Shown: in pieces, positions 1 through 64,000 of the stretch | Layout of the letters: each line of letters starts with the position of its first letter | Numbering within the stretch: the stretch's first letter is position 1 | From: Devosia sp. Root635 | GTDB lineage: Bacteria; Pseudomonadota; Alphaproteobacteria; Rhizobiales; Devosiaceae | DNA length: 64,000 bases | Assembly: GCF_001427605.1 (NCBI RefSeq) | Contig: NZ_LMGZ01000012.1 | Location: 1,071-65,070, forward strand | Direction: 5' to 3' | Program-made: the position numbers and the translations under genes | Notes under the pieces: generated by a model | The model's database searches: none | The model's input: the letters and a program-made list of their open reading frames with translations, nothing else | Told to the model about the DNA's origin: nothing

Positions 1-158
1 TTCGACGCGTAATCGAGGTCGAGGCGGTGGCCGAAAAGGCCGAAGCCCGCATGGCCGCCGAGGAAGGCAAGCGCCAGCGGCTGGCTGCCGGGGAACTGGG
101 TCTCGACATTTACCAGATGCGCGAAAAGCTCGCGGAAAAGGGCCTGAAATATGTCTGA
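1..158 (+). CDS. 4-carboxy-4-hydroxy-2-oxoadipate aldolase / RraA-like protein, C-terminal fragment
   Basis: Only the last 51 codons are present; the gene enters from the left edge and stops at TGA 156-158. The tail (GELGLDIYQMREKL, then GLKYV) resembles the C-terminus of the RraA-fold class II aldolases LigK/ProA/GalC, which cleave 4-carboxy-4-hydroxy-2-oxoadipate to pyruvate and oxaloacetate in gallate and protocatechuate 4,5-cleavage. Its stop overlaps the start of the next gene by 8 nt, so the two are probably translationally coupled. The neighbours (GalD-like tautomerase, LigI) support this role over RNase E regulation. The active site lies outside the window, so the call rests on the tail and the context. 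Confidence 0.7.
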   Translation, partial: RRVIEVEAVAEKAEARMAAEEGKRQRLAAGELGLDIYQMREKLAEKGLKYV

Positions 159-1206
159 CACTGGTACGCGCGTGATGTGGATGCGGGGCGGCACCTCCAA
201 AGGGGGATACTTCCTCGCCGAGGACCTGCCCACGAATATCGCCGAACGTGACGCGCTGCTGTTGCGGATCATGGGCTCACCCGACCCCCGCCAGATCGAT
301 GGCATGGGCGGCGCCAATCCGCTGACCTCGAAGGTCGCCATCGTGAAGAAATCGGCGCGTCAAGGCGTCGATGTCGACTATCTGTTCCTGCAGGTCTTCG
401 TCGACAAGCCCGTGGTCACCGACCAGCAGAACTGCGGCAATATCCTGGCTGGTGTCGGTCCCTTCGCCATCGAGCGGGGCCTCGTCGAGGCGCAGGACGG
501 CACAACCGATGTCCGCATTTTCATGGAGAATACCGAGCAGATCGCGACCGCCTCGGTGGCAACGCCCGCGGGTCGGGTGACCTATGACGGCGTCGCCAGA
601 ATTGACGGCGTTCCCGGCACCTCGGCCGCCATGCCGATTGTCTTCGAAGACACGGCGGGATCGAGCTGCGGCGCCCTGCTCCCGACCGGCAATGCGGTCG
701 ACATTGTCCATGGCGTTCCCGTCACGCTCATCGACAACGGCATGCCCTGCGTCATTCTCGACGCCGCCGATTTCGGCATATCCGGGCAGGAAACGCCCGC
801 CGAGCTGGAAGCCAATGAAACGCTGAAGGCACGGCTCGAACACATTCGCCTGACTGTCGGCCCAATGATGAATCTGGGCGACGTAGCCAAGAGCTCGGTC
901 CCGAAGATGACCCTGGTCAGCGCCGCAGCAAATGGCGGCGCCATTTCCACCCGCAGCTTCATCCCCCACCGCTGCCACGATGCAATCGGCGTCCTCGCGG
1001 CGGTCAGCGTGGCGAGCGCCTGTCTCCTGCCCGAGGGCCCGGCCCGCAAATATGCGGTAGCCGGCGAAGGACGCGCGCGCAGCATGAGTGTGGAGCATCC
1101 CACGGGCGAATTCACCGTCATCGCCACACTCGACGAGGCGGGCGCGCTGGTCAGCGCGGGCGTGTTGCGGACGGCACGAAAACTCATGGACGGTCAGGCC
1201 TACTGA
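151..1206 (+). CDS. galD: 4-oxalomesaconate tautomerase (GalD/PrpF family)
   Basis: This 351-residue protein has the PrpF/GalD hallmarks: RGGTSKG at residues 12-18, a QIDGMGGANPLTSK block near 49-61, and a conserved Cys95 in QQNCGNI. In gallate catabolism GalD converts the enol form of 4-oxalomesaconate to its keto tautomer before hydration by GalB/LigJ. PrpF aconitate isomerases of the methylcitrate cycle share the fold, but no prpBCD genes are nearby. The overlap with the aldolase upstream and the LigI gene 2 kb away favour the oxalomesaconate role. Start ATG 151 overlaps the preceding stop. The DUF1932 oxidoreductase follows after 22 nt. Confidence 0.8.
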   Translation: MSDTGTRVMWMRGGTSKGGYFLAEDLPTNIAERDALLLRIMGSPDPRQIDGMGGANPLTSKVAIVKKSARQGVDVDYLFLQVFVDKPVVTDQQNCGNILAGVGPFAIERGLVEAQDGTTDVRIFMENTEQIATASVATPAGRVTYDGVARIDGVPGTSAAMPIVFEDTAGSSCGALLPTGNAVDIVHGVPVTLIDNGMPCVILDAADFGISGQETPAELEANETLKARLEHIRLTVGPMMNLGDVAKSSVPKMTLVSAAANGGAISTRSFIPHRCHDAIGVLAAVSVASACLLPEGPARKYAVAGEGRARSMSVEHPTGEFTVIATLDEAGALVSAGVLRTARKLMDGQAY

Positions 1207-1228
1207 CGCACACCAACGGGAGGGACGC

Positions 1229-2089
1229 ATGGCGAGGCTCGCTTTCATCGGGTTCGGGGAGGCCGGCCAGGCCTTCGCCCAGGGGCTGCGACCCCAGCCC
1301 GGCTCCGCGCAAGCCTATGACATCGCGTTCGATACGCCAGAAGGCCAAGTCGAAGAGGCATGCGCCCACTTGGGCATACGGGCTGCCTCGAGCCCAGCCG
1401 AGGCCCTGGCAGAAGCCGATCTGGTCTTCTGCCTCGTCCCCACCGACCAATCGATAGCGGCTGCGGGAGCAGGCGCGCGACACCTTAAGCCTGGCGCAAT
1501 CTGGCTCGACGGGTCTTCCAGTTCGCCCGGACGCAAGCGCGATGCGGCGGCAATTATTGATGGGCGCAGCGGCTACTATGTCGACATGGCGATCATGTCG
1601 CCCGTTCATCCTCACCTGCATCGCACGCCGGTCCTTCTCGCCGGCGGCGAGGCACACCAGACCTTGCCCCGCCTCGAAATGCTCGGCATGCATGCTCGTG
1701 TAGCCGGCGAAAGGGTCGGTGATGCCTCTGCGATCAAGATGGTGCGCTCGGTCCTGATCAAGGGCATCGAGGCCGTCACGGCCGAATGCATGCTGGCCGC
1801 GCGCAAAGCGGGCGTCGAGGGCGCCGTCCTGGCTTCGCTGGAAAGGTCGGACCCCAAGATAGACTGGGCCGCGCGCAGCACCTACAATATCGAACGGATG
1901 ACCACACACGGGAAAAGGAGGGCAGCCGAGTTGCGCGAAGTCGTCGCCACGCTTGATGAACTAGGCCTGCCCAGCCGCATGGCCTCCGCAACGGCCGAGT
2001 GGGAAGACCAGTTGGGCGATCTGCAGCTGGACATTGGCGATGAAGACCTCCTGGCGCGGCTTGATCTGGTCCTGTCTCGCCTCACATGA
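1229..2089 (+). CDS. NAD(P)-binding 6-phosphogluconate dehydrogenase-like protein with DUF1932 C-terminal domain
   Basis: The 286-residue product opens with a Rossmann strand and GFGEAG dinucleotide motif (residues 8-13). It ends with a helical domain (from about residue 170, KMVRSVLIKGIEAV) typical of DUF1932, the beta-hydroxyacid dehydrogenase C-terminal domain. ATG 1229 was chosen because GGGAGGG lies just upstream; a longer frame exists but would overlap galD by about 120 nt. It sits in the galC-galD-LysR unit and its stop overlaps the LysR start (ATGA). Its substrate is unknown. Oxidation or reduction of a hydroxy/oxo acid intermediate of the aromatic route is inference from position only. 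Confidence 0.7.
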   Translation: MARLAFIGFGEAGQAFAQGLRPQPGSAQAYDIAFDTPEGQVEEACAHLGIRAASSPAEALAEADLVFCLVPTDQSIAAAGAGARHLKPGAIWLDGSSSSPGRKRDAAAIIDGRSGYYVDMAIMSPVHPHLHRTPVLLAGGEAHQTLPRLEMLGMHARVAGERVGDASAIKMVRSVLIKGIEAVTAECMLAARKAGVEGAVLASLERSDPKIDWAARSTYNIERMTTHGKRRAAELREVVATLDELGLPSRMASATAEWEDQLGDLQLDIGDEDLLARLDLVLSRLT

Positions 2090-3258
2090 AGCCAAATCTC
2101 CGGCACCTACGCGTCTTTTTGGCCGCCTGCGACTCCGGGTCCATCACCCAGGCCGCAAGCGCCTGCCTGGTCTCCCAACCCGCGGTCACCCAATCCATTC
2201 ACAAGCTCGAGGAATTGCTCTCGTCCCGGCTTTTCGAGCGCACGTCGCATGGCCTCTACGCAACCGAGGCCGGCCGGACGCTCGCCGAGCGGGTGCGCCG
2301 AGCGCTCGACCTGCTTGACGTGGCTCTCGCAGACCTGGCGCCGCGCCTGCGTCTGACGGCCACCACGTCGCAGCTCACCGCGCTGGTGGCCGCCGTCGAA
2401 ACCGAAAATTTCACCCTGGCGGCCCGCCGCCTCGGCCTCGCGCAACCCAGCGTGCACCGCGCCATCACCGACCTTGAAAAAGACGCGGGCAAGCTGCTTT
2501 TCGAGCGGACCTCTCGCGGCGTCGTCGCCACGCGCCCTGCCGCCAAGCTCGCCCAGGCGGCACAGCTGGCCTTCACTGAAATCGAACAGGCCGAGGCCGA
2601 CCTGGGTGATCTTGCGGGCCGCGAAGTCGGGCGAATCGTCGTCGGCGCCATGCCCCTGTCGCGCTCCTCCATCCTGCCCGATGCCATAGCGCGCTTCCGC
2701 AAGCGCCGCGCCAGCCTGCCGGTGCGGGCTCTCGATGGCCCCTATGACGACATGATGACCGCGCTGCGCCGTGGCGAGGTGGATTTCCTCATCGGCGCCA
2801 TGCGCAACCCGCCCCCGGTGGGCGACGTGGCGCAGGAGACGCTGTTCGACGACGAACTCATCGTTGTCTGCCGGCCCGGCCACCCGCTCCTCGCCCAGCC
2901 CCTGCCGGCGGCGACCGTGCTGGCCAGCTTCCCATGGGTCGTCAATATCGAGGGTACGCCGGCTCGCGGCATGTTCGACAAGGTCTTTGCCGACGCGCCG
3001 CGCCCGGCAAGCCTGGTGGAAACCGGCTCAATGGTGCTCATGCGCGAGCTGCTCATGGTGTCGGACCACCTGGGGTTCATTTCCCGCGTGCAGATCCGGT
3101 CCGACCTCCGCCATGGCATGGTCGTCCAGCTCCCATCCCGCCTCCCCGATACGTCCCGTCCCATCGGGCTGACATATCGCTCCGGCTGGGTGCCCACGCG
3201 GGCACAGAGCGAGTTCCTGGGCGATATCCGCGCCGCAACCCTCGACCTGGCCCGCTAA
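2086..3258 (+). CDS. LysR-family transcriptional regulator with two N-terminal winged-HTH domains
   Basis: At 390 residues this is about 90 longer than a usual LysR protein. The excess is a second DNA-binding module. HTH1 covers residues 6-65 (SITQAASACLVSQPAVTQSI) and HTH2 covers residues 94-153 (TLAARRLGLAQPSVHRAI); each is followed by the typical LFERTS..G wing. The periplasmic-binding-protein-like effector domain runs from about 180 to 390. The start overlaps the stop of the DUF1932 gene, so it is probably co-transcribed with galC-galD. By position it is the likely regulator of the aromatic acid genes on both strands. The effector is unknown. Confidence 0.85.
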   Translation: MKPNLRHLRVFLAACDSGSITQAASACLVSQPAVTQSIHKLEELLSSRLFERTSHGLYATEAGRTLAERVRRALDLLDVALADLAPRLRLTATTSQLTALVAAVETENFTLAARRLGLAQPSVHRAITDLEKDAGKLLFERTSRGVVATRPAAKLAQAAQLAFTEIEQAEADLGDLAGREVGRIVVGAMPLSRSSILPDAIARFRKRRASLPVRALDGPYDDMMTALRRGEVDFLIGAMRNPPPVGDVAQETLFDDELIVVCRPGHPLLAQPLPAATVLASFPWVVNIEGTPARGMFDKVFADAPRPASLVETGSMVLMRELLMVSDHLGFISRVQIRSDLRHGMVVQLPSRLPDTSRPIGLTYRSGWVPTRAQSEFLGDIRAATLDLAR

Positions 3259-3357
3259 AGCGCGTTGCGATCTTTCAGATTCGCTCGGTGCGCTTTGGCG
3301 CTTGTTTTGCGCGTGTCTTTGTCCTGAAACCGGGACCACGTTCAGGAGACGCTTTAG
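3256..3357. repeat. Rhizobiales-type intergenic palindrome between convergent genes
   Basis: This stretch between the convergent LysR and ligI stops has two dyads. The left one pairs AAAGCGCG with a CGCTTT near 3291. The right one pairs TCCTGAA (3322-3328) with TTCAGGA (3340-3346) inside outer GCGT..C / G..ACGC arms. The right dyad resembles palindromes I know from rhizobial and Brucella intergenic regions (a CTGAAACCGG core). It could fold on transcripts of both strands and act as a bidirectional terminator or mRNA-stabilising end, though there is no T tract. Confidence 0.6.
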
Positions 3358-3361
3358 CGGC

Positions 3362-4228
3362 CTAGAGTGTCTCGGGCCAGTAGAGCCGGGTGGGATTGTC
3401 CACCAGCAGGGCCTTGAGGCTGTCAGGCGTCGGGGCGATGATCTTGAGCAGATCGACGAGCTCACCATCGTCGGGCATGTGCACCCTGACGTTGGGATGG
3501 GGCCAGTCCGTGCCCCACAACACGCGATCCGGGAACTTATCGACCAGCAGGCGACCATATTCGGCAGCGTCGTGGAAGGGGGGGCCGGAGCGTGAAAGCC
3601 GCTCTGAACCACAGACCTTGACCCAGAACCGCTCGTCCTCCATCAGCTCCAGCAGCAACTGGAAGGCCACCTGGTCCGGGCCCGCGCTGGCGTCGATCCG
3701 GCCCATATGGTCGATGACGATGGGCAGTTGCAGTTCCCTCAGGAACGGCGCCAGTTCCTCGAGCCGGAACGCGTCGAAATGCACCACGATATGCCAGCCG
3801 AGCGGAATGATCCGCTCGACGATGGCGCGCACGTCGTCCTTGCCGGCCGCCTCACCCAGATGCGTCACGAAATTGAAGCGCACGCCGCGCACCCCGGCAT
3901 CGTGCAGGCGCTGCAGTTCGGCCATGGTGACGTCGGCCGTCACCATGGCAATGCCGCGATAGTTGCCCTTGCCGGCGATCAGCGCATCGACCATGGCCGC
4001 ATTGTCGGTGCCGTGGCAGCTGGCCTGAACGACCACCGAGCGGGCGATGCCGAGATGCCGGTGCAGGGCGAACAGCTTCTCCTTGGGCGCGTCTTCCGGC
4101 TGGTAGGTGCTGGTCGGGGCGAAGGGAAACACAGCGGCCGGGCCGAAGACGTGGCAATGCGCGTCGCAGGCACCCGGAGGCAGGACAAGTTCAGGCTTTT
4201 TGGGATTGGGGTGGAAAGGCAGAGCCAT
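3362..4228 (-). CDS. ligI: 2-pyrone-4,6-dicarboxylate hydrolase (LigI-like amidohydrolase)
   Basis: The 288-residue protein carries the family blocks of LigI: GACDAHCHVFGP near the N-terminus, HFDA, IDHMGR and WGTDWPHPN near the C-terminus. LigI opens the lactone of 2-pyrone-4,6-dicarboxylate (PDC) to 4-oxalomesaconate, which is the substrate of GalD encoded opposite. ATG 4228 was chosen because it lies 4 nt after the permease stop and begins the conserved region; the frame stays open upstream, but that stretch overlaps the permease gene and is not LigI-like. It is the last gene of a TAXI-permease-ligI unit, so the transporter may bring in PDC or a precursor. Confidence 0.88.
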   Translation of the reverse strand: MALPFHPNPKKPELVLPPGACDAHCHVFGPAAVFPFAPTSTYQPEDAPKEKLFALHRHLGIARSVVVQASCHGTDNAAMVDALIAGKGNYRGIAMVTADVTMAELQRLHDAGVRGVRFNFVTHLGEAAGKDDVRAIVERIIPLGWHIVVHFDAFRLEELAPFLRELQLPIVIDHMGRIDASAGPDQVAFQLLLELMEDERFWVKVCGSERLSRSGPPFHDAAEYGRLLVDKFPDRVLWGTDWPHPNVRVHMPDDGELVDLLKIIAPTPDSLKALLVDNPTRLYWPETL

Positions 4229-4232
4229 GAGG

Positions 4233-6191
4233 TCAATTGCTCGTGGGTTCTTGGGAAACAACAGCGGCTGGAACGGCGGGCGAGGAAACCACTCGGAACA
4301 GCACGGCTCCGAGGAGCAGAATGCCCAGACCGCGCGCGACCAGAGTAAGGGTGTCGGTGGCGTCCACCGGAGTCGGCCAGACAACCAGCAGTGAACCGAG
4401 CACGATCAGGGCCCGTTCGCCCCATGTGATGGTGCGACCCAGCCAGCCCGAGAAGCAGACCGTCATTGCTGAAATGGCGATGCCAGCCAGCACGATGGCC
4501 AGGGTGATCTGCACGCCATTGCCGATCATCAGGATGCCCGGCATGGTCACGAACAGGAACGGGATCAGCAGCTTGACGAAGCCCAGGCGGATGGATTCGA
4601 CCGCCGTCTCATTGGCATCGGCGCCCGAAATGCTGGCAGCTGCATAGGCAGCCAGGGCCACCGGCGGGGTAATGGCCGAGACCAGGCCGTAGTAGAAGAT
4701 GAACATATGCGACGAGATGGCGGGCATGCCCAGCCGCGTCAGCGCAGGGGCAACCAGCACGGCCAACAGCAGGTAGGCCGCCGAAGTCGGCAGGCCCATG
4801 CCCAGAACGAACGAGGCGAGCGCCGTCAGCAGCAGGATGGCCCAGACATTCCCCGCCCCCAGTTCGACGATGAGGCTCGACAGCATCAGGCCAACGCCGG
4901 TGAGATTGAGCACGCCGATGACCACCCCGGCGGCGGCGACCGCCGCCACGATGGGCATGACCGATGCGAGCGTATCGCGGCACACCTGGACAAGGTCGAT
5001 CAGGCTGGGACGCGTCTCCTTGCGGAAGGGGCTGATGACCAGGGCCAGAGCAATGCAGTAGACCGCGGCGCGGGTCGGCGTCGTGCCCATGAACAGCAGG
5101 GCAATCATGCCGATGAGCGGCAGCAGCAGATAGCCGCGGGTCTTGAGCGTCTGCCCCAGGAAGGCGAGACCACCCGCCACGTCGCGCTCGAGATTGAGCC
5201 GTCCCGCTTCGAGGCGGATGGCGATCATCAGCGCCCCGACATAGAGCAGGCCCGGCACAAGCGCGGCCAGGGCAATCTGCGAATAGGGAACGCCGACGAT
5301 TTCGGCCATGAGGAAAGCGGCAGCGCCCATGACCGGCGGCAGGATCTGCCCCGCCGACGAGGCCGCGGCCTCGATGGCGCCCGCCGTCTTGGCCGAATAG
5401 CCGACGCGTTTCATCAGCGGAATGGTGAACGTGCCCGTGGTCACGACATTGGCGACAGCACTGCCGTTGATGGTGCCGAAGAGCGTGCTCGAAAGAGCTG
5501 CGGAAAGGCCCGGGCCGCCCTGGATGCGGCCGGTCAGGCCGCGAGCGACATCGACGAAGACCTCACCGGTCCCCGTCTTCATCAGCAGGGTGCCGAACAG
5601 GGTGAACAGGAAGATATATTCGACCGCCACGCCCATCGGCACACCGAAAAAGCCTTCGGTTGACAGGAACAGGGTCGAGCTCAGGCGCGCCAGGTCATAG
5701 CCGCCATGGCCATACTTGCCGGGGATGAGGTAGCCGAACCAGGCATAGAGCAGCGCGAAGCTGGCAATGAGCAGCAGCGCCCAGCCCAGATGCTTGCGCA
5801 CCAGCGTAAATGTCACCACGCAGAGGGCAACGAACATCACATTGTCGAGCGGATTGGACATGGCCCCGCGCGTGATGATGTCGAGATAGGAATGCCAGAG
5901 ATAGGGTCCGGGCACGATGGCGACGACCGCCAGCGCATAGCAGACCATGCGGCCCGGTGCGGAGCGGGCCGACAGGCCAATGGCCAGCAGGCCCGCCGCT
6001 GACACCAGCGAATAGAACATGGAGCGGAGCAGCAGCGCCGTGATGCCGCCGTAGAAGGCCCCGTAGATCACGAGGACGGTGGTGGCGACCGCCAGCAGGG
6101 CGTAGAGGAGCGACACGGTGGTCGCTCCTCGGCCCGAGCCGGTCTGATGACGCAAGGCGAGCTTGTCGTGTGCTTCAGACATCAGGGACAT
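4233..6191 (-). CDS. TRAP transporter fused 4TM/12TM permease (TAXI type)
   Basis: This 652-residue membrane protein joins the small (DctQ-like, residues about 25-180) and large (DctM-like, about 190-640) TRAP subunits, as is usual for TAXI-type TRAP systems. DctM-like features include the NGSAVANVVTTGTFTIPLMKR and SSAGQILPPVMGAAAF blocks. It forms the sodium-dependent secondary transporter in the inner membrane that takes ligand from the TAXI protein encoded 14 nt upstream. An AAGGGCGG sequence precedes ATG 6191; an in-frame ATG three codons later is also possible. Its stop is 4 nt from the ligI start, suggesting an aromatic or dicarboxylic-acid substrate. Confidence 0.88.
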   Translation of the reverse strand: MSLMSEAHDKLALRHQTGSGRGATTVSLLYALLAVATTVLVIYGAFYGGITALLLRSMFYSLVSAAGLLAIGLSARSAPGRMVCYALAVVAIVPGPYLWHSYLDIITRGAMSNPLDNVMFVALCVVTFTLVRKHLGWALLLIASFALLYAWFGYLIPGKYGHGGYDLARLSSTLFLSTEGFFGVPMGVAVEYIFLFTLFGTLLMKTGTGEVFVDVARGLTGRIQGGPGLSAALSSTLFGTINGSAVANVVTTGTFTIPLMKRVGYSAKTAGAIEAAASSAGQILPPVMGAAAFLMAEIVGVPYSQIALAALVPGLLYVGALMIAIRLEAGRLNLERDVAGGLAFLGQTLKTRGYLLLPLIGMIALLFMGTTPTRAAVYCIALALVISPFRKETRPSLIDLVQVCRDTLASVMPIVAAVAAAGVVIGVLNLTGVGLMLSSLIVELGAGNVWAILLLTALASFVLGMGLPTSAAYLLLAVLVAPALTRLGMPAISSHMFIFYYGLVSAITPPVALAAYAAASISGADANETAVESIRLGFVKLLIPFLFVTMPGILMIGNGVQITLAIVLAGIAISAMTVCFSGWLGRTITWGERALIVLGSLLVVWPTPVDATDTLTLVARGLGILLLGAVLFRVVSSPAVPAAVVSQEPTSN

Positions 6192-6205
6192 TGCTTGGTC
6201 CGCCC

Positions 6206-7138
6206 TTACTGGGCCGCCTCATCAAAGTAGCGCTGCGCGCCGGGATGCAGCGGGATGGGCGTATTGGTGGCGGTGGGAATGGCAATCTCGGCCGCCTGCG
6301 GGTGGATCGTGGCGAGTTCGGCCAGGTTGTCGAAAATGGCCTTGGTGATGCCGTATACCGTTTCCTCGGGGGCCGAGGTGACAGTGAAGATCGTCGCAGG
6401 ATCGTTAATGGCCAATACGGCCTCGTCCTGGCCGGCATAGGTCCCCGCCGGGATTTCGTAGTACTGGTAGAATGGGTACTGGGCGATCATCGGCGCCGCC
6501 GCGTCGGCATCGATCGGAATGAGATGCAGGTCACGCTGTGCACCCAGGTCGATGAGCGCGGCGGTCGGGGCGCCGGCCAGCACAACGGTAGCGTCGAGCG
6601 TGCCGTTCATCAGGGCGGCAGTGCCTTCATTGTAGGAAATGAACTGCACATTGGACGGATCGAACACGCCATGGGCCTCAAGCAGTCGCTGGCCCAGAAC
6701 GGCCGAATTTGAACCGGGGGGGCCGAGATTGATCCGCTTGCCGGCAAGGTCGGCCATGGTCACGATGCCGGTATCGGCAGTTGTCGCGATCTGGAGCACG
6801 GCCGGATAGAGATAGGCCATGGCGGAAACCGGCAATGCGGCGTCGAACGGGCCTTCGCCAACACTGGCTTCATAAAGGGTCGAGCTGGACGAGAAGCCGA
6901 AGGTCATCTGCCCCTCGGCGACGCGGCGGATGTTTTCCACCGAGGCGCCCGTCACTTCGGCGCGGGCAGAGGCGTTGGGCAGGTGCTTGTTGAGCATGTC
7001 GGCCATGCCAGCGCCGATGATGTAGAACAGGCCGCCGGTGCCGCCAGTACCGATGGAGATACGCTCCTGCGCGGCTACAGGCGTCATGGCCAGGCTCAAG
7101 GCCATGCCGGCGCCGATGATGAGTTTCGAAAGTTTCAC
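6206..7138 (-). CDS. TAXI-family TRAP transporter solute-binding protein
   Basis: The 310-residue protein starts with a Sec signal peptide (KLIIGAGMALSLAMTPVAA, probable cleavage near residue 23). It continues with the TAXI signature ISIGTGGTGGLFYIIG and a NLGPPGSNSA block. It is expected to be periplasmic and to hand a small organic acid to the fused permease just downstream. A strong GGGAGGAAA ribosome-binding site precedes ATG 7138. The TetR gene ends 39 nt upstream, so tetR-TAXI-permease-ligI may be one transcript. Classical TAXI ligands include glutamate; here ligI linkage suggests PDC or a related acid (inference). Confidence 0.9.
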   Translation of the reverse strand: MKLSKLIIGAGMALSLAMTPVAAQERISIGTGGTGGLFYIIGAGMADMLNKHLPNASARAEVTGASVENIRRVAEGQMTFGFSSSSTLYEASVGEGPFDAALPVSAMAYLYPAVLQIATTADTGIVTMADLAGKRINLGPPGSNSAVLGQRLLEAHGVFDPSNVQFISYNEGTAALMNGTLDATVVLAGAPTAALIDLGAQRDLHLIPIDADAAAPMIAQYPFYQYYEIPAGTYAGQDEAVLAINDPATIFTVTSAPEETVYGITKAIFDNLAELATIHPQAAEIAIPTATNTPIPLHPGAQRYFDEAAQ

Positions 7139-7177
7139 TGGTTTCCTCCCTAATGTGAAGTCTTGTGTGGTTGGTGT

Positions 7178-7840
7178 TCAGGCCGGCTGAGGCTGCTTCG
7201 CTTCCATTCCGGCGGACAGGTCGCGGAAGCTGGCAAAGCTCGCCGCGACGATCTGCACGACCGCCTGATCGCGGTCGTTCCCGTCGACGGCGCCGCCGGA
7301 CAGGCGGGTGACGCGTTCGGGATTGATAAGGGCGTAGTAGAGAGCGCCCAGCAGGAACTGGCTCCGCCAGACCAGGTCGGCCTTGCTGGCACCGGGCAGG
7401 CAGCCGGCAATGGCGTCCATGAAAGCGTGGCTCGTGCTGTCGAAGGCGCCGGCGATGATCTCGCGGGCATCTGCATTGCCTTCGGCGGACAGCACGGCGC
7501 GCATGCGGGTAAACTCCGCGCCACCGCCGTCATGGTCCGAAGAAGACGAAAATGCCGGAATGACATAGGCCCGCAGAATGGCCATGAGCCGCTCTTCCGG
7601 ATCGATCAGCCGCTTGGCCTCCCCAAGCAGTTCCATGCGTCGGCTGTTCATGGGCTCAGTGTGGCGCTGGTAGATTTCGCGCAGCAACACCGCCTTGGAG
7701 CCGAAGTGATAGGTGAGACTCCCGACATTGGCATCGGCCGCCTTGGCGATCTCGCGCAGCGACACGGCATTGTAGCCGTTCGAGGAAAACAGCTTCACCG
7801 CCGCAATGAGCAGCGCTTCGCGTACGTTCGCCCTGGTCAT
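7178..7840 (-). CDS. TetR/AcrR-family transcriptional regulator
   Basis: About 220 residues. The N-terminal helix-turn-helix is clear (YNAVSLREIAKAADANVGSLTYHFGSK), followed by an all-helical ligand domain. I prefer ATG 7840 (MTRANVREALL), which leaves a leader after the predicted promoter; ATG 7852, four codons earlier, is possible but has no ribosome-binding site. Palindromes resembling TetR operators sit just upstream of its own start, which points to autorepression. It probably controls the TAXI-TRAP and ligI genes downstream in response to a pathway acid. This is inferred from layout. Confidence 0.85.
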   Translation of the reverse strand: MTRANVREALLIAAVKLFSSNGYNAVSLREIAKAADANVGSLTYHFGSKAVLLREIYQRHTEPMNSRRMELLGEAKRLIDPEERLMAILRAYVIPAFSSSSDHDGGGAEFTRMRAVLSAEGNADAREIIAGAFDSTSHAFMDAIAGCLPGASKADLVWRSQFLLGALYYALINPERVTRLSGGAVDGNDRDQAVVQIVAASFASFRDLSAGMEAKQPQPA

Positions 7841-7854
7841 GTCCTCATCCAAAT

Positions 7855-7910
7855 CTTGTACGAGCGCCCTTCTGTCTTGTACAAGTGTACAAATTGAATT
7901 CTAGAGTCAA
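7855..7910 (-). promoter_or_regulatory. Promoter with overlapping TetR-type operators
   Basis: On the - strand a TTGACT -35-like hexamer (7905-7910) and a TACACT -10-like hexamer (7884-7889) are 15 bp apart. An inverted repeat TTGTAC-N4-GTACAA (7877-7892) covers the -10. Within it CTTGTACAAG (7876-7885) is a perfect 10-bp palindrome. A near copy, CTTGTACGAG, lies at 7855-7864, 21 bp away or two helical turns. This is a typical arrangement for a TetR repressor blocking its own promoter. The sites are seen directly; the promoter call is weaker because of the short spacer. Confidence 0.55.
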
Positions 7911-7945
7911 CAGGTTTTGTCGACGCGGTGGAAAGAGCCTCCAAT

Positions 7946-8063
7946 GGGCCAGGTCCTCGCCGGCCTTTTCGATCACCAGCACAGACCGCCCCGCGCTCCG
8001 CGCCGCGATGGCCGCGCACAACGCCGCATTGCCGGACCCGACCGCCAGAACATCAACCGCCAT
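7946..8063 (-). pseudogene. Remnant of a TcuA-like FAD-dependent dehydrogenase (N-terminus only)
   Basis: About 39 codons from ATG 8063 read as the FAD-binding N-terminus of tricarballylate dehydrogenase-type flavoproteins (DVLAVGSGNAALCAAIAAR, then VLVIEKAGEDL). The start has a good GGAG site six bases upstream. After residue 39 the similarity ends abruptly, and the frame runs into the TetR operator region. The rest of a roughly 450-residue enzyme is absent. The original gene was divergent from the GntR pseudogene at 8117, which suggests a regulator/dehydrogenase pair broken by deletion. Confidence 0.65.
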
Positions 8064-8116
8064 TCATTTCTCCGGGGCCGCCCCGGACAGTTGCGAGTAT
8101 GGGGAATTGCCGCCGC

Positions 8117-8574
8117 ATGAGTTCGGGGACCACACGCGGGCACGATGCCTATCGCTCCATCGTCGAAGCCACGCGCCGTGGCCTCTATAAGCCGGGGGAC
8201 GCCCTGCGCGAGGAGGAGGTCGCCGAGCTGGAGGGCATCGTGGCGCGCTTTGCTGCCCACCACGCCACAGAGGCCGAGATCATGCACCTGCGACAGCTAA
8301 ACCATGCTTTTCGGAATGCCGGAACGGCCGCCGCCGCTTACGAGCACAACCGCAGCTTTCATACCCAGCTCTACGACGCCTGCCGTAGCCGTTATCTGCG
8401 TCAGACCGTCGAGGACCTGCAGGACACGATTGCCATTCTCCCTGAAACGACTTCAAGGATGGTCCAATGGCCCAGCAACTGGCCATGGATCATATCAGGG
8501 CGTCGCCCGCCGTCCGCCTTGAACTCATTCGTGAGCAGAAACAAGGTGATACTGACACCAGGAGAGCCCTCTGA
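8117..8574 (+). pseudogene. GntR (FadR/FCD-type) regulator pseudogene with internal deletion and frameshift
   Basis: The reading frame opens like a GntR regulator (residues about 8-37, YRSIVEATRRGLYKPGDALR, then EEEVA) but jumps straight to the FCD domain (ELEGIVARFAAHHATEAEI). The recognition helix and the linker, roughly 50 residues, are missing. The FCD part continues to about 8455. The expected C-terminal helix (MDHIRASPAVRLELIRE) then appears in another frame from about 8485 and ends at TGA 8572-8574. The frame that stays open runs on into dctP and is not a real protein. The gene is certainly non-functional as a DNA-binding regulator. Confidence 0.8.
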
Positions 8575-8723
8575 CCGGCATGTCCTGAACTGTCGCAAAC
8601 TAGCCAATACTTATGCCGACGCCGCTGAATCGAATTGTTTCGGTTCAGGCGGCCGGATGATCATACCCTCCGCTCCGGAACGCGGCAAAACTGGCCACGC
8701 CGGGAGCCCAGGGAGAAGACCAG

Positions 8724-9710
8724 ATGAAAATTCGCAAGCTGGCCGCATCGGCGGTACTGGCATTCATGGCTGCAGGTTCGGCCGGCGCAGCAGAACTCAA
8801 CTTCGCCAATTTCATGGCCCCGACCAATCCTTATGAAGCCGGCGCCTTCCAACCCTTCGCGGCCATGGTCGCGGAAATGACCGGCGGCGAAGTCACCGTC
8901 CGCGTGCGGTCCGGCGGTGAGCTCGGTGCCGGTCCGGTGGAACAGTATAATCGTGCGCTCGACGGCGTGGCGGACCTCGCAATCGGTTTGCCGGGCTATA
9001 CTGCCTCCACTTTCCCGATCACGCTGCTCTCCGAGTTGCCCGGTGTGCTCACCGAAGACACCGGCACTGAGACGCTCTGGAACAATATTGATCTGTTCGC
9101 CGACGAATACCGCCGCGTCGAGCTGATCGGCCTCTGGAGCAACGCCGAGAACGTGCTCTATATGCGCGGCGATGCAGTGCGGACGCCGGCCGATATAGCC
9201 GGCAAGAAAATCCGCGTACCCTCGCGCAATGCGGGCCTGATCGTTGAGAGCTGGGGCGGATCGCCCGTCTCCATGCCGGTCTCGGAAATCTACAATGCCC
9301 TGCAGACCGGCGTCATCGACGGCGCCATGATCGACGGCACCGCGACCGATGCCTTCAAGCTCGGCGAAGTTGCCGACTCCCTCACCTTTGGCATGAATAC
9401 GACGATCTCGCCCTTCTTCATCGTCATGAACCGCGACAGCTTCGATGCTCTGACCCCGGAGCAGCAGACGGCCATCAAGGAAGCCGGCAGGCAGGCCTCG
9501 CGCCTCGCCAACACGACGCAGATCGATGCCGGCCGTGCCGGCATCATCGGCTTCGGCAATCTCGAGGGCAAGGAACTGATCGAGCTGACCGCCGATGAGG
9601 CCAAGGCCTTCGACGACCTTTCGGCCTCGGTACTGGCACAGGTCGTGGACGAGTCAACTGCCGCAGGACTTCCCGCGCAGGACGTCATCGACGCCCTGAT
9701 GGCGCAGTGA
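8724..9710 (+). CDS. dctP: TRAP transporter substrate-binding protein, DctP family
   Basis: The 328-residue protein has a signal peptide (cleavage near residue 22, SAGA-AE). It shows the DctP-family features GGELGAGPVEQYNRALDG, GKKIRVPS, and VSEIYNALQTGVIDGAM. The latter block contains the region that carries the carboxylate-clamping arginine in the family. It is the periplasmic receptor of the dctPQM operon; dctQ starts one base after its stop. A GGGAGAAG sequence precedes ATG 8724. The substrate is unknown, but the aromatic-acid genes and tannase on either side suggest gallate or another aromatic or dicarboxylic acid. Confidence 0.9.
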   Translation: MKIRKLAASAVLAFMAAGSAGAAELNFANFMAPTNPYEAGAFQPFAAMVAEMTGGEVTVRVRSGGELGAGPVEQYNRALDGVADLAIGLPGYTASTFPITLLSELPGVLTEDTGTETLWNNIDLFADEYRRVELIGLWSNAENVLYMRGDAVRTPADIAGKKIRVPSRNAGLIVESWGGSPVSMPVSEIYNALQTGVIDGAMIDGTATDAFKLGEVADSLTFGMNTTISPFFIVMNRDSFDALTPEQQTAIKEAGRQASRLANTTQIDAGRAGIIGFGNLEGKELIELTADEAKAFDDLSASVLAQVVDESTAAGLPAQDVIDALMAQ

Positions 9711-9711
9711 C

Positions 9712-10227
9712 GTGAGCGCTCCTGCAAGTCAGAATGCCGGGTGGCTGGTCCAGTTGGACCGGGCCACCCGGCTGGTGGCCGGAGCGGCAGGACTTCTGCT
9801 TTTGCTCCTGGTCACCCTCGTCAGCGTGGCGGTCATCGCCCGCTATGTGTTTGCCCGCCCCATAGTGGGCGTTAACGAGATCATCCAGATGGTCTCGATC
9901 GCCGTGGTGATGCTGGCCTTGCCGTGGTGCACGTCACAGGGCGCTCATGTTCGCGCCGACGTCTTCGACGAAGCCATCGGCCGCTATGGCCGGTTCATCG
10001 GCGATGTGGTCTCGCGCCTGCTCTCGGCCAGTGTACTGGCGGTGCTTTGCCAGCGCGCCTGGCTCAAGCTGCTCGACACGCTCGAATATGGCGACAAAAC
10101 CAACATGCTGGGCCTGCCCGTATGGCCGCTCTATGGCCTTCTGGCCCTGGGCGTCGCGCTCTGCATTCCCATTCTTCTCGCGCAGGCGGCGGCTCTCGCC
10201 GTCGACTTCAGGAAAACATCGAAGTGA
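9712..10227 (+). CDS. dctQ: TRAP transporter small permease subunit (DctQ)
   Basis: A 171-residue inner-membrane protein with four predicted membrane helices and the DctQ block RYVFARPIVGVNEI near residues 44-57. It begins at GTG 9712, one base after the dctP stop, and ends in a GTGA overlap with dctM, so the three genes are translationally coupled. DctQ and DctM together form the sodium-driven membrane part of the transporter. Confidence 0.9.
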   Translation: MSAPASQNAGWLVQLDRATRLVAGAAGLLLLLLVTLVSVAVIARYVFARPIVGVNEIIQMVSIAVVMLALPWCTSQGAHVRADVFDEAIGRYGRFIGDVVSRLLSASVLAVLCQRAWLKLLDTLEYGDKTNMLGLPVWPLYGLLALGVALCIPILLAQAAALAVDFRKTSK

Positions 10228-11528
10228 GCGGTCTCCTTATCGGCCTGGTCGGCATCGCCGCGCTTTTCGGCCTCCTCATCCTGCGCACGCCCGTCGCTTT
10301 TGCCATGTTGATTGTCGGCTTTGTCGGCACCTGGCTGGTCCGTGGCTTCGGTCCGGCCGGCGGCGTGCTCATCACCGAAACCTTTTCAACCGTCGCCAAT
10401 GACTCGCTGATCGTCGTGCCCATGTTCATCCTGCTGGGCAATGTTGCTTCGGCCGCCGGCTTCAGCCGCGGACTTTATGACGCGGCGAACGCCTGGGTCG
10501 GACGCATGCGCGGCGGACTGGCCTCCGCCTCGGTTCTGGGCTGCGCCGCTTTCTCGGCCGTCAGCGGCTCCTCGGTGGCGACAGCAGTCACCATCGGCAA
10601 GGTAGCGCTCCCCGAAATGCGGCGCCTAGGCTACTCTTCAGGCCTGGCCACCGGTGCGGTGGCTGCGGGCGGCACTTTGGGCTTTCTCATCCCGCCATCC
10701 ACCGGCTTCGTGCTCTACGCCATCCTCACCGAGGAATCGATCGGCCGCCTGTTCATGGCCGGCATTCTGCCCGGGCTGATGCTGACCCTGCTTTTCATGC
10801 TGACTGTATGGCTCGTCACCCTGGCAGACCCCAAGGCAGGCCCCAAGGGCGAGAAGCTCACCCTGCGCGAAAAGCTCGCGGCCACCGTACCGTCGGCGCC
10901 GCTCATCGCTGTCATCCTTCTCTCCATCGGCGGCATCTATGCCGGCGTCTTCACGCCGGTCGAAGCCTCGGCAGTGGGCGCTGCCCTCGTCATTATCCTC
11001 GCCTTTGCCCGCCGGGCGATTGGCTGGAAGCAGCTCTGGGAAGCCGTCACCGAGACCGTAAAAACCTCTGCCATGCTCTACATGATCATGGTGGGTGCCA
11101 ATGTGCTCAACCCCTTCCTGGCGCTGACCGATATCCCAACCATGCTGGGCGAAACGCTGACCGGGCTGGGCCTTGGCGCTTATGGCACGCTGGCCCTAAT
11201 TCTGCTCACATACGTGATCCTGGGCATGTTCCTCGACGGCCTTGCCATGCTGGTGCTCACTGTGCCGATGTTCTTTCCCATCGTGACCGGCCTCGGCTTT
11301 GACCCAATCTGGTTCGGCGTCGTTGTCGTTATCGTCATCGAGATGGGCATGATCACGCCGCCGGTCGGGCTCAATGTCTTCGTTGTGAAATCCGTCGCCG
11401 ACGACGTTCCCATGGCCACGATCTTCAAGGGGGTCACGCCGTTCCTGATTGCCATGCTGCTGGGGCTGCTGCTCATTATTGCCATGCCACAGATCGCGCT
11501 GCTCCTGCCCAATTCCATGTATGGCTGA
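10224..11528 (+). CDS. dctM: TRAP transporter large permease subunit (DctM)
   Basis: From GTG 10224 the product is 434 residues, the usual DctM length, with about a dozen membrane helices. Family blocks are present: LRTPVAFAMLIVG, SGSSVATAVTIGKVALPEM, and GGTLGFLIPPS. The GTG start overlaps the dctQ stop. The same frame is open further upstream inside dctQ, but that part is not DctM-like. It is the transport-catalysing subunit of the second TRAP system in this window. Confidence 0.9.
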   Translation: MSGLLIGLVGIAALFGLLILRTPVAFAMLIVGFVGTWLVRGFGPAGGVLITETFSTVANDSLIVVPMFILLGNVASAAGFSRGLYDAANAWVGRMRGGLASASVLGCAAFSAVSGSSVATAVTIGKVALPEMRRLGYSSGLATGAVAAGGTLGFLIPPSTGFVLYAILTEESIGRLFMAGILPGLMLTLLFMLTVWLVTLADPKAGPKGEKLTLREKLAATVPSAPLIAVILLSIGGIYAGVFTPVEASAVGAALVIILAFARRAIGWKQLWEAVTETVKTSAMLYMIMVGANVLNPFLALTDIPTMLGETLTGLGLGAYGTLALILLTYVILGMFLDGLAMLVLTVPMFFPIVTGLGFDPIWFGVVVVIVIEMGMITPPVGLNVFVVKSVADDVPMATIFKGVTPFLIAMLLGLLLIIAMPQIALLLPNSMYG

Positions 11529-11850
11529 GCGGGAGCATCCCAACGAGCGTTGTTGCCACCCTCGACTCGGTGGGCAGCAAAAACCTGTTGCCAGGGCGAT
11601 CGCGACAAGGTCCAGGCGATGGTCGGTTCCTGATCGACCATCCCAGCGGATGCGTGTTGGTGTTCCGCGACCCCGACGATGCTAGGGACGTGCGCGGCGC
11701 CGACACGTCCGCGGGAATGGTCTTCGACGGCCTGATACTTACCAGGGAGAGACGGCATCCCAATAGGCATAGTTTATGAGACGGTGGGCAAACCGAATTG
11801 TCCCGCCGCCGACAACAACCCTATCGTCCTCCCATAACAGGGAGGACCTC
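11529..11850. other. Gap between dctM and the tannase gene, no gene recognised
   Basis: These 322 bases hold no frame that resembles a known protein on either strand. The last 20 bases carry the AGGGAGGACCTC ribosome-binding site of the tannase gene. No clear terminator for dctPQM and no convincing promoter were seen, so read-through from the transporter operon into the tannase gene is possible. Confidence 0.4.
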
Positions 11851-13548
11851 ATGACTAACCTCATCCGGCGCAATACCGTCGTCCGAGCCACATTCATCAG
11901 CGCGATTGCAGCAGCCATGCTCACGACAACTTCCATACCGGCGACGGCGGCCGGGGCATTCGACGACGCCCTGCGCTTCGACGCTGGCGCTTTTGATACG
12001 CTCACCGTTGACCTCGACGGCCAAGCGGTGGAGGTGCGGCGCTATGAAGTCGTCTATGTCGGCAAGCCCATCGAGATGGACGCAATCCAGCCCTCCCGCG
12101 GCGTGCCTCCGAATGGCGCTCCCGACAATGGCGAAGGCCGACCGCTCGAAGACCCGCTCGCCTTCCACAAGATGATCGTCTACGTCCCGACGACGTCGGT
12201 CGACAATGCCGACAACGCCATCATTCTGCACGTCAATAATAGTGGCTGGTTCTCGAGCCCGGTGGCCGACCGCATCGAAGAGGGCGGGTCCTACTCCAGC
12301 ACGAGTGACACTGACCCGATCGGCGCCGCCCTCCGCGCCGGCTACGTCATCGTCAGCGCAGGCACCCGCAGCCGGAGTGCATTGGCCGCCGATGGCACTT
12401 TTGCCGGCAAGGCACCGGCGCCTGTCGTCGACGCCAAGGCCATCGTTCGCTACCTCCGGTTGAACGACGATGTGATTCCCGGCTCCGCAGAACGCATCGT
12501 CATCTCCGGAACCAGTGGTGGCGGCGCGCTGTCTGCTGCCGTCGCTGCCAGCGGCAATGACGCCGACTACTATCCCTATCTGGCCGAGATCGGCGCCGCC
12601 GGCATCGATGCCGAGGGCAACAGTTCGCTGGCCGACGATGTCTTTGCGACCATCGCCTATTGCCCGATCACCGATCTGGGCCACGCCGACATTGCCTACG
12701 AATGGCAATTCGCTGGAATCCGCACGGCCCAGAACACTATCGCCAATGACTATACCGAGCTTGCGCAGGAAGCCTCGAAGACACTGGCCGACGCCTATCC
12801 TGCCTATCTGGAAAGCCTGAGCCTCAAGACCGAGGACGGCAGCCCTCTGACGTCCGAGACGATGCAGCAGGCTATCCTTGCGGCCGTGCGCCGAGAGACC
12901 GAGGACGCCATTGCCAGGGGCGTGGCCATTCCGGCCATCGGCGAGGATTTTGAGCTGCCCAACCGGGACCAGACCATGGCGGTCGTCAATGACTGGCTCA
13001 CCGTCGAAAATGGGGCCATTGTCGACATCGACTATGAGAAATACCTGGGGTTCGTGACGCGAGCTGCCGCGCTCAAGATCGTCCCCGCCTTCGATGCCAC
13101 GGCCAATACCGACCATGAAGGCCTGCGCGGCGAGAACTCGCTATTCGGCGGCCCCGATGTGCCCTATGCCAATTTCACGGATTACAGCTGGAACAATAAC
13201 CAGGTCCAGGGTGACGGCGCCGGTCCGGATGACACCGGCCTGCAATGGGCTGACTATGTCGCCCAGGACGACGCCCTCGTTGCCGAGCAGCTGCGGCTGA
13301 TCGATCCAATGTCACACCTCGGTACGGAGTCGGATGCGGCCCCATACTGGTACCTGCGGCACGGCATGATCGATCGCGACACCTCGTTTGCCGTCGAACT
13401 CGGCCTGTATTACGCCGTCCTGAATGACGAGACGGTGGAAGACGCAAACTTCAGGCTGACCTGGATGCGGCCCCACAGCGGCAATTACGACGTCCAGGAA
13501 GCCTATGCGTGGCTCGCGAGCAAGCTCGCAGAAGCCGGCAACCCCTAG
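11851..13548 (+). CDS. Secreted subtype-B tannase / feruloyl-esterase-like alpha/beta hydrolase
   Basis: The 565-residue protein has a signal peptide (residues 1 to about 34, cleavage near ATAA-GA). It matches the bacterial subtype-B tannases typified by Lactobacillus plantarum TanLp1. The nucleophile motif is GTSGG with Ser222. The block YCPITDLGHADIAYEWQF is at 270-287. The acid region RHGMIDRDTSF carries Asp508/Asp510, and His542 lies in RPHSGNYD. Tannases hydrolyse galloyl esters to gallate. ATG 11851 is preceded by AGGGAGG; a longer in-frame start at 11776 lacks support. Placement next to TRAP transporters and GalD/GalC/LigI genes fits a tannin-to-gallate route. Feruloyl or related ester activity cannot be excluded. 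Confidence 0.85.
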   Translation: MTNLIRRNTVVRATFISAIAAAMLTTTSIPATAAGAFDDALRFDAGAFDTLTVDLDGQAVEVRRYEVVYVGKPIEMDAIQPSRGVPPNGAPDNGEGRPLEDPLAFHKMIVYVPTTSVDNADNAIILHVNNSGWFSSPVADRIEEGGSYSSTSDTDPIGAALRAGYVIVSAGTRSRSALAADGTFAGKAPAPVVDAKAIVRYLRLNDDVIPGSAERIVISGTSGGGALSAAVAASGNDADYYPYLAEIGAAGIDAEGNSSLADDVFATIAYCPITDLGHADIAYEWQFAGIRTAQNTIANDYTELAQEASKTLADAYPAYLESLSLKTEDGSPLTSETMQQAILAAVRRETEDAIARGVAIPAIGEDFELPNRDQTMAVVNDWLTVENGAIVDIDYEKYLGFVTRAAALKIVPAFDATANTDHEGLRGENSLFGGPDVPYANFTDYSWNNNQVQGDGAGPDDTGLQWADYVAQDDALVAEQLRLIDPMSHLGTESDAAPYWYLRHGMIDRDTSFAVELGLYYAVLNDETVEDANFRLTWMRPHSGNYDVQEAYAWLASKLAEAGNP

Positions 13549-13568
13549 GCGGCACATTGGTCAGATCG

Positions 13569-13591
13569 GTCGGCTCCCTGAGCCGGCCGAC
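13569..13591. terminator. Imperfect hairpin after the tannase gene
   Basis: GTCGGCTC pairs with GAG and GCCGAC across a short loop, with two unpaired bases. It lies 20 bases after the tannase stop and upstream of nothing on the + strand (the next gene is convergent). There is no T tract, so intrinsic termination is uncertain. Confidence 0.3.
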
Positions 13592-13699
13592 GCATCCCAC
13601 CGTGGTTCGCAGACAGTCCGCAAGCGACCCCGTTGCAGCCATTTGACGTGAATTCCCAGAGCCCACAGGCGGCCATACTGGCCACCGCGCAGGTGGATC

Positions 13700-14320
13700 T
13701 CAGCGGATCAGTTTCGCCACGGCCCGGTCACCCGCATCGGGGCTTGCGGCCAGCCCGTTCGCCACACCCTGGCGATCGACCTCACTGCGGTTCTGGCTCA
13801 TCTTCACTTTGCCTTCGATGCGGCTGATCTTCAGCCTCAGGCCGACGATACCCCTGAGCTGCGCCGCGATGAACGGCTCCGGCGCATCGTCCACTCCCCA
13901 TGGATCGGCGCGGGGCGTCTCATGAAGCTGGGTCAACCGCGACACGGCATCATGCAGCCGCGCTTCGTCCATGAAGAATTCCACCGCGCCATAGGCGTGC
14001 ACCGCGACATAATTCCAGGTCGGCACGACTTTGCCGTGCTCGCGCTTTGACTCGTACCAGCTAGGCGTCACGTAGGCGTCGGGCCCATTGAAGATGGCCA
14101 TGGCCTCGCCAATCACCGGTGTTGACCACTGCTGGTTGGCCTTGGCGAGGTGGCCATAGAGCACGCCATGCTCGCCCTCGGTTTCGTCAAGGATCAGCGG
14201 CAACGGCGTGGCCATGATCCCATTGGGCGTCGCCGTCGCCAGCGTCGACAGCCGCGCCGCACGCATCAGGCGACGGAGTTCAACGGGATCGTCCTCGCGG
14301 AATGCCGGTGGCGAATACAT
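13700..14320 (-). CDS. PaiB-like FMN-binding negative transcriptional regulator
   Basis: The 206-residue protein has the PaiB layout. The N-terminus is MYSPPAFREDD, then an FMN-binding split-barrel (LSTLATATPNGIMATPLPLI; LYGHLAKANQQW), VTPSWYESKREHGKVVPTWNYVAVHAYG in the middle, and a helical C-terminus. PaiB of Bacillus was named for repression of sporulation and protease genes; most relatives are probably flavin-binding proteins of unknown role. It lies 10 nt downstream of the DMT exporter gene on the same strand and is probably co-transcribed with it. Confidence 0.85.
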   Translation of the reverse strand: MYSPPAFREDDPVELRRLMRAARLSTLATATPNGIMATPLPLILDETEGEHGVLYGHLAKANQQWSTPVIGEAMAIFNGPDAYVTPSWYESKREHGKVVPTWNYVAVHAYGAVEFFMDEARLHDAVSRLTQLHETPRADPWGVDDAPEPFIAAQLRGIVGLRLKISRIEGKVKMSQNRSEVDRQGVANGLAASPDAGDRAVAKLIR

Positions 14321-14330
14321 CTACCCCTCC

Positions 14331-15194
14331 CTATTTGCCGAATTTTCGTGCGCCGGCGACGCAGACGATCACCGCGATCGTCACCAGCAGCATGGCTGGC
14401 GTCACCGGTTCGTGCAGCAGGCCCCAGGCCAAAGCCAGGCCGAAAAACGGCTGCAGCAATTGCAATTGGCCAACAGCGGCAATGCCGCCCTGCGCCAGGC
14501 CGCGGTACCAGAACACGAAGCCGATCAGCATGCTGAACAGCGAGACATAGGCGAGGCTCAGCCATGCTGGCGCCGCAATGCCAGAAAGGGTTGGCGGCCA
14601 ATAGAGAACCGTGAGAAGCCCCATGACCGGCAGGGACAGCACCAGCGCCCAGGAGATCACCTGCCAGCCGCCGAGCGTTCGGGACAATTTTGCGCCTTCG
14701 GCATAGCCCAGCCCGCAGACCACGATGGCAGCCAGCATCAGCGTATCGCCCAGCGGCGACGCGGCCAAACCCTGGGACATGGCAAAGCCTGCCACCAGCA
14801 GGCTGCCGAGGATGGAAAAAATCCAGAAGGCCGGCTTTGGCCGCTCACCGCCCCGCACCACGCCAAAAATGGCTGTCGACAGGGGCAGCAGGCCAATGAA
14901 GACGATCGAATGGGCCGAAGTGATGTGCTGCAGCGCCAGGGCGGTCAGCAGCGGGAAACCGAGCACCACACCGAGCGCCACGATAACCAGCGACAGCAGA
15001 TCCTGCCGACCCGGGCGACGTTCCCGGAAGATCAGCAGCAAACCAAGACCCAATATGCCGGCAATGGCGGCGCGGACAACGGTGAGGAAGACGGGATCGA
15101 ATGCCTGGACGGCGACCCGCGTGGCCGGCAGCGAGCCGCTAAAGATGATGACCCCGATCAATCCATTGATCCAGCCGCTCGTCGATCGGTCCAT
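14331..15194 (-). CDS. DMT-superfamily (EamA) transporter
   Basis: A 287-residue protein with ten predicted membrane helices in two EamA repeats. ATG 15194 (MDRSTSGW) was chosen because GGAG lies six bases upstream; a start four codons earlier has no such site. EamA proteins export metabolites or amino acids. It is divergent from a MocR-type regulator 103 bp away and upstream of the PaiB-like gene. That layout is typical of a MocR-controlled exporter. The substrate is not evident. Confidence 0.85.
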   Translation of the reverse strand: MDRSTSGWINGLIGVIIFSGSLPATRVAVQAFDPVFLTVVRAAIAGILGLGLLLIFRERRPGRQDLLSLVIVALGVVLGFPLLTALALQHITSAHSIVFIGLLPLSTAIFGVVRGGERPKPAFWIFSILGSLLVAGFAMSQGLAASPLGDTLMLAAIVVCGLGYAEGAKLSRTLGGWQVISWALVLSLPVMGLLTVLYWPPTLSGIAAPAWLSLAYVSLFSMLIGFVFWYRGLAQGGIAAVGQLQLLQPFFGLALAWGLLHEPVTPAMLLVTIAVIVCVAGARKFGK

Positions 15195-15297
15195 TTCACA
15201 CTCCATTGCCCACTGGATATGCGCGAAGTCGGTTGCCGCGCCCAGCTACAGTCCGGTACGATTGTGCCAAACTGTTATGGTATATGGAGCAGTACGG

Positions 15298-16683
15298 ATG
15301 GATGTGTCGCGCATTGCCATGGTCATGGCGACGATCCAGCAGCGCATCGCAGGCCGCAGCCTGACCGTCGGGGCCAGGCTCCCTTCGGTGCGCAGCCTCG
15401 CCAAAACCCTCGCGGTTTCGGTGTCGACTGTGGTCGAGGCCTATGCGCGGCTGGCGGCCGAAGGCGTGATCCAGTCCCGGCCTGGCTCCGGCTTCTACGT
15501 CGCCGCGCATACGGCGCCGCTGGCTCTGTCCGAGGTCGGACCAAAGCTCGATCGGGCGGTCGATCCCTTCTGGGTGTCCCGGCAGTCGCTGGAAGCCAAT
15601 GACAGTGCGCTGAAGCCGGGCTGCGGCTGGTTGCCGCCGTCGTGGCTGCCGGAGGACGCTATCCGCCGATCGCTGCGAACCCTGTCGCGCGCCGACAGCT
15701 TTTCGCTGTCGGAGTATGGCACGCCGCTCGGCCTGCCGGCACTGCGCCAGCTGATCGCGCGCCGCCTTGCTGAGCGTGGCGTCGAGGCTGCCCCAGACCA
15801 GATCATGCTGACCGAAAGCGGCACCCAGGCCATCGACCTGCTCTGCCGCTTCCTGCTCGAGCCGGGCGATACGGTGCTGCTTGACGATCCCTGCTATTTC
15901 AATTTCCAGGCACTGCTGCGCGCCCATCGTGCTCGTCTCATCAGCGTGCCCTATACGCCCCACGGGCCGGACACAACGGCGCTGGCAGCCGTGTTGGCCG
16001 AGCACAAGCCGCGCCTCTACATCACGAATTCCGGCATTCACAACCCCACCGGTGCGACGCTGTCGCCGGTGGTGGCGCATCGTGTGCTCAAACTGGCCGA
16101 TCAGCATGGATTGACCATCGTCGAGGACGACATCTTCGCCGACTTCGAGGACAGCCCGGCTCCTCGCCTGGCCGCTTTTGACGGTCTCGATCGGGTCATC
16201 CAGATCGGCAGCTTTTCCAAAACGCTGTCCGCAGCCTCACGTTGTGGCTTCGTCGCTGCCAAACCCGATTGGATCGAGGGCCTCACCGATCTCAAGATTG
16301 CGACGAGTTTTGGTGGGGGCCGGCTCAATGCCGAACTGGCGCTGAACGTGTTGAGCGACAGCAGCTATCGCAAGCATCTCGAAGGCCTGCGCAGAAAATT
16401 GGCCAGGGCCCGACACGACGTCGGTCGCAAATTGCGCGCTTTGGGCATCGAACCCTGGATCGAACCCCAGGCCGGCATGTTCCTGTGGTGCAAGCTCCCC
16501 GATGGCCTCGATGCCGCCGATGTGTCGCGGACGGCCCTCGCCCACAATGTCGTCCTGGCACCGGGAAACGCCTTCAGCCTGGCCCAGAGCGCATCCAGCC
16601 AACTTCGATTCAACGTGTCGCAATCCGACGATGATCGCATTTTCGCGGTGCTGCAAACCGCAGCAATGCTGCGAACCTGGTGA
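15298..16683 (+). CDS. MocR/PdxR-type PLP-dependent GntR transcriptional regulator
   Basis: The 461-residue protein fuses a GntR winged helix (residues about 5-65, LPSVRSLAKTLAVSVSTVVEAY) to a fold-type I aminotransferase-like domain (about 95-461). The PLP-binding lysine is Lys308 in IGSFSKTL. ATG 15298 was chosen for GGAG at 15286-15289; the same frame is open far upstream opposite the DMT gene but is not coding. MocR proteins sense PLP or amino compounds and often regulate the divergent gene, here the EamA exporter and PaiB-like protein. Confidence 0.88.
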   Translation: MDVSRIAMVMATIQQRIAGRSLTVGARLPSVRSLAKTLAVSVSTVVEAYARLAAEGVIQSRPGSGFYVAAHTAPLALSEVGPKLDRAVDPFWVSRQSLEANDSALKPGCGWLPPSWLPEDAIRRSLRTLSRADSFSLSEYGTPLGLPALRQLIARRLAERGVEAAPDQIMLTESGTQAIDLLCRFLLEPGDTVLLDDPCYFNFQALLRAHRARLISVPYTPHGPDTTALAAVLAEHKPRLYITNSGIHNPTGATLSPVVAHRVLKLADQHGLTIVEDDIFADFEDSPAPRLAAFDGLDRVIQIGSFSKTLSAASRCGFVAAKPDWIEGLTDLKIATSFGGGRLNAELALNVLSDSSYRKHLEGLRRKLARARHDVGRKLRALGIEPWIEPQAGMFLWCKLPDGLDAADVSRTALAHNVVLAPGNAFSLAQSASSQLRFNVSQSDDDRIFAVLQTAAMLRTW

Positions 16684-16756
16684 CCCGCATACGCCAGGCA
16701 AGAGCACTTGCGCCACCTCTGCCATTGCCCATGGCTCCGCATGTGCTGAGGGATGG

Positions 16757-16779
16757 ATCACCCGGACGAGCCGGGTGAT
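16757..16779. repeat. Short palindrome (ATCACCCGG dyad) in a 303-base gap
   Basis: ATCACCCGG and CCGGGTGAT form a 9-bp hairpin with a 5-base loop, flanked by GATGG and GACGATGG. A close copy is at 26648-26674. This is a common small intergenic element in alphaproteobacteria. The rest of the gap 16684-16986 holds no recognisable gene; an AAGGGG lies a few bases before the patatin start. Confidence 0.6.
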
Positions 16780-16986
16780 GACGATGGAGGGGAGGGTCTT
16801 GTGCGCGGCCTCGACGCCGGCACGACCTCGTCAGCGAGAAGGGACGCCGCCGAAGCAGGCGCGGCGGAGGGGCATTTTGCCCGCCATACCATGTTCATAG
16901 TATTCTTCCGGCGACCTCCGCGCGCATAGGGTCCGCCCGCCACGGGCCGGCGATGCCGGTTCGGCACGAGCGCAAGGGGACAGAAT

Positions 16987-18822
16987 ATGGACGGCACGGG
17001 CCTGCTGCAGACACTGACTGCAGCCCAGAGGGAATTGCTCATGGCGCATGCGCATAGGCGCATGCCGAGGCGGGGCGATGTGCTGCTGCGGGCGGGAGAG
17101 CCGAGCCATGTCTTCTTCATCGTGCTGCGCGGGGTATTGGCCGCGTCGGGCAATGGCGAGCTGACGGTCTATCGCGAAGTCGGGACCGGGCAAGCGGTGG
17201 GGGAACTCGCCTTTTTCTGCCACGGCGACCAGAGCGAGACGGTCACGGCCCTGCGCGATTGCGAGGTGCTGGAAATCTCCCACCTGGCCTATGCACATGC
17301 GCTGGAGGCCGATCCGGGGCTGGCCGCCGCCTTTCTTGGGCTCGTGGCCGCGAAGCTGCATCGCAAGGATGGGCGCCGCGAGCGCCGGCCGGGTGGGCAG
17401 CGGCGCGCCATCGCCTTTGTCAGGGGTGGGCACGAGCCGGTGCCGCCGGCCTTTTTCGAGCGACTGCGCCTTCGCCTGAGGCGCGAGGGCCTTGTGACGC
17501 TCGACCGGGCCGTGATCGCCGACCGGTTCGGCGGACGAAGCCTGGGCGATCCGGCCGTCACCGAATGGCTCGACCGCATCGAGCAGGAGGACGCGCCGGT
17601 GTTTTATTTCGGCGATGACGGGCTGAGCGACTGGACCGAATTTTGCCTCCGACAGGCCGACGAAGTGGTCATGGTCACCAGTGGCGACGCGCCCAAGGCG
17701 GAGTTGTCTTCCGTCGAAAGGCTGGTGGAGAAGCTGCATCCGCAATCGGCTTGCCGGCTGGTCCGCCTGCATCGGCGCCGCGCCGGCATTGTCGAGGGCA
17801 CGGCCGCCTGGCTGGCGCGGACGCCGGTTTTCCTGCACCACCATGTCTCGCTGCAGGACAATGCCGATGTGGATGCGCTGATCCGGTTCTTGACCGGAAA
17901 GGCGGTGGGCTTCGTCGCTGGCGGAGGCGGCGGCTTCGGTCCGGCGCATGTGGGCGTCTATCGCGCCTTTCGCGAGCAGGGCGCGACATTCGATGCCTTC
18001 ATGGGCACCAGCGTCGGGGCGGCCATGCTGGCCGGCTTCGCATTCCTGGGGGAACACGACACGCTGACAGCCGGCACCGAGGACATCTTCGTCAAGAGCC
18101 GCAGCTTCAAGCGGCTGACCTGGCCGCGCTATGCCTTGCTGGACCACAAGGCGTTCGATGACGCGCTGGCGCGCGTCTATGGGCCCGAAACGCGGGTGGA
18201 GGATTGCTGGAAGCCGTTTTTCGCCATCGCCACCAACCTGTCGGACAATCGCATGGAGGTGATCCGCTCGGGCCTGCTGTGGCAGGCGGTGCGCGCATCG
18301 AGCGCCATTCCCTGCGTGCTGCCGCCTTTCTATACGGCGGACGGCAAAATGCTGGTCGATGGCGGCGTCATGGATGACGCGCCACTCGGGCCCATGCAGC
18401 AGATCAAGGCCGGCCCCAACCTGGTGGTGCATTTCGGACGCAATGGCGGCCAGCGTTTCAATGTGTCCTATGCGAACCTGCCCGGTCGCGGCAAGCTGCT
18501 GGCAGCGCTGCTCAATCCGCGCCGGCGGCTGCCGCGGGCGCCGCGCCTGCTGAGCATATTGTTCCGCACCATGCTGGCGCATCAGCGCTACGACTTGCCG
18601 GTGACGCCACAGGACCTGGTGCTGACCCCGCCGGCCTTTGCCGGCGCCAATGTGATGAACTTCGACCGACATATGGAGGTGTTCGAGGCGGCCCATGCCT
18701 GGGCACAGCGGGAAATCGAGACCCGGCTGGGCAATAATGACGTGGCCACGGACGCGATCTTTCGTCGTGTCGCGGCGGACCAGGCTCCGGAGCAGGCTCC
18801 CCCGATGCAGGCGGTGGCATAG
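16987..18822 (+). CDS. Cyclic-nucleotide-binding domain / patatin-like phospholipase
   Basis: This 611-residue protein resembles bacterial neuropathy-target-esterase relatives. Residues about 15-125 form a Crp-type cyclic-nucleotide-binding beta-roll (GEPSHVFFIVLRGVL; GTGQAVGELAFF). Residues about 305-475 are a patatin catalytic domain: the oxyanion loop GGGGGFG, the nucleophile Ser342 in GTSVG, and the aspartate of the dyad, Asp458, in DGG. No signal peptide or membrane helix is seen, so it is probably cytosolic or peripheral. The predicted activity is serine lipid hydrolysis gated by a cyclic nucleotide; ligand and lipid are unknown. It stands alone between a repeat-bearing gap and a small - strand gene. 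Confidence 0.87.
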   Translation: MDGTGLLQTLTAAQRELLMAHAHRRMPRRGDVLLRAGEPSHVFFIVLRGVLAASGNGELTVYREVGTGQAVGELAFFCHGDQSETVTALRDCEVLEISHLAYAHALEADPGLAAAFLGLVAAKLHRKDGRRERRPGGQRRAIAFVRGGHEPVPPAFFERLRLRLRREGLVTLDRAVIADRFGGRSLGDPAVTEWLDRIEQEDAPVFYFGDDGLSDWTEFCLRQADEVVMVTSGDAPKAELSSVERLVEKLHPQSACRLVRLHRRRAGIVEGTAAWLARTPVFLHHHVSLQDNADVDALIRFLTGKAVGFVAGGGGGFGPAHVGVYRAFREQGATFDAFMGTSVGAAMLAGFAFLGEHDTLTAGTEDIFVKSRSFKRLTWPRYALLDHKAFDDALARVYGPETRVEDCWKPFFAIATNLSDNRMEVIRSGLLWQAVRASSAIPCVLPPFYTADGKMLVDGGVMDDAPLGPMQQIKAGPNLVVHFGRNGGQRFNVSYANLPGRGKLLAALLNPRRRLPRAPRLLSILFRTMLAHQRYDLPVTPQDLVLTPPAFAGANVMNFDRHMEVFEAAHAWAQREIETRLGNNDVATDAIFRRVAADQAPEQAPPMQAVA

Positions 18823-18830
18823 TGCCCCGC

Positions 18831-19028
18831 TCAGTCGGGCGCGATATGGGGATCGGGCGGTAGCGGCAGCAGGTCGGGAACGTCCCTATAGGCCTTGGCG
18901 TCGCAGCGCCGGGCGGCTTCTTCCACCAGCAGGCGTATGACTTCGCCGCCCTCGACCGGCATGATGGCCAGGGCCTGCAGCAGATGATCGCGAGCAGTTT
19001 CGTAGCGGCGGTCAGGCAGCGAGGTCAT
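18831..19028 (-). CDS. Small hypothetical protein (65 aa)
   Basis: A 65-residue, mostly helical, acidic protein of unknown function (RYETARDHLLQALAIMPVEGG, then a proline-rich tail). A good GGAG site precedes ATG 19028, and the frame fills the gap without overlapping neighbours. I see no domain, signal peptide or membrane helix. It may be real and lineage-specific. Confidence 0.5.
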   Translation of the reverse strand: MTSLPDRRYETARDHLLQALAIMPVEGGEVIRLLVEEAARRCDAKAYRDVPDLLPLPPDPHIAPD

Positions 19029-19138
19029 GGCGGCACTCCACGCCCCTCCCCGCCGCTACAATGAGCAGGAGGGGAGGAGAGGCTATTAACGGCCGGGACA
19101 CAATTTGAGGCGGTTTGTAGGGGTGGCGCTTTGGGGCG

Positions 19139-19235
19139 CCGATATCGGGGGGAAACACTCCCCACCCTTGATCCAGCCATTCGGGCACAGCCCTCATGGC
19201 CTTGTTCACTCAAATCGCTCCACTGGAGCGATTTG
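19139..19235. repeat. Mosaic intergenic repeat, copy A (AAATCGCTCC dyad module)
   Basis: The part 19176-19235 contains a GCCATTCGGGCA..GCCCTCATGGCC segment followed by a perfect AAATCGCTCCA / TGGAGCGATTT dyad. A nearly identical block occurs inverted at 39810-39870. The part 19139-19173 (GATATCGGGG, then CCCCACCCTTGATCC) recurs at 39992-40026 in the same orientation. The two modules have therefore been shuffled relative to each other. No gene is visible in 19029-19291. Confidence 0.7.
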
Positions 19236-19291
19236 ACCCTTCGGGTCGCTCCAAGCCCTGAAGCATTGTGCCCGCCAGTTTTCGCGGGCAT

Positions 19292-21712
19292 CTACGCCCG
19301 CAGCGTGCCGCCGGATGTCTTGGTGACGGCGGCGACAATGCCTGCGGAAATCCTGTCGATATCTTCCTCGGTGAGTGTCTTGTCCGAGGGCTGGATGGTC
19401 ACTTCGATGGCGACCGACTTCTTGCCCTCGCCGACATGGCTGCCTTCGAAGACGTCGAACACCGTCACGTCCTTGATCAGCGCCTTGTCGGCGCCGCGGG
19501 CGGCGCGGAGAATGGCGGCCGCCGTGACCGCCCGGTCGACGACGAAGGCGAAGTCGCGGGTGAGCGGCATCAGCGCCGACAGATCGAGCGCCGGCTTGGT
19601 GCGGGTGGCTTTTTTCCGCGGCTCGGGCAGCGCATCGAGATCGAGCTCGAAGGCGACGACGGGGAAGTCGATATCGAGCTGGGTGGCCCAGGCGGGATGC
19701 AGTTCACCGAACCAGCCGAGGGTCTTGGGGCCCTGGGCGACGCGGCCGCCGCGGCCGGGATGGCTCCACGGCGCGGGTTCGGCGAAGAGCTGGACCTTGT
19801 CGATGTCATAGCCCAGCGCATCGAGCACGGCGCCGAGATCGGCCTTGGCATCGAAGACGCCCACGGCTTCGGGCTTGCCGGACCAGTGGCGGCCAGCACC
19901 GGTCAGCCTTGCCGTGCCGGTGCGGATGCCGGTGGCATAAGTGTGCTGGCCTTCGGGCGCATCGCTGAGGAAGACCTGGCCGACTTCGAAAATGGCCAGA
20001 TCGGCAAGGCCGCGATTGGCATTGCGGCGGGCAGCCGCGAGCAGGCCCGGCAGCAGCGACGGGCGCATGTCGGTCATGTCGGAAGCGATGGCATTGGCCA
20101 GTTGCAGGCCTTCGCTGCCGCCGCCGAAGCGGGTGGCTTCGTCATGGCTGATGAAGCTCCAGGTGACGGCTTCATCAAGGCCGCGCGCGGCCAGGGCCCG
20201 GCGGGCGATGCGGCGGCGGTTCTGGATATTGGTCAGCATGCGCGGGGCGACATGGCTGAGGCGGGCCAGCGGCTCGACCGGGACATTATCGACGCCGACC
20301 ATGCGCATGACCTCTTCGACCAGGTCAGCCTTCTGCGTCACGTCGGGGCGCCACGAGGGCACCTTGACCGAAAGCACATCGCCCTTGCCCGAAATCTCGA
20401 AACCGAGGCGGGTCAGGATGGCATTGATGATCATCGGCTCGACCGTGAGGCCAGTGAGGCGGCGCACTTCGGCAAGCGGGAATTCCACACCGGTATTGGG
20501 GAACACGTCTTCACCCGATATCGCCGGCTCCATCGGCTCGCCGCCGCAGAGGTCCATGACGAGGCGGGTGGCCAGTTCCAGGCCCGGCTCGGTCAAGGCA
20601 GGATCGACTTGGCGTTCGAGGCGATAGCGGGCATCGGAGACGATGCCGGTCTTGCGGCCGGTGCGGGCGACCAGTTCGGGGTCCCAGCTGGCACATTCCA
20701 TGAAGACATTGACGGTCTCGTCGGTGGTGCTCGAGCGGATACCGCCCATGATGCCGCCGAGGCAGAGCGGCCCGAGATCATCGGCGATGACGGTCATGGT
20801 CTCGTCGAGCGAGTAAATCTTGTTGTCGAGCGCGTCGATGGTCTCGCCGGGGCGGGCATTGCGCAAAACCGGCTGGCCCACAATCTTGTCGGCATCATAG
20901 GCGTGGAGCGGGCGGCCCCAGCCGAGCGACACCCAATTGGTGATATCGACAATGGCATTGACCGGACGCAGGCCCACGGCGCGCAGGCGCTGCTGCAGCC
21001 AGGCGGGGGACGGGCCGTTCTTCACATTCGCAATATAGCGGCCACCGAATTTTCGGCTGGTCCTGGGCTCATCGGCCCCAAAAAGCTGCGGCAAGGGCGC
21101 AATGGGGCTCTCGCCCTTCGAAGGAACCGGCGACATGTCGGTGGCTTTGAGCGTGCCGAGGCCGAAGGCGGCCAGATCGCGCGCAATGCCGTAGACTCCG
21201 GTGGCGTCGCCGCGATTGGGGGTGATCGAGATATCGAAGACCACGCCATTGATGCCGGCATAGTCGGTGTATTTCACGCCGACGGGTGCATCCTCGGGCA
21301 GTTCGATGATGCCGTCATGATCGTTGCTCAGTTCCAACTCGGCATTGGAGCAGAGCATGCCATTGCTGACCTGGCCCCGGATATTGCCCTTGCCGATAGT
21401 CATGTCCTTGCCCGGAATATAGGTGCCAGGGAAGGCGAAGACCGACTTGAGGCCGGTGCGGGCATTGGGGGCGCCGCAGACCACGTCGATCAATTCGCCG
21501 GTGCCGGCATCGACCTTGCACACGCGCAGCTTGTCGGCATTGGGATGTTGCTCGGCCGAGACGATATGGGCGGTGACGAAGGCGGAGAGCGCCTTGCCCT
21601 GGTCTTCCATGCCTTCGAGTTCGAGGCCGACCTTGGTCAGCGTCTCGCCGATTTCGGTGGCGGACGCATCGGTATCAAGGTGCTCCTTGAGCCAGTCGAG
21701 GGTGAATTTCAT
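19292..21712 (-). CDS. pheT: Phenylalanine--tRNA ligase beta subunit
   Basis: The 806-residue length is standard for bacterial PheT. It begins MKFTLDWLKEHLD, has the tRNA-binding EMAP-like domain (residues about 40-150), the B3/B4 editing region, B5, a degenerate catalytic-like core and a C-terminal ferredoxin-fold anticodon-binding domain (SDKTLTEEDIDRISAGIV near the end). With PheS it forms the alpha2beta2 synthetase. It lies 12 nt downstream of an ASCH-exonuclease gene that separates it from pheS. A long open frame on the opposite strand is a GC-rich shadow. Confidence 0.97.
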   Translation of the reverse strand: MKFTLDWLKEHLDTDASATEIGETLTKVGLELEGMEDQGKALSAFVTAHIVSAEQHPNADKLRVCKVDAGTGELIDVVCGAPNARTGLKSVFAFPGTYIPGKDMTIGKGNIRGQVSNGMLCSNAELELSNDHDGIIELPEDAPVGVKYTDYAGINGVVFDISITPNRGDATGVYGIARDLAAFGLGTLKATDMSPVPSKGESPIAPLPQLFGADEPRTSRKFGGRYIANVKNGPSPAWLQQRLRAVGLRPVNAIVDITNWVSLGWGRPLHAYDADKIVGQPVLRNARPGETIDALDNKIYSLDETMTVIADDLGPLCLGGIMGGIRSSTTDETVNVFMECASWDPELVARTGRKTGIVSDARYRLERQVDPALTEPGLELATRLVMDLCGGEPMEPAISGEDVFPNTGVEFPLAEVRRLTGLTVEPMIINAILTRLGFEISGKGDVLSVKVPSWRPDVTQKADLVEEVMRMVGVDNVPVEPLARLSHVAPRMLTNIQNRRRIARRALAARGLDEAVTWSFISHDEATRFGGGSEGLQLANAIASDMTDMRPSLLPGLLAAARRNANRGLADLAIFEVGQVFLSDAPEGQHTYATGIRTGTARLTGAGRHWSGKPEAVGVFDAKADLGAVLDALGYDIDKVQLFAEPAPWSHPGRGGRVAQGPKTLGWFGELHPAWATQLDIDFPVVAFELDLDALPEPRKKATRTKPALDLSALMPLTRDFAFVVDRAVTAAAILRAARGADKALIKDVTVFDVFEGSHVGEGKKSVAIEVTIQPSDKTLTEEDIDRISAGIVAAVTKTSGGTLRA

Positions 21713-21724
21713 GGTTTTGGCACC

Positions 21725-22765
21725 TTAGCGGAAATCGGACTTGCTGCCCGAAATGGGCGGCAGGGCATGGGAAATCTTGAACAGTTCGACGAGGACATTG
21801 GCGAAGCCATTGGCATCGTCGATAGCCTTGTGGGTATGGGCGATGTGGCCGTAAAACTCGGCCGGCAGCTTGCTCATGCCCCAATCCAGATAGGGCGCGC
21901 CGCGCAATGTGCCGGCCATGGTATAGAGGCAGATGCCGCCGCCGCGGAAAATCTGGCGGTCCTTGAACGGGCCGGAAAGCGCCCGCGTACCTGCATACTC
22001 ATCGAGATAGTGGTCCATCCACAGCCCGTCGAAGATCATCGGCGCGGCGACGAAGACTTTTGGGCCGGGCAGGTTTTCCACCCAGTCGGCATAGCGCGGC
22101 ATGACCTCGGCCGGGTCTTCGGCATTGGCCGTGGTCGCGGCCCAGGCCTCGGGCTGGGTGGCCCACCATTCCATGGTCTGCTCATTGGTGGTGCGGTCCG
22201 GGCGTTGGAGGAGTTGGGCCTCGAATGTGCCATGGCGCGTGCCGTCGGCCTCTATGGCGACCGAGGCAAAGCTCAGCATGGAATTGTGCAGCGGCGTCGG
22301 GCCGTCGGATTCGATGTCGGTGACGATGAAGATGGGCGTGGCGACCTGATTGTAGACCGGACGCCCGGCGGGCAGCACGGTCACCAGACGGAAAGTCTCG
22401 CAGACAATGTCCATGTCTGGCGAGAAGCCGCCATTGCGGGCGAAATAGGCCTCGTGGCCGGCGCGCCAGGCGGCGTAGTCGCCCTCGCCTTCGCGGTCGG
22501 TGAAATCGGGGGTGATGGCATCGAAGCGCCGCGTCTCGACGGAGAGCGTCTCGATAACCGCCGCTTCTTCGCCCGCCCCGTTGAGCACGATGTCTCGCCT
22601 TCCGGCCACGGGCATGGGCTCGCCAGCCGCGCCATAGTCGCGTAGCGCACCGCAGGTGGCGGTCTTCCTGCCGGCAAGCACCAGCGCGAGCAGGCTGTCG
22701 GCCAGCTCCGGCGCGTCGCCGAAGCTGAACCTGATCGGCTCTGGTCTGGTGCCCTGGTCAGTCAC
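21725..22765 (-). CDS. ASCH domain / DEDDh 3'-5' exonuclease-like fusion protein
   Basis: Two modules in 346 residues. Residues about 10-130 look like an ASCH domain, a PUA-like RNA-binding beta-barrel (GRKTATCGALRDYG; FDAITPDFTDREGEGDYAAW). Residues about 143-335 look like an RNase-T/DnaQ-type exonuclease, with Asp150-x-Glu152 in VTDIESDG and a late His312-x4-Asp317. The start is GTG 22765, one base after the pheS stop, and pheT follows after 12 nt, so it is embedded in the phe operon. The role is unknown; an RNA-processing or tRNA-related function is plausible from domains and context. A missing middle acidic residue cannot be excluded without alignment. Confidence 0.7.
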   Translation of the reverse strand: MTDQGTRPEPIRFSFGDAPELADSLLALVLAGRKTATCGALRDYGAAGEPMPVAGRRDIVLNGAGEEAAVIETLSVETRRFDAITPDFTDREGEGDYAAWRAGHEAYFARNGGFSPDMDIVCETFRLVTVLPAGRPVYNQVATPIFIVTDIESDGPTPLHNSMLSFASVAIEADGTRHGTFEAQLLQRPDRTTNEQTMEWWATQPEAWAATTANAEDPAEVMPRYADWVENLPGPKVFVAAPMIFDGLWMDHYLDEYAGTRALSGPFKDRQIFRGGGICLYTMAGTLRGAPYLDWGMSKLPAEFYGHIAHTHKAIDDANGFANVLVELFKISHALPPISGSKSDFR

Positions 22766-22766
22766 T

Positions 22767-23897
22767 TTAGCTGCTCAGCCCCCCAAACAGCGTCGGCAAA
22801 TCCAGCGGCCTGAACCCATAGTGGTCAAGCCAGCGCTGGTCACCATCGAAGAAGGCGCGCAAATCCGGCATGCCGTATTTCAGCATGGCGATGCGGTCGA
22901 TCCCCATGCCCCAGGCGAAACCCTGGTAGATATCGGGGTCGAGGCCGGCATTGCGGATCACATTGGGATGGACCATGCCGCAGCCCAAAATTTCGAGCCA
23001 GTCGCTGCCCTCGCCGATCTTCACTTCCGAGCCGGAGCGGTCGCATTGCACATCGACTTCCATGCTCGGCTCGGTGAAGGGGAAGAAGCTGGGGCGGAAG
23101 CGCAGGGTGACGTTGGGGATTTCGAAATAGGCCTTGAGGAATTCCTCGAGCACCCAGCGGAGCTGGCCGATATGGCTGGACTTGTCGATGACGAGGCCTT
23201 CGACCTGGTGGAACATCGGGGTATGGGTCTGGTCGCTGTCATTGCGATAGGTGCGGCCGGGCATGACCACGCGGATGGGCGGGTCCATGGCGGGGGTGAT
23301 GTAGCTCGCCGCCGGCTTCTCGTTGGTCTTCTGCATGACGCGCATCTGCACCGGCGAGGTGTGGGTGCGCAGCACCTTTTTCACGCCATCGGCGCCCATC
23401 TTCATGAAGAAAGTGTCGTGCATCTCGCGGGCCGGGTGGCCTTCGGGGAAGTTCAGCGCGGTAAAATTGAAATAGTCGGTCTCGATATCGGGGCCTTCGG
23501 CGATGGAGAAACCCATATCGGAGAAAATGGCGGTGATTTCGTCGATGGTCTGGCTGACCGGGTGGATGCGGCCCCTGGCAGTGGGCGCGGGCCGCAAAGG
23601 CAGGGTGATATCGACGGTTTCGGCCTTGAGGCGAGCGTCGAGCGCGGCGGATTTGAGGGCGCCGCTCTTGTCCTCGATCAGGCCGGCAATCTCGGCCTTG
23701 AGCCCGTTAATGGCGGGACCGGCGCTCTTGCGCTCTTCGGGCGCCATGGAGCCGAGCGAGGCGAGGAGGGCGGAAACGCTGCCCTTCTTGCCGAGGGCCG
23801 AAACGCGCACGGCGTCGAGCGCGGCTTCGTCTCCGGCGGCGGCAATGGCGGCCGAAAGGTCGGCGCGGAGGGTGGCGATCTGGTTCTCGAGGGACAT
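22767..23897 (-). CDS. pheS: Phenylalanine--tRNA ligase alpha subunit
   Basis: The 376-residue protein has an N-terminal coiled-coil (residues about 1-80) and a class II synthetase core. Visible blocks include [25 protein letters not shown] (motif 2 area) and [12 protein letters not shown]-like [13 protein letters not shown] (motif 3). ATG 23897 (MSLENQ) is used; codons upstream in frame begin with TTG and are not conserved. It is the first gene of pheS / ASCH-exonuclease / pheT. Confidence 0.97.
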
Positions 23898-23990
23898 GGC
23901 GGTCTCGTGGGGCAATATTGCGGGCGGTTAGAGCATTTTGGGCGGGCAGAGTCAGGCCAAAAATCGTGTCTTGTGGCCCGATCTTGAAGT

Positions 23991-24097
23991 CGGCCTTCCC
24001 TCCCCCTTGAGGGGAGGGATCGAGGGAGGGGGTCGTTGGGTGATCCACCGATGGCCCCCCACCCCCGCCTCTCCCCTCAAGGGGGAGGGGAGCCGAC
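23991..24097. repeat. Long inverted repeat of the CCTCCCCCTTGAGGGG family
   Basis: The arm CGGC-TTCCCTCCCCCTTGAGG near 23991-24015 pairs with CCTCAAGGGGGAGGGGAGCCG at about 24076-24097; each arm also contains its own small dyad (CCCCTTGAGGGG). Related copies lie at 52931-53064 and 36784-36912, and a half copy near 39950. It occupies the gap between pheS and the rplT terminator. Confidence 0.7.
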
Positions 24098-24110
24098 GTT
24101 CAGCGCGCCC

Positions 24111-24156
24111 AAAACAAAACGCCCTGCGCCAGCCCTTTCGGGTCGGCGCAAGGCGT
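24111..24156 (-). terminator. Rho-independent terminator of rpmI-rplT
   Basis: On the - strand, ACGCCTTGCGCC..GACCC closes on GGGCT..GGCGCAGGGCGT with a GAAA-type loop, followed by TTTTGTTTT. It starts 28 bases after the rplT stop. This is the strongest terminator in the window. Confidence 0.85.
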
Positions 24157-24184
24157 CAATTCGGGCCTCAGCGAAGCTGGGGAG

Positions 24185-24586
24185 TTAGGCGGTGACGCGC
24201 TCGTGGGTCGTCTTGTCGACGCTTTCGAGATACGCGAGTGCTGCCTTGGCCTTGGCGACCAGCACGCCGAACGCCTCGGGCTGGGTGATCGCGAGATCGC
24301 TCAGCACCTTGCGGTCGACGGCAACCTCAGCCTTGCTGAGGCCGTCGATAAATCGGCCATAGGTCAGCCCGTAATCGCGCACGGCGGCGTTGATACGCTG
24401 GATCCAGAGGGCGCGGAAATTGCGCTTCTTGATGCGACGGTCGCGGTAGGCATACTGGCCAGCCTTGTCGACGGCCTGCTTGGCGATACGGATCGTCGAC
24501 TTGCGGCGGCCATAATAGCCCTCCGCAGCCTTCAAGACCTTCTTGTGACGGGCGTGGTTGGTAACGCCTCTTTTAACGCGTGACAT
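24185..24586 (-). CDS. rplT: 50S ribosomal protein L20
   Basis: The 133-residue basic protein begins [19 protein letters not shown] and continues [17 protein letters not shown], the L20 signature, with the usual helical RNA-binding N-terminus and globular C-terminus. It follows rpmI by 20 nt and ends at a strong terminator. infC, which often precedes rpmI, is not in this window. Confidence 0.97.
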
Positions 24587-24606
24587 GTGTCAGCTTCCCT
24601 TCAGCG

Positions 24607-24807
24607 TTAGCGGTTGTACGGCATGTACCACTTCACCAGACCTTCATCGCCCTTGGCGAGGATCTTGGTGCCGCGGTTGGTGCGGATGTACTTGGCGTTG
24701 TGGTTGATCAGGCGGTGACGCTTGCCGGCGACGCCTGCCTTGACACGACCGGTCGCTGTGAAGCTGAAGCGCTTTTTGGCGCCAGACTTCGTCTTCATCT
24801 TGGGCAT
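24607..24807 (-). CDS. rpmI: 50S ribosomal protein L35
   Basis: The 66-residue protein [14 protein letters not shown]... matches L35 in length and sequence (KHR-type block [12 protein letters not shown]). ATG 24807 was chosen because AAGGACC lies just upstream and the frame above it is not L35-like. It leads the two-gene rpmI-rplT unit. The bases 24808-24924 are its untranslated region; a TTATAAGG stretch there could be part of a promoter. Confidence 0.97.
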
Positions 24808-24924
24808 TTTGCGGGTCCTTATAAGAGATCGGATGGATTTGGGCCCATCGCATTCAAGAACCGCCACGGCATGCCTTTTGGCCGGGCGATCCGGAGAAGT
24901 CGGCTCTATAGGGGGAAAGAAGGC

Positions 24925-25779
24925 CTATGGCAAGCCCCGGCCGGCCGCCGCGAGCATGGGTTGCAGGTGATCCTCGAACAGCAGGCCGGGATGGGCCGCC
25001 AGCGCCGCCTCGTAGCGGGCTTCGGCCTGGAGCGAGATGCGCAGGAACGCGGCGCAGCCTTCGGCTTCCTCGGCGGGGAGGCCATAATGGCCGGTTTCGA
25101 GGCGGCGCAGGATTTCGGTCTTGCTGGCGATCATGCCGGTGGCGACATTCTTGCCGTTGCTCATCGAGCTGGAGCGCTTGATATAGTCGTGCAGCGGCGT
25201 GCCCAGATGCATGGATGTCGGCGCGGTGCGGTAGAGCTGCAGCAGGAATTCGAGATCGGTCATGTTGCTCATGGTGGGGTCGTAGCGGCCATCGGCGCGG
25301 CGGCGGTCCCAGACGATCATCGAATCCATGGAGAGGCTGACCCATTTGTGGGTGCCGGCACTGAGCACGCGGTCCGGTCCGTCACCGACATGGCGCAGAT
25401 GGGCAAAATCCTCGGTCATCACATCGAGGGCGGTCGAGACAATGCCGTGCTCGGCGAGCGCCGCTACGGCCTTTTCCAGCTTGCGCGGTTTCAGCCGGTC
25501 GTCGGCGTCGAGAATGGCGGCATAGGGCGCGGTGATCCGTTCCAGCGCCACGTTGCGGGCATTGGAGGCGCCGCGGCCGTTGCCGCCGCTGGACAGGAAG
25601 CGGATGCGGGGATCGGCTATGCCGGCTTGGGCCAGGAAGCGTTCATAGTCGAAGCCGTCATCGGCGATGAGCCAGAGTTCCCATTCCGCATGGGTCTGGG
25701 CCAGGGCGCTGGCGACCGTGGTGACGATGGTGGCCTGGGCGTTCCAGGCGGGGGTGATGATGGCGACGGTCTGATCCAT
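24925..25779 (-). CDS. Family 2 glycosyltransferase
   Basis: From ATG 25779 the product is 284 residues. The GT-A start VAIITPAWNAQATIVTTVASAL and the metal-binding DADD motif in AAILDADDRLKPRK identify family 2. A longer frame to 25881 exists, but its extra codons would overlap the heat-shock leader and are not conserved in type. No membrane helix is visible. The sugar donor and acceptor are unknown, and no other glycan genes are adjacent. Confidence 0.8.
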   Translation of the reverse strand: MDQTVAIITPAWNAQATIVTTVASALAQTHAEWELWLIADDGFDYERFLAQAGIADPRIRFLSSGGNGRGASNARNVALERITAPYAAILDADDRLKPRKLEKAVAALAEHGIVSTALDVMTEDFAHLRHVGDGPDRVLSAGTHKWVSLSMDSMIVWDRRRADGRYDPTMSNMTDLEFLLQLYRTAPTSMHLGTPLHDYIKRSSSMSNGKNVATGMIASKTEILRRLETGHYGLPAEEAEGCAAFLRISLQAEARYEAALAAHPGLLFEDHLQPMLAAAGRGLP

Positions 25780-25788
25780 GGCGGCACT

Positions 25789-25817
25789 CTTGAACGGGAC
25801 ACCGGCTTGTCCCATAT
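25789..25817 (+). promoter_or_regulatory. RpoH (sigma-32)-type heat-shock promoter
   Basis: CTTGAAC (25789-25795) and CCCATAT (25811-25817) are separated by 15 bases. This matches the heat-shock consensus of CTTGAAA, 13-15 bases, CCCCATnT. It lies about 75 bases before the Hsp20 gene, giving a leader of roughly 70 nt. Confidence 0.75.
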
Positions 25818-25822
25818 CTCTG

Positions 25823-25892
25823 CTCAGGTGCGCGATGCCAAGATTTGACGGGTCCGCACCGATACGTTGCTTGATACTCAAGGACGGCGTGG
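25823..25892 (+). promoter_or_regulatory. ROSE-like RNA thermometer in the Hsp20 leader
   Basis: The leader folds into two hairpins. The first pairs GGTGCG (25827-25832) with CGCACC (25855-25860). The second pairs CTTGA (25870-25874) with TCAAG (25878-25882), and its 3' side contains the Shine-Dalgarno AAGGA (25880-25884). Extending it downward puts TTG opposite GA(C) with a G-G mismatch, the arrangement seen in the U(U/C)GCU motif of ROSE elements in rhizobial small heat-shock genes. Melting would free the ribosome-binding site, 8 bases before ATG. Confidence 0.7.
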
Positions 25893-26312
25893 ATGTCGCG
25901 TATTTCAGTGTTTTCCGCTCCCTTTCTCCTCGGCTTCGACAGCTTCGAGGAGAGGATCGACCGGCTGGCCAAGTCCGCCGACGGCTACCCGCCCTACAAT
26001 ATCGAGCGCACGATAGATGCCGACGGCACCGAAAGGTTCCTGATTTCCATTGCCGTGGCCGGCTTTGGCGCCAGCGAGCTCGAAGTGCTGGCCGAGGACA
26101 ACCAGATCGTGGTCCGCGGCAGGCAGAAGGACGAGCCCGAACGGGAATTCCTGCATCGCGGTATCGCCGCCAGGCAGTTTCAGCGTTCGTTCATCCTGGC
26201 TGATGGCATGATCGTGAAGGATGCAACTTTAGGGCATGGTATGCTCGTTGTTGCTGTTGAGCGTCCGCAGACGCCCAAGATCGCCCGACGTATCGACATT
26301 CGCTCAATATGA
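25893..26312 (+). CDS. Hsp20/alpha-crystallin-family small heat-shock protein
   Basis: The 139-residue protein has the alpha-crystallin domain (residues about 35-125, YNIERTIDADGTERFLISIAVAGF; ELEVLAEDNQIVVRGRQ). A C-terminal tail of IbpA type follows. It is a cytosolic holdase for unfolding proteins. Transcription and translation both appear heat-controlled, through the RpoH-like promoter and the ROSE-like leader upstream. A DUF1150 gene follows after 15 nt, a pairing common in Rhizobiales. Confidence 0.92.
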   Translation: MSRISVFSAPFLLGFDSFEERIDRLAKSADGYPPYNIERTIDADGTERFLISIAVAGFGASELEVLAEDNQIVVRGRQKDEPEREFLHRGIAARQFQRSFILADGMIVKDATLGHGMLVVAVERPQTPKIARRIDIRSI

Positions 26313-26327
26313 GGAAAGGGCCGACAG

Positions 26328-26615
26328 ATGTTTGAAAAACGCAATGACGAGGCCGCAGCCGAAAAGCTGATCCACCCGCTCAAATCCCTGACGCGCGCCC
26401 AGTTCGCTGCGCTGGGCGGCGATGCCGTGGCCTATATGCGGCCGGTCAGCGGGGCCATCCTGTCGACCATGATCCATGACGCCGAATTCGACGCGGCGAC
26501 GGAATACCAATTGCTCATGTCGGCCGATGGCACGCCTTTGCTGGTGACCGACACCGAAGATGCCGTGGCCGACTGGCTCGGCGACAAGAATCTGGGCCTG
26601 GCGACGCTGCACTGA
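26328..26615 (+). CDS. DUF1150-family protein
   Basis: A 95-residue protein of the DUF1150 family (LTRAQFAALGGDAVAYMRPVSG). Its function is unknown. It starts 15 nt after the Hsp20 gene with GGAAAGG before ATG, so it is probably in the same heat-induced transcript. No signal peptide or membrane helix. Confidence 0.85.
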   Translation: MFEKRNDEAAAEKLIHPLKSLTRAQFAALGGDAVAYMRPVSGAILSTMIHDAEFDAATEYQLLMSADGTPLLVTDTEDAVADWLGDKNLGLATLH

Positions 26616-26647
26616 GCGGCAGGCCCCACCGACATTGCTGGATTGCA

Positions 26648-26674
26648 GCATCACCCGGCTTGTCCGGGTGATGC
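26648..26674. repeat. GCATCACCCGG palindrome
   Basis: GCATCACCCGG (26648-26658) and CCGGGTGATGC (26664-26674) form an 11-bp perfect hairpin with a 5-base loop. It is a second copy of the element at 16757-16779. It lies between the convergent DUF1150 and ptsN genes and could terminate both transcripts. Confidence 0.65.
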
Positions 26675-26743
26675 ATTTTCTGAACCCGGAAGATGGATTG
26701 GCCGGGCAATGACGATGATGGCGGGCACTGGCCGCGCCAGCGA

Positions 26744-27211
26744 TCAAGCCGCGTAGTGCGTCGCGACCGGGGCCGTGAAGATGGCGCGAAGCTGCACCGG
26801 GTCCTCGGCGCGGCGCAAATCCTCGACCACGGCTTCGGTGCGCAGCAGCCGCGCCACGCGCGACAGGGCCTTCAGGTGATCGGCGCCGGCGCCGGTGGGC
26901 GCCAGCAGCATCACCACGATATCGACCGGCTGGTCATCGACCGAATCGAAATCGATCGGCTGGTCCAGCCGCGCCACGAGGGCCGTGACGCCCTTGAGGC
27001 CGGCTATCTTGCCATGGGGAATGGCAATGCCATTGCCCAGCCCGGTCGAGCCCAGTTCTTCGCGCGTGGTGATCGACTCGAGGATTTCGGCGGCCGCATG
27101 GCCGGTGATCTCCGCTGCCCGCTCGGCAAGGTCCTCAAATAACTGGCGTTTCGTTGTGACGCCCATGCAACAAAGCACGGCGCGCTCAGCCAGGATATCG
27201 GCCAATTCCAT
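26744..27211 (-). CDS. ptsN: PTS IIA-like nitrogen regulatory protein PtsN
   Basis: A 155-residue EIIA-Ntr protein. The phospho-accepting histidine is His66 in GIAIPHGK. It belongs to the nitrogen-related phosphotransferase chain (PtsP-PtsO-PtsN), which regulates potassium transport and other targets by protein contacts. ATG 27211 is used; the codon before it is TTG. It is downstream of hpf in the conserved rpoN-hpf-ptsN cluster. Confidence 0.95.
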   Translation of the reverse strand: MELADILAERAVLCCMGVTTKRQLFEDLAERAAEITGHAAAEILESITTREELGSTGLGNGIAIPHGKIAGLKGVTALVARLDQPIDFDSVDDQPVDIVVMLLAPTGAGADHLKALSRVARLLRTEAVVEDLRRAEDPVQLRAIFTAPVATHYAA

Positions 27212-27259
27212 CAAGTCTGCCCTAGAATAAGCTACGCTGAATGTTGGCGTCGGGAGCCA

Positions 27260-27835
27260 TCAATTCGTCCCGAGGGCTGGATCAATCCAGCCTATATTTC
27301 CGTCGGAGCGGCGGTAGACCACATTCAGCCCGCCATGTCCAGCGTGGCGGAACATCACAACCTGGCTACCGATCAGGTCCAGTTCCATGACGGCCTCCTC
27401 GACGCTCATCTGGCGCAGGTTCCTGGTGGTTTCGGCAATCACCGGGGGCGCGTAATCCTCGTCGAGTTCGTCGATATCGCCGGCAGCGCCGAACACGGTA
27501 TATTGCGCGACCACGCCATCGGCATCGCCATTCATGCCGCGCGGACGCTGCTTGAGCTTCCTGTTGTAGCGGCGCAGGCGCTTTTCGATATTGAGCGCCA
27601 TGACCTCGTAGGCGCTGGTGGCATCGCCCCCCTGGGCGCTGGCCTGCAGCGTCGCCCCGGAATCGAGGTGGACGACGCAATCGGCCCGAAAACCGATGCC
27701 ATCGGGGGTGAGGGTCAGATGTCCGTCATAGCCGCCGTCGAAATATTTGCCGACCACGGCCTCGAAATGGTCCTGCGCCTTGCCGCGCAGGGCATCGCCG
27801 ACATCCATGTTCTTTCCCGAAACGCGTAAGGTCAT
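27260..27835 (-). CDS. hpf: Ribosome hibernation-promoting factor, long form
   Basis: The 191-residue protein has the S30AE/YfiA domain (residues about 1-100, MTLRVSGKNMDVGDALR) and a C-terminal dimerisation domain (about 135-190, MSVEEAVMELDLIGSQVVMFRHA). That makes it the long form, which dimerises ribosomes into inactive 100S particles in stationary phase. The linker is acidic. It lies between rpoN and ptsN. Confidence 0.94.
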   Translation of the reverse strand: MTLRVSGKNMDVGDALRGKAQDHFEAVVGKYFDGGYDGHLTLTPDGIGFRADCVVHLDSGATLQASAQGGDATSAYEVMALNIEKRLRRYNRKLKQRPRGMNGDADGVVAQYTVFGAAGDIDELDEDYAPPVIAETTRNLRQMSVEEAVMELDLIGSQVVMFRHAGHGGLNVVYRRSDGNIGWIDPALGTN

Positions 27836-28150
27836 GGCTTGCTCTTCCTTCTGTCGTTCTGATGCGACGCAAGGATCCCGAAAGCCGGCTCCCGGTTTTC
27901 GGGATCACGTCTGCAGCCTGCCACTTGGATGTGGGTAGCCTGCAGCCACGATGCTAGCCCTGCGCGCGCCGCAGATGCAATGCGCAATGCCCCCCACCGG
28001 GTCGTTTATCCTTTGGACATCGCCACACAATGGCCTTAGCCTTCGCGGGCGGTTGAGGGGCGGGTGATTTGTTGGTGCCATGGACCCCGCGCCCGACGCG
28101 ATATGCCGCGTTTTGCGGCTTGGGCCGCTTACCCACACCCTTCACCGGCC

Positions 28151-28234
28151 GTCACCCTCGGGCTTGACCCGAGGGCGTTGCACTTACGGAAAATGCAGCA
28201 AGTACAGAGCCCTCGGGTCAAGCCCGAGGGTGAC
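28151..28234. repeat. Perfect 26-bp inverted repeat in the rpoN-hpf gap
   Basis: The arm at 28151-28176 (GTCACCCTCGGGCTTGACCC..) is exactly reverse-complementary to 28209-28234, with a 32-base spacer. Each arm also has an inner CCTCGGG/CCCGAGG dyad. A diverged copy of the same family is at 57013-57094. The rest of the 455-base gap 27836-28290 shows no gene; the strong structure probably ends the rpoN transcript and separates it from hpf. Confidence 0.75.
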
Positions 28235-28290
28235 GATCCGGGATGGGGAACGTGCTGTGGATTTGCGGGGGCAGCCGCAGGTATTCCAGC

Positions 28291-29802
28291 CTACCCCACC
28301 GCTTCCAGGTTTTTCTTCTGGCGCCGTCGGATCACGGACGAGGGGATGTTCATGCCCTCGCGGTATTTGGCGACGGTGCGGCGGGCGACGTCGATGCCCT
28401 GCTCTTTTTTCAGCATGTCGGCGATGGTGTCGTCGGAGAGGATGTCGCTCAGCGCCTCGGCCTCGATGAGCTGGCGGATGCGGTGGCGCACCGCCTCGGC
28501 CGAATGCTCGCTGCCGCCGTCGCTGGAGGCGATGGCGGTGGTGAAGAAGTATTTCATCTCGTAGAGGCCGCGCGGCGTCGCCATGTATTTATTGGAGGTG
28601 ACGCGGCTGACCGTCGATTCGTGCATGTCGATGGTTTCGGCGACCATCTTGAGCGTCATCGGCTTGAGATGGGCGATGCCGTGGGTGAGGAAGCCATCCT
28701 GCTGGCGCACGATCTCGGCGGCGACCTTGAGAATGGTCTGCGCCCGCTGGTCGAGGCTCTTGGTGAGCCAGTTGGCGGTGGCCAGGCAATCGGACAGGAA
28801 CGACTTTTCCGCCGGGTCGCGGGTCTTCTTGGTCACGCTGGCATAGTAGACGCGGTTGACCAGCACGCGCGGCAGGGTTTCGGTATTGAGCTCGATCTGC
28901 CAGGCGCCATCGGGCCCGCGGCGCACGAAGACGTCGGGCACCACCGATTCGACCGGACCGCTGTCGAAGGCCAGGCCCGGCTTGGGATCGAGCTGGCGGA
29001 TTTCGCCCAGCATGTCCATCAGGTCTTCGCGGTCGCAGCCGACGGCGCGCATCAGGCCGGCCATGTCATGCTCGGCCAGCAGGCCGATATTGTCGAGCAA
29101 AGCCTGCATCATCGGATCGAGGCGGTCGCGGTCGCGGAGCTGGATGGCCAGGCATTCCGGGACGGTGCGTGCAAAGACCCCGATGGGATCGCAGCCCTGC
29201 AAAGCCTCGAGCACCGCCTCGATATCGGCCGGTTCGGCTCCAAGCTGGGTGGCCAGGGCATCGAGATCGGCGGTGAGATAGCCGGCCTCGTTAAGGCCGT
29301 CGATCAGGTGGCGGGCGATGAGGCGATCCGTAGCGGTGCGCAGAATCATGTTGGCCTGCGCTTCCAGATGCTCGCTCAGCAGGGGCCGGCTGGCGACAAA
29401 CTGGTCGATATCGGGCGCTTCGCCGCCTTCGCCGGCGCCATTGCGGTCGAGCCGGCTCTGCGGATTGAGCTGGTCCTGCGCGCCCTGGTCGGGAAAGACG
29501 TTTTCGACCGCGGTATCGTAGCCATCGGCGATGGAGGTGGCATCCTGGATGCGCTCGCCGCGATCCACCGTATCCTCATAGGCACTGATTTCGGTGGAGC
29601 GCTCGGGGATTTCGGCCGGCTCGACCTCGCCCGGCTCGGCGCCGTCCTCGCGTTCGAGCAAGGGATTGCGCAGCAGTTCGGCATCGACGAAGTCGTTGAG
29701 TTCGAGGTGGCTGAGCTGCAGCAGCCGGATCGACTGCATCAGTTGCGGCGTCAGCGTCAGGCTCTGGGCCTGGCGGAATTCGAGACGCGGCGAAAGTGCC
29801 AT
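28291..29802 (-). CDS. rpoN: RNA polymerase sigma-54 factor
   Basis: The 503-residue protein begins with the glutamine- and leucine-rich activator-contact region (LEFRQAQSLTLTPQLMQSIRLLQLSHLEL). It has an acidic region II, a core-binding region, an HTH, and ends with the RpoN box ARRTVAKYRE at residues 473-482. It directs transcription of nitrogen and other enhancer-dependent genes. It lies in the conserved lptC-lptA-lptB-rpoN-hpf-ptsN order. Confidence 0.97.
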   Translation of the reverse strand: MALSPRLEFRQAQSLTLTPQLMQSIRLLQLSHLELNDFVDAELLRNPLLEREDGAEPGEVEPAEIPERSTEISAYEDTVDRGERIQDATSIADGYDTAVENVFPDQGAQDQLNPQSRLDRNGAGEGGEAPDIDQFVASRPLLSEHLEAQANMILRTATDRLIARHLIDGLNEAGYLTADLDALATQLGAEPADIEAVLEALQGCDPIGVFARTVPECLAIQLRDRDRLDPMMQALLDNIGLLAEHDMAGLMRAVGCDREDLMDMLGEIRQLDPKPGLAFDSGPVESVVPDVFVRRGPDGAWQIELNTETLPRVLVNRVYYASVTKKTRDPAEKSFLSDCLATANWLTKSLDQRAQTILKVAAEIVRQQDGFLTHGIAHLKPMTLKMVAETIDMHESTVSRVTSNKYMATPRGLYEMKYFFTTAIASSDGGSEHSAEAVRHRIRQLIEAEALSDILSDDTIADMLKKEQGIDVARRTVAKYREGMNIPSSVIRRRQKKNLEAVG

Positions 29803-29934
29803 TCAATCGGGACCCTTGGCGGATAGCGCTGCCGCCTCTGCGGCTTCCGGGGGGACCATGACTGATTTACGGGAGGCGGGCAAGCTGAAGGGCAAGTTCC
29901 GTGCCAAGTTGGAGAACGGGGTTATGGGGCGTGT

Positions 29935-30070
29935 CGTGCCACGCCCTCGTGGTTCGAGGCTCGCGATGGGCTCGCACCTCACCATGAGGGCTACTGGAAC
30001 GCCGGGCTAAAAGTAGCCCTCATGGTGAGGTGCGCTTCTTCAACGCCTCGAACCACGAGGGCGTGGCACG
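29935..30070. repeat. Long inverted repeat of the CCTCGTGGTTCGAGG family, full copy
   Basis: The left part (CGTGCCACGCCCTCGTGG.., then CACCTCACCATGAGGGCTACT) is mirrored by the right part (AGTAGCCCTCATGGTGAGGTG.., then CCACGAGGGCGTGGCACG). The outer and inner arms pair almost perfectly around a short centre near 30000. A second full copy is at 54463-54594 and a half copy at 34313-34373. It lies between lptB and rpoN on the - strand. Confidence 0.8.
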
Positions 30071-30073
30071 ATT

Positions 30074-30826
30074 CTAAAGCTCGAACCCCTCGCCCAGATA
30101 GACCCTTCTCGCATCGGGATCGGCGCTGATGGTTTCGGGGCGCCCCTGGATCATCACCTTGCCGCCATGGATGACATAGGCGCGATCGACCAGGCCCAGC
30201 GTTTCGCGCACCGCATGGTCGGTGATCAGCACGCCGATGCCCCGGCGGGTGAGCTGGCGCACCAGGCCCTTGACCTCGCTGACGGCGATGGGATCGACGC
30301 CGGCAAAAGGTTCGTCGAGCAGCATGAAGGCCGGATCGGCGGCCAGCGCGCGGGCGATCTCGACACGGCGGCGCTCGCCGCCGGACAGCGACAGGGCATT
30401 GGTATCGGCCAGGTGGGCAATGGAGAATTCATCGAGCAGGGCATCGAGCCGGGCCTGGCGCTCGCCCCTGCCCTTCACATGATTTTCGAGTACGGCCAGG
30501 ATATTGCCGCGCACCGTGAGGCCACGGAAGATCGAGGGCTCCTGGGGCAGGTAGCCGATGCCGAGCTGGCCGCGCTGGAACAGAGGCAGGCCGGTAATGT
30601 CGCGGCCATCGAGGCTGATGGAGCCGCCATCGGGCTTGACCAGGCCCATGATCATGGTGAAGACCGTGGTCTTGCCGGCGCCATTGGGGCCGAGCAGGCC
30701 GACAGCTTCCCCCCGGCGCACGGCGATGGAGACATCGCGCACCACGACGCGCTTGCCGAAGCTCTTGGCCAAGCCATGGGCCACCAGCCAGCCGGTCTGG
30801 TCGATGCGCGGCTTGCCCGAGGTCAT
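30074..30826 (-). CDS. lptB: LPS export ABC transporter ATP-binding protein
   Basis: A 250-residue ABC ATPase with Walker A GPNGAGKTT (residues 46-54), signature LSGGERRR, and Walker B FMLLDEPFAGVD. LptB powers lipopolysaccharide extraction from the inner membrane with LptF/G. Its start overlaps the lptA stop (ATGA). The lptC-lptA-lptB order with rpoN downstream is typical for proteobacteria. Confidence 0.96.
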   Translation of the reverse strand: MTSGKPRIDQTGWLVAHGLAKSFGKRVVVRDVSIAVRRGEAVGLLGPNGAGKTTVFTMIMGLVKPDGGSISLDGRDITGLPLFQRGQLGIGYLPQEPSIFRGLTVRGNILAVLENHVKGRGERQARLDALLDEFSIAHLADTNALSLSGGERRRVEIARALAADPAFMLLDEPFAGVDPIAVSEVKGLVRQLTRRGIGVLITDHAVRETLGLVDRAYVIHGGKVMIQGRPETISADPDARRVYLGEGFEL

Positions 30827-31293
30827 TGCGAGGTAAAGACCCCGGTGACGCGGCCGCCATCGCCGCTATTGGTGAAGGTCGAGACGTTGGTTTCCAGGTT
30901 CACCACCAGTTCGCCCGCGCCGATCGTGCCGCCGGAATTGGTGACCAGCACATTGCCGGTCAGCCGCAGCAACTGGTCGCCGGGGGTAAAGACGGCGCGG
31001 TCCCCGGTGGCATCCTGCTCGGTGGTCAGCAGGCGCACCGAGCCGGTGGCGATGAAGCTCTCGATGTCGCTCGGCCCGGCCTCGCCATAGATGGCGACCA
31101 CCTTGTCGGCCCAGACCTTCACGGTGGGATGAACCACCACGACATTGCCGGTGAACACGGCTTCCTGCGTATTCTCGTCGACCGTGAACAGGTCGGCCGT
31201 GATTTCCACTTGCTGCTGCGCGCAGGCCGGCTGGGCGGATAGCAACAAAACGAGCAACAGCGGCAGGGGGGACTTGCGCAAGGATGACATCAT
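30823..31293 (-). CDS. lptA: Periplasmic LPS transport protein LptA
   Basis: The 156-residue protein has a signal peptide (cleavage near residue 25, PACA-QQ) and an OstA beta-jellyroll domain (ADLFTVDENTQEAVFTGNVVVVHPTVKVWAD). It bridges LptC and LptD in the periplasm. Start and stop overlap lptC and lptB by 4 nt each, so the three genes are coupled. Confidence 0.93.
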   Translation of the reverse strand: MMSSLRKSPLPLLLVLLLSAQPACAQQQVEITADLFTVDENTQEAVFTGNVVVVHPTVKVWADKVVAIYGEAGPSDIESFIATGSVRLLTTEQDATGDRAVFTPGDQLLRLTGNVLVTNSGGTIGAGELVVNLETNVSTFTNSGDGGRVTGVFTSQ

Positions 31294-31931
31294 GGGGCGG
31301 ACCGGGCTCCGGGCGTATCGGGCAGGGTGACGGTGGCGTGGGAGAATGTCCAGACCAGCCCCACCGGATCATAGGTCACGCCCCCGGCCACGATATGGGT
31401 GCCATCGGCATGATCGAGAGTCACGGGGCCTTCCCCCACCAGCTTCTGGGCCACATAGTCGAAAACCGAGTCATAGATGGTTCCGGTCGTGCCCTGCGAA
31501 TTGCCGACATGGGCCACGTCCTCGACGACGACCAACTGATTGGTGGTGTCGAGCAGGGCCCGAGGCGCCCGCACCTCCATGCTGACGCCATCGGGCCGCT
31601 TCATGGTGAGATGGGCATCGGTCAGCCCGATGCGGTCGGTGGCATCGACCGCGGCCTGGGCGGCGGTGGCCGAGACGCGATAGGCGGTGCCATTGTCGAG
31701 CAGGCCAGAATATTCCGGCGCTTCCACCATGACGCTTTCAGCGGAAACCACGATCTGGCCGATGCCGAAGCGGCTGGTCTGGCTCGATATGTAGATCTGC
31801 AACAGCAAGGCGGCGAGGGCGACGACGCCGAGAGCCGGTATGGCGAGGCGCAGGATCGCCACCACGCGGTTGCGGGATTGCAGCCCCCGGTAGACGGCCA
31901 GCCTTTGGGCCGCGTCGGCATGCAGGTCCAT
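31290..31931 (-). CDS. lptC: LPS export protein LptC
   Basis: A 213-residue bitopic protein. One membrane helix lies near residues 25-50 (VVAILRLAIPALGVVALAAL), followed by a periplasmic beta-jellyroll domain. LptC links the LptBFG ATPase to LptA. It lies between rnd and lptA on one strand, with 15 nt to the rnd stop. Confidence 0.9.
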   Translation of the reverse strand: MDLHADAAQRLAVYRGLQSRNRVVAILRLAIPALGVVALAALLLQIYISSQTSRFGIGQIVVSAESVMVEAPEYSGLLDNGTAYRVSATAAQAAVDATDRIGLTDAHLTMKRPDGVSMEVRAPRALLDTTNQLVVVEDVAHVGNSQGTTGTIYDSVFDYVAQKLVGEGPVTLDHADGTHIVAGGVTYDPVGLVWTFSHATVTLPDTPGARSAP

Positions 31932-31946
31932 GCGGCTCTCCGGCTG

Positions 31947-32561
31947 CTAGCTATGGGCGAAGATGTCGGTTTCTTCCCAGCCGAGCAAATCGAGTTCGCA
32001 GCGCGTCTTGAGGAAGTCGAAGCAGGACTGGGCCAATTCGGTGCGCCCCTCACGCCGCAGCATGCGATCGAGATGACGCTTGAGATCGTGCAGGTAGAGC
32101 ACGTCGGAGGCGGCATAATCGAGCTGGGCATCGCTCAGCTTGTCGCTGCCCCAGTCCGAGCTCTGCTGCTGCTTGCTGAGATCGACATTGAGCAGTTCGC
32201 GCACCAGATCCTTGAGGCCATGGCGGTCGGTATAGGTGCGCACCAGTTTACTGGCGATCTTGGTGCAATAGACCGGGCCGGTGACCACGCCGAAGCGATT
32301 GCGCAAAGCGGCGACGTCGAAGCGCGCATAATGGAAAATCTTGGTGACACCGTCATCGCCCAGGAGCTTGACCAGATTGGGCGCCTCGGTGGCGTCCTGG
32401 GGGATCTGCACCACGTCGGCGCTGCCATCGCCGGGCGAAAGCTGGACGACGCAGAGCCGGTCGCGATGCGGGTTGAGCCCCATGGTCTCGGTATCGATCG
32501 CCACTTCGCGGCCATAGCGGGACAGGTCGGGCAGGTCGCCGCGGTGCAATCGGGTAGTCAT
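31947..32561 (-). CDS. rnd: Ribonuclease D (short form)
   Basis: From ATG 32561 the product is 204 residues: a DEDDy exonuclease domain with Asp23-x-Glu25 in VAIDTETMGL and the late YAASDVLYLHDL motif. It lacks the HRDC domains of the enterobacterial enzyme, as is usual for short alphaproteobacterial forms. It trims tRNA and other small-RNA 3' ends. GGAG lies 8 bases before ATG 32561, which is why I prefer it over the in-frame ATG 13 codons earlier. Confidence 0.92.
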   Translation of the reverse strand: MTTRLHRGDLPDLSRYGREVAIDTETMGLNPHRDRLCVVQLSPGDGSADVVQIPQDATEAPNLVKLLGDDGVTKIFHYARFDVAALRNRFGVVTGPVYCTKIASKLVRTYTDRHGLKDLVRELLNVDLSKQQQSSDWGSDKLSDAQLDYAASDVLYLHDLKRHLDRMLRREGRTELAQSCFDFLKTRCELDLLGWEETDIFAHS

Positions 32562-32624
32562 GGCTGGCTCCTGCAATTTGATATGTATTTCTCTTGGCAC
32601 AGCAAGAGGGCGTTGGAAAGGCGG

Positions 32625-34238
32625 CTAGACACGCCTGCGCCGGCCATTGCGGGCAGCCACCAGCGAGACGAGCAGCCCGGCAAAGAGGGCGATCAGCAGC
32701 GGCCAGTAGCGCAGCTGGGAGAAGACCGTCGCCGCCAGCCGCTCATGCGGGCGCACATCGAGGGCGGCCATCTGCTGCGGCGCGATCTGGGCGGTGATGC
32801 GGCCGAGCGGATCGGTGGCGAAGGTCAGCCCCGAATTGGCCGATCGGACCAGGCTCATGCCCTCCTCGACGGCGCGCACGCGCGCATGATGGGCATGCTG
32901 GGCCGGGCCGATGGAACCATCGAACCAGGCATCATTGGTGATGTTGAACAGGAATTGCGCGCCCGCCGTATCGCCCAGATCGCCGGAAAACAGGATTTCG
33001 TAGCAGATCAGCGTCAGGAAGGGGGGCGTCGCGGGCAGGCTCATCAGCCGGCGGCGGGCGTCGCCATGGGCCCAGCCATCGGCACCGGGCACGAACTGCT
33101 TGATGCCGAGTTGGGCGAAGAAGGCACCAAAGGGCAGGAACTCGCCGAAGGGCACCAGGTGGGACTTGTCGTAGCTGGCGATCACCTCGCCATTGGTGTC
33201 GATGGCGAGGACGGCATTGAACGGCGGGCCGGATGGCTCGGTGGCGCCGGGCTCGTATTGCTGGCGCGGCGCGCCGGTCAACAGGGTCGCGCCATCGGGC
33301 AGGAGGCGCGCGATGCGGGCCAGCGCCTCGGGATAGGTGGCGAGGAAGAAGGGCAGGCTGGATTCGGGCCAGACCAGGTGGGTGATGTCGGCCAGGCCCT
33401 GATCGGTGGGGTCCATGCGCATGTCACTCAGCATCAGCAGGCGATCGATCAGCGCCACGGGGTCGACATTGCCGAAATCGGCATGCTCGTAGACCAGCGG
33501 CTGCACGAGGCGCAGGGCGATATCGGTGCGTTCGGTGGCGATGGTGCCGGTGAGGCGGTTGTAACCGAAGCCGAGCTGGCCGGCGATGACGGCAAGCGCC
33601 AGGAAGAAGGGCAGCAGGCGCCGGGAAAGGCTGCGGCCATCGGCGGGCCAGATCAGCGCCGGCGTCATGGCGAGCAGCGCGGCCAGCAGCGTCAGGCCAT
33701 AGATGCCGATGACGGCGGCGAGCTGCATCATCTCGTCGGTGGGGGTCAGCGCATAGCCGAGCAGATCGAAGGGGAAGCCGGTCAGCACATGGCCGCGGGC
33801 CCATTCACCCATGGTGAGGAAGGTGGCGAGGGTGACGATGCGCCAGGGGCCGTGGCTCCACAACAGATGCGCCAGCGCACTGGCCACGCCCCAGAAGAAG
33901 GCGATCAGCGCTGCCAGCGCCAGGATGGCGAAGGGCATGAGCACGATCATCATGCCGCCATCGACGAAGAAGGCGGCGCCCAGCCAGTGGAAGGCGACGG
34001 TGAAATAGCCCCAGCCAAAGGCAAAGCCGATGGTGAAGGCCGGGCCGAGGAACCGCCGCCAGCCGCGCTGCCTGCCGGCGCCATCCAGGCACCAGACCCA
34101 GACGGGGAAGGCGACGAACAAAGCCGGCACCACAAAGAGCGGCGGAACGGACAGGCCGGCAATGGCCCCGGCCAGCACCAGCAGCGCAAAGCGCCGCCAG
34201 CCATGACTGAGCATGGCGGTCTCGGCCAGCCAGGTCAT
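32625..34238 (-). CDS. lnt: Apolipoprotein N-acyltransferase
   Basis: The 537-residue inner-membrane enzyme has about eight membrane helices and a nitrilase-like domain (residues about 235-500). The catalytic triad is visible: Glu292 in VWPESSLPF, Lys358 in YDKSHLVPFGEF, and Cys412 in ICYEILF. It adds the third acyl chain to lipoproteins. It stands between rnd and the divergent tsaB. Confidence 0.95.
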   Translation of the reverse strand: MTWLAETAMLSHGWRRFALLVLAGAIAGLSVPPLFVVPALFVAFPVWVWCLDGAGRQRGWRRFLGPAFTIGFAFGWGYFTVAFHWLGAAFFVDGGMMIVLMPFAILALAALIAFFWGVASALAHLLWSHGPWRIVTLATFLTMGEWARGHVLTGFPFDLLGYALTPTDEMMQLAAVIGIYGLTLLAALLAMTPALIWPADGRSLSRRLLPFFLALAVIAGQLGFGYNRLTGTIATERTDIALRLVQPLVYEHADFGNVDPVALIDRLLMLSDMRMDPTDQGLADITHLVWPESSLPFFLATYPEALARIARLLPDGATLLTGAPRQQYEPGATEPSGPPFNAVLAIDTNGEVIASYDKSHLVPFGEFLPFGAFFAQLGIKQFVPGADGWAHGDARRRLMSLPATPPFLTLICYEILFSGDLGDTAGAQFLFNITNDAWFDGSIGPAQHAHHARVRAVEEGMSLVRSANSGLTFATDPLGRITAQIAPQQMAALDVRPHERLAATVFSQLRYWPLLIALFAGLLVSLVAARNGRRRRV

Positions 34239-34312
34239 GTCGGGGCTTTCGGCGAATCAGGGCGCATGGCGGCAAGGTCGCCGTGACAACGGGAGGCGTC
34301 AAGGCAAGGTTG

Positions 34313-34373
34313 GTGGCACGCCCTCGTGGTTCGAGGCTCGTAAAGAACTCGCACCTCACCATGAGGGCGTGGC
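34313..34373. repeat. Half copy of the CCTCGTGGTTCGAGG repeat family
   Basis: GTGGCACGCCCTCGTGG..TTCGAGGC, a short variable centre and CACCTCACCATGAGGGCGTGG. It matches one half of the elements at 29935-30070 and 54463-54594. It occupies the gap between the divergent lnt and tsaB genes, so their promoters must lie close to it. Confidence 0.75.
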
Positions 34374-34420
34374 GAGATGGCAGGCTCGACACCGACTGCG
34401 CCCGGCGCTAGAGCGGAGGC

Positions 34421-35023
34421 ATGACCATCACCCTCGCCATCGATACCGCCGCGCCGCGCCTGCAACTGGGTCTGCTGCTGGCCGATGGCCGTGTGGATGT
34501 GTCAGTGGACGAGGTCGCCACCGGGCATGCTGAGCTGATCTTCGGGCGGATCGCGGAACTGCTGGCACGCAACGGCATCGGCTATGCCGATCTCGAACGC
34601 GTGGTGACGACGACGGGGCCGGGTTCGTTCACCGGGCTCAGGATCGGGCTCAGCGCCGCACGCGGAATCGCGCTGGCGCGCGGCATTCCGGTAGTGGGCC
34701 TATCGAGCCTCGTCGCCCTGTCGCTGGCTGAGGAAGGTCCATCGACCGTGCTGCTCGATGCGCGGCGGGACGAGGCTTACTTCCAGGTCTTTGCCGGGCC
34801 GGGGCAGCCAGGGACAGCGGGCGACCTGCTGCCCATGGCCATCGCCCAGGCGGCGATCGTGCCGGGAACCACGCTGATTTCATCGCCATTCGTCGATATC
34901 GGGCTGGTGGCGCGCCATGGCGCCACGCTCGACCCCTCTACCAATCCGCCCGAGCCGAACTATATCCGCGATGCCGATGCCAAGCCGCAGACGGCGGCGC
35001 GGATCGAAAGGCGCGGAGCATGA
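34421..35023 (+). CDS. tsaB: tRNA threonylcarbamoyladenosine biosynthesis protein TsaB
   Basis: A 200-residue ASKHA-fold protein, slightly short for TsaB (about 220-230). It shows ITLAIDTAAPRLQLGLL at the N-terminus and the TTGPGSFTGLRIGLSAARGIALA block near 65-90. With TsaC, TsaD and TsaE it makes t6A37 in tRNAs. Its stop overlaps the rimI start (ATGA), a conserved tsaB-rimI pair. Confidence 0.93.
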   Translation: MTITLAIDTAAPRLQLGLLLADGRVDVSVDEVATGHAELIFGRIAELLARNGIGYADLERVVTTTGPGSFTGLRIGLSAARGIALARGIPVVGLSSLVALSLAEEGPSTVLLDARRDEAYFQVFAGPGQPGTAGDLLPMAIAQAAIVPGTTLISSPFVDIGLVARHGATLDPSTNPPEPNYIRDADAKPQTAARIERRGA

Positions 35024-35499
35024 TCAAGTTGTGGATGGCGCCGGCAGGGCTGCATATCGAGCCCGGCAGGATGGCCGACGCGAAGGAACTGGCCCGCATC
35101 CACGCGCTGGGCTTCTATCGCGGCTGGCCGGTGGGCGAGTTCGAGAGCTTCCTCGGCGATGCCAATAGCCCGGTCTATGTCGCCTGCGATGCCCGCCGGC
35201 GCATTGCCGGCTTTGCGCTAGTCCGGGTGGTGGAAGACGAGGCGGAACTGCTGACCATCGCGGTCGATCCGAAATGGCGGGGCAAGCGCATCGGGCAGGC
35301 GCTGATGAAGGCGGTGTTCGATGACCTGCTGCTGACGCCGGCGCGACGCATGTTCCTCGAAGTCAGCGAGGAGAATGCGCCGGCCATCAAGCTCTACCAG
35401 CGCGAGGGCTTTGCCAGCATTTCCACCCGCAAGGGCTATTATCCCAAAGCCGACGGGTCGCAGGCGACCGCGCTTGTCATGGCACGCGATCTTGGGTAA
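35020..35499 (+). CDS. rimI: Ribosomal-protein-alanine N-acetyltransferase (RimI-like GNAT)
   Basis: A 159-residue GNAT acetyltransferase with the acetyl-CoA loop VDPKWRGKRIGQAL and a C-terminal NAPAIKLYQREGF motif typical of RimI. It is coupled to tsaB by a 4-nt overlap, as in many bacteria. The natural target may be ribosomal protein S18 or other N-termini. Confidence 0.9.
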   Translation: MIKLWMAPAGLHIEPGRMADAKELARIHALGFYRGWPVGEFESFLGDANSPVYVACDARRRIAGFALVRVVEDEAELLTIAVDPKWRGKRIGQALMKAVFDDLLLTPARRMFLEVSEENAPAIKLYQREGFASISTRKGYYPKADGSQATALVMARDLG

Positions 35500-35534
35500 C
35501 CCCGTCGCTGGATAGACCGGTTGGGAGTTCAGGC

Positions 35535-35978
35535 GTGAGCAGAAGCCAGACTGATCCGACGCTGGAGGAAGCCTGCGTCTCCAAGGGCATGCGCATGACC
35601 GACCAGCGGCGCGTCATCGCCCGGGTGATCGAGCAGGCAGACGACCACCCCGATGTCGAAGAGCTCTACCGCCGCGCCTCCGCCGTGGATGCGCGCATCT
35701 CGCTCTCGACCGTCTACCGCACCGTCAACCTGTTCGAGGAAGCGGGGCTGGTGACCAAGCACGACTTCAAGGATGGCCGCGCCCGCTTCGAGCTGATCCC
35801 CGACGAGCACCACGACCACCTGATCGATATCCGCAGCGGCACGGTCATCGAGTTCCGCAACGAGGAGATCGAGGCCATCCAGGAGGTCATCGCCAAGCGG
35901 CTGGGCTACCGGCTGGTCGACCACCGGCTCGAACTCTATGCCGTGCCCATCGAAGGCTCCGACAGACTCAAAAAATGA
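35535..35978 (+). CDS. fur: Fur-family metalloregulator (Fur/Mur type)
   Basis: A 147-residue Fur-family repressor with a winged helix (ARISLSTVYRTVNLFEEAG) and the metal-binding region DEHHDHLIDIRSG. It starts at GTG 35535. In Rhizobiales the orthologue in this place (after rimI, before plsC) often acts as the manganese regulator Mur, while iron control lies with RirA and Irr. I cannot tell Fur from Mur by eye. Its stop overlaps the plsC start. Confidence 0.9.
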   Translation: MSRSQTDPTLEEACVSKGMRMTDQRRVIARVIEQADDHPDVEELYRRASAVDARISLSTVYRTVNLFEEAGLVTKHDFKDGRARFELIPDEHHDHLIDIRSGTVIEFRNEEIEAIQEVIAKRLGYRLVDHRLELYAVPIEGSDRLKK

Positions 35979-36778
35979 TCTTCCGCGTGCTGTTCTTCAT
36001 CTTCGTGCTGGTGCCGGCGATGATCCTCATCATCCCCGCACAGGCGCTGATCAATGCGCTCAGGCTGCCCTTCTGGAGCGTGCTGCCGCGCCTGTTCCAC
36101 CGCATCGGGCGCGTGTTTCTCGGCATGCGGGTAACCGTCATCGGCCAGCCGGCGACCGGGCGGCCGACGCTGCTGGTGTCCAACCACATTTCGTGGACCG
36201 ATATCATTGCCGTGGGCTCGGTGGCCGATGTGACCTTTGTCGCCAAGCGCGAAGTGGGGGAGTGGTTCTTCGTCGGCATGATGGCCCGGCTGCAAAAGAC
36301 CATCTTCGTCGATCGCACCCGCCGCTCGGATGCCGGCCGCACCGCCCAGGAAATGGGCGCCCATATGGCCGGCGGCAATGCCGTGCTGCTGTTTGCCGAG
36401 GGCCAGTCCGATATCGGCACCCATGTCCTGCCGTTCCGCTCGGCGCTGGTCGGCGCAGCGCAGCATGCCATGGTGGAGGCCGGGGCCAGCGACGTGATGA
36501 TCCAGCCGCTGACCATCGCCTATACCAGGCTCCAGGGCCTGCCGGTGGGGCGCACCGAGCGCTCGCTGATCGCCTGGATCAAATCCAAGTCGGTCGGGCA
36601 GAATATTCGGGAAATTCTCGGCGGGCCGGTCAAGGAGGTGACGGTGGCCTTTGGCACGCCGCGCCCGCTGCGCGACACCGACAACCGCAAGCTCGTCACC
36701 AAGGCGGCCGAAAACGACGTACGCGCCATGCTGGTGGCGCTCAACCGCGGCCAGAAACTGCCGGTGGTGGCGGGGTAG
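35975..36778 (+). CDS. plsC: 1-acyl-sn-glycerol-3-phosphate acyltransferase (PlsC-like)
   Basis: A 267-residue membrane-anchored acyltransferase. One N-terminal helix (residues 2-25) is followed by the catalytic HX4D motif NHISWTD (His71, Asp76). Motif III reads FAEGQSD instead of FPEGTRS, a relaxed form seen in many alphaproteobacterial relatives. It makes phosphatidic acid, or possibly ornithine lipid as OlsA. It overlaps fur by 4 nt and is the last gene of tsaB-rimI-fur-plsC. Confidence 0.88.
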   Translation: MIFRVLFFIFVLVPAMILIIPAQALINALRLPFWSVLPRLFHRIGRVFLGMRVTVIGQPATGRPTLLVSNHISWTDIIAVGSVADVTFVAKREVGEWFFVGMMARLQKTIFVDRTRRSDAGRTAQEMGAHMAGGNAVLLFAEGQSDIGTHVLPFRSALVGAAQHAMVEAGASDVMIQPLTIAYTRLQGLPVGRTERSLIAWIKSKSVGQNIREILGGPVKEVTVAFGTPRPLRDTDNRKLVTKAAENDVRAMLVALNRGQKLPVVAG

Positions 36779-36783
36779 CTTTC

Positions 36784-36912
36784 TTCACCTCGCCCCTGAG
36801 GGGAGAGGTCGACCCGAAGGGTCGGGTGAGGGGTTCAGTGTTGCGTGGGGCATCGGGGCTTTCATCGGCGATGAACCCCTCACCCCACCCTCTCCCCTGA
36901 GGGGAGAGGGAG
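36784..36912. repeat. Long inverted repeat with CCCTGAGGGGAGAGG arms
   Basis: Left arm: CTCGCCCCTGAGGGGAGAGG, then a GACCCGAAGGGTC dyad and GGTGAGGGGTTCA. Right arm: GAACCCCTCACCCCACC, then CTCTCCCCTGAGGGGAGAGG. The element belongs to the same broad family as 23991-24097 and 52931-53064, with the CCCTCACC/GGTGAGGG flank also seen at 56361-56520. It lies between plsC and a small gene. Confidence 0.7.
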
Positions 36913-37026
36913 CCCACGCTCGGTGCCACCCGATCCATAAAACTTTACCCGGTAATCCTAACGGGTGCTTCCGTTTGGCCGTAAAGGATTTGTTAGCTAT
37001 CACCGTCCGGTAACGCGGAGGCGGAA

Positions 37027-37284
37027 ATGGCTTGGGAAGTGCTGGCAATCTGGGGGATCGTGATCGCGACCACCGTGTGGTTTTTCCGCGATGAGCGGCG
37101 CCTGCGCGCCGAAGCCGATTTGAAGCAGGCCGCCCGCTACTATGCCCACGCCCCCAAATATCGCCATGTCTCGGTCGAGCCGGCCGAAGCGCCCGCTCCG
37201 GCGCCGCAGCCCCGCACCGGCGGCCTCAACCGCGAGCAGCGCGCCTTCATCGCGGCCCTGACGGCTCCGAAGGCGTCGGCATAA
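37027..37284 (+). CDS. Small single-pass membrane protein, hypothetical (85 aa)
   Basis: An 85-residue protein with one N-terminal membrane helix (residues 2-20, AWEVLAIWGIVIATTVWFF), a basic segment and a proline/alanine-rich tail. A GGAGGCGG site precedes ATG 37027. I recognise no family. Its end overlaps the convergent hypothetical gene by 38 bases. Confidence 0.6.
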   Translation: MAWEVLAIWGIVIATTVWFFRDERRLRAEADLKQAARYYAHAPKYRHVSVEPAEAPAPAPQPRTGGLNREQRAFIAALTAPKASA

Positions 37285-37528
37285 CCCCAAGGCTCGCCTT
37301 GAGCCGGGACACGATATCGGCCGCCTTGAGCATCAACGCCATGTCGGCATCCGCGTCGCTGGCGCCTTCGGGCACATCGGCCCAGACCGGGATGGTCAGC
37401 TCGTGGGTCTGCTCCTGCTCGCCCAACTGTTCCACCAGCACCGCCCGGACATGACCGGTCACACGCCCGGCAAGGCGTGGATGCGCCTGCTTGTCGCGCA
37501 CGGTGATATCGATGAGCTGCAAAGTCAT
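37247..37528 (-). CDS. Small hypothetical protein (93 aa)
   Basis: From ATG 37528 the product is 93 residues (MTLQLIDITVRDKQ). AGGGG lies 5 bases upstream. It looks like a small soluble alpha/beta protein; no domain is recognised. Its 3' end overlaps the convergent small gene by 38 bases. That both genes are real is likely but not certain. Confidence 0.5.
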   Translation of the reverse strand: MTLQLIDITVRDKQAHPRLAGRVTGHVRAVLVEQLGEQEQTHELTIPVWADVPEGASDADADMALMLKAADIVSRLKASLGVMPTPSEPSGPR

Positions 37529-37737
37529 ACCGGCCCCTATCGGAGCCCCCATCCGGACGCTAATCCGGCATGGTTCCCAGGACGTTAACGCGCGTCACGG
37601 AATCGTGTTCTCCACAGGCGGTAATGCCGGACAGGAAGAAAGGGTTCCGTCCGCTCCATTCCCCGATCCTGCACGGATTGCCATCACCGGCCGGATGAGG
37701 GCACAGTTTCGACGCGACCGGCCGGAGTGAGGGTGTC

Positions 37738-38436
37738 ATGACTTTGTTGGGAAAAGGCGTGGTGGCCATATGGAACGGCATCGCGCCGGGCCTCGAAGAC
37801 GCGTTTCTCAACTGGCATGTGCATGAGCATATGCGCGACCGCGTCGGCCTGCCCGGTTTCCAGCGCGGCCGCCGCTATGTTTCGATCGACGGCAGTCCTG
37901 GCTTCTTCAATTTCTACGAGACCGAATCACTCGCCGACCTGACGTCCGAGGCCTATATGGCCGCGCTCAATCACCCGACGCCCTGGACCGGCAGGGTCAT
38001 TCCGCATTTCACCCAGATGTCGCGCACGCTGTGCCGCGTGGTGGCGTCGTCGGGTCGCGGGGCAGGCGCCGTCATCGAGACCGTTCGCCTGGCCAGCCGG
38101 GTGGCGCGCGACGCTTTCATCGCGGACATGACCGCCAACATCATCGAGCCGGCCGTGGGCCGATCCGCCATTGTCGGCGCCCACCTACTGGAGGGCCAGT
38201 CGGCTGCACAGCCGGTCGAGACGGCCGAAACCAGGCTGCGTGGCGCGGGCGAGGTAGCCGACTGGATCATGCTGGTCGAAGCGGCGCGCCATCAGGACAT
38301 TGTCGCGCTGCGCCGCGACCTGATCGGCGACGACGCCATCATCGCCTGTGGCGCCGCCCCCGCGATCCGTCGCGGCGCCTATGGGTTGCAGTTTGCGCTG
38401 TCCCGCACCGACCTGGAGGCGGCCCCTAGACCTTGA
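37738..38436 (+). CDS. DUF4286-family protein
   Basis: A 232-residue protein resembling the DUF4286 family: [14 protein letters not shown], then [22 protein letters not shown] and [15 protein letters not shown]. It is a dimeric alpha/beta-barrel-like fold of unknown function, often found near catabolic genes. GAGTGAGGG precedes ATG 37738. Its end overlaps the convergent pncB by 11 bases. Confidence 0.75.
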
Positions 38437-39736
38437 CCGGGTGTTCGACCCGGCCGGTATCGCCGAAGATACGGACATAGCGGGCGATTTCGTCCGGCAT
38501 GCCGGTGGCCTTGGCCGGGTTGTCGCTGAGCTTGACCGCGGGATGGCCATTGGCCTCGCTGACCTTGGCGACGATGGAAATCGGGTCGAGCCGCGGATTG
38601 GGCCCATCGGGCGCGCAGCCCTCGAAATCGTTGGTGAGATTGGTGCCCCAGCCGAAGGCCATGCGCACCTTGCCGTCGAAATGGAGATAGGCTTCCTCGA
38701 TCATGTCGACATCGAGCCCGTCCGAAAAGATCAGCAGCTTGTCGCGCGGGTCGCGGCCGCGTTCCTTCCACCAGGCGATGATGCGCTCGCCGCCCTCGAT
38801 GGCCGGGGCGCTGTCAGGGCGAAAGCCGGTCCAGTCGGCGACCCAGTCCGGCGCGTTGCGCAGGAAGCTGTCGGTGCCGAAGGCGTCGGGCAGCACGATC
38901 TTGAGGTTGCCTCCGTAATAGCTCTCCCAATCGGTCAGCACCTGATAGGGCGCGGCCAGCAGGGCGTCGTCGGTCTTGGCAAGGGCCGCCAGCACCATGG
39001 GCAGCTCATGGGCATTGGTGCCCAGGGCTTCGAGGTCATTGTCCATGGCCAGCTTGACGTTGGAGGTGCCGGTAAAGGCCTCGCCGATGCCTTCCTTGAG
39101 CGCCTCGACGCACCAACGCTGCCACAGGAACGAGTGGCGGCGGCGGGTGCCGAAATCGGAAATCCTGAGCTCGGGCAGTTTCTGCAGCCGCTCGACCTTT
39201 TCCCACATGCGCGCCTTGGCGCGGGCATAGAGCACGTCGAGCGCGAAGGGCCCGTAGTGCTTCATGGCGGCGCGGCTGCGCAGCTCGTTGATGATGGCGA
39301 GGGCCGGGATTTCCCACATCGTGGTTTCCAGCCACAGACCGGGAAATTCGAGCACGAACTGGCCATCCCGCTTTTCCAGCCGGTATTCGGGCAGGTGAAA
39401 ATCCTCCAGCCACTTGAGGAAGGCCGGCTCAAAAATCTGCTTGCTGCCATAGAAGCTGTTGCCGGCCAGCCAGATCATCTCCTTCTTGGTGAAGCGGAGC
39501 GTGCGGACATGGTCGAGCTGCGCGCGCAATTCCTCGATGTCGATCTCCTCGGCCAGCCGCACCGATTTCGTGCGGTTGATCAGCGAGAAGGTGGCGTTGA
39601 CGCGGGGATAGAGCCCCCAGATCATCTGCAGCATCAGCAGCTTGTAGAAATCGGTATCAAGCAGGCTCCGCACGATCGGATCGAGCTTCCAGGTGTGGTT
39701 ATACACCCGCCGGGCAATATCGGTATAAGTCGCCAT
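38426..39736 (-). CDS. pncB: Nicotinate phosphoribosyltransferase
   Basis: The 436-residue length and sequence fit Pnc[22 protein letters not shown] near residues 24-44, [16 protein letters not shown] in the middle, and [15 protein letters not shown] near the C-terminal third. It makes nicotinate mononucleotide from nicotinate and PRPP in NAD salvage. It is a stand-alone gene with repeats upstream. Confidence 0.96.
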
Positions 39737-39809
39737 AGGTGGCCCCTAGTTCGCGGCAAGGCTTTTAGCGCGGGGATGGGGGGATGGAAAGCTTCGAGCC
39801 GGCCGAAGG

Positions 39810-40026
39810 CAAAATCGCTCCAGTGGAGCGATTTTAGGTGAGAAGGCCATGAGGGCTATGCCCGAATGGCGGTGGCGCGGACGAATGCGTTCGGTGAGCC
39901 CGCCCTCGCATATGGGCAGGCACGACCTCGCCAAGTCCGCCGCGCGGCTCCTCCCCCTTGACGGGGGAGGTTGGGAGGGGGTGTCGGTTGGCCCGGATAT
40001 CGGGGCTAAACCACCCCCACCCTTGA
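39810..40026. repeat. Mosaic intergenic repeat, copy B
   Basis: 39810-39870 is an inverted, nearly identical copy of 19176-19235 (AAAATCGCTCCAGTGGAGCG dyad, then GGCCATGAGGGCT and GCCCGAATGGC). 39948-39975 is a CTCCCCCTTGACGGGGGAGG segment. 39992-40026 repeats the GATATCGGGG..CCCCACCCTTGATCC module of 19139-19173. The end overlaps the stop of the YcaQ-like gene, so the repeat supplies its last codons. Confidence 0.7.
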
Positions 40027-41163
40027 TCCCTCCAGCTGAAACGCCTCGAACCGCCCCAGAGCCTCGTCCACCGCTGTCCGCCCCTCGGCGCCCACATCCT
40101 CCAGCCAGGTGGCCCGCTGGATCAGCAGCTTTTTCGCCGCGCGGTCGGTCTTGAGGTCGAAGGCGGCGACCACGCGGTCGCCCATGAGGACGGGCAGGGC
40201 AAAATAGCCGAGCTGGCGCTTTGCCGCCGGCAGATAGGCCTCGAACAGGTGGTCGTAGCCGAAGAACAGCTTGAGCCGCTTGCGCTGGATGATGAGCGGA
40301 TCGAAGGGCGAGAGGATATGGACCAGCGTGGGCGGCTCGCCGGCGTCGGCTGCGATGGTTTCCGGCTCAGCCCAATGCGGCACCTTTTCGGCGCCCTCGA
40401 TGACAACAGGCACCAGCAGCTTGCGGCGAACGCGGCTGTCGATCAGTTCCCTGACCGCCTTCTTGCTCGGCGCATCGAGATGGCAGATGGAATCGAGGCT
40501 CACCACGCCCTGGCTGCGCAAGGCGCGGTCGAGCTGATAGGCGGTGACCTGCCTGGGCGTCGCGGCTTTGGGCGCAGCGCCGAAATGGCGCGCCATCAGG
40601 TCATAGGTCTTGACCATGCCCTGGCGTGCGCCCACGGTCACCAGACCCTGGAAGAACATCATTTCCAGCACCCGCTTGCTCGGCTTGCGGCTGGCCCAGG
40701 GATGATCCTTGTCAACCAGTTCATCGTCGCCGATATCGCGGATGGAGAGAGGGCCCTCGCGACGCAGCCGCTTCAGCATTTTTTTGACTTCGTCCGGCGT
40801 CACCGAGCCGAACCAGCGGCTGGGCGTGTCGCGATACTGCTTCATGGTCGGCACGAAGAAGGGTAGGTCGGACGTCGGCACATAGCTCAGCGCATGGGTC
40901 CAGTATTCGAACACCGACTTATCTGATGACTGGACCTGGGCGAGATCGGCGCGGCGGTAACCGGGAATGCGCGAGAACAGGATGTGATGGTGGCAGCGCT
41001 CGATGACATTGATGGTGTCGATCTGCACATAGCCCAGATGGGCAATGGCCGCGAGCGTGGCGGCAGGGCCATCGCCAAAGGGCGCGGCGGAATCAAGCCG
41101 CTGGGCGCGTATCCAAAGATGGCGGGCGCGGTTCTGGGAAAGGGTGATGGGCTTCCTGGGCAC
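40006..41163 (-). CDS. Winged-helix DNA glycosylase of the YcaQ/AlkX family
   Basis: A 385-residue protein of the HTH_42 family with the active-site QxD motif in YVQIDTINV (Gln47-Ile-Asp49) and FSRIPGYR / PFDPLI(I)QRKR blocks. E. coli YcaQ unhooks DNA interstrand crosslinks. No partner gene is adjacent; tRNA-Ala is 195 bases upstream. The last residues (about 375-385) are encoded by a repeat and differ from the family. Confidence 0.85.
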   Translation of the reverse strand: MPRKPITLSQNRARHLWIRAQRLDSAAPFGDGPAATLAAIAHLGYVQIDTINVIERCHHHILFSRIPGYRRADLAQVQSSDKSVFEYWTHALSYVPTSDLPFFVPTMKQYRDTPSRWFGSVTPDEVKKMLKRLRREGPLSIRDIGDDELVDKDHPWASRKPSKRVLEMMFFQGLVTVGARQGMVKTYDLMARHFGAAPKAATPRQVTAYQLDRALRSQGVVSLDSICHLDAPSKKAVRELIDSRVRRKLLVPVVIEGAEKVPHWAEPETIAADAGEPPTLVHILSPFDPLIIQRKRLKLFFGYDHLFEAYLPAAKRQLGYFALPVLMGDRVVAAFDLKTDRAAKKLLIQRATWLEDVGAEGRTAVDEALGRFEAFQLEGSRVGVV

Positions 41164-41358
41164 GGTGCATCCGAATCTGGAACGAGACCAGAAGAACCAA
41201 GCACCATGCCGGCGTCAATTCATGGCAGCAGCGATGTCGTGGGCGTGGTGCCGTTCGGAGGCAGGTCCGACGTATCAGCCTTCGCTTCTGAGAATTCCCG
41301 CTAAGTCTCAGCAGAGCCACGAGGGCTTGCCGAGCCGAAGCTGCAGAGCAGCGAAGGC

Positions 41359-41434
<76 letters not shown>

Positions 41435-41575
41435 ATTCCTTTGGGTCTTCGAGAGGCTCAAGCCGTCCGAAGCGAGGCGGAACCTATTGGATGATTCCGA
41501 CCGGCGCAAGTGCCTAAATGACACTTTTTCGTTCAGCCGGCTGACGAGATCAGCCGGCCAAAATCTCTTTTCAAA

Positions 41576-41980
41576 TCAACGGTCTTCGTCGCCGCCGACG
41601 TCGAAGCCGAGTTCGTCGTCTTCGTCTTCGTCTTCCTCGAGGAAGACGTCGGCATCGTCATCGCCGAGCTCTTCGTCGACTTCCACGTCCTCGGTCTCGG
41701 GAATATCTTCCTCGCCCGATTCCTCGGCATCGGCATCCTCGAGCGAGACGATCTCGGGCGCTGCCGCGTCCTCGACCTCTTCTTCGACATCCTCTTCGTC
41801 CTCGTCGGCCACCTTGCGGGCGGTCGCGGGGGAGGGCTTGCCGGTCAGAACCTGCTCGAAATAGGAGCGCGGATAGCTCTTGCCGGTATAGGGCGAGACG
41901 ATCGGGTCATTGCCGAGGTCGTAGAACTTCTTGCCCGTCTCGGGATCGGTGCGTTTGGTGCCGCGTTCGGAACTGGCCAT
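41576..41980 (-). CDS. TIGR02300-family acidic protein
   Basis: A 134-residue protein whose first 50 residues are conserved (RGTKRTDPETGKKFYDLGND, then PIVSPYTGKSYPRSYF). The rest is a long Asp/Glu-rich tail with simple-sequence character. The family is conserved in Rhizobiales and always near aroA; its function is unknown. ATG 41980 is preceded by GAGGAA. It is divergent from aroA. The acidic tail may bind a basic partner (inference). Confidence 0.85.
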   Translation of the reverse strand: MASSERGTKRTDPETGKKFYDLGNDPIVSPYTGKSYPRSYFEQVLTGKPSPATARKVADEDEEDVEEEVEDAAAPEIVSLEDADAEESGEEDIPETEDVEVDEELGDDDADVFLEEDEDEDDELGFDVGGDEDR

Positions 41981-42145
41981 CGATGTTCCTCGTCGTAAAG
42001 GTTTTGCGGGGCTTCTGGCCCCGGTTCGGTCAGTCCGGTTATGGACAAACACCGCCCCTGTCAAACCGAAAATGTGGAGAGCTGGTTCCCGCTCGCGCGG
42101 GGTGGTGGCCTTGCCGCGCCGGGCCGTGCTAAGCCGACTCCGCCC

Positions 42146-43507
42146 ATGAACGAAATTGCCCAGCAGATTCCGGCCCAAACCGCCCCGCTCGCCAGCCACG
42201 GCGCCCACCCGTTGAGCGGGCGCTTCGTGACGCCCGGTGACAGGGCGATTTCCCACCGCTCGCTGATCCTGGGGGCGCTGGCGGTGGGCCAGACCAGCAT
42301 CGAGGGCCTGCTGGAGGCCGAGGAGGTGCTGGCGACCGCAGCGGTCTTGCGCCAGCTCGGCGTGCGCATCGAACAGCGCGATGGCGCCTGGCATGTCCAT
42401 GGGCTGGGGGTCGGCGGCCTACTGGCGCCGGAAGGCCCGCTCGAGCTGGGCAATTCGGGCGCCGGGGCACAACTGCTGGTGGGGTTGCTCGCCCCCTACC
42501 CCTTTGCATCGCCCTTTGTCGGGGGAGCGACTCTGACGCGCCGGACGATGGAGCCGTTGCTCGTGGCGCTGGCACAGATAGGGGCGACGGTGCGCGAGGC
42601 GGAGGATGGCGGCCTGACCTTGCATGGTCCGCTCATGCCGCTGCCGCTGCGCCATGTCATGGCGGCGCCGTCCGAGCCGATCAAGTCGGCGCTGCTGCTG
42701 GCCGCGGCCCAGATTGCCGGCACGACCACCATCATCGAGCCGGTGGCGACGGGCGATCATACCGAAACCATGCTGGCCGATTTCGGCGCTGCGGTAACGG
42801 TGGTGAATGACGAGGCGGGCGGTGCGACTATTTCCATCACCGGGATCGCCCCGTTGCAGCCGCGCCGCGTGGTGGTGCCGGGCGACCCGACCTCGGCCGC
42901 CTATCCGCTGGTGGCGGCGCTGATCGTGCCCGGCTCGGAGCTGGTGATCGAAAATGTGCTGGTCAACCCCAACCGCACCGGGCTCATCGACACGCTGCTC
43001 GAAATGGGCGGCGACATCGCCTTTCTCAACCAGCACGAGGCCGGCGGCGAGCATATTGCCGACCTGCGGGTGCGCTCGTCGCGGCTTCGGGGCATTGGCA
43101 TTAGCGCCGCGCACGCGGCCGGCATGCTGGATGACATTCCGACGCTGGCCGTGGCTGCCGCCCATGCGCAGGGCGAAACCACGATCGAGGGCCTGGGCGC
43201 GTTGCGCCATCAGGAATGCGACCGGCTGGCGGCGATCGCCGCCGGGCTTGCCGCCAGCAAGGTGACGGTAAACGAAGGCGAAAACAGCCTGACCATTGGC
43301 GGCATCGGCAAGGTCGAGGGTGGCGGCATGGTGGCCAGCCGGGGCGACCACCGCATCGCCATGAGCTTCCTCATGCTCGGCCTCGCCAGCCAGAAGCCGG
43401 TGACGGTGGACGATACCGGCGCCATTGCCGCGCATTTTCCGGGCTTCGTGTCCGCCATGACCGCGGCGGGCGCCCGGTTCGAACCGGTGAAAGGACGCCA
43501 GAAATGA
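42146..43507 (+). CDS. aroA: 3-phosphoshikimate 1-carboxyvinyltransferase (EPSP synthase), divergent active site
   Basis: The 453-residue protein has the EPSPS two-domain repeat fold, for example SHRSLILGALAVGQT, PTLAVAAAHAQGETTIEGLGALR, and GDHRIAMSFLMLGLA. It lies in the conserved aroA-cmk-rpsA order, so it is the standard aroA locus. Several positions usually invariant are changed. PGDKS/PGSKS reads PGDRA (Arg33, Ala34). GNSGT.AR reads GNSGAGAQ (Ala106, Gln109). The SAQ block reads SEP (Pro178). Later residues (DDIP, ECDR, DHR) are kept. ATG 42146 was chosen because the conserved region starts 20 residues on. Its stop overlaps cmk by 4 nt. Confidence 0.88.
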   Translation: MNEIAQQIPAQTAPLASHGAHPLSGRFVTPGDRAISHRSLILGALAVGQTSIEGLLEAEEVLATAAVLRQLGVRIEQRDGAWHVHGLGVGGLLAPEGPLELGNSGAGAQLLVGLLAPYPFASPFVGGATLTRRTMEPLLVALAQIGATVREAEDGGLTLHGPLMPLPLRHVMAAPSEPIKSALLLAAAQIAGTTTIIEPVATGDHTETMLADFGAAVTVVNDEAGGATISITGIAPLQPRRVVVPGDPTSAAYPLVAALIVPGSELVIENVLVNPNRTGLIDTLLEMGGDIAFLNQHEAGGEHIADLRVRSSRLRGIGISAAHAAGMLDDIPTLAVAAAHAQGETTIEGLGALRHQECDRLAAIAAGLAASKVTVNEGENSLTIGGIGKVEGGGMVASRGDHRIAMSFLMLGLASQKPVTVDDTGAIAAHFPGFVSAMTAAGARFEPVKGRQK

Positions 43508-44142
43508 TCATCGCGGTCGATGGACCCGCAGCTTCGGGCAAGGGCACGCTGGCCTCGGGCCTGGCCCGCCACTATGGCCTGCCCTATCTCGATACCGGCC
43601 TGCTCTACCGCGCCGTCGGGCGAGCGGTGGAGGCTTATGAGAACTCGCCCGAATTCGAGACGCGCGCCATCGCTGCCGCACAGGCGCTGGACGAAAGCGA
43701 TGTCGAACCCGAATTCCTGCTTTCGGCCAAGGTGGGCACGCTGGCCAGCAAGGTGGCGGTGATCGGGGCAGTGCGGTCGGCGCTGTTCGACTATCAGCGC
43801 CAGTTCGCCACCCAGAACGGCGGCGCGGTGCTGGACGGGCGCGATATCGGTACTGTCATTGCCCCCGAGGCCGATGTGAAGCTGTTCATCCAGGCCGACA
43901 GCAAGTCGCGCATGGAGCGGCGGGCCCGCCAGCTCGAAGCGCGCGGCATGGTGGTTGACCGCTACGCCCTCTATCACCAGATAGAGGAGCGGGATGCGCG
44001 TGACATGCAAAATCCCAATGGCGGCTTCTACAAAGCCGATGACGCGCACTTGCTCGACACCACGCTTCTCGATATAGAGGCCGCACTCCGCGCAGCCATC
44101 GCGATTGTCGATGGGACCATGGCGTCCAAGGCAGGGTCTTAA
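43504..44142 (+). CDS. cmk: Cytidylate kinase
   Basis: A 212-residue (d)CMP kinase with P-loop GPAASGKGT near residues 7-15, the CMP-binding LDTGLLYRAVG, and the LDGRDIGTVI block. It starts within the aroA stop (ATGA) and precedes rpsA by 167 bases, the usual aroA-cmk-rpsA order. Confidence 0.95.
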   Translation: MIIAVDGPAASGKGTLASGLARHYGLPYLDTGLLYRAVGRAVEAYENSPEFETRAIAAAQALDESDVEPEFLLSAKVGTLASKVAVIGAVRSALFDYQRQFATQNGGAVLDGRDIGTVIAPEADVKLFIQADSKSRMERRARQLEARGMVVDRYALYHQIEERDARDMQNPNGGFYKADDAHLLDTTLLDIEAALRAAIAIVDGTMASKAGS

Positions 44143-44309
44143 GACCTTAATCCAACCTTGGATGGTTCGGCCCCGGCACTCACCCAGCGATCAGCCGGAA
44201 ACTACCGCAAATCAACTTTTCGATCGGGCGCTCGCGCGCCGGCATTTCCATTTGGGAATGGCGGGCTTTCGGTCTTCAACCCCAACAACCGGTGCAACGG
44301 AGAAGATAT

Positions 44310-46022
<1,713 letters not shown>

Positions 46023-46044
46023 TTCTCTTTGCTTCAAACCATCG

Positions 46045-46072
46045 GGCCCGCGCTTCACAGCGCGGGCCTTTT
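46045..46072 (+). terminator. Rho-independent terminator after rpsA
   Basis: GGCCCGCGC (46045-46053) and GCGCGGGCC (46060-46068) form a perfect 9-bp stem with loop TTCACA, followed by TTTTGCTTT. It is 22 bases after the rpsA stop. Confidence 0.9.
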
Positions 46073-46088
46073 GCTTTCTAAGAACAGC

Positions 46089-46589
46089 ATGAGAAATGCA
46101 ATGCACTGGCGGGCCATGACCACGCTCGACCTGCCGGCGATCGAAGCCATCGCGGCACTGGTACACCCGGCATTTCCCGAGGATATGGACGTATTCGTCG
46201 AGCGGCTCAGGCTCTATCCCGATGGCGCAAGGCTGCTGGAACTGGACGGGCTGCCCTCGGGCTACATCTTCTCCCATCCCTGGCGCTTTGGGGCGCTGCC
46301 GGCGCTCAATTCGCTGCTCGGCGTCCTGCCCGACCATGCCGATACCTATTACCTGCACGACCTGGCCTTGCTGCCGGCGGCGCGCGGCACCGGCGCGGCA
46401 GCGATGATCGTCGGCGATATCCTGCGCCATGCCCGGGCCGAAGGCTTCCCCAATGCCAGCCTCGTCGCCGTCAATGGCTCACTGCCCTTCTGGTACAAGC
46501 ACGGCTTCCGCACCGTGCCGGCGCCCGAGCTGGCGGAGAAACTCGAGAGCTACGAAGACGCCGCGCGGCTGATGGTCAAGCGCTTCTGA
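46089..46589 (+). CDS. GNAT-family N-acetyltransferase
   Basis: About 166 residues with a GNAT fold. The acetyl-CoA loop is LLPAARGTGAAAMIV and the C-terminal strand is LPFWYKHGFRTVP. The start is uncertain: ATG 46089 is used, but ATG 46101 (MHWRAMTTLDL) is equally possible, and neither has a strong ribosome-binding site. The longer frame overlaps the rpsA terminator and is unlikely. The substrate is unknown. Confidence 0.8.
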   Translation: MRNAMHWRAMTTLDLPAIEAIAALVHPAFPEDMDVFVERLRLYPDGARLLELDGLPSGYIFSHPWRFGALPALNSLLGVLPDHADTYYLHDLALLPAARGTGAAAMIVGDILRHARAEGFPNASLVAVNGSLPFWYKHGFRTVPAPELAEKLESYEDAARLMVKRF

Positions 46590-46647
46590 CTTGCCAAAGC
46601 GGCGCTGTGGGCCTACCCGACTGCACTGATTTCGCCCCGAGGCCCCG

Positions 46648-47592
46648 ATGACCGAACAGCCCAGTCCCGACGCCCATGCCATCATCGCCGCCGAGACCTA
46701 TCGCCGCTCGCGCGGGCTATGGCGGGTGCTGGCCTTCAGCGCGCTGGCCATTGCCATCGTGGTGGGGCTGGGACGCTTTGCCCTGCCGCAGAACCCGACA
46801 GGCAACTATGTGGCCAGGCTGGTGATCGACGGAACCATCACCACCGACCGGGCGCGACTGGCGACCATCGATGCGCTGGCCGAGGACGATGCCGTCAAGG
46901 CGGTGATCGTGGCCATCAATTCACCCGGTGGCACCACGGCCGGCGGCGAGGAGCTCTACGAGGCGCTGGGGCAATTGCGGGCGGCCAAGCCCACTGTGGC
47001 CGTCATCGGCGAGCTGGGCGCTTCGGCGGCCTATATGACCGCCATCGCCACCGATCGCATCTTTGCCCGGCGGCTGTCCATCGTCGCCTCGATCGGCGTG
47101 CTGTACCAGCATGTCAATGCCGGCAAGCTGCTGGAGACGGTGGGCGTCGATCTCGACAAGGTGGCGTCGGGTCCGCTCAAGGCCGAGCCCGATTTCGATG
47201 AGCCGATGGAAGGGGCGCCGCGCGCCTCCATCGCCGCGCTGGTCGATGACAGCTTCCAGTGGTTCGTCGATGTGGTGGCCGAGCGGCGCGGCCTGACCCG
47301 GCCGGCCACGCTGGCACTGGCCGATGGCCGCATCGTCACCGGAAGGGTGGGGGTCGAAAGCGGGCTGATCGACGCCATCGGCGGAGAAAAAGAGGCCATG
47401 GACTGGCTCGAAGCGGAGCGCGGCCTGGATGCCGACCTCGATATCCGCACCGTGTGGCCCGAGCCGCAGCAGGGGTTCGACCTGATCGGAACCTTCCTCA
47501 ACGGACAGGCGCGCGCCGCGCTCGGCCTGCCCGATGGCCCCATCACGCTTGACGGGCTGGTTTCGCTTTGGCAGGTTGGCACCGCTTCCTGA
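46648..47592 (+). CDS. sppA: Signal peptide peptidase SppA (S49 family)
   Basis: A 314-residue membrane-anchored serine protease with one helix at residues 26-43. The catalytic Ser126 lies in GELGASAAY and the general base Lys178 in SGPLKAEP, giving the Ser-Lys dyad of the SppA fold. The short single-repeat length is normal for alphaproteobacteria. It degrades cleaved signal peptides. It is followed by ihfB after 38 bases. Confidence 0.92.
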   Translation: MTEQPSPDAHAIIAAETYRRSRGLWRVLAFSALAIAIVVGLGRFALPQNPTGNYVARLVIDGTITTDRARLATIDALAEDDAVKAVIVAINSPGGTTAGGEELYEALGQLRAAKPTVAVIGELGASAAYMTAIATDRIFARRLSIVASIGVLYQHVNAGKLLETVGVDLDKVASGPLKAEPDFDEPMEGAPRASIAALVDDSFQWFVDVVAERRGLTRPATLALADGRIVTGRVGVESGLIDAIGGEKEAMDWLEAERGLDADLDIRTVWPEPQQGFDLIGTFLNGQARAALGLPDGPITLDGLVSLWQVGTAS

Positions 47593-47630
47593 ACTAGAGG
47601 GAGGCGGCGGCCTGCCAACTGGAGCCCGGG

Positions 47631-47912
47631 ATGATCAAGTCGGAACTCGTCGAGAAACTCGCGGCGGAAAATCCGCATCTGTTCCAGCGTGATATCGAAA
47701 ACATCGTCAACGCCATCCTCGACGAGATCGGGGATGCCATGGCGCGGGGCGACCGGGTCGAGCTGCGCGGCTTCGGCGCGTTTTCGGTGAAAAACCGCCC
47801 GGCGCGTGTCGGCCGCAATCCACGGACCGGAGAGCAGGTCGATGTGGGCGAGAAATATGTGCCGCAATTCAAGGCCGGCAAGGAAATCCGCGAGCGGCTT
47901 AACCGCTCGTAA
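47631..47912 (+). CDS. ihfB: Integration host factor subunit beta
   Basis: A 93-residue DNA-bending HU/IHF protein with the DNA-binding arm [18 protein letters not shown], whose proline wedge intercalates DNA. It begins [11 protein letters not shown] and ends [10 protein letters not shown]. It forms a heterodimer with IhfA, which is not in the window. The order sppA-ihfB-lapA-trpF is common in alphaproteobacteria. Confidence 0.95.
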
Positions 47913-47942
47913 CGGGCAACGCCCCATCGGACAGAGCCGCTC

Positions 47943-48305
47943 ATGGTCAATAGAATCGTCGGTTGGGTGGTCCTTGTCCCGCTATGCCTGGGGCTGATCG
48001 TCTTCGCCCTCGCCAACCGGCATTTCGTCGTGGTCAATTTCAACCCCTTCGCCCCGGTCGAGACCAGCGTGGCGCCCGGCTATGGCGTGCCCATGTTCGT
48101 GGTGCTCTATGTCGTGCTGCTGGTGGGCGTGCTGCTGGGCGGCACCGCGACCTGGTTTGCCCAGGGGCGCCATCGCCGCCGGGAAAAACACTGGCGTCGC
48201 GAGGCGCATATGCTGCATGGCGAGCTGGAAACGCTGCGCCGCAATCACGGCCAGACGGGATCAGGTCCCCTGGCCGACGTCGATGACCTCCTGGAGCTGC
48301 GCTGA
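47943..48305 (+). CDS. LapA-domain (DUF1049) membrane protein
   Basis: A 120-residue protein with two membrane helices (residues about 5-22 and 50-72) around a short loop, then a charged coiled C-terminal tail. This matches LapA/DUF1049, called lipopolysaccharide assembly protein A in E. coli. Its partner LapB is not adjacent. It lies between ihfB and trpF, 30 and 9 bases away, probably in one transcript. Confidence 0.85.
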   Translation: MVNRIVGWVVLVPLCLGLIVFALANRHFVVVNFNPFAPVETSVAPGYGVPMFVVLYVVLLVGVLLGGTATWFAQGRHRRREKHWRREAHMLHGELETLRRNHGQTGSGPLADVDDLLELR

Positions 48306-48314
48306 GCGACCCCG

Positions 48315-48962
48315 ATGGCCGAACCCCTGATCATCAAGATTTGCGGCATAAAGACAACTGAACTGCTCGAAGCCACCATCGCGGCTGGAGCCGATATGGT
48401 TGGGTTCATGCATTTTCCGCGTTCGTCGCGCCATGTGAGCATCGAGGAGATCGCCACGCTGATCTCGGAAGCCCGCGGGCGGATCGAGACCTGCGTGGTG
48501 CTGGTCAATCCGGACAATAGCTGCGTGGCCGAAGTCGCCGCGCTCGGACCGGACTGGATCCAGCTCCATGGGCCCGAAACGCCGCATCGCGTCGCGGCCA
48601 TTCGCGCCGAGGCGGGCGTCGAAATCATGAAGGCCCTGCCCATCGGCTCGGCCGAGGATGTGACCCATGTCGCCGATTTCCTCGATGTCGCCGACCGCAT
48701 CCTGCTCGATGCCAAGCCGCCCAAGGGAGCCGACCGGCCGGGCGGGCTGGGCGACACCTTCGACTGGGCGCTGCTCAAGGCGCTTGACCCGTCCATCCCC
48801 TTCATGCTTTCCGGGGGGCTGACGCCGCAGACCGTGGCCGACGCCGTCAAGACCGTGCGCCCCTATGGGGTCGATGTGTCCTCCGGCGTCGAAACCGCGC
48901 CTGGCGTCAAGGACAAGAGGCTGATCGAGGCGTTCATCCGCAACGCCCGTTCCGCCGGCTAG
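48315..48962 (+). CDS. trpF: Phosphoribosylanthranilate isomerase
   Basis: A 215-residue TIM barrel with the catalytic cysteine in LIIKICGIKTTE, the phosphate-binding late region SGGLTPQTVADAV and the aspartate in LLDAKPPKG. It isomerises N-phosphoribosylanthranilate in tryptophan synthesis. trpB and trpA follow, with no trpC or trpD here, as in many alphaproteobacteria. Confidence 0.95.
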   Translation: MAEPLIIKICGIKTTELLEATIAAGADMVGFMHFPRSSRHVSIEEIATLISEARGRIETCVVLVNPDNSCVAEVAALGPDWIQLHGPETPHRVAAIRAEAGVEIMKALPIGSAEDVTHVADFLDVADRILLDAKPPKGADRPGGLGDTFDWALLKALDPSIPFMLSGGLTPQTVADAVKTVRPYGVDVSSGVETAPGVKDKRLIEAFIRNARSAG

Positions 48963-49004
48963 CACAGGCACCGGGGCTCCCTCGGCGCATCGAGGGGTAC
49001 CGAA

Positions 49005-50216
<1,212 letters not shown>

Positions 50217-50218
50217 TC

Positions 50219-51040
50219 ATGTCGCGTATCGAAAAGCGTTTCGCCGAATGCAAGGCCGCCGGGCGTCCGGCGCTCGTCACCTATGTCATGGCCGGCGACC
50301 CTGATCTCGCCACCAGCCAGGCCATCATGGAGGCCCTGCCACAGGCGGGGTCGGACATCATCGAATTCGGCATGCCGTTTTCCGATCCGATGGCCGATGG
50401 CGTGGCCATCCAGCTCGGCGGGCAGCGGGCGCTGGCCGGCGGCATGACCCTGCGCGGCGTGCTCGGCATGGTCGAGGATTTCCGCCGCAAGGACGAGACC
50501 ACGCCCATCGTGTTGATGGGCTATTACAACCCCATCTACAGCTTCGGCGTCGACCGCTTCCTCCTGGCCGCCAAGGACGCGGGTGTCGACGGGCTCATCA
50601 TCGTCGACCTGCCACCGGAGGAAGACGAGGAACTCTGCATCCCTGCCCTGGCGGCCGGGATCAATTTCATCCGCCTCACCACGCCAACCACCGACGACAG
50701 GCGCCTGCCGGCCGTGCTGAAGAACACTTCGGGCTTCGTCTACTACGTGTCGATGACGGGCATTACCGGGGCGGCGATCAAGTCGCGCGCCGCGGTGGGC
50801 GAGGCCGTGGCCCGCATCAAGAGCCATACCGACCTGCCGGTGGCCGTCGGCTTCGGCATCAAGACGGCAGAGGACGCCGCCGAGATCGGCAAGCATTCCG
50901 ATGGCATCGTGGTTGGCACGGTGCTGGTCGATGCGGTGGCCAGGACATTGGTCGATGGCAAGGCCACCGACAAAACGGTCGCCGCCGTGCGCGACCTGGT
51001 GGCCGACATCTTCGCCGGCGTGAAGCGGGCCAGGGCCTGA
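50219..51040 (+). CDS. trpA: Tryptophan synthase alpha chain
   Basis: The 273-residue TIM barrel keeps the catalytic pair Glu49 and Asp60 ([15 protein letters not shown]). The C-terminal [14 protein letters not shown] phosphate site is present. It splits indole-3-glycerol phosphate and passes indole to TrpB. It ends the trpFBA unit; a weak hairpin follows. Confidence 0.97.
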
Positions 51041-51047
51041 CGCATTG

Positions 51048-51076
51048 CCGGCCCCGCCCCAAAGGGACAGGGCCGG
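51048..51076. terminator. GC-rich hairpin after trpA
   Basis: CCGGCCC (51048-51054) and GGGCCGG (51070-51076) can form a 7-bp stem with a 15-base loop between the convergent trpA and hypothetical genes. There is no T tract, so termination is uncertain. Confidence 0.35.
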
Positions 51077-51110
51077 TGCTCCCTGACACGGTGAGGAGCG
51101 GGGGAGCCTG

Positions 51111-51563
51111 TTATTCCACAGTTGTCGCGGCCGGTGCCGTGGTCGATACCGCCCCCGCATCGGCCACTGGCGTCGTGGGCAATGTGCCGAGATCGACCTC
51201 CGCCAACTGGTCGGCGCAGAGCCGGGCAGCGCCATCAATGGGGTCTTCACGATCGGCCAGGGTTACCCAGCCGCCATCCTCGAGCACCCCACCGCGCCGA
51301 TAGCTGCTTTCCTCGTTGAGCGCGGTGAGATTGACGCGGGCATCGGGCGCAGCCAGATAGCGCTTGAAGCAGATATCGGCGGCCAGTTCGGCGACGGCCT
51401 GTTGCGCGGCCTTGTCGGCGCGTTCCTGGGCCGAGCCGCCCGTGACCCAGCCGCCCCAGGTGAAACCTACGATCATGGTCGCAACGATGCAGCCGGCGCA
51501 TGACCATAACAACGTCGCCTTGCCGGCTTTGAAGTCGCGGAATCGTTCAGATATCGAAGACAT
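51111..51563 (-). CDS. Hypothetical single-pass membrane protein (150 aa)
   Basis: From ATG 51563 the product is 150 residues. One membrane helix lies near residues 17-36 (LLWSCAGCIVATMIVGFTWG) with a possible GxxxG-type stretch. An alanine-rich helical region with a single Cys (AADICFKRY) follows, then a low-complexity tail. A strong GGGGGGAGG site decides the start; the longer open frame upstream is not coding. I do not recognise the family. It is convergent with trpA and divergent from accD. Confidence 0.7.
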   Translation of the reverse strand: MSSISERFRDFKAGKATLLWSCAGCIVATMIVGFTWGGWVTGGSAQERADKAAQQAVAELAADICFKRYLAAPDARVNLTALNEESSYRRGGVLEDGGWVTLADREDPIDGAARLCADQLAEVDLGTLPTTPVADAGAVSTTAPAATTVE

Positions 51564-51937
51564 GATCGCCTCCCCCCTTTGCAGTTTTTCTGGGTTATGT
51601 GGTTCCCGGCGAGGCGGGACTATGGTGGAATGGTGGCACATTCCCGCCGGAAGTGCGACACGACCTGTAACTTGCAAGTATATTTCAGAAAGGACAGCCG
51701 AACTGTATTCATCCGATCTGTACAATTACAAAATTGTCATCGGATATAACGATGCGGTCGATGGACAACTCTTATTATCGTGTCGTTTCACGCGCACGAT
51801 TGCGTGATCCATTCGCGCCTGAGTTGTTCACAGCCCCGCGCTTTGGCCAGCATCGCCTTTGCCCTGGACCCAACCCCCTGATAACATTCGCCACAATCGT
51901 CCCCTAAGTGACGCGCAGACGCTCGTGAGGCCTTGCC
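51564..51937. other. AT-richer 374-base divergent gap with a dyad
   Basis: This gap between the divergent hypothetical gene and accD has a patch (about 51660-51790) much richer in A and T than its surroundings. In it ATCCGAT (51711-51717) and ATCGGAT (51739-51745) flank ACAATT (51722-51727) and AATTGT (51732-51737). It may hold the promoters of both genes and an operator. No gene was recognised in it. Confidence 0.5.
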
Positions 51938-52912
51938 ATGAACTGGATCGACAATTTCGTCCGCCCCAAAATCCGCTCGATGCTGGGCGCCAAGCCGGCC
52001 ATCGCGGAAAACCTCTGGGTCAAGGATCCCGAGTCGGGCGAGATGGTGTTCTATCGCGATCTCGAAGCCAACCAGTGGGTGGTGCCCAATTCGGGCTATC
52101 ACATGAAGATCAAGCCGGTGGACCGGCTCAAGACCTTCCTCGACAATGGCGACTATGAGCTGGTGCCGGTGCCATCGGTGGCGGTCGATCCGCTGAAGTT
52201 CCGCGACCAGAAGCGCTACCCTGATCGCCTCAAGGAAAACCGCGCCAAGACCGGGTTCGACGATTCCGTCATCGTCGCTACCGGCAAGCTCTTCGAGCGC
52301 GACATTACCGTCGCCATCCAGGATTTCGATTTCATGGGCGGCTCGCTCGGCATGGCAGCCGGACAGGGTATCATCACCGGTCTTGAAACTGCGGCCAATC
52401 GCAAGACGGCCTTCGTGCTGTTCGTCGCTTCGGGCGGCGCGCGCATGCAGGAGGGCGTCCTGAGCCTGATGCAGATGCCGCGCACCACCGTTGCCGTTTT
52501 GCGCCTGCGCGAGGCCGGCCTGCCCTTCTTCGTGGTGCTGACCAATCCGACCACGGGCGGCGTCACCGCTTCCTATGCCATGCTGGGCGATGTGCACCTG
52601 GCCGAGCCGGGCGCGCAGATCGGCTTTGCCGGCGCCCGCGTCATCGAGCAGACCATCCGCGAAAAGCTGCCCAAGGGCTTCCAGCGCTCGGAATATCTCT
52701 ACGAGCACGGCATGGTGGACATGGTGGTGCACCGCCACAACCTGCGCTCGACCATCGGCTCGCTCTCGGCCATCCTGACCAAGACGGAGGCCTCGGGCGC
52801 ATTGACCGACACGGCACCGGCGGTGGTGCGGACCAGCCTGCGCGACGCCGCGGTGGCGGCCGAAGGCGACGATGGCGACCTGCCGCCGGTCGCCGCCGCC
52901 CACGCGGAATAG
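51938..52912 (+). CDS. accD: Acetyl-CoA carboxylase carboxyltransferase subunit beta, lacking zinc-ribbon cysteines
   Basis: A 324-residue AccD with the crotonase-fold core ([37 protein letters not shown]). It carries out the transcarboxylation step of malonyl-CoA synthesis with AccA. The N-terminal ribbon that usually binds zinc through four cysteines is intact in length, but the cysteine positions are occupied by Asp30, Ser33, Val49 and Ser52 ([16 protein letters not shown]). I believe related Hyphomicrobiales AccDs look similar, so this may be lineage-wide. folC follows after a repeat. Confidence 0.95.
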
Positions 52913-52930
52913 CATTGCGGTATACACTTT

Positions 52931-53064
52931 TCTCTCCCTCCCCCTTGAGGGGAGGGTAGCGTCGCTCGGCCCGCAGGGCCGTAGCAGAGCTGGGGAGGGG
53001 GTAATCCTGTGGGCCACTGAGCGACCCCCACCCTCATTCCCTCCCCTCAAGGGGGAGGGAGGCG
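52931..53064. repeat. Long inverted repeat of the CCTCCCCCTTGAGGGG family
   Basis: The arm CTCCCTCCCCCTTGAGGGG near 52934 is mirrored by CCCCTCAAGGGGGAGGGAGG near 53043-53061, with a CGGCCCGCAGGGCCG dyad and a CAGAGCTGGGGAGGGGG piece between them. It is the closest relative of 23991-24097. It separates accD from folC. Confidence 0.75.
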
Positions 53065-53166
53065 AAGGAATCGAGACCTCGCGATATGGGTCCGCCGCAG
53101 CCCGCCGCCCTTGCCGACCTGTCGCATCGGCGGTAACTCATCGGCCTCTCCAGCCGGACCTTTCCC

Positions 53167-54462
53167 ATGTCCCGTACCGATGCCATTCTCAGGCGCCTTT
53201 CGGCGCTGCATCCCAAGCTGATCGATCTCAGCCTCGACCGCATCCTGCCGCTGCTGGCCGAGCTGGGGAATCCACACGAACACCTGCCCCCGGTGATCCA
53301 TGTGGCCGGCACCAATGCCAAGGGGTCCACCATTGCCTATCTGCGGGCCTTCCTCGAAGCGGCGGGCCAGACGGTACATGTCTACAACTCCCCCCATCTG
53401 GTGCATTTCAACGAGCGCATCCGTCTCGCTGGCAGGCTGGTGGGCACGCGCCGGCTCAACGCGGCGCTGGAGCATGTCGAAAAGGTCAATGCCGGGCGGC
53501 CGATGACGTTTTTCGAGATCACCACGGCCACCGCTTTCCTGCTCTTCGCGGAGACGAAGGCCGATTACCTGCTGCTCGAAACCGGCATGGGCGGCACCTA
53601 TGACACGACCAATGTCGTGGCCCACCCGCTGGGCGTCATCATCACGCCCATCGATCTCGATCATCAGGCCTTCCTCGGCAACACCATTGCCGAAATCGCG
53701 GTCAACAAGGCCGGCATCTTCAAGCGCGGCAGCAGGGCCGTCATCGGCCTGCAGCAGGACGAAGGTCGTGCCGTGCTCGACCGGGCGGCCCGGCGGCTGG
53801 GCATAGCGCCGATCTGGCAAGGCGAGGACTTCCACGGCAGCGCGCAGGATGGACGGCTGGTCTATCAGGACGAAGCGGGCCTGCTCGACCTGCCACCGCC
53901 GGGTCTGCTGGGCGCCCATCAGTTCGACAATGCAGCCCTGGCCATCGCGGCGGCGCATCATTTCGGTCTGCCGGTGGATGCCGAGGCGATAGCGCGTGGC
54001 TTGCGGCAGGTGCGCTGGCCGGCCCGCATGACCCCGTTGCAGAACGGGCCCCTGCGCAAGCTGCTCGGACCTGGCGCGGAACTCTGGCTCGACGGCATCC
54101 ACAATGCCCATGGCGCGGCGGCCGTGGCCACGACCCTGCGCGAACTCGATCAGGCCCGTCCCGCCCCGCTGGTGCTGATCATGGGCCTGATGAATACTCG
54201 CGCGCCATCAGCCGTGCTGGCGCCGTTTGCCGGTATGGCGCAGCAGGTGCTGACCCTCACCATCCCCGGCGAGGCCAATGCGCACAAGGCGGCTTATATT
54301 GCCGAGGAGGCCCGCAAGGCGGGCTTCGAGGCGCGGCCGATGCGTTCGGTGACGGCGGCGCTCAAGGCCGCTGCGGTGGTGCCGAATGCGCGGGTGCTGA
54401 TCTGCGGCTCGCTTTACCTGGCGGGTGCCGTATTGGCGCAGAACAAGACGCCACCGGACTGA
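53167..54462 (+). CDS. folC: Bifunctional folylpolyglutamate synthase / dihydrofolate synthase
   Basis: The 431-residue Mur-ligase-type enzyme has the ATP P-loop GTNAKGST near residues 48-55, followed by the ligase block VYNSPHLVHFNERI and the mid-protein HQFDNAALAIAA. It adds glutamate to folates and makes dihydrofolate. The order accD-folC-(GH3)-trx-addA fits Rhizobiales except for the GH3 gene. Confidence 0.94.
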   Translation: MSRTDAILRRLSALHPKLIDLSLDRILPLLAELGNPHEHLPPVIHVAGTNAKGSTIAYLRAFLEAAGQTVHVYNSPHLVHFNERIRLAGRLVGTRRLNAALEHVEKVNAGRPMTFFEITTATAFLLFAETKADYLLLETGMGGTYDTTNVVAHPLGVIITPIDLDHQAFLGNTIAEIAVNKAGIFKRGSRAVIGLQQDEGRAVLDRAARRLGIAPIWQGEDFHGSAQDGRLVYQDEAGLLDLPPPGLLGAHQFDNAALAIAAAHHFGLPVDAEAIARGLRQVRWPARMTPLQNGPLRKLLGPGAELWLDGIHNAHGAAAVATTLRELDQARPAPLVLIMGLMNTRAPSAVLAPFAGMAQQVLTLTIPGEANAHKAAYIAEEARKAGFEARPMRSVTAALKAAAVVPNARVLICGSLYLAGAVLAQNKTPPD

Positions 54463-54594
54463 GTGGCACGCCCTCGTGGTTCGAGGCGCTGAAGAAGCGC
54501 ACCTCACCATGAGGGCTACTTTTAGCCCGGTGCTCCAGTAGCCCTCATGGTGAGGTGCGAGCCCTTCGCGAGCCTCGAACCACGAGGGCGTGCC
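54463..54594. repeat. Long inverted repeat of the CCTCGTGGTTCGAGG family, full copy
   Basis: It starts right after the folC stop and ends right before the GH3 stop. Left half: GTGGCACGCCCTCGTGG.., GCACCTCACCATGAGGGCTACT. Right half: AGTAGCCCTCATGGTGAGGTGCG.., CCACGAGGGCGTGCC. Same design as 29935-30070. As it fills the whole space between convergent genes, it probably serves as their shared transcript end. Confidence 0.8.
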
Positions 54595-56268
54595 TCAATA
54601 CTTCCCCTGCTCACTCCCCACGAACGGGTCTACGGGGCTTACCCCGGCAAACGGCGCCCGGCCCAGGATACAGTCCACCACCGCTTCCTGCATGGCCTCA
54701 CTCGAGCCATAGGCGTTGACATAGGCCGGCACACGCGGGGCGTCATGGAGATAGTAGGGATAGCCGAAAGAAATCATCAGCGTCGGTACGTCGTGCCACA
54801 GCCGGCTCATGGCGCCGAACACCGAGCCGGTGAGCTTGGTCCAGTCGAGGAAGATGCGGCTGCGGGTCAGCAGGGTTTCCTCGGCGAAAAGATAGAGCAC
54901 GAGGTCAAAATTCTTCGGGTTCACATCCATACCTGACGCGAAGACGGTGACCTCGAAGCCCTCCTTTTCCAGCCGCTCGGGCAGGCTGAGCGGCAGGGGA
55001 TGGGGCACGAAGGGCAGGATGACGCCGCCGGAATAGACCAGCACGCGCTTGTGCCTGGCCGGCGACAGCGGCAACAGGTTCCTCACGTCCTTGACCAGGG
55101 TCGGCACCCGCGCTGTCACCGCCTGCGCCACGGCGCGGTTTTCTTCGGTCGCCACCACTCTGTGCGCCGTGTCGAGATTGGGCTCGGGGCGGTCCGCCTT
55201 GTGCAGGCCGAGAGCCGCCTTGAGCGCCAGCACGCGGGTCACCGCCTCATCGACGCGCTCCTGGCTCAGGCGGCCATCGGCCACGGCCTTGACCAGCCGC
55301 ATCAGGTCGCCATTCGGATCGTCGGAAAACAGGATCACGTCGCAGCCGGAAATGATGACTTCGGGCAAAACCTCGTCGCGCGGCCCCCAGTCGCCCATGC
55401 CGGCCATGGGCGTGGCGTCCGAGACGATGAGGCCGTTAAAGCCCAGTTCGCGCCGCAGCAGGTCCTCGTTGAGCACCTTGCTCAGCGAGGCGGGCCGGAA
55501 GGCTTCGGCGCCGGCATCGGGATCGAGCGCCAGCACGAAGGCCGGCAGCGCGATATGGGCGGACATGACGCTCATGACGCCGGCCTCGATGGCCTTGCGG
55601 TAAAGCTGGCCGAAGCTCGCCTCCCATTCGGGCATGGACAATGGATTGACCGTGGTCACCAGGTGCTGGTCGCGGTCGTCATAGCCCTCGCCGGGCCAGT
55701 GCTTGACCGTGGCGGCGACGCCATTGGCCTGGAAGGCCGCGATCTGCGCCAGAGCGTGGCGCTCGACCTTGGCGATGTCGCTGCCATAGGAGCGCGTGCC
55801 GACAATGGCGCTGCGCCAGGCCTGGTTGATGTCGATGACCGGGGTAAAGCTCCAGTTGAGCCCGACGGCATGGGCCTCGCGCGCCATGATGGCGGAGATG
55901 GCCGTGGTGGCTTCCACATCGTCGACGGCGGCCAGCCCCAGCGGGTTGGGAACCGAGGTGCCGAAGGGCAGGCTCATGCGGCTGCCTTCGAGATCGGCGC
56001 TGATCAGCAGCGGCACCGCGCTCAGCGTGCCCAGATTGCGGGCCAGGCCGATCTCGGCGGCGAGGTCGGGCGAATAGATGCGGGTAATGCCGCCCGGCTT
56101 GAAGCCGCGGACGGTTTCAGCCACTTCGGCGGGGCTGCCGCGTTCCAGCAATACGAAGAGCTGGGCCAGTTTATCGCGCGGGGTAAAACCATCGCGAGTG
56201 GCACCCACCCAGGCAATCGCCTCGTCATCGAGGTTGAACGGAGCGGCGGAAAGGTCGATCGGGGCCAA
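54595..56268 (-). CDS. Glycoside hydrolase family 3 (NagZ-like beta-N-acetylhexosaminidase)
   Basis: The 557-residue protein has a GH3 TIM-barrel with the NagZ-type catalytic features. These are Lys189-His190 in VKHWPGEG, an Asp200-x-His202 dyad, and nucleophile Asp284 in VSDATPMAG. A C-terminal alpha/beta domain (about 380-557) makes it longer than E. coli NagZ (341). No signal peptide is seen, so it is probably cytosolic. The start is TTG 56268, with AAGGA seven bases upstream. KHWPGEG differs from the usual KHFPGHG, so the substrate may not be the muropeptide sugar. Confidence 0.82.
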   Translation of the reverse strand: MAPIDLSAAPFNLDDEAIAWVGATRDGFTPRDKLAQLFVLLERGSPAEVAETVRGFKPGGITRIYSPDLAAEIGLARNLGTLSAVPLLISADLEGSRMSLPFGTSVPNPLGLAAVDDVEATTAISAIMAREAHAVGLNWSFTPVIDINQAWRSAIVGTRSYGSDIAKVERHALAQIAAFQANGVAATVKHWPGEGYDDRDQHLVTTVNPLSMPEWEASFGQLYRKAIEAGVMSVMSAHIALPAFVLALDPDAGAEAFRPASLSKVLNEDLLRRELGFNGLIVSDATPMAGMGDWGPRDEVLPEVIISGCDVILFSDDPNGDLMRLVKAVADGRLSQERVDEAVTRVLALKAALGLHKADRPEPNLDTAHRVVATEENRAVAQAVTARVPTLVKDVRNLLPLSPARHKRVLVYSGGVILPFVPHPLPLSLPERLEKEGFEVTVFASGMDVNPKNFDLVLYLFAEETLLTRSRIFLDWTKLTGSVFGAMSRLWHDVPTLMISFGYPYYLHDAPRVPAYVNAYGSSEAMQEAVVDCILGRAPFAGVSPVDPFVGSEQGKY

Positions 56269-56360
56269 TTGGGCATCCTTCGGTAGTCTTCTTATGCCCC
56301 TTTTCTAGCAGGTGATTGGGGTAAAAGCAGCTATGCACGATCCCGCCTCGTCCACGGAGT

Positions 56361-56520
56361 CCCCTTCTCCCCTCGTGGGAGAAGGTGCCCGAAGGGCGGA
56401 TGAGGGGGCGCCGGGCCATTCGCAAACATTGAAGCATAGGATGACGCAGTACCCCTCACCCGCAATTTCCTCTGAACGAGGAAATTGCCCCCCTTTCCCA
56501 CAAGGGGCGAGGGGGAGCGC
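56361..56520. repeat. Long inverted repeat with GGATGAGGGGG / CCCCTCACCC arms
   Basis: Left: CCTTCTCCCCTCGTGGGAGAAGG, GCCCGAAGGGCGGATGAGGGG. Right: CCCCTCACCCGCAATTTCC..GGAAATTGC, then CCCTTTCCCACAAGGGGCGAGGGGGAG. Each side has its own small dyads. It lies upstream of the GH3 gene and downstream of the WCPPC thioredoxin gene on the same strand. Confidence 0.65.
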
Positions 56521-56542
56521 CACTCTCTGGACTGGATCCTGC

Positions 56543-56866
56543 TCAGGCCGCGTGCATTTCCAGCCACTTGATCAGCTGCACGCGCGACTGGCCGGCGCCG
56601 ACCTTGAGGTCGATGGGCTCGCCATTCTTGAACACGATCAGCGTCGGCATGGCGCGGACATTGTATTGCGTGGTGATGCCCGGATTGGCATCGACATCGA
56701 GCTTGACGATCTTGACGCTGTCGGCGAGCGTTTCGGCCAGTTCGTCGATGGTCGGGCTCATCGCCTTGCAGGGCGGGCACCATTCGGCCCAGAAATCCAC
56801 CAGCACCGGGCGGTCCGACGCCAGCACTTCAGTTGCGAAATTGGCATCGGTCACGTGCAGGGCCAT
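56543..56866 (-). CDS. Thioredoxin with WCPPC active site
   Basis: A 107-residue thioredoxin-fold protein with the cis-proline in RAMPTLIVF. The active site is Cys30-Pro-Pro-Cys33 instead of CGPC. It is clearly a paralogue of the canonical thioredoxin encoded 318 bases upstream on the same strand, with the same length and similar ends. Replacing Gly by Pro in the CXXC usually shifts redox potential and partner choice. It may serve as a specialised reductase or oxidant. A terminator lies between the two genes, so it probably has its own promoter. Confidence 0.92.
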   Translation of the reverse strand: MALHVTDANFATEVLASDRPVLVDFWAEWCPPCKAMSPTIDELAETLADSVKIVKLDVDANPGITTQYNVRAMPTLIVFKNGEPIDLKVGAGQSRVQLIKWLEMHAA

Positions 56867-57012
56867 CGGCTATCTCCATCGGTATCGGGCGATGGAGCCT
56901 AGAGAGAGTCGGTGGACTTGGGAAGGCATACAAGATGTGGTGGGTAGGGGATGGCTAGAAAGTCATGCTCCGGCGCATCTCGCGCGCGATACGGCCCCGC
57001 CCCACGCTCGAT

Positions 57013-57094
57013 ACCGCCCTCGGACTTGATCCGAGGGCCACTCTCAACTCGGCACAAGCGGCCAATGGTCCTCGGGTCGAGCCCGAGGACGGTA
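57013..57094. repeat. Diverged inverted repeat of the CCTCGGG family in a 318-base gap
   Basis: ACCGCCCTCGGACTTGATCC.. (57013-57040) pairs imperfectly with TGGTCCTCGGGTCGAGCC..ACGGT (57067-57094). Each arm has its own dyad. It is a diverged relative of the perfect copy at 28151-28234. The rest of the gap 56867-57184 holds the trxA terminator and the leader of the WCPPC gene. Confidence 0.65.
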
Positions 57095-57127
57095 CGGTGA
57101 GTGGGAAACGCGCCGTGCCCACCCCCA

Positions 57128-57160
57128 AACAAAAACACCGCCGGGCTGCCCCAGCGGTGC
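57128..57160 (-). terminator. Rho-independent terminator after trxA
   Basis: On the - strand CACCGC (57159-57154) pairs with GCGGTG (57141-57136) around a GGGG..CCCG inner stem, followed by TTTTTGTTT. It is about 25 bases after the trxA stop. Confidence 0.75.
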
Positions 57161-57184
57161 TTTCCTATTCTTCAGGCCCGGTGA

Positions 57185-57508
57185 TCAGGCGGCGTGGCCT
57201 TCGAGCCACTTGGTCAGGCCCGCCTTGGGGGTGCCGGCGCCGATCTTCATGTCGGCGGCTTCACCGCCCTTGAACAGGATCATGGTCGGGATGGAGCGGA
57301 CGCCATACTGGCTGGCAATGCCCGGATTGTCGTCGACATTGAGCTTGACGATCTTGACCTTGCCGGCCAGCTCGGTCGAGAGCTCATCGAGCACGGGGGC
57401 GATCGCCCGGCAGGGCCCGCACCACTCGGCCCAGAAATCCACGAGGACGGGCTCTTTGGAGTTAAGGACTTCCTCGCCGAAATTGGCGTCGGAAACGTGA
57501 GTAGTCAT
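57185..57508 (-). CDS. trxA: Thioredoxin (canonical WCGPC)
   Basis: A 107-residue thioredoxin with Cys30-Gly-Pro-Cys33 in [15 protein letters not shown] and the cis-proline in RSIPTMILF. It is the general disulfide reductase of the cytosol, fed by TrxB. It follows addA by 80 bases and ends at a clear terminator, as in related genomes. Its paralogue with WCPPC is the next gene. Confidence 0.96.
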
Positions 57509-57588
57509 GGGTTTATTGCCTTCTGGGTTAAAGCGGCGGTCTCTGTGCGCCTAAAGCTGGGTAGAGTCCAGCCTGGGGGCAAGCACAC

Positions 57589-60500
57589 TCACCGCATGGT
57601 GAAGCCCCGTGCCCCTGCCGCCAGTTGGTCCGATGGCAGAAACATCAATGATTCCAGTCGTGTCCACAGTATTGCCGCACGTACATCTCGTCCGGGGAAA
57701 AGCTGACCTGCAACCAACGCATATAATCCGAGCTGGGTAAGATAGTTCCCCGGCACATCGCCCGGCCCCCCAGGCACCGATGCGTCGGACTTGTAATCCA
57801 CCACCGTTACCCCCGAGTCGTCAATGACAAGCCGGTCGATGCGCCCGGCGAGGCGGATATCCTCGCCGTCGCGCCTTGCCTCGACGAGAAACGGCACTTC
57901 GGCGCGGCTGCCGGGCCCGAAGAGGAAGCGGAGTTCGGGACGGGTCAGGATGGCGACGGCCTTGGCGCCGAGCGCGGCATGGCTGGCGGGCGCGTCGGGC
58001 AGCAAAGCCGACAATGCCCGCGGCACGATTTCAGCCCAGAGGTCGGGGTCGAGCCGCCCCAGATGCTGCAGCAGGGCATGCAACGCGATGCCCTCCTGGC
58101 GCGCCGCGTCGGCGTCACGAACCTGTTCGGCAAGGCTGTCGAGCGCCAGGATCGGCGCAACATGGGCACCGACGCGCGACGGGGATATCACCGGGGCGGT
58201 GACGGGCGCCGGCACCGGATCGAGGCGGACCGGCGCGCGGGCGGGCGGCGCGGCAGGGGCCATGCTGGTCACGGGCTGGGGCATTACCCGGTCGCGCGGA
58301 TAGATCAGCGCAATTTCGCGGCCCTGGTCATCGACCTTGCTTTCCGCATGGGGGCGCAAAGCCGCTTCGATGGCCTGATACCAGGTGCCGTCGGTCTTGC
58401 CCTTGGGCGTCAGCGCGCCGGTGATATAGAGCTCGTCCTCGGCCCGCGTCATCGCGACATAGAGCTTGCGCCAATATTCCTTGGCCAGGCCGGCCTCGAT
58501 GGCGTCGCGCGCCGCCTTGCTGCCGGTCACATGCTGCCGGCTGCCCGAGGCATGCATGAGCAGCGGGCCGGGCGCCTTGTCCAGCACATAGACGGGGCGG
58601 TTGACCTGATTGCCCTGCGGCTTGCTGGCGGCGTCGGCCAGGATGACCACCGGCGCCTCCAGCCCCTTGGCACCATGCACGGTCATGACCCGAACGCCGC
58701 CGCCGGCCTCGTCGAGATCCCGCTTGATCGAGATTTCGGCCTGCCGCAGCTCGGCAACAAAACCCTGCAGCGAGGGTTGGGCGCCCTGCTCGTGCTTGAG
58801 CGCCAGCTCGAGCAGTTCGGCAAACACCTCGTCCACCTCGTCGCCCAGCCGGCCGTGGAAGCGGCGCAGGCCATCGCCGGCATAGAGGACTGCGGTGAGA
58901 AACTCGAAGGGCCGCTCGAAATCGAGTTCGCCCCGCCAGGCGGCCAGCTGCTCATAGGCGCGACGGCAACCGGGCTGATTGCAGGTTTTCATAGCCCGCC
59001 ACAGCGAGGTATCCGGCTCGCGCTGCTGGGCCAGGGCGTAGAGCGCGTCCTCGTCGACATCGAATAGCGGCGACCGCAGCAAAGCGGCCAATTGCAGGTC
59101 GTCGCCCGGATTGAGCAGCACATCGCACAGCGCCAGCAGGTCGAGCACGGCGATATGGGTGCTGACTTCGAGCCGGTCGGCGCCGGGCGTAGGCAGGTTG
59201 CGCTTGCGCAGCGCGCGGATGATTTCCTGGAACAGGGCGCCGCGCGACTGCACCAGGATCAGGATATCCTGCGGCTTGACCGCAACGCCCCGATTGGTCA
59301 GCGGCCGCTTGCCTGCAATCCATCCGGCGATCTCGCCGGCAATACGCTCGGCCACCTGGCGGGGCGCGGTGCGCTCGCCGCCCTGCGGTTCGACCGGCCA
59401 GTCGGCGGCATCGCTGGCGCCGGCAAGCTGCTGGATTGGCGGCCAGAGCGTGACCAGCCCGCCCGTGGACTGGCGCGCCGTATCGTGATGCACCTTTTCG
59501 TCCGAGAGCAGGGCCGCCTGGATATCGGGCTGGTCGCTGACCAGGTCGACGGCCTTGAGAATTTCGGGCAGCGTGCGGAAGCTGGTATGCAGCGGCAGCT
59601 TTTCGAACGGCAGGGCATGCTGCCGGGCCCGGACGCTGAAATCGCTGCCGGTCTCGGCAAACAGGGTCGGCTCGGCCCCCTGGAACGAATAGATCGACTG
59701 CTTCTGGTCGCCCACCGCAAACAGCGAGCGGCGGCGATCGGCGCCCGACGCGCCGGCGAAGAATTCCTCGGCGATCGAGCGCACCACGCGCCATTGCTCG
59801 GGATTGGTGTCCTGGCTCTCATCGACAAGAACATGGTCGATGGCGGTATCGAGCTTGTACTGAACCCAGGGGCCGAGGGCGCTGTCGCCGAACAGATTGC
59901 CCAGCCGCTCCACCAGATCGTCAAAATCGAGCAGCGAACGGGCGCGCTTGCGGGCTTCGTAGCGCAGGGCGATGGCGGCCACGACATCGAGCAGGGCCTC
60001 GCTGCGCTCGATCAGCTGGGCGCTGCGCAACTCGGCGAGCAGGCCGACGAGGCGTTCCGCTTCATCAGCCACGGCCTGTGCCAGCGCCGCATCGGCCGTC
60101 CACACGGCCTTGGCCGGAAAATTCTTCGGCAATTCGTCGTCACTGGTCAGGAAAATCCCTTTCCAGTCGGCCGGGCGGGGATGATCGGGATCGACGCCCT
60201 GCATCTTCTTGAGCAGCGCATCGTTGGCAATCGCCAGCAGCCGGCGGCAGTCATTGCCATCGAGCAGGCGACCATCGACGATTTCGGCTTCGATAGCACC
60301 CGTCGCGCGCGGGAAGGACACGTCGGCGATGTCACGCAACCTGGCCTTGGCCGCGGGCAGATCGGCGAGAACCGCACGCAGCTTGCGGCCATCCATCAGT
60401 GCCAGCTCGATGGCCTGGGCAATCTGGAAATCGCTCAGCAGCGCGAAGAGCGTTTCGACGGCGTCGGCCGGCCCAATGCCGCGCAGGCCATCGGCCAGCA

Positions 60501-61011
60501 CAGCCTCGCGGACCGCCAGCACCATCTGCTTGCGCTCGACGTCCTCGATCACCGAAAAATCGAAAGGCACGCCGGCCTCGAGCGGAAAGCGATGCAGCAC
60601 GCTTTCGCAAAAGGCGTGGATGGTGAGGATTTTCAGCCCGCCGGGCGTTTCGAGCGCCCTTGCGAACAGGGTGCGGGCCCGTTCGACCATGCCGGGCACA
60701 AAATCCTTGCCTTCGATCTCGCGCAGTTCCTTGACCAGCGCGGCCTCGTCCATAGTGGCCCACTCGGCGAGCCTGTCGGCCACCCGGCTGCGCATTTCGG
60801 CGGCCGCCGCCTTGGTATAGGTGAGGCACAATATGGCCTGCGGCCGCACCCCGCTCAGCAGCAGGCGCAGCACGCGGCGGGTGAGAACATAGGTCTTGCC
60901 CGAGCCGGCATTGGCCTCGACCCAGATGGACCAATGCGGATGAGAGGCCAGCGCCTGGTTCCGGCGCGTTTCGGGCGGGACGGCCATGGTGCCGCGATTT
61001 GTCACCACCAT
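57589..61011 (-). CDS. addA: Double-strand break repair helicase-nuclease AddA
   Basis: An 1140-residue UvrD-type helicase with Walker A ANAGSGKT (residues 33-40), the LDFDDL motif, VDESQDTNPEQW (Walker B), and a C-terminal PD-(D/E)XK nuclease (GRIDRLVIDD, VVDYKSD, QLGLYA). With AddB it resects DNA ends for RecA loading, the alphaproteobacterial replacement for RecBCD. The start overlaps the addB stop by 10 bases; ATG 60987 (MAVPPETRRNQ), eight codons later, is an alternative with similar support. Confidence 0.95.
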   Translation of the reverse strand: MVVTNRGTMAVPPETRRNQALASHPHWSIWVEANAGSGKTYVLTRRVLRLLLSGVRPQAILCLTYTKAAAAEMRSRVADRLAEWATMDEAALVKELREIEGKDFVPGMVERARTLFARALETPGGLKILTIHAFCESVLHRFPLEAGVPFDFSVIEDVERKQMVLAVREAVLADGLRGIGPADAVETLFALLSDFQIAQAIELALMDGRKLRAVLADLPAAKARLRDIADVSFPRATGAIEAEIVDGRLLDGNDCRRLLAIANDALLKKMQGVDPDHPRPADWKGIFLTSDDELPKNFPAKAVWTADAALAQAVADEAERLVGLLAELRSAQLIERSEALLDVVAAIALRYEARKRARSLLDFDDLVERLGNLFGDSALGPWVQYKLDTAIDHVLVDESQDTNPEQWRVVRSIAEEFFAGASGADRRRSLFAVGDQKQSIYSFQGAEPTLFAETGSDFSVRARQHALPFEKLPLHTSFRTLPEILKAVDLVSDQPDIQAALLSDEKVHHDTARQSTGGLVTLWPPIQQLAGASDAADWPVEPQGGERTAPRQVAERIAGEIAGWIAGKRPLTNRGVAVKPQDILILVQSRGALFQEIIRALRKRNLPTPGADRLEVSTHIAVLDLLALCDVLLNPGDDLQLAALLRSPLFDVDEDALYALAQQREPDTSLWRAMKTCNQPGCRRAYEQLAAWRGELDFERPFEFLTAVLYAGDGLRRFHGRLGDEVDEVFAELLELALKHEQGAQPSLQGFVAELRQAEISIKRDLDEAGGGVRVMTVHGAKGLEAPVVILADAASKPQGNQVNRPVYVLDKAPGPLLMHASGSRQHVTGSKAARDAIEAGLAKEYWRKLYVAMTRAEDELYITGALTPKGKTDGTWYQAIEAALRPHAESKVDDQGREIALIYPRDRVMPQPVTSMAPAAPPARAPVRLDPVPAPVTAPVISPSRVGAHVAPILALDSLAEQVRDADAARQEGIALHALLQHLGRLDPDLWAEIVPRALSALLPDAPASHAALGAKAVAILTRPELRFLFGPGSRAEVPFLVEARRDGEDIRLAGRIDRLVIDDSGVTVVDYKSDASVPGGPGDVPGNYLTQLGLYALVAGQLFPGRDVRAAILWTRLESLMFLPSDQLAAGARGFTMR

Positions 61012-64000
61012 TGGATGATATCCTCGTCATCCTCGTCGACCGCCGTCCACTCCGCCATGCGCATCAGGTGATCATAGGCGCCGGGAAAGCGCTGCTGCTT
61101 GACCGGCAGCAGCCGGGGCGGCATCGGCGTCTGCCGGAACAGGAACAATTCGACATGGCGCTGCATGCGCCGCACGATTTCGTCGGCCGCGCCCATGATG
61201 GTGTAGCCGTCTTCGAGGCCGAACCCCCTGTCGATGAAGGCATCGGGGCCTAGGCCGATCTTGATGTAATGCAAAGCCGCGGTATCGCTCGGGGGCACCG
61301 GGGCCAAGCCGCCATGCTTGGCCATGGCCACTTCGAGCAGCATTTGTGGCGCCTCGAAAGCCCGCATGGTGCCGGGGGTCGGAACCGAGCCGGTCTTGAA
61401 GTCGATGATTTCCAGATCGCCGTTGTTTAGTTCGTCGACCCGGTCGGCCCGGCCGGTCAGCGCGAAGCCGATGGGCAGGTCCCAGCGGCCATCTATTTCG
61501 GCATGACGTTGCTTCACCCGCTCGTCGCGCGCGCGCTCGAACGCCAGGAACTGCTGCGCCGCTGCGGTGAAGCGCCGGACCCAGATGTCGCGGCGCTCGG
61601 CAATGGCCTCGAAGCCGGCGAACTTCTCCAGCGCGATCGCCTTGATTATGTCGAGGGCGCCGGGATCGGTGACGGCGTGACCCGCCAGGATGAAATCGGA
61701 GAAGATGTCGTGGACGGCATTGCCCCGGTCGCGCGCATCGGCGGACGCGCCCAGGGCATCGATCGGCCGAAGGCGCAATACGTGCTTGGCATAGATATCG
61801 TAGGGCGAGCGCATCAGCGTCTCGATCTCGGTCACCGAAAGTTTGCGCGGCCGCACATCGGCTGGCGGATTGGGTGCCGGTCGCGGGGCGCTGGCCATGC
61901 CGGCAACAGCGTCGAGACGACCGGCCAGATCCAGCCATGGCGCGCCGCGTTGCCGCCAGTCACCCGCCAGTCCGGCGCCGGCAAAGGCTTCCAGCCGCTG
62001 CAGCAGCCGCGAGGGCAGCGACGGGCTGGTGCCGACACGATGGGCATAGGCGAGGATGACGCGCTCATTGCCCATGCCCTGGACGAAATCGTGCGCGGCC
62101 TGTCCCTGCCGCCGCTCGGGCGGTTCGAGCCCGGCCGCCAGCCGCATGCCACGGCTGAGCCAGGGCCCCGGATCGGCGGTTTCGGGCCATTTGTCCTCGT
62201 TGAGGGCGGCCATGATCAAGAGATCCGGGTTTTGCAGGCGTGCTTCGAGCTGCCCCCAGATCGCAATATCCTGCCGCCGGGTCTCGCGGGTTCGCACCTG
62301 GAAGCCCACCATCAGCGCCTGCAATACGCGATCGAGTCCGCGCGGCGCGAAGGGGTGGCCGGCATCGGTCTGCGCCGCCATCTGTGCCGCCCACGCGGCC
62401 AGTTCTTCCCGGCCCGGACTGTCGGCGCCATCGGCGGTCAATTCGAAACTGCGGAACAGCGCCTCGGCAAAGGCGCCGGCAGTGATGCTGGGCTGGGCCA
62501 TGAGCGCCAGCAGGGGCGCCAGCGCCGCCTCGATCCGGTCGAGCAGCGCCTCGATGGGCTGGCGATGATGTTCGTGGAGCCGCTTGGCTGGATACTTGGT
62601 GACCTTGGCAATATTGGCATCGAGCAAGGCCCGCAATCCTGCCAGGCCCGGCGGCGACCGCTGACCGCGCAGCAGGCCCAATTCGATATTGTCGGCCAGC
62701 CGGGAGACCTCGTGGCGCGGCAGGCCGAACAGGGCAGCCCGGTTGCGCAGCAGGGCGATAAGGTCCACCGGGGAGCAGCCGCTATCGGCAAGGCACACGA
62801 TCTGGCGCAGCAGCCTTCCCGCCGCAGACTGGAACAGCGGGGTGCCGGCGGCATCGTCGACCGCGATATCGAAGCGCCGGAGTTCGGCGGCGATGCGGCG
62901 CGCCAGGTTGCGGTCGGGCGTGACGATGCCTACACTCTGCCGGTTTTCCAGCGCCTCCCGCGCGGCGAGCGCCACGGCGCGGGCCTCCTCATCCTCGTTG
63001 CGGGCGGCGATGATCGAGACCCCGACCGTGGCCATGCCATCCTCGATGGGCATGGCATGCGCCTTTTGCGCGGGCCAGCGCGTCGTGTCCTTGGCCAGGG
63101 CCATGGCGCGGTTGACCATGGTGGTGCGCGGACTGGGCATGTCGGCCAGTTCCACCACGGCGGTCGCCGGACTGCCTAGCTCGGCCAGCAATCGTGCCAA
63201 CTGATATTGCGGATGGCCTTGCGGATTATGCTCGCCGTCCAGCAGGTCGGCCTGGTCGGCGGCGCTCATGGTCGTATCGAGTCCCGGCAGCACGACGGCG
63301 CCGCGCGGCAAGGCATTGATGGCCTTGAGCAAGCGGGCGGTGGCGGGAATGGAGCCGGTCGAACCGGCGGCGATGACGGGCCGGTCGCCCCAGAGCAGGG
63401 GCGCGGCCTGCGCCTGCCGGTCGAGCCGCTGGCCGCGCAGGCGGGCGCCGTCCTCATGCGCCTTGTCACGCAGACGCTCGGGCCAATAGGTCAGCGCGAT
63501 ATCGAGGAAAGCCAGCGTCTGCTGCCAATAGGCGCCGAGATCGCCCGCCAGCTTGGGCACGATGGCGCGGATATCGGCGGCTTTGCGTTCCTCGGTCAGC
63601 AGGTCATCGATCAGCAGCCCGAGCGATTCGGACATGGAGAGAATTTCGGCGGCAGTGGGCGGGCTGGAAAAGGCCCGGCGGCCCTGTGGCGTATCGGCCC
63701 AGGCCGCCACCAGCCGCGACAGCACCAGCCGGCGTTCAAGCGGGCTCGCCGCCGGCAGAGGCGGAGTAACGTCGAAGGGCGGCAGGAACGGCTCTTCGTC
63801 CTCCACTTCGCCGCCGAAGGTGCGGATATCGGGCAGCAGGCCGCGATTGTCCTTGTGGCCGGCAAAGGCGTCGGCCAGAGCCAGCCGGGCGCGCCGGGTG
63901 GGCACGACGATGGTGACGTCGCTGAGCCAGAGCGGCTGGCTGCGATCCCAGCCGGCCAGCACTGTGCCATCCATCACCTTGTCGGCGAGGGTGGCAAGGA
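61002..64000 (-). CDS. addB: Double-strand break repair protein AddB, N-terminus cut by the window edge
   Basis: 999 codons are visible. The gene continues beyond the right edge: the frame is open to base 64000 and reads LATLADKVMDGTVLAGW there, which corresponds to an internal N-terminal block of AddB. The inactive helicase core (VVPTRRARLALADAF) and the C-terminal nuclease (GRADRVDELNNGDLEIIDFKTGS) are present. GTG 63977 would be a false start. It is upstream of and overlaps addA. The missing start is probably 15-25 codons further on. Confidence 0.93.
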   Translation of the reverse strand, partial: LATLADKVMDGTVLAGWDRSQPLWLSDVTIVVPTRRARLALADAFAGHKDNRGLLPDIRTFGGEVEDEEPFLPPFDVTPPLPAASPLERRLVLSRLVAAWADTPQGRRAFSSPPTAAEILSMSESLGLLIDDLLTEERKAADIRAIVPKLAGDLGAYWQQTLAFLDIALTYWPERLRDKAHEDGARLRGQRLDRQAQAAPLLWGDRPVIAAGSTGSIPATARLLKAINALPRGAVVLPGLDTTMSAADQADLLDGEHNPQGHPQYQLARLLAELGSPATAVVELADMPSPRTTMVNRAMALAKDTTRWPAQKAHAMPIEDGMATVGVSIIAARNEDEEARAVALAAREALENRQSVGIVTPDRNLARRIAAELRRFDIAVDDAAGTPLFQSAAGRLLRQIVCLADSGCSPVDLIALLRNRAALFGLPRHEVSRLADNIELGLLRGQRSPPGLAGLRALLDANIAKVTKYPAKRLHEHHRQPIEALLDRIEAALAPLLALMAQPSITAGAFAEALFRSFELTADGADSPGREELAAWAAQMAAQTDAGHPFAPRGLDRVLQALMVGFQVRTRETRRQDIAIWGQLEARLQNPDLLIMAALNEDKWPETADPGPWLSRGMRLAAGLEPPERRQGQAAHDFVQGMGNERVILAYAHRVGTSPSLPSRLLQRLEAFAGAGLAGDWRQRGAPWLDLAGRLDAVAGMASAPRPAPNPPADVRPRKLSVTEIETLMRSPYDIYAKHVLRLRPIDALGASADARDRGNAVHDIFSDFILAGHAVTDPGALDIIKAIALEKFAGFEAIAERRDIWVRRFTAAAQQFLAFERARDERVKQRHAEIDGRWDLPIGFALTGRADRVDELNNGDLEIIDFKTGSVPTPGTMRAFEAPQMLLEVAMAKHGGLAPVPPSDTAALHYIKIGLGPDAFIDRGFGLEDGYTIMGAADEIVRRMQRHVELFLFRQTPMPPRLLPVKQQRFPGAYDHLMRMAEWTAVDEDDEDIIQWW

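Follow-up and report, generated by a model that had tools for sequence, protein, structure and literature searches.

The class II AroA (EPSP synthase) homologue of Devosia sp. Root635, encoded in the window considered here (a 64,000-nucleotide stretch of the genome), is a predicted pseudoenzyme of 453 aa (42146..43507, plus strand). From its sequence and structural model it seems, on balance, probable that this protein still folds as an EPSP synthase and is kept for a non-catalytic role after its replacement by a class I enzyme. A wider interpretation is put forward tentatively: a family of pseudoenzymes may have evolved repeatedly in Devosia after the replacement, with a new non-catalytic function borne by a conserved island, possibly by way of enolpyruvyl transferases that use a new acceptor (the QEC-type copies described below).

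The aroA locus and the substrate site

The gene was assigned by its translation and by profile matches to TIGR01356 (314 bits, above the NCBI AroA cut-off of 287.25) and PF00275 (259 bits). The frame is open over all 453 aa, and the best solved relatives of the protein are the chains of CP4 EPSPS (E about 1e-118). The start codon of cmk, encoding cytidylate kinase (43504..44142, plus strand; PF02224), overlaps the aroA stop codon (ATGA). Further downstream is rpsA, encoding ribosomal protein S1 with six S1 domains (44292..46022, plus strand; PF00575), whose GTG start is taken from a mechanical listing and is provisional. The other flank is formed by a divergent FYDLN_acid gene identified by a profile match (PF09538; 41576..41980, minus strand). 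A tRNA-Ala (GGC) adjoins the locus (41359-41434 of the window, minus strand). No sigma-70-like promoter match was found within 41900-44500 of the window. All Devosia-clade class II copies that were read lie between the divergent FYDLN_acid gene and cmk-rpsA, except L145, where the contig ends after the class II gene and the frame is open up to the contig end. The ancestral aroA-cmk-rpsA synteny and the phylogeny place the window gene in the class II AroA lineage, in agreement with the initial annotation, which had named an EPSP synthase at a housekeeping locus. PMC1173090 describes the same gene order in alpha-proteobacteria, the EPSP synthase gene being named aroF there.

The 18 positions of the substrate site were listed from the tobacco EPSPS model of PMC12256929 and mapped by motif; CP4 Lys353 and Arg104 were matched in this way to tobacco Lys358 and Arg105. 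In tobacco EPSPS the phosphate of S3P is anchored by Lys358, Arg105, Ser206 and the backbone amide of Ser179 (PMC12256929); the window protein has Gln at the equivalents of the first two. In CP4 numbering, the protein is altered at eight of the 18 positions, K28R, S29A, T101A, R104Q, A174E, Q175P, R200G and K353Q (its own residues R33, A34, A106, Q109, E177, P178, G203 and Q356), and retains R33, G100, R128, S173, D326, E354, R357, D403, H404 and R405. The affected loops in the alignment to CP4 EPSPS, all on the plus strand, are PGDRAISHR (42233..42259; K28R and S29A), GNSGAGAQ (42449..42472; T101A and R104Q), PSEPIKSA (42668..42691; A174E and Q175P) and RHQECDR (43205..43225; K353Q and S355C, with Glu357 and Arg360 retained).

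The lysine and serine of the PG(D/S)KS motif, expected in an active EPSP synthase, are thus R33 and A34, and the S3P-phosphate anchors CP4 Lys353 and Arg104 are Q356 and Q109; the catalytic Asp326 and Glu354 of CP4 persist as D329 and E357. The initial annotation had read by eye the change of Lys and Ser to Arg33 and Ala34 in the PGDRA loop, the loss of Thr and Arg from GNSGAGAQ and of Gln from the SEP block, and the retention of the later acidic and arginine residues. The alignment to CP4 bears out each of these readings: it places substituted rather than normal Lys, Ser, Thr, Arg and Gln at the named sites, and Asp329, Glu357, Arg360 and Asp401-His402-Arg403 remain. It also adds two changes, K353Q (Q356, within RHQECDR) and R200G (G203). 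We take R200 of CP4 to be an S3P contact.

The best 80 named relatives listed include two from Devosia genomes that were already counted; the other 78 are canonical. Together with CP4 and 11 sequences from the family they form a set of 90 canonical class II sequences, which agree 90/90 at the positions changed in the window protein, with the exception of A174 (99%; one of the 78 named relatives has A174S). In the copy of a sister genome (L005, 86% identical) the same loops are changed differently, by G100S, T101V, deletion of R104, R128L and Q175A. The same loops have thus been altered differently in two genomes, which makes sequencing error an unlikely source of the substitutions.

The class I enzyme and the erosion of the class II copies

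The source genome (99.94% complete) contains three PF00275 genes. One of them (L001) reads as MurA, another is the window gene, and the third, on another contig, encodes a canonical class I AroA with motifs PPGSKSITNR, GNAGTATRF, SSQY, RVKETDR and GKTYP (TIGR01356, 340 bits). A class I AroA was found in all 75 Devosia genomes searched, in three of them (G052, G056, G072) in pieces. Eleven key residues, which we take to be the equivalents of K22, S23, R100, R124, Q171, D313, K340, E341, R344, R386 and K411 of E. coli, are normal in 70/70 aligned copies (from 70 of the 75 genomes of the genus). In 17 of these 70 class I segments stops sit upstream of the second Met, and the gene is unbroken. The window gene is rejected as the sole AroA, as the class I gene is present in the source genome and in all 75 genomes of the genus; the class I enzyme would be the likelier glyphosate target. 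The initial annotation had offered the possibility that a different aroA performs the function and that this copy is drifting. The first half of this proposal stands; "drifting" is too weak a word, because the frames of the eroded copies are open, their omega is below 1 and the absences of the gene are clean.

The 136 genomes of the family were searched with the class I sequence and with a profile built from the class II copies (E up to 1e-30). Class I at an identity of at least 70% occurs in genera g1 (Devosia), g5, g10, g11 and g14, and was presumably gained before the split of g1 and g5. Class II copies are present in 32/75 genomes of g1, in 6/19 of g5 and in 0/4 of g10, g11 and g14. They also occur in 26 genomes of seven genera that have no close class I gene, and the 11 sequences read from these genomes all have canonical sites. 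Neither class I (at least 70% identity) nor class II (E up to 1e-30) was matched in g4, g7, g8 and g9. Several genomes of these four genera have a more distant AroA, 36-40% identical to the Devosia class I enzyme.

The class II gene is absent from 43 of the 75 Devosia genomes and is dispensable in them. In the tree of the class I genes from 70 genomes, its absence requires four changes, two of which are forced by supported branches, and most absences lie in one clade of 35. The deletion is clean at all 40 loci read from the 43 genomes: the flanking genes are 131-350 bp apart, and no aroA remnant was detected in the FYDLN_acid-cmk gap at any of the 40, where a very short remnant would escape detection. 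Three 2.65-kb stretches matched weakly (E 0.006, 2e-5 and 0.002). Each match is longer than its gap (178-234 bp), and thus the matches are located elsewhere, outside the gap.

The Devosia clade (g1 and g5) contains 38 class II copies, 37 of them with open frames. The broken copy, L024, comes from genome G052 (84% complete), in which the class I gene is in two overlapping pieces; these breaks are probably assembly errors, and L024 was omitted from the comparisons. For 36 of the 37 copies compared (29 from L004-L033 and eight from L144-L151) the same genome carries class I; none was found for G096. Lys353 is lost in all 37 and kept in 90/90 canonical class II sequences. Thirteen copies, termed QEC-type, are altered only at S29, A174, R200 and K353 among the 18 positions. 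Position 353 is Q and position 174 is E or D in all 13, and S29 is A in 12; K28, T101, R104, R128, Q175, D326, E354, R357 and D403-H404-R405 are kept in all. Their diagnostic signature is the change of RVKESDR to R(E/H/D/L)QECDR together with the fixed Y328I and T431A. One copy (L023) is near-canonical, and the remaining 23 are eroded, with 2 to 12 of the 18 positions unchanged. In the 22 copies without K28 (L023 included), mean retention is 0.31 at the active site and 0.67 at 132 other conserved residues (p = 2.6e-5 over columns), a descriptive contrast, as the sequences are related and the set was chosen on K28. For the window protein alone the corresponding values, 10/18 and 101/132, do not differ significantly (p = 0.083).

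A gene tree of the class II copies was built from the alignment with the site columns removed; on it, erosion requires five changes, four of them forced by supported branches. A regain of lost residues being implausible, each change is read as a loss. The QEC-type and QEC-derived sequences, 26 in all, group in a single clade (100/100). Copies L150 and L151 join g5 in this tree (88/94); by their class I genes they fall among other Devosia, and they contain the island typical of Devosia, so that this placement may be due to long-branch attraction. In four eroded g5 copies (L144-L147), LDPKLAM replaces LDHRIAM and the C-terminal part is conserved, which suggests a separate second career in g5.

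Selection, predicted fold and the conserved island

Selection was estimated as omega by NG86 with bootstrap intervals. For the pair of the window gene and L005 omega is 0.31 [0.22-0.42], as compared with 0.12 for the class I genes of the same genome pair. The former value is below 1 and above the latter, consistent with weakened but real purifying selection. The 17 eroded pairs give 0.17-0.61, with every interval below 1. For the QEC-type copies the range is 0.08-0.15 in four pairs and 0.08-0.20 in eight, for canonical class II genes 0.08-0.16 (three pairs), and for class I genes of the same genomes 0.06-0.12 (ten pairs). In neutral simulations a branch accumulated on average 2.0-4.6 stops, and 3-35 of 300 runs were stop-free. 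Thus the openness of one copy is weak evidence, and the argument is carried by the many copies. With an open frame and omega of 0.31, the window gene is not a pseudogene in the sense of a broken frame or omega near 1. Still, omega of the eroded copies is raised, and the constraint may in part be residual or serve folding alone.

The AlphaFold2 model of the window protein has pLDDT 89.7, and its best match by VIA-align is CP4 EPSPS with S3P (2gg6; Z 49.3, rmsd 3.1 over 437). The model of the strongly eroded L144 (pLDDT 91.4) matches unliganded CP4 (2gg4; Z 44.6, rmsd 3.7 over 424). By family profile and predicted fold the window protein thus matches what is expected of an active EPSP synthase (EC 2.5.1.19). 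The combination expected of a pseudoenzyme is also present: site residues are lost, and the fold, as predicted, and purifying selection remain.

The identity profile and the predicted structure reveal a conserved non-catalytic island at residues 267-312 (CP4 264-309; 42944..43081, plus strand), presumably the start of domain 2. It is predicted to form a strand, a helix and a hairpin and includes none of the 18 site positions. Among 17 eroded g1 copies, pairwise identity is 0.77 in these 46 residues, whose boundaries were picked post hoc from the profile, versus 0.46 elsewhere and 0.53 in the best non-overlapping segment of the same length. The ratio of identity in the island to that elsewhere is 1.66 in eroded copies, 1.26 in QEC-type copies and 1.05 and 0.96 in two canonical sets. 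R274, D279, N292, Q293, E299, D303, R305 and R307 are the invariant polar residues. The observed-to-expected ratio of synonymous changes in the island is 0.83 in eroded, 0.90 in QEC-type and 1.03 in canonical genes. The conservation is mostly at the protein level, with a possible small contribution at the DNA level; a DNA-level element as its entire cause is disfavoured by the value of 0.83. Conservation in the four g5 copies is seen in the C-terminal part (0.70-0.80) but not in the island (0.47). Therefore no single shared function is implied, and g1 and g5 may have kept different things.

These observations are consistent with the following scenario. At this locus the window gene represents the ancestral class II EPSP synthase, whose job would have been taken over by a class I AroA acquired at another chromosomal site in an ancestor of Devosia and its related genera. 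The resident copy would first have lost contacts of S3P (S29A, A174E/D, K353Q) with the PEP side retained, and later, in several lineages including that of the window, the PEP and catalytic contacts as well, leaving the window protein without useful EPSP synthase activity. Weakened but real purifying selection would retain it in a non-catalytic capacity; protein binding via the island at CP4 264-309 is the most likely role and is favoured because of the conservation of the island.

Competing explanations and known systems

The main rival explanation, which we regard as unlikely, is that the gene is an operon passenger: it would have no function of its own, its translation would feed cmk and rpsA, and selection would merely prevent misfolding. 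Indeed, in the window the aroA stop codon overlaps the start codon of cmk, the distance to cmk is -4 to +23 nt in the 22 eroded copies for which this gene is visible, and the best-kept residues are mainly glycine, alanine and leucine. In five of 13 less eroded copies (L012, L017-L019, L021), related sequences of which four belong to one clade, cmk begins 83-108 nt downstream. However, selection for openness only predicts omega near 1, and a bounded island with invariant polar residues, absent in active enzymes and in g5, is unexpected from folding alone. Moreover, deletion of the whole gene is tolerated, cmk then being 131-350 bp from the divergent gene.

Another possibility, and an improbable one, is a switch of acceptor. 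The 13 QEC-type proteins would be enolpyruvyl transferases that keep the PEP side and use an acceptor other than S3P, and the window copy would be their decayed or further specialised descendant. This agrees with the PEP-side residues kept in all 13, with the uniform changes at K353 and A174 and with the low omega of this group. Enzymes of this fold can share an acceptor, as Marchantia MurA is reported to make EPSP (PMC11588093). However, the locus contains no neighbouring pathway genes and no candidate substrate emerged; the QEC-type subgroup retains the S3P anchor R104, and the window copy lacks K28, T101, R104 and Q175. On the tree as drawn, eroded copies arise three times within the QEC clade, so a new reaction would have been easily lost.

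The initial annotation also suggested that the window copy is a still-working EPSP synthase with a rearranged site. The retained catalytic Asp329 and Glu357, several arginines and the profile score are compatible with this suggestion, but it is very improbable. Of the three anchor side chains given for tobacco EPSPS (PMC12256929), the two that were mapped (Lys358 and Arg105) have become Gln. Substitutions also affect the catalytic lysine, the threonine for PEP and the glutamine of the active site, a relative has lost these sites by other routes, and the genome carries a normal class I AroA. The less altered QEC-type subgroup may work in this manner.

Returning to the pseudoenzyme, the Devosia copies represent a natural, graded and replicated series from an active enzyme to a pseudoenzyme in a well studied fold. 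As related species are at several stages, the path and the new role are directly testable. The window protein passes the AroA cut-off of NCBI, and thus profile annotation misleads; predictions of glyphosate sensitivity in Devosia that use this gene would be drawn from the wrong copy.

Pseudoenzymes in general have lost catalytic residues and kept the fold and selection, and the Devosia copy resembles them in all three respects, its fold being a predicted one. It shares the predicted fold and 47% identity, nearly end to end, with the CP4-type class II EPSP synthase of Agrobacterium (2gg6, 2gg4), but differs from it at eight of 18 substrate-site positions, and Devosia has a second AroA. Among open-licence PMC articles, none was found that combines the terms pseudoenzyme and EPSPS, and the matches listed contain no report of a Devosia EPSPS or of a degenerate EPSPS. 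In Marchantia (PMC11588093) there are likewise two enolpyruvyl transferases in one organism and the fold takes a different acceptor; however, Marchantia MurA has the EPSP reaction, whereas the Devosia copy appears to lose it. The nearest precedent among the matches listed is the truncated EPSPS domain of Pseudomonas syringae. There the resident EPSPS fusion domain was damaged by truncation and a free-standing second copy was gained, lateral transfer being its probable source; the authors speculate that what is left of the domain might become a regulatory one (PMC1173090). The case of P. syringae involves a truncated fusion domain in one lineage, whereas the Devosia copies are full-length, have omega below 1 and show graded, repeated loss of the site.
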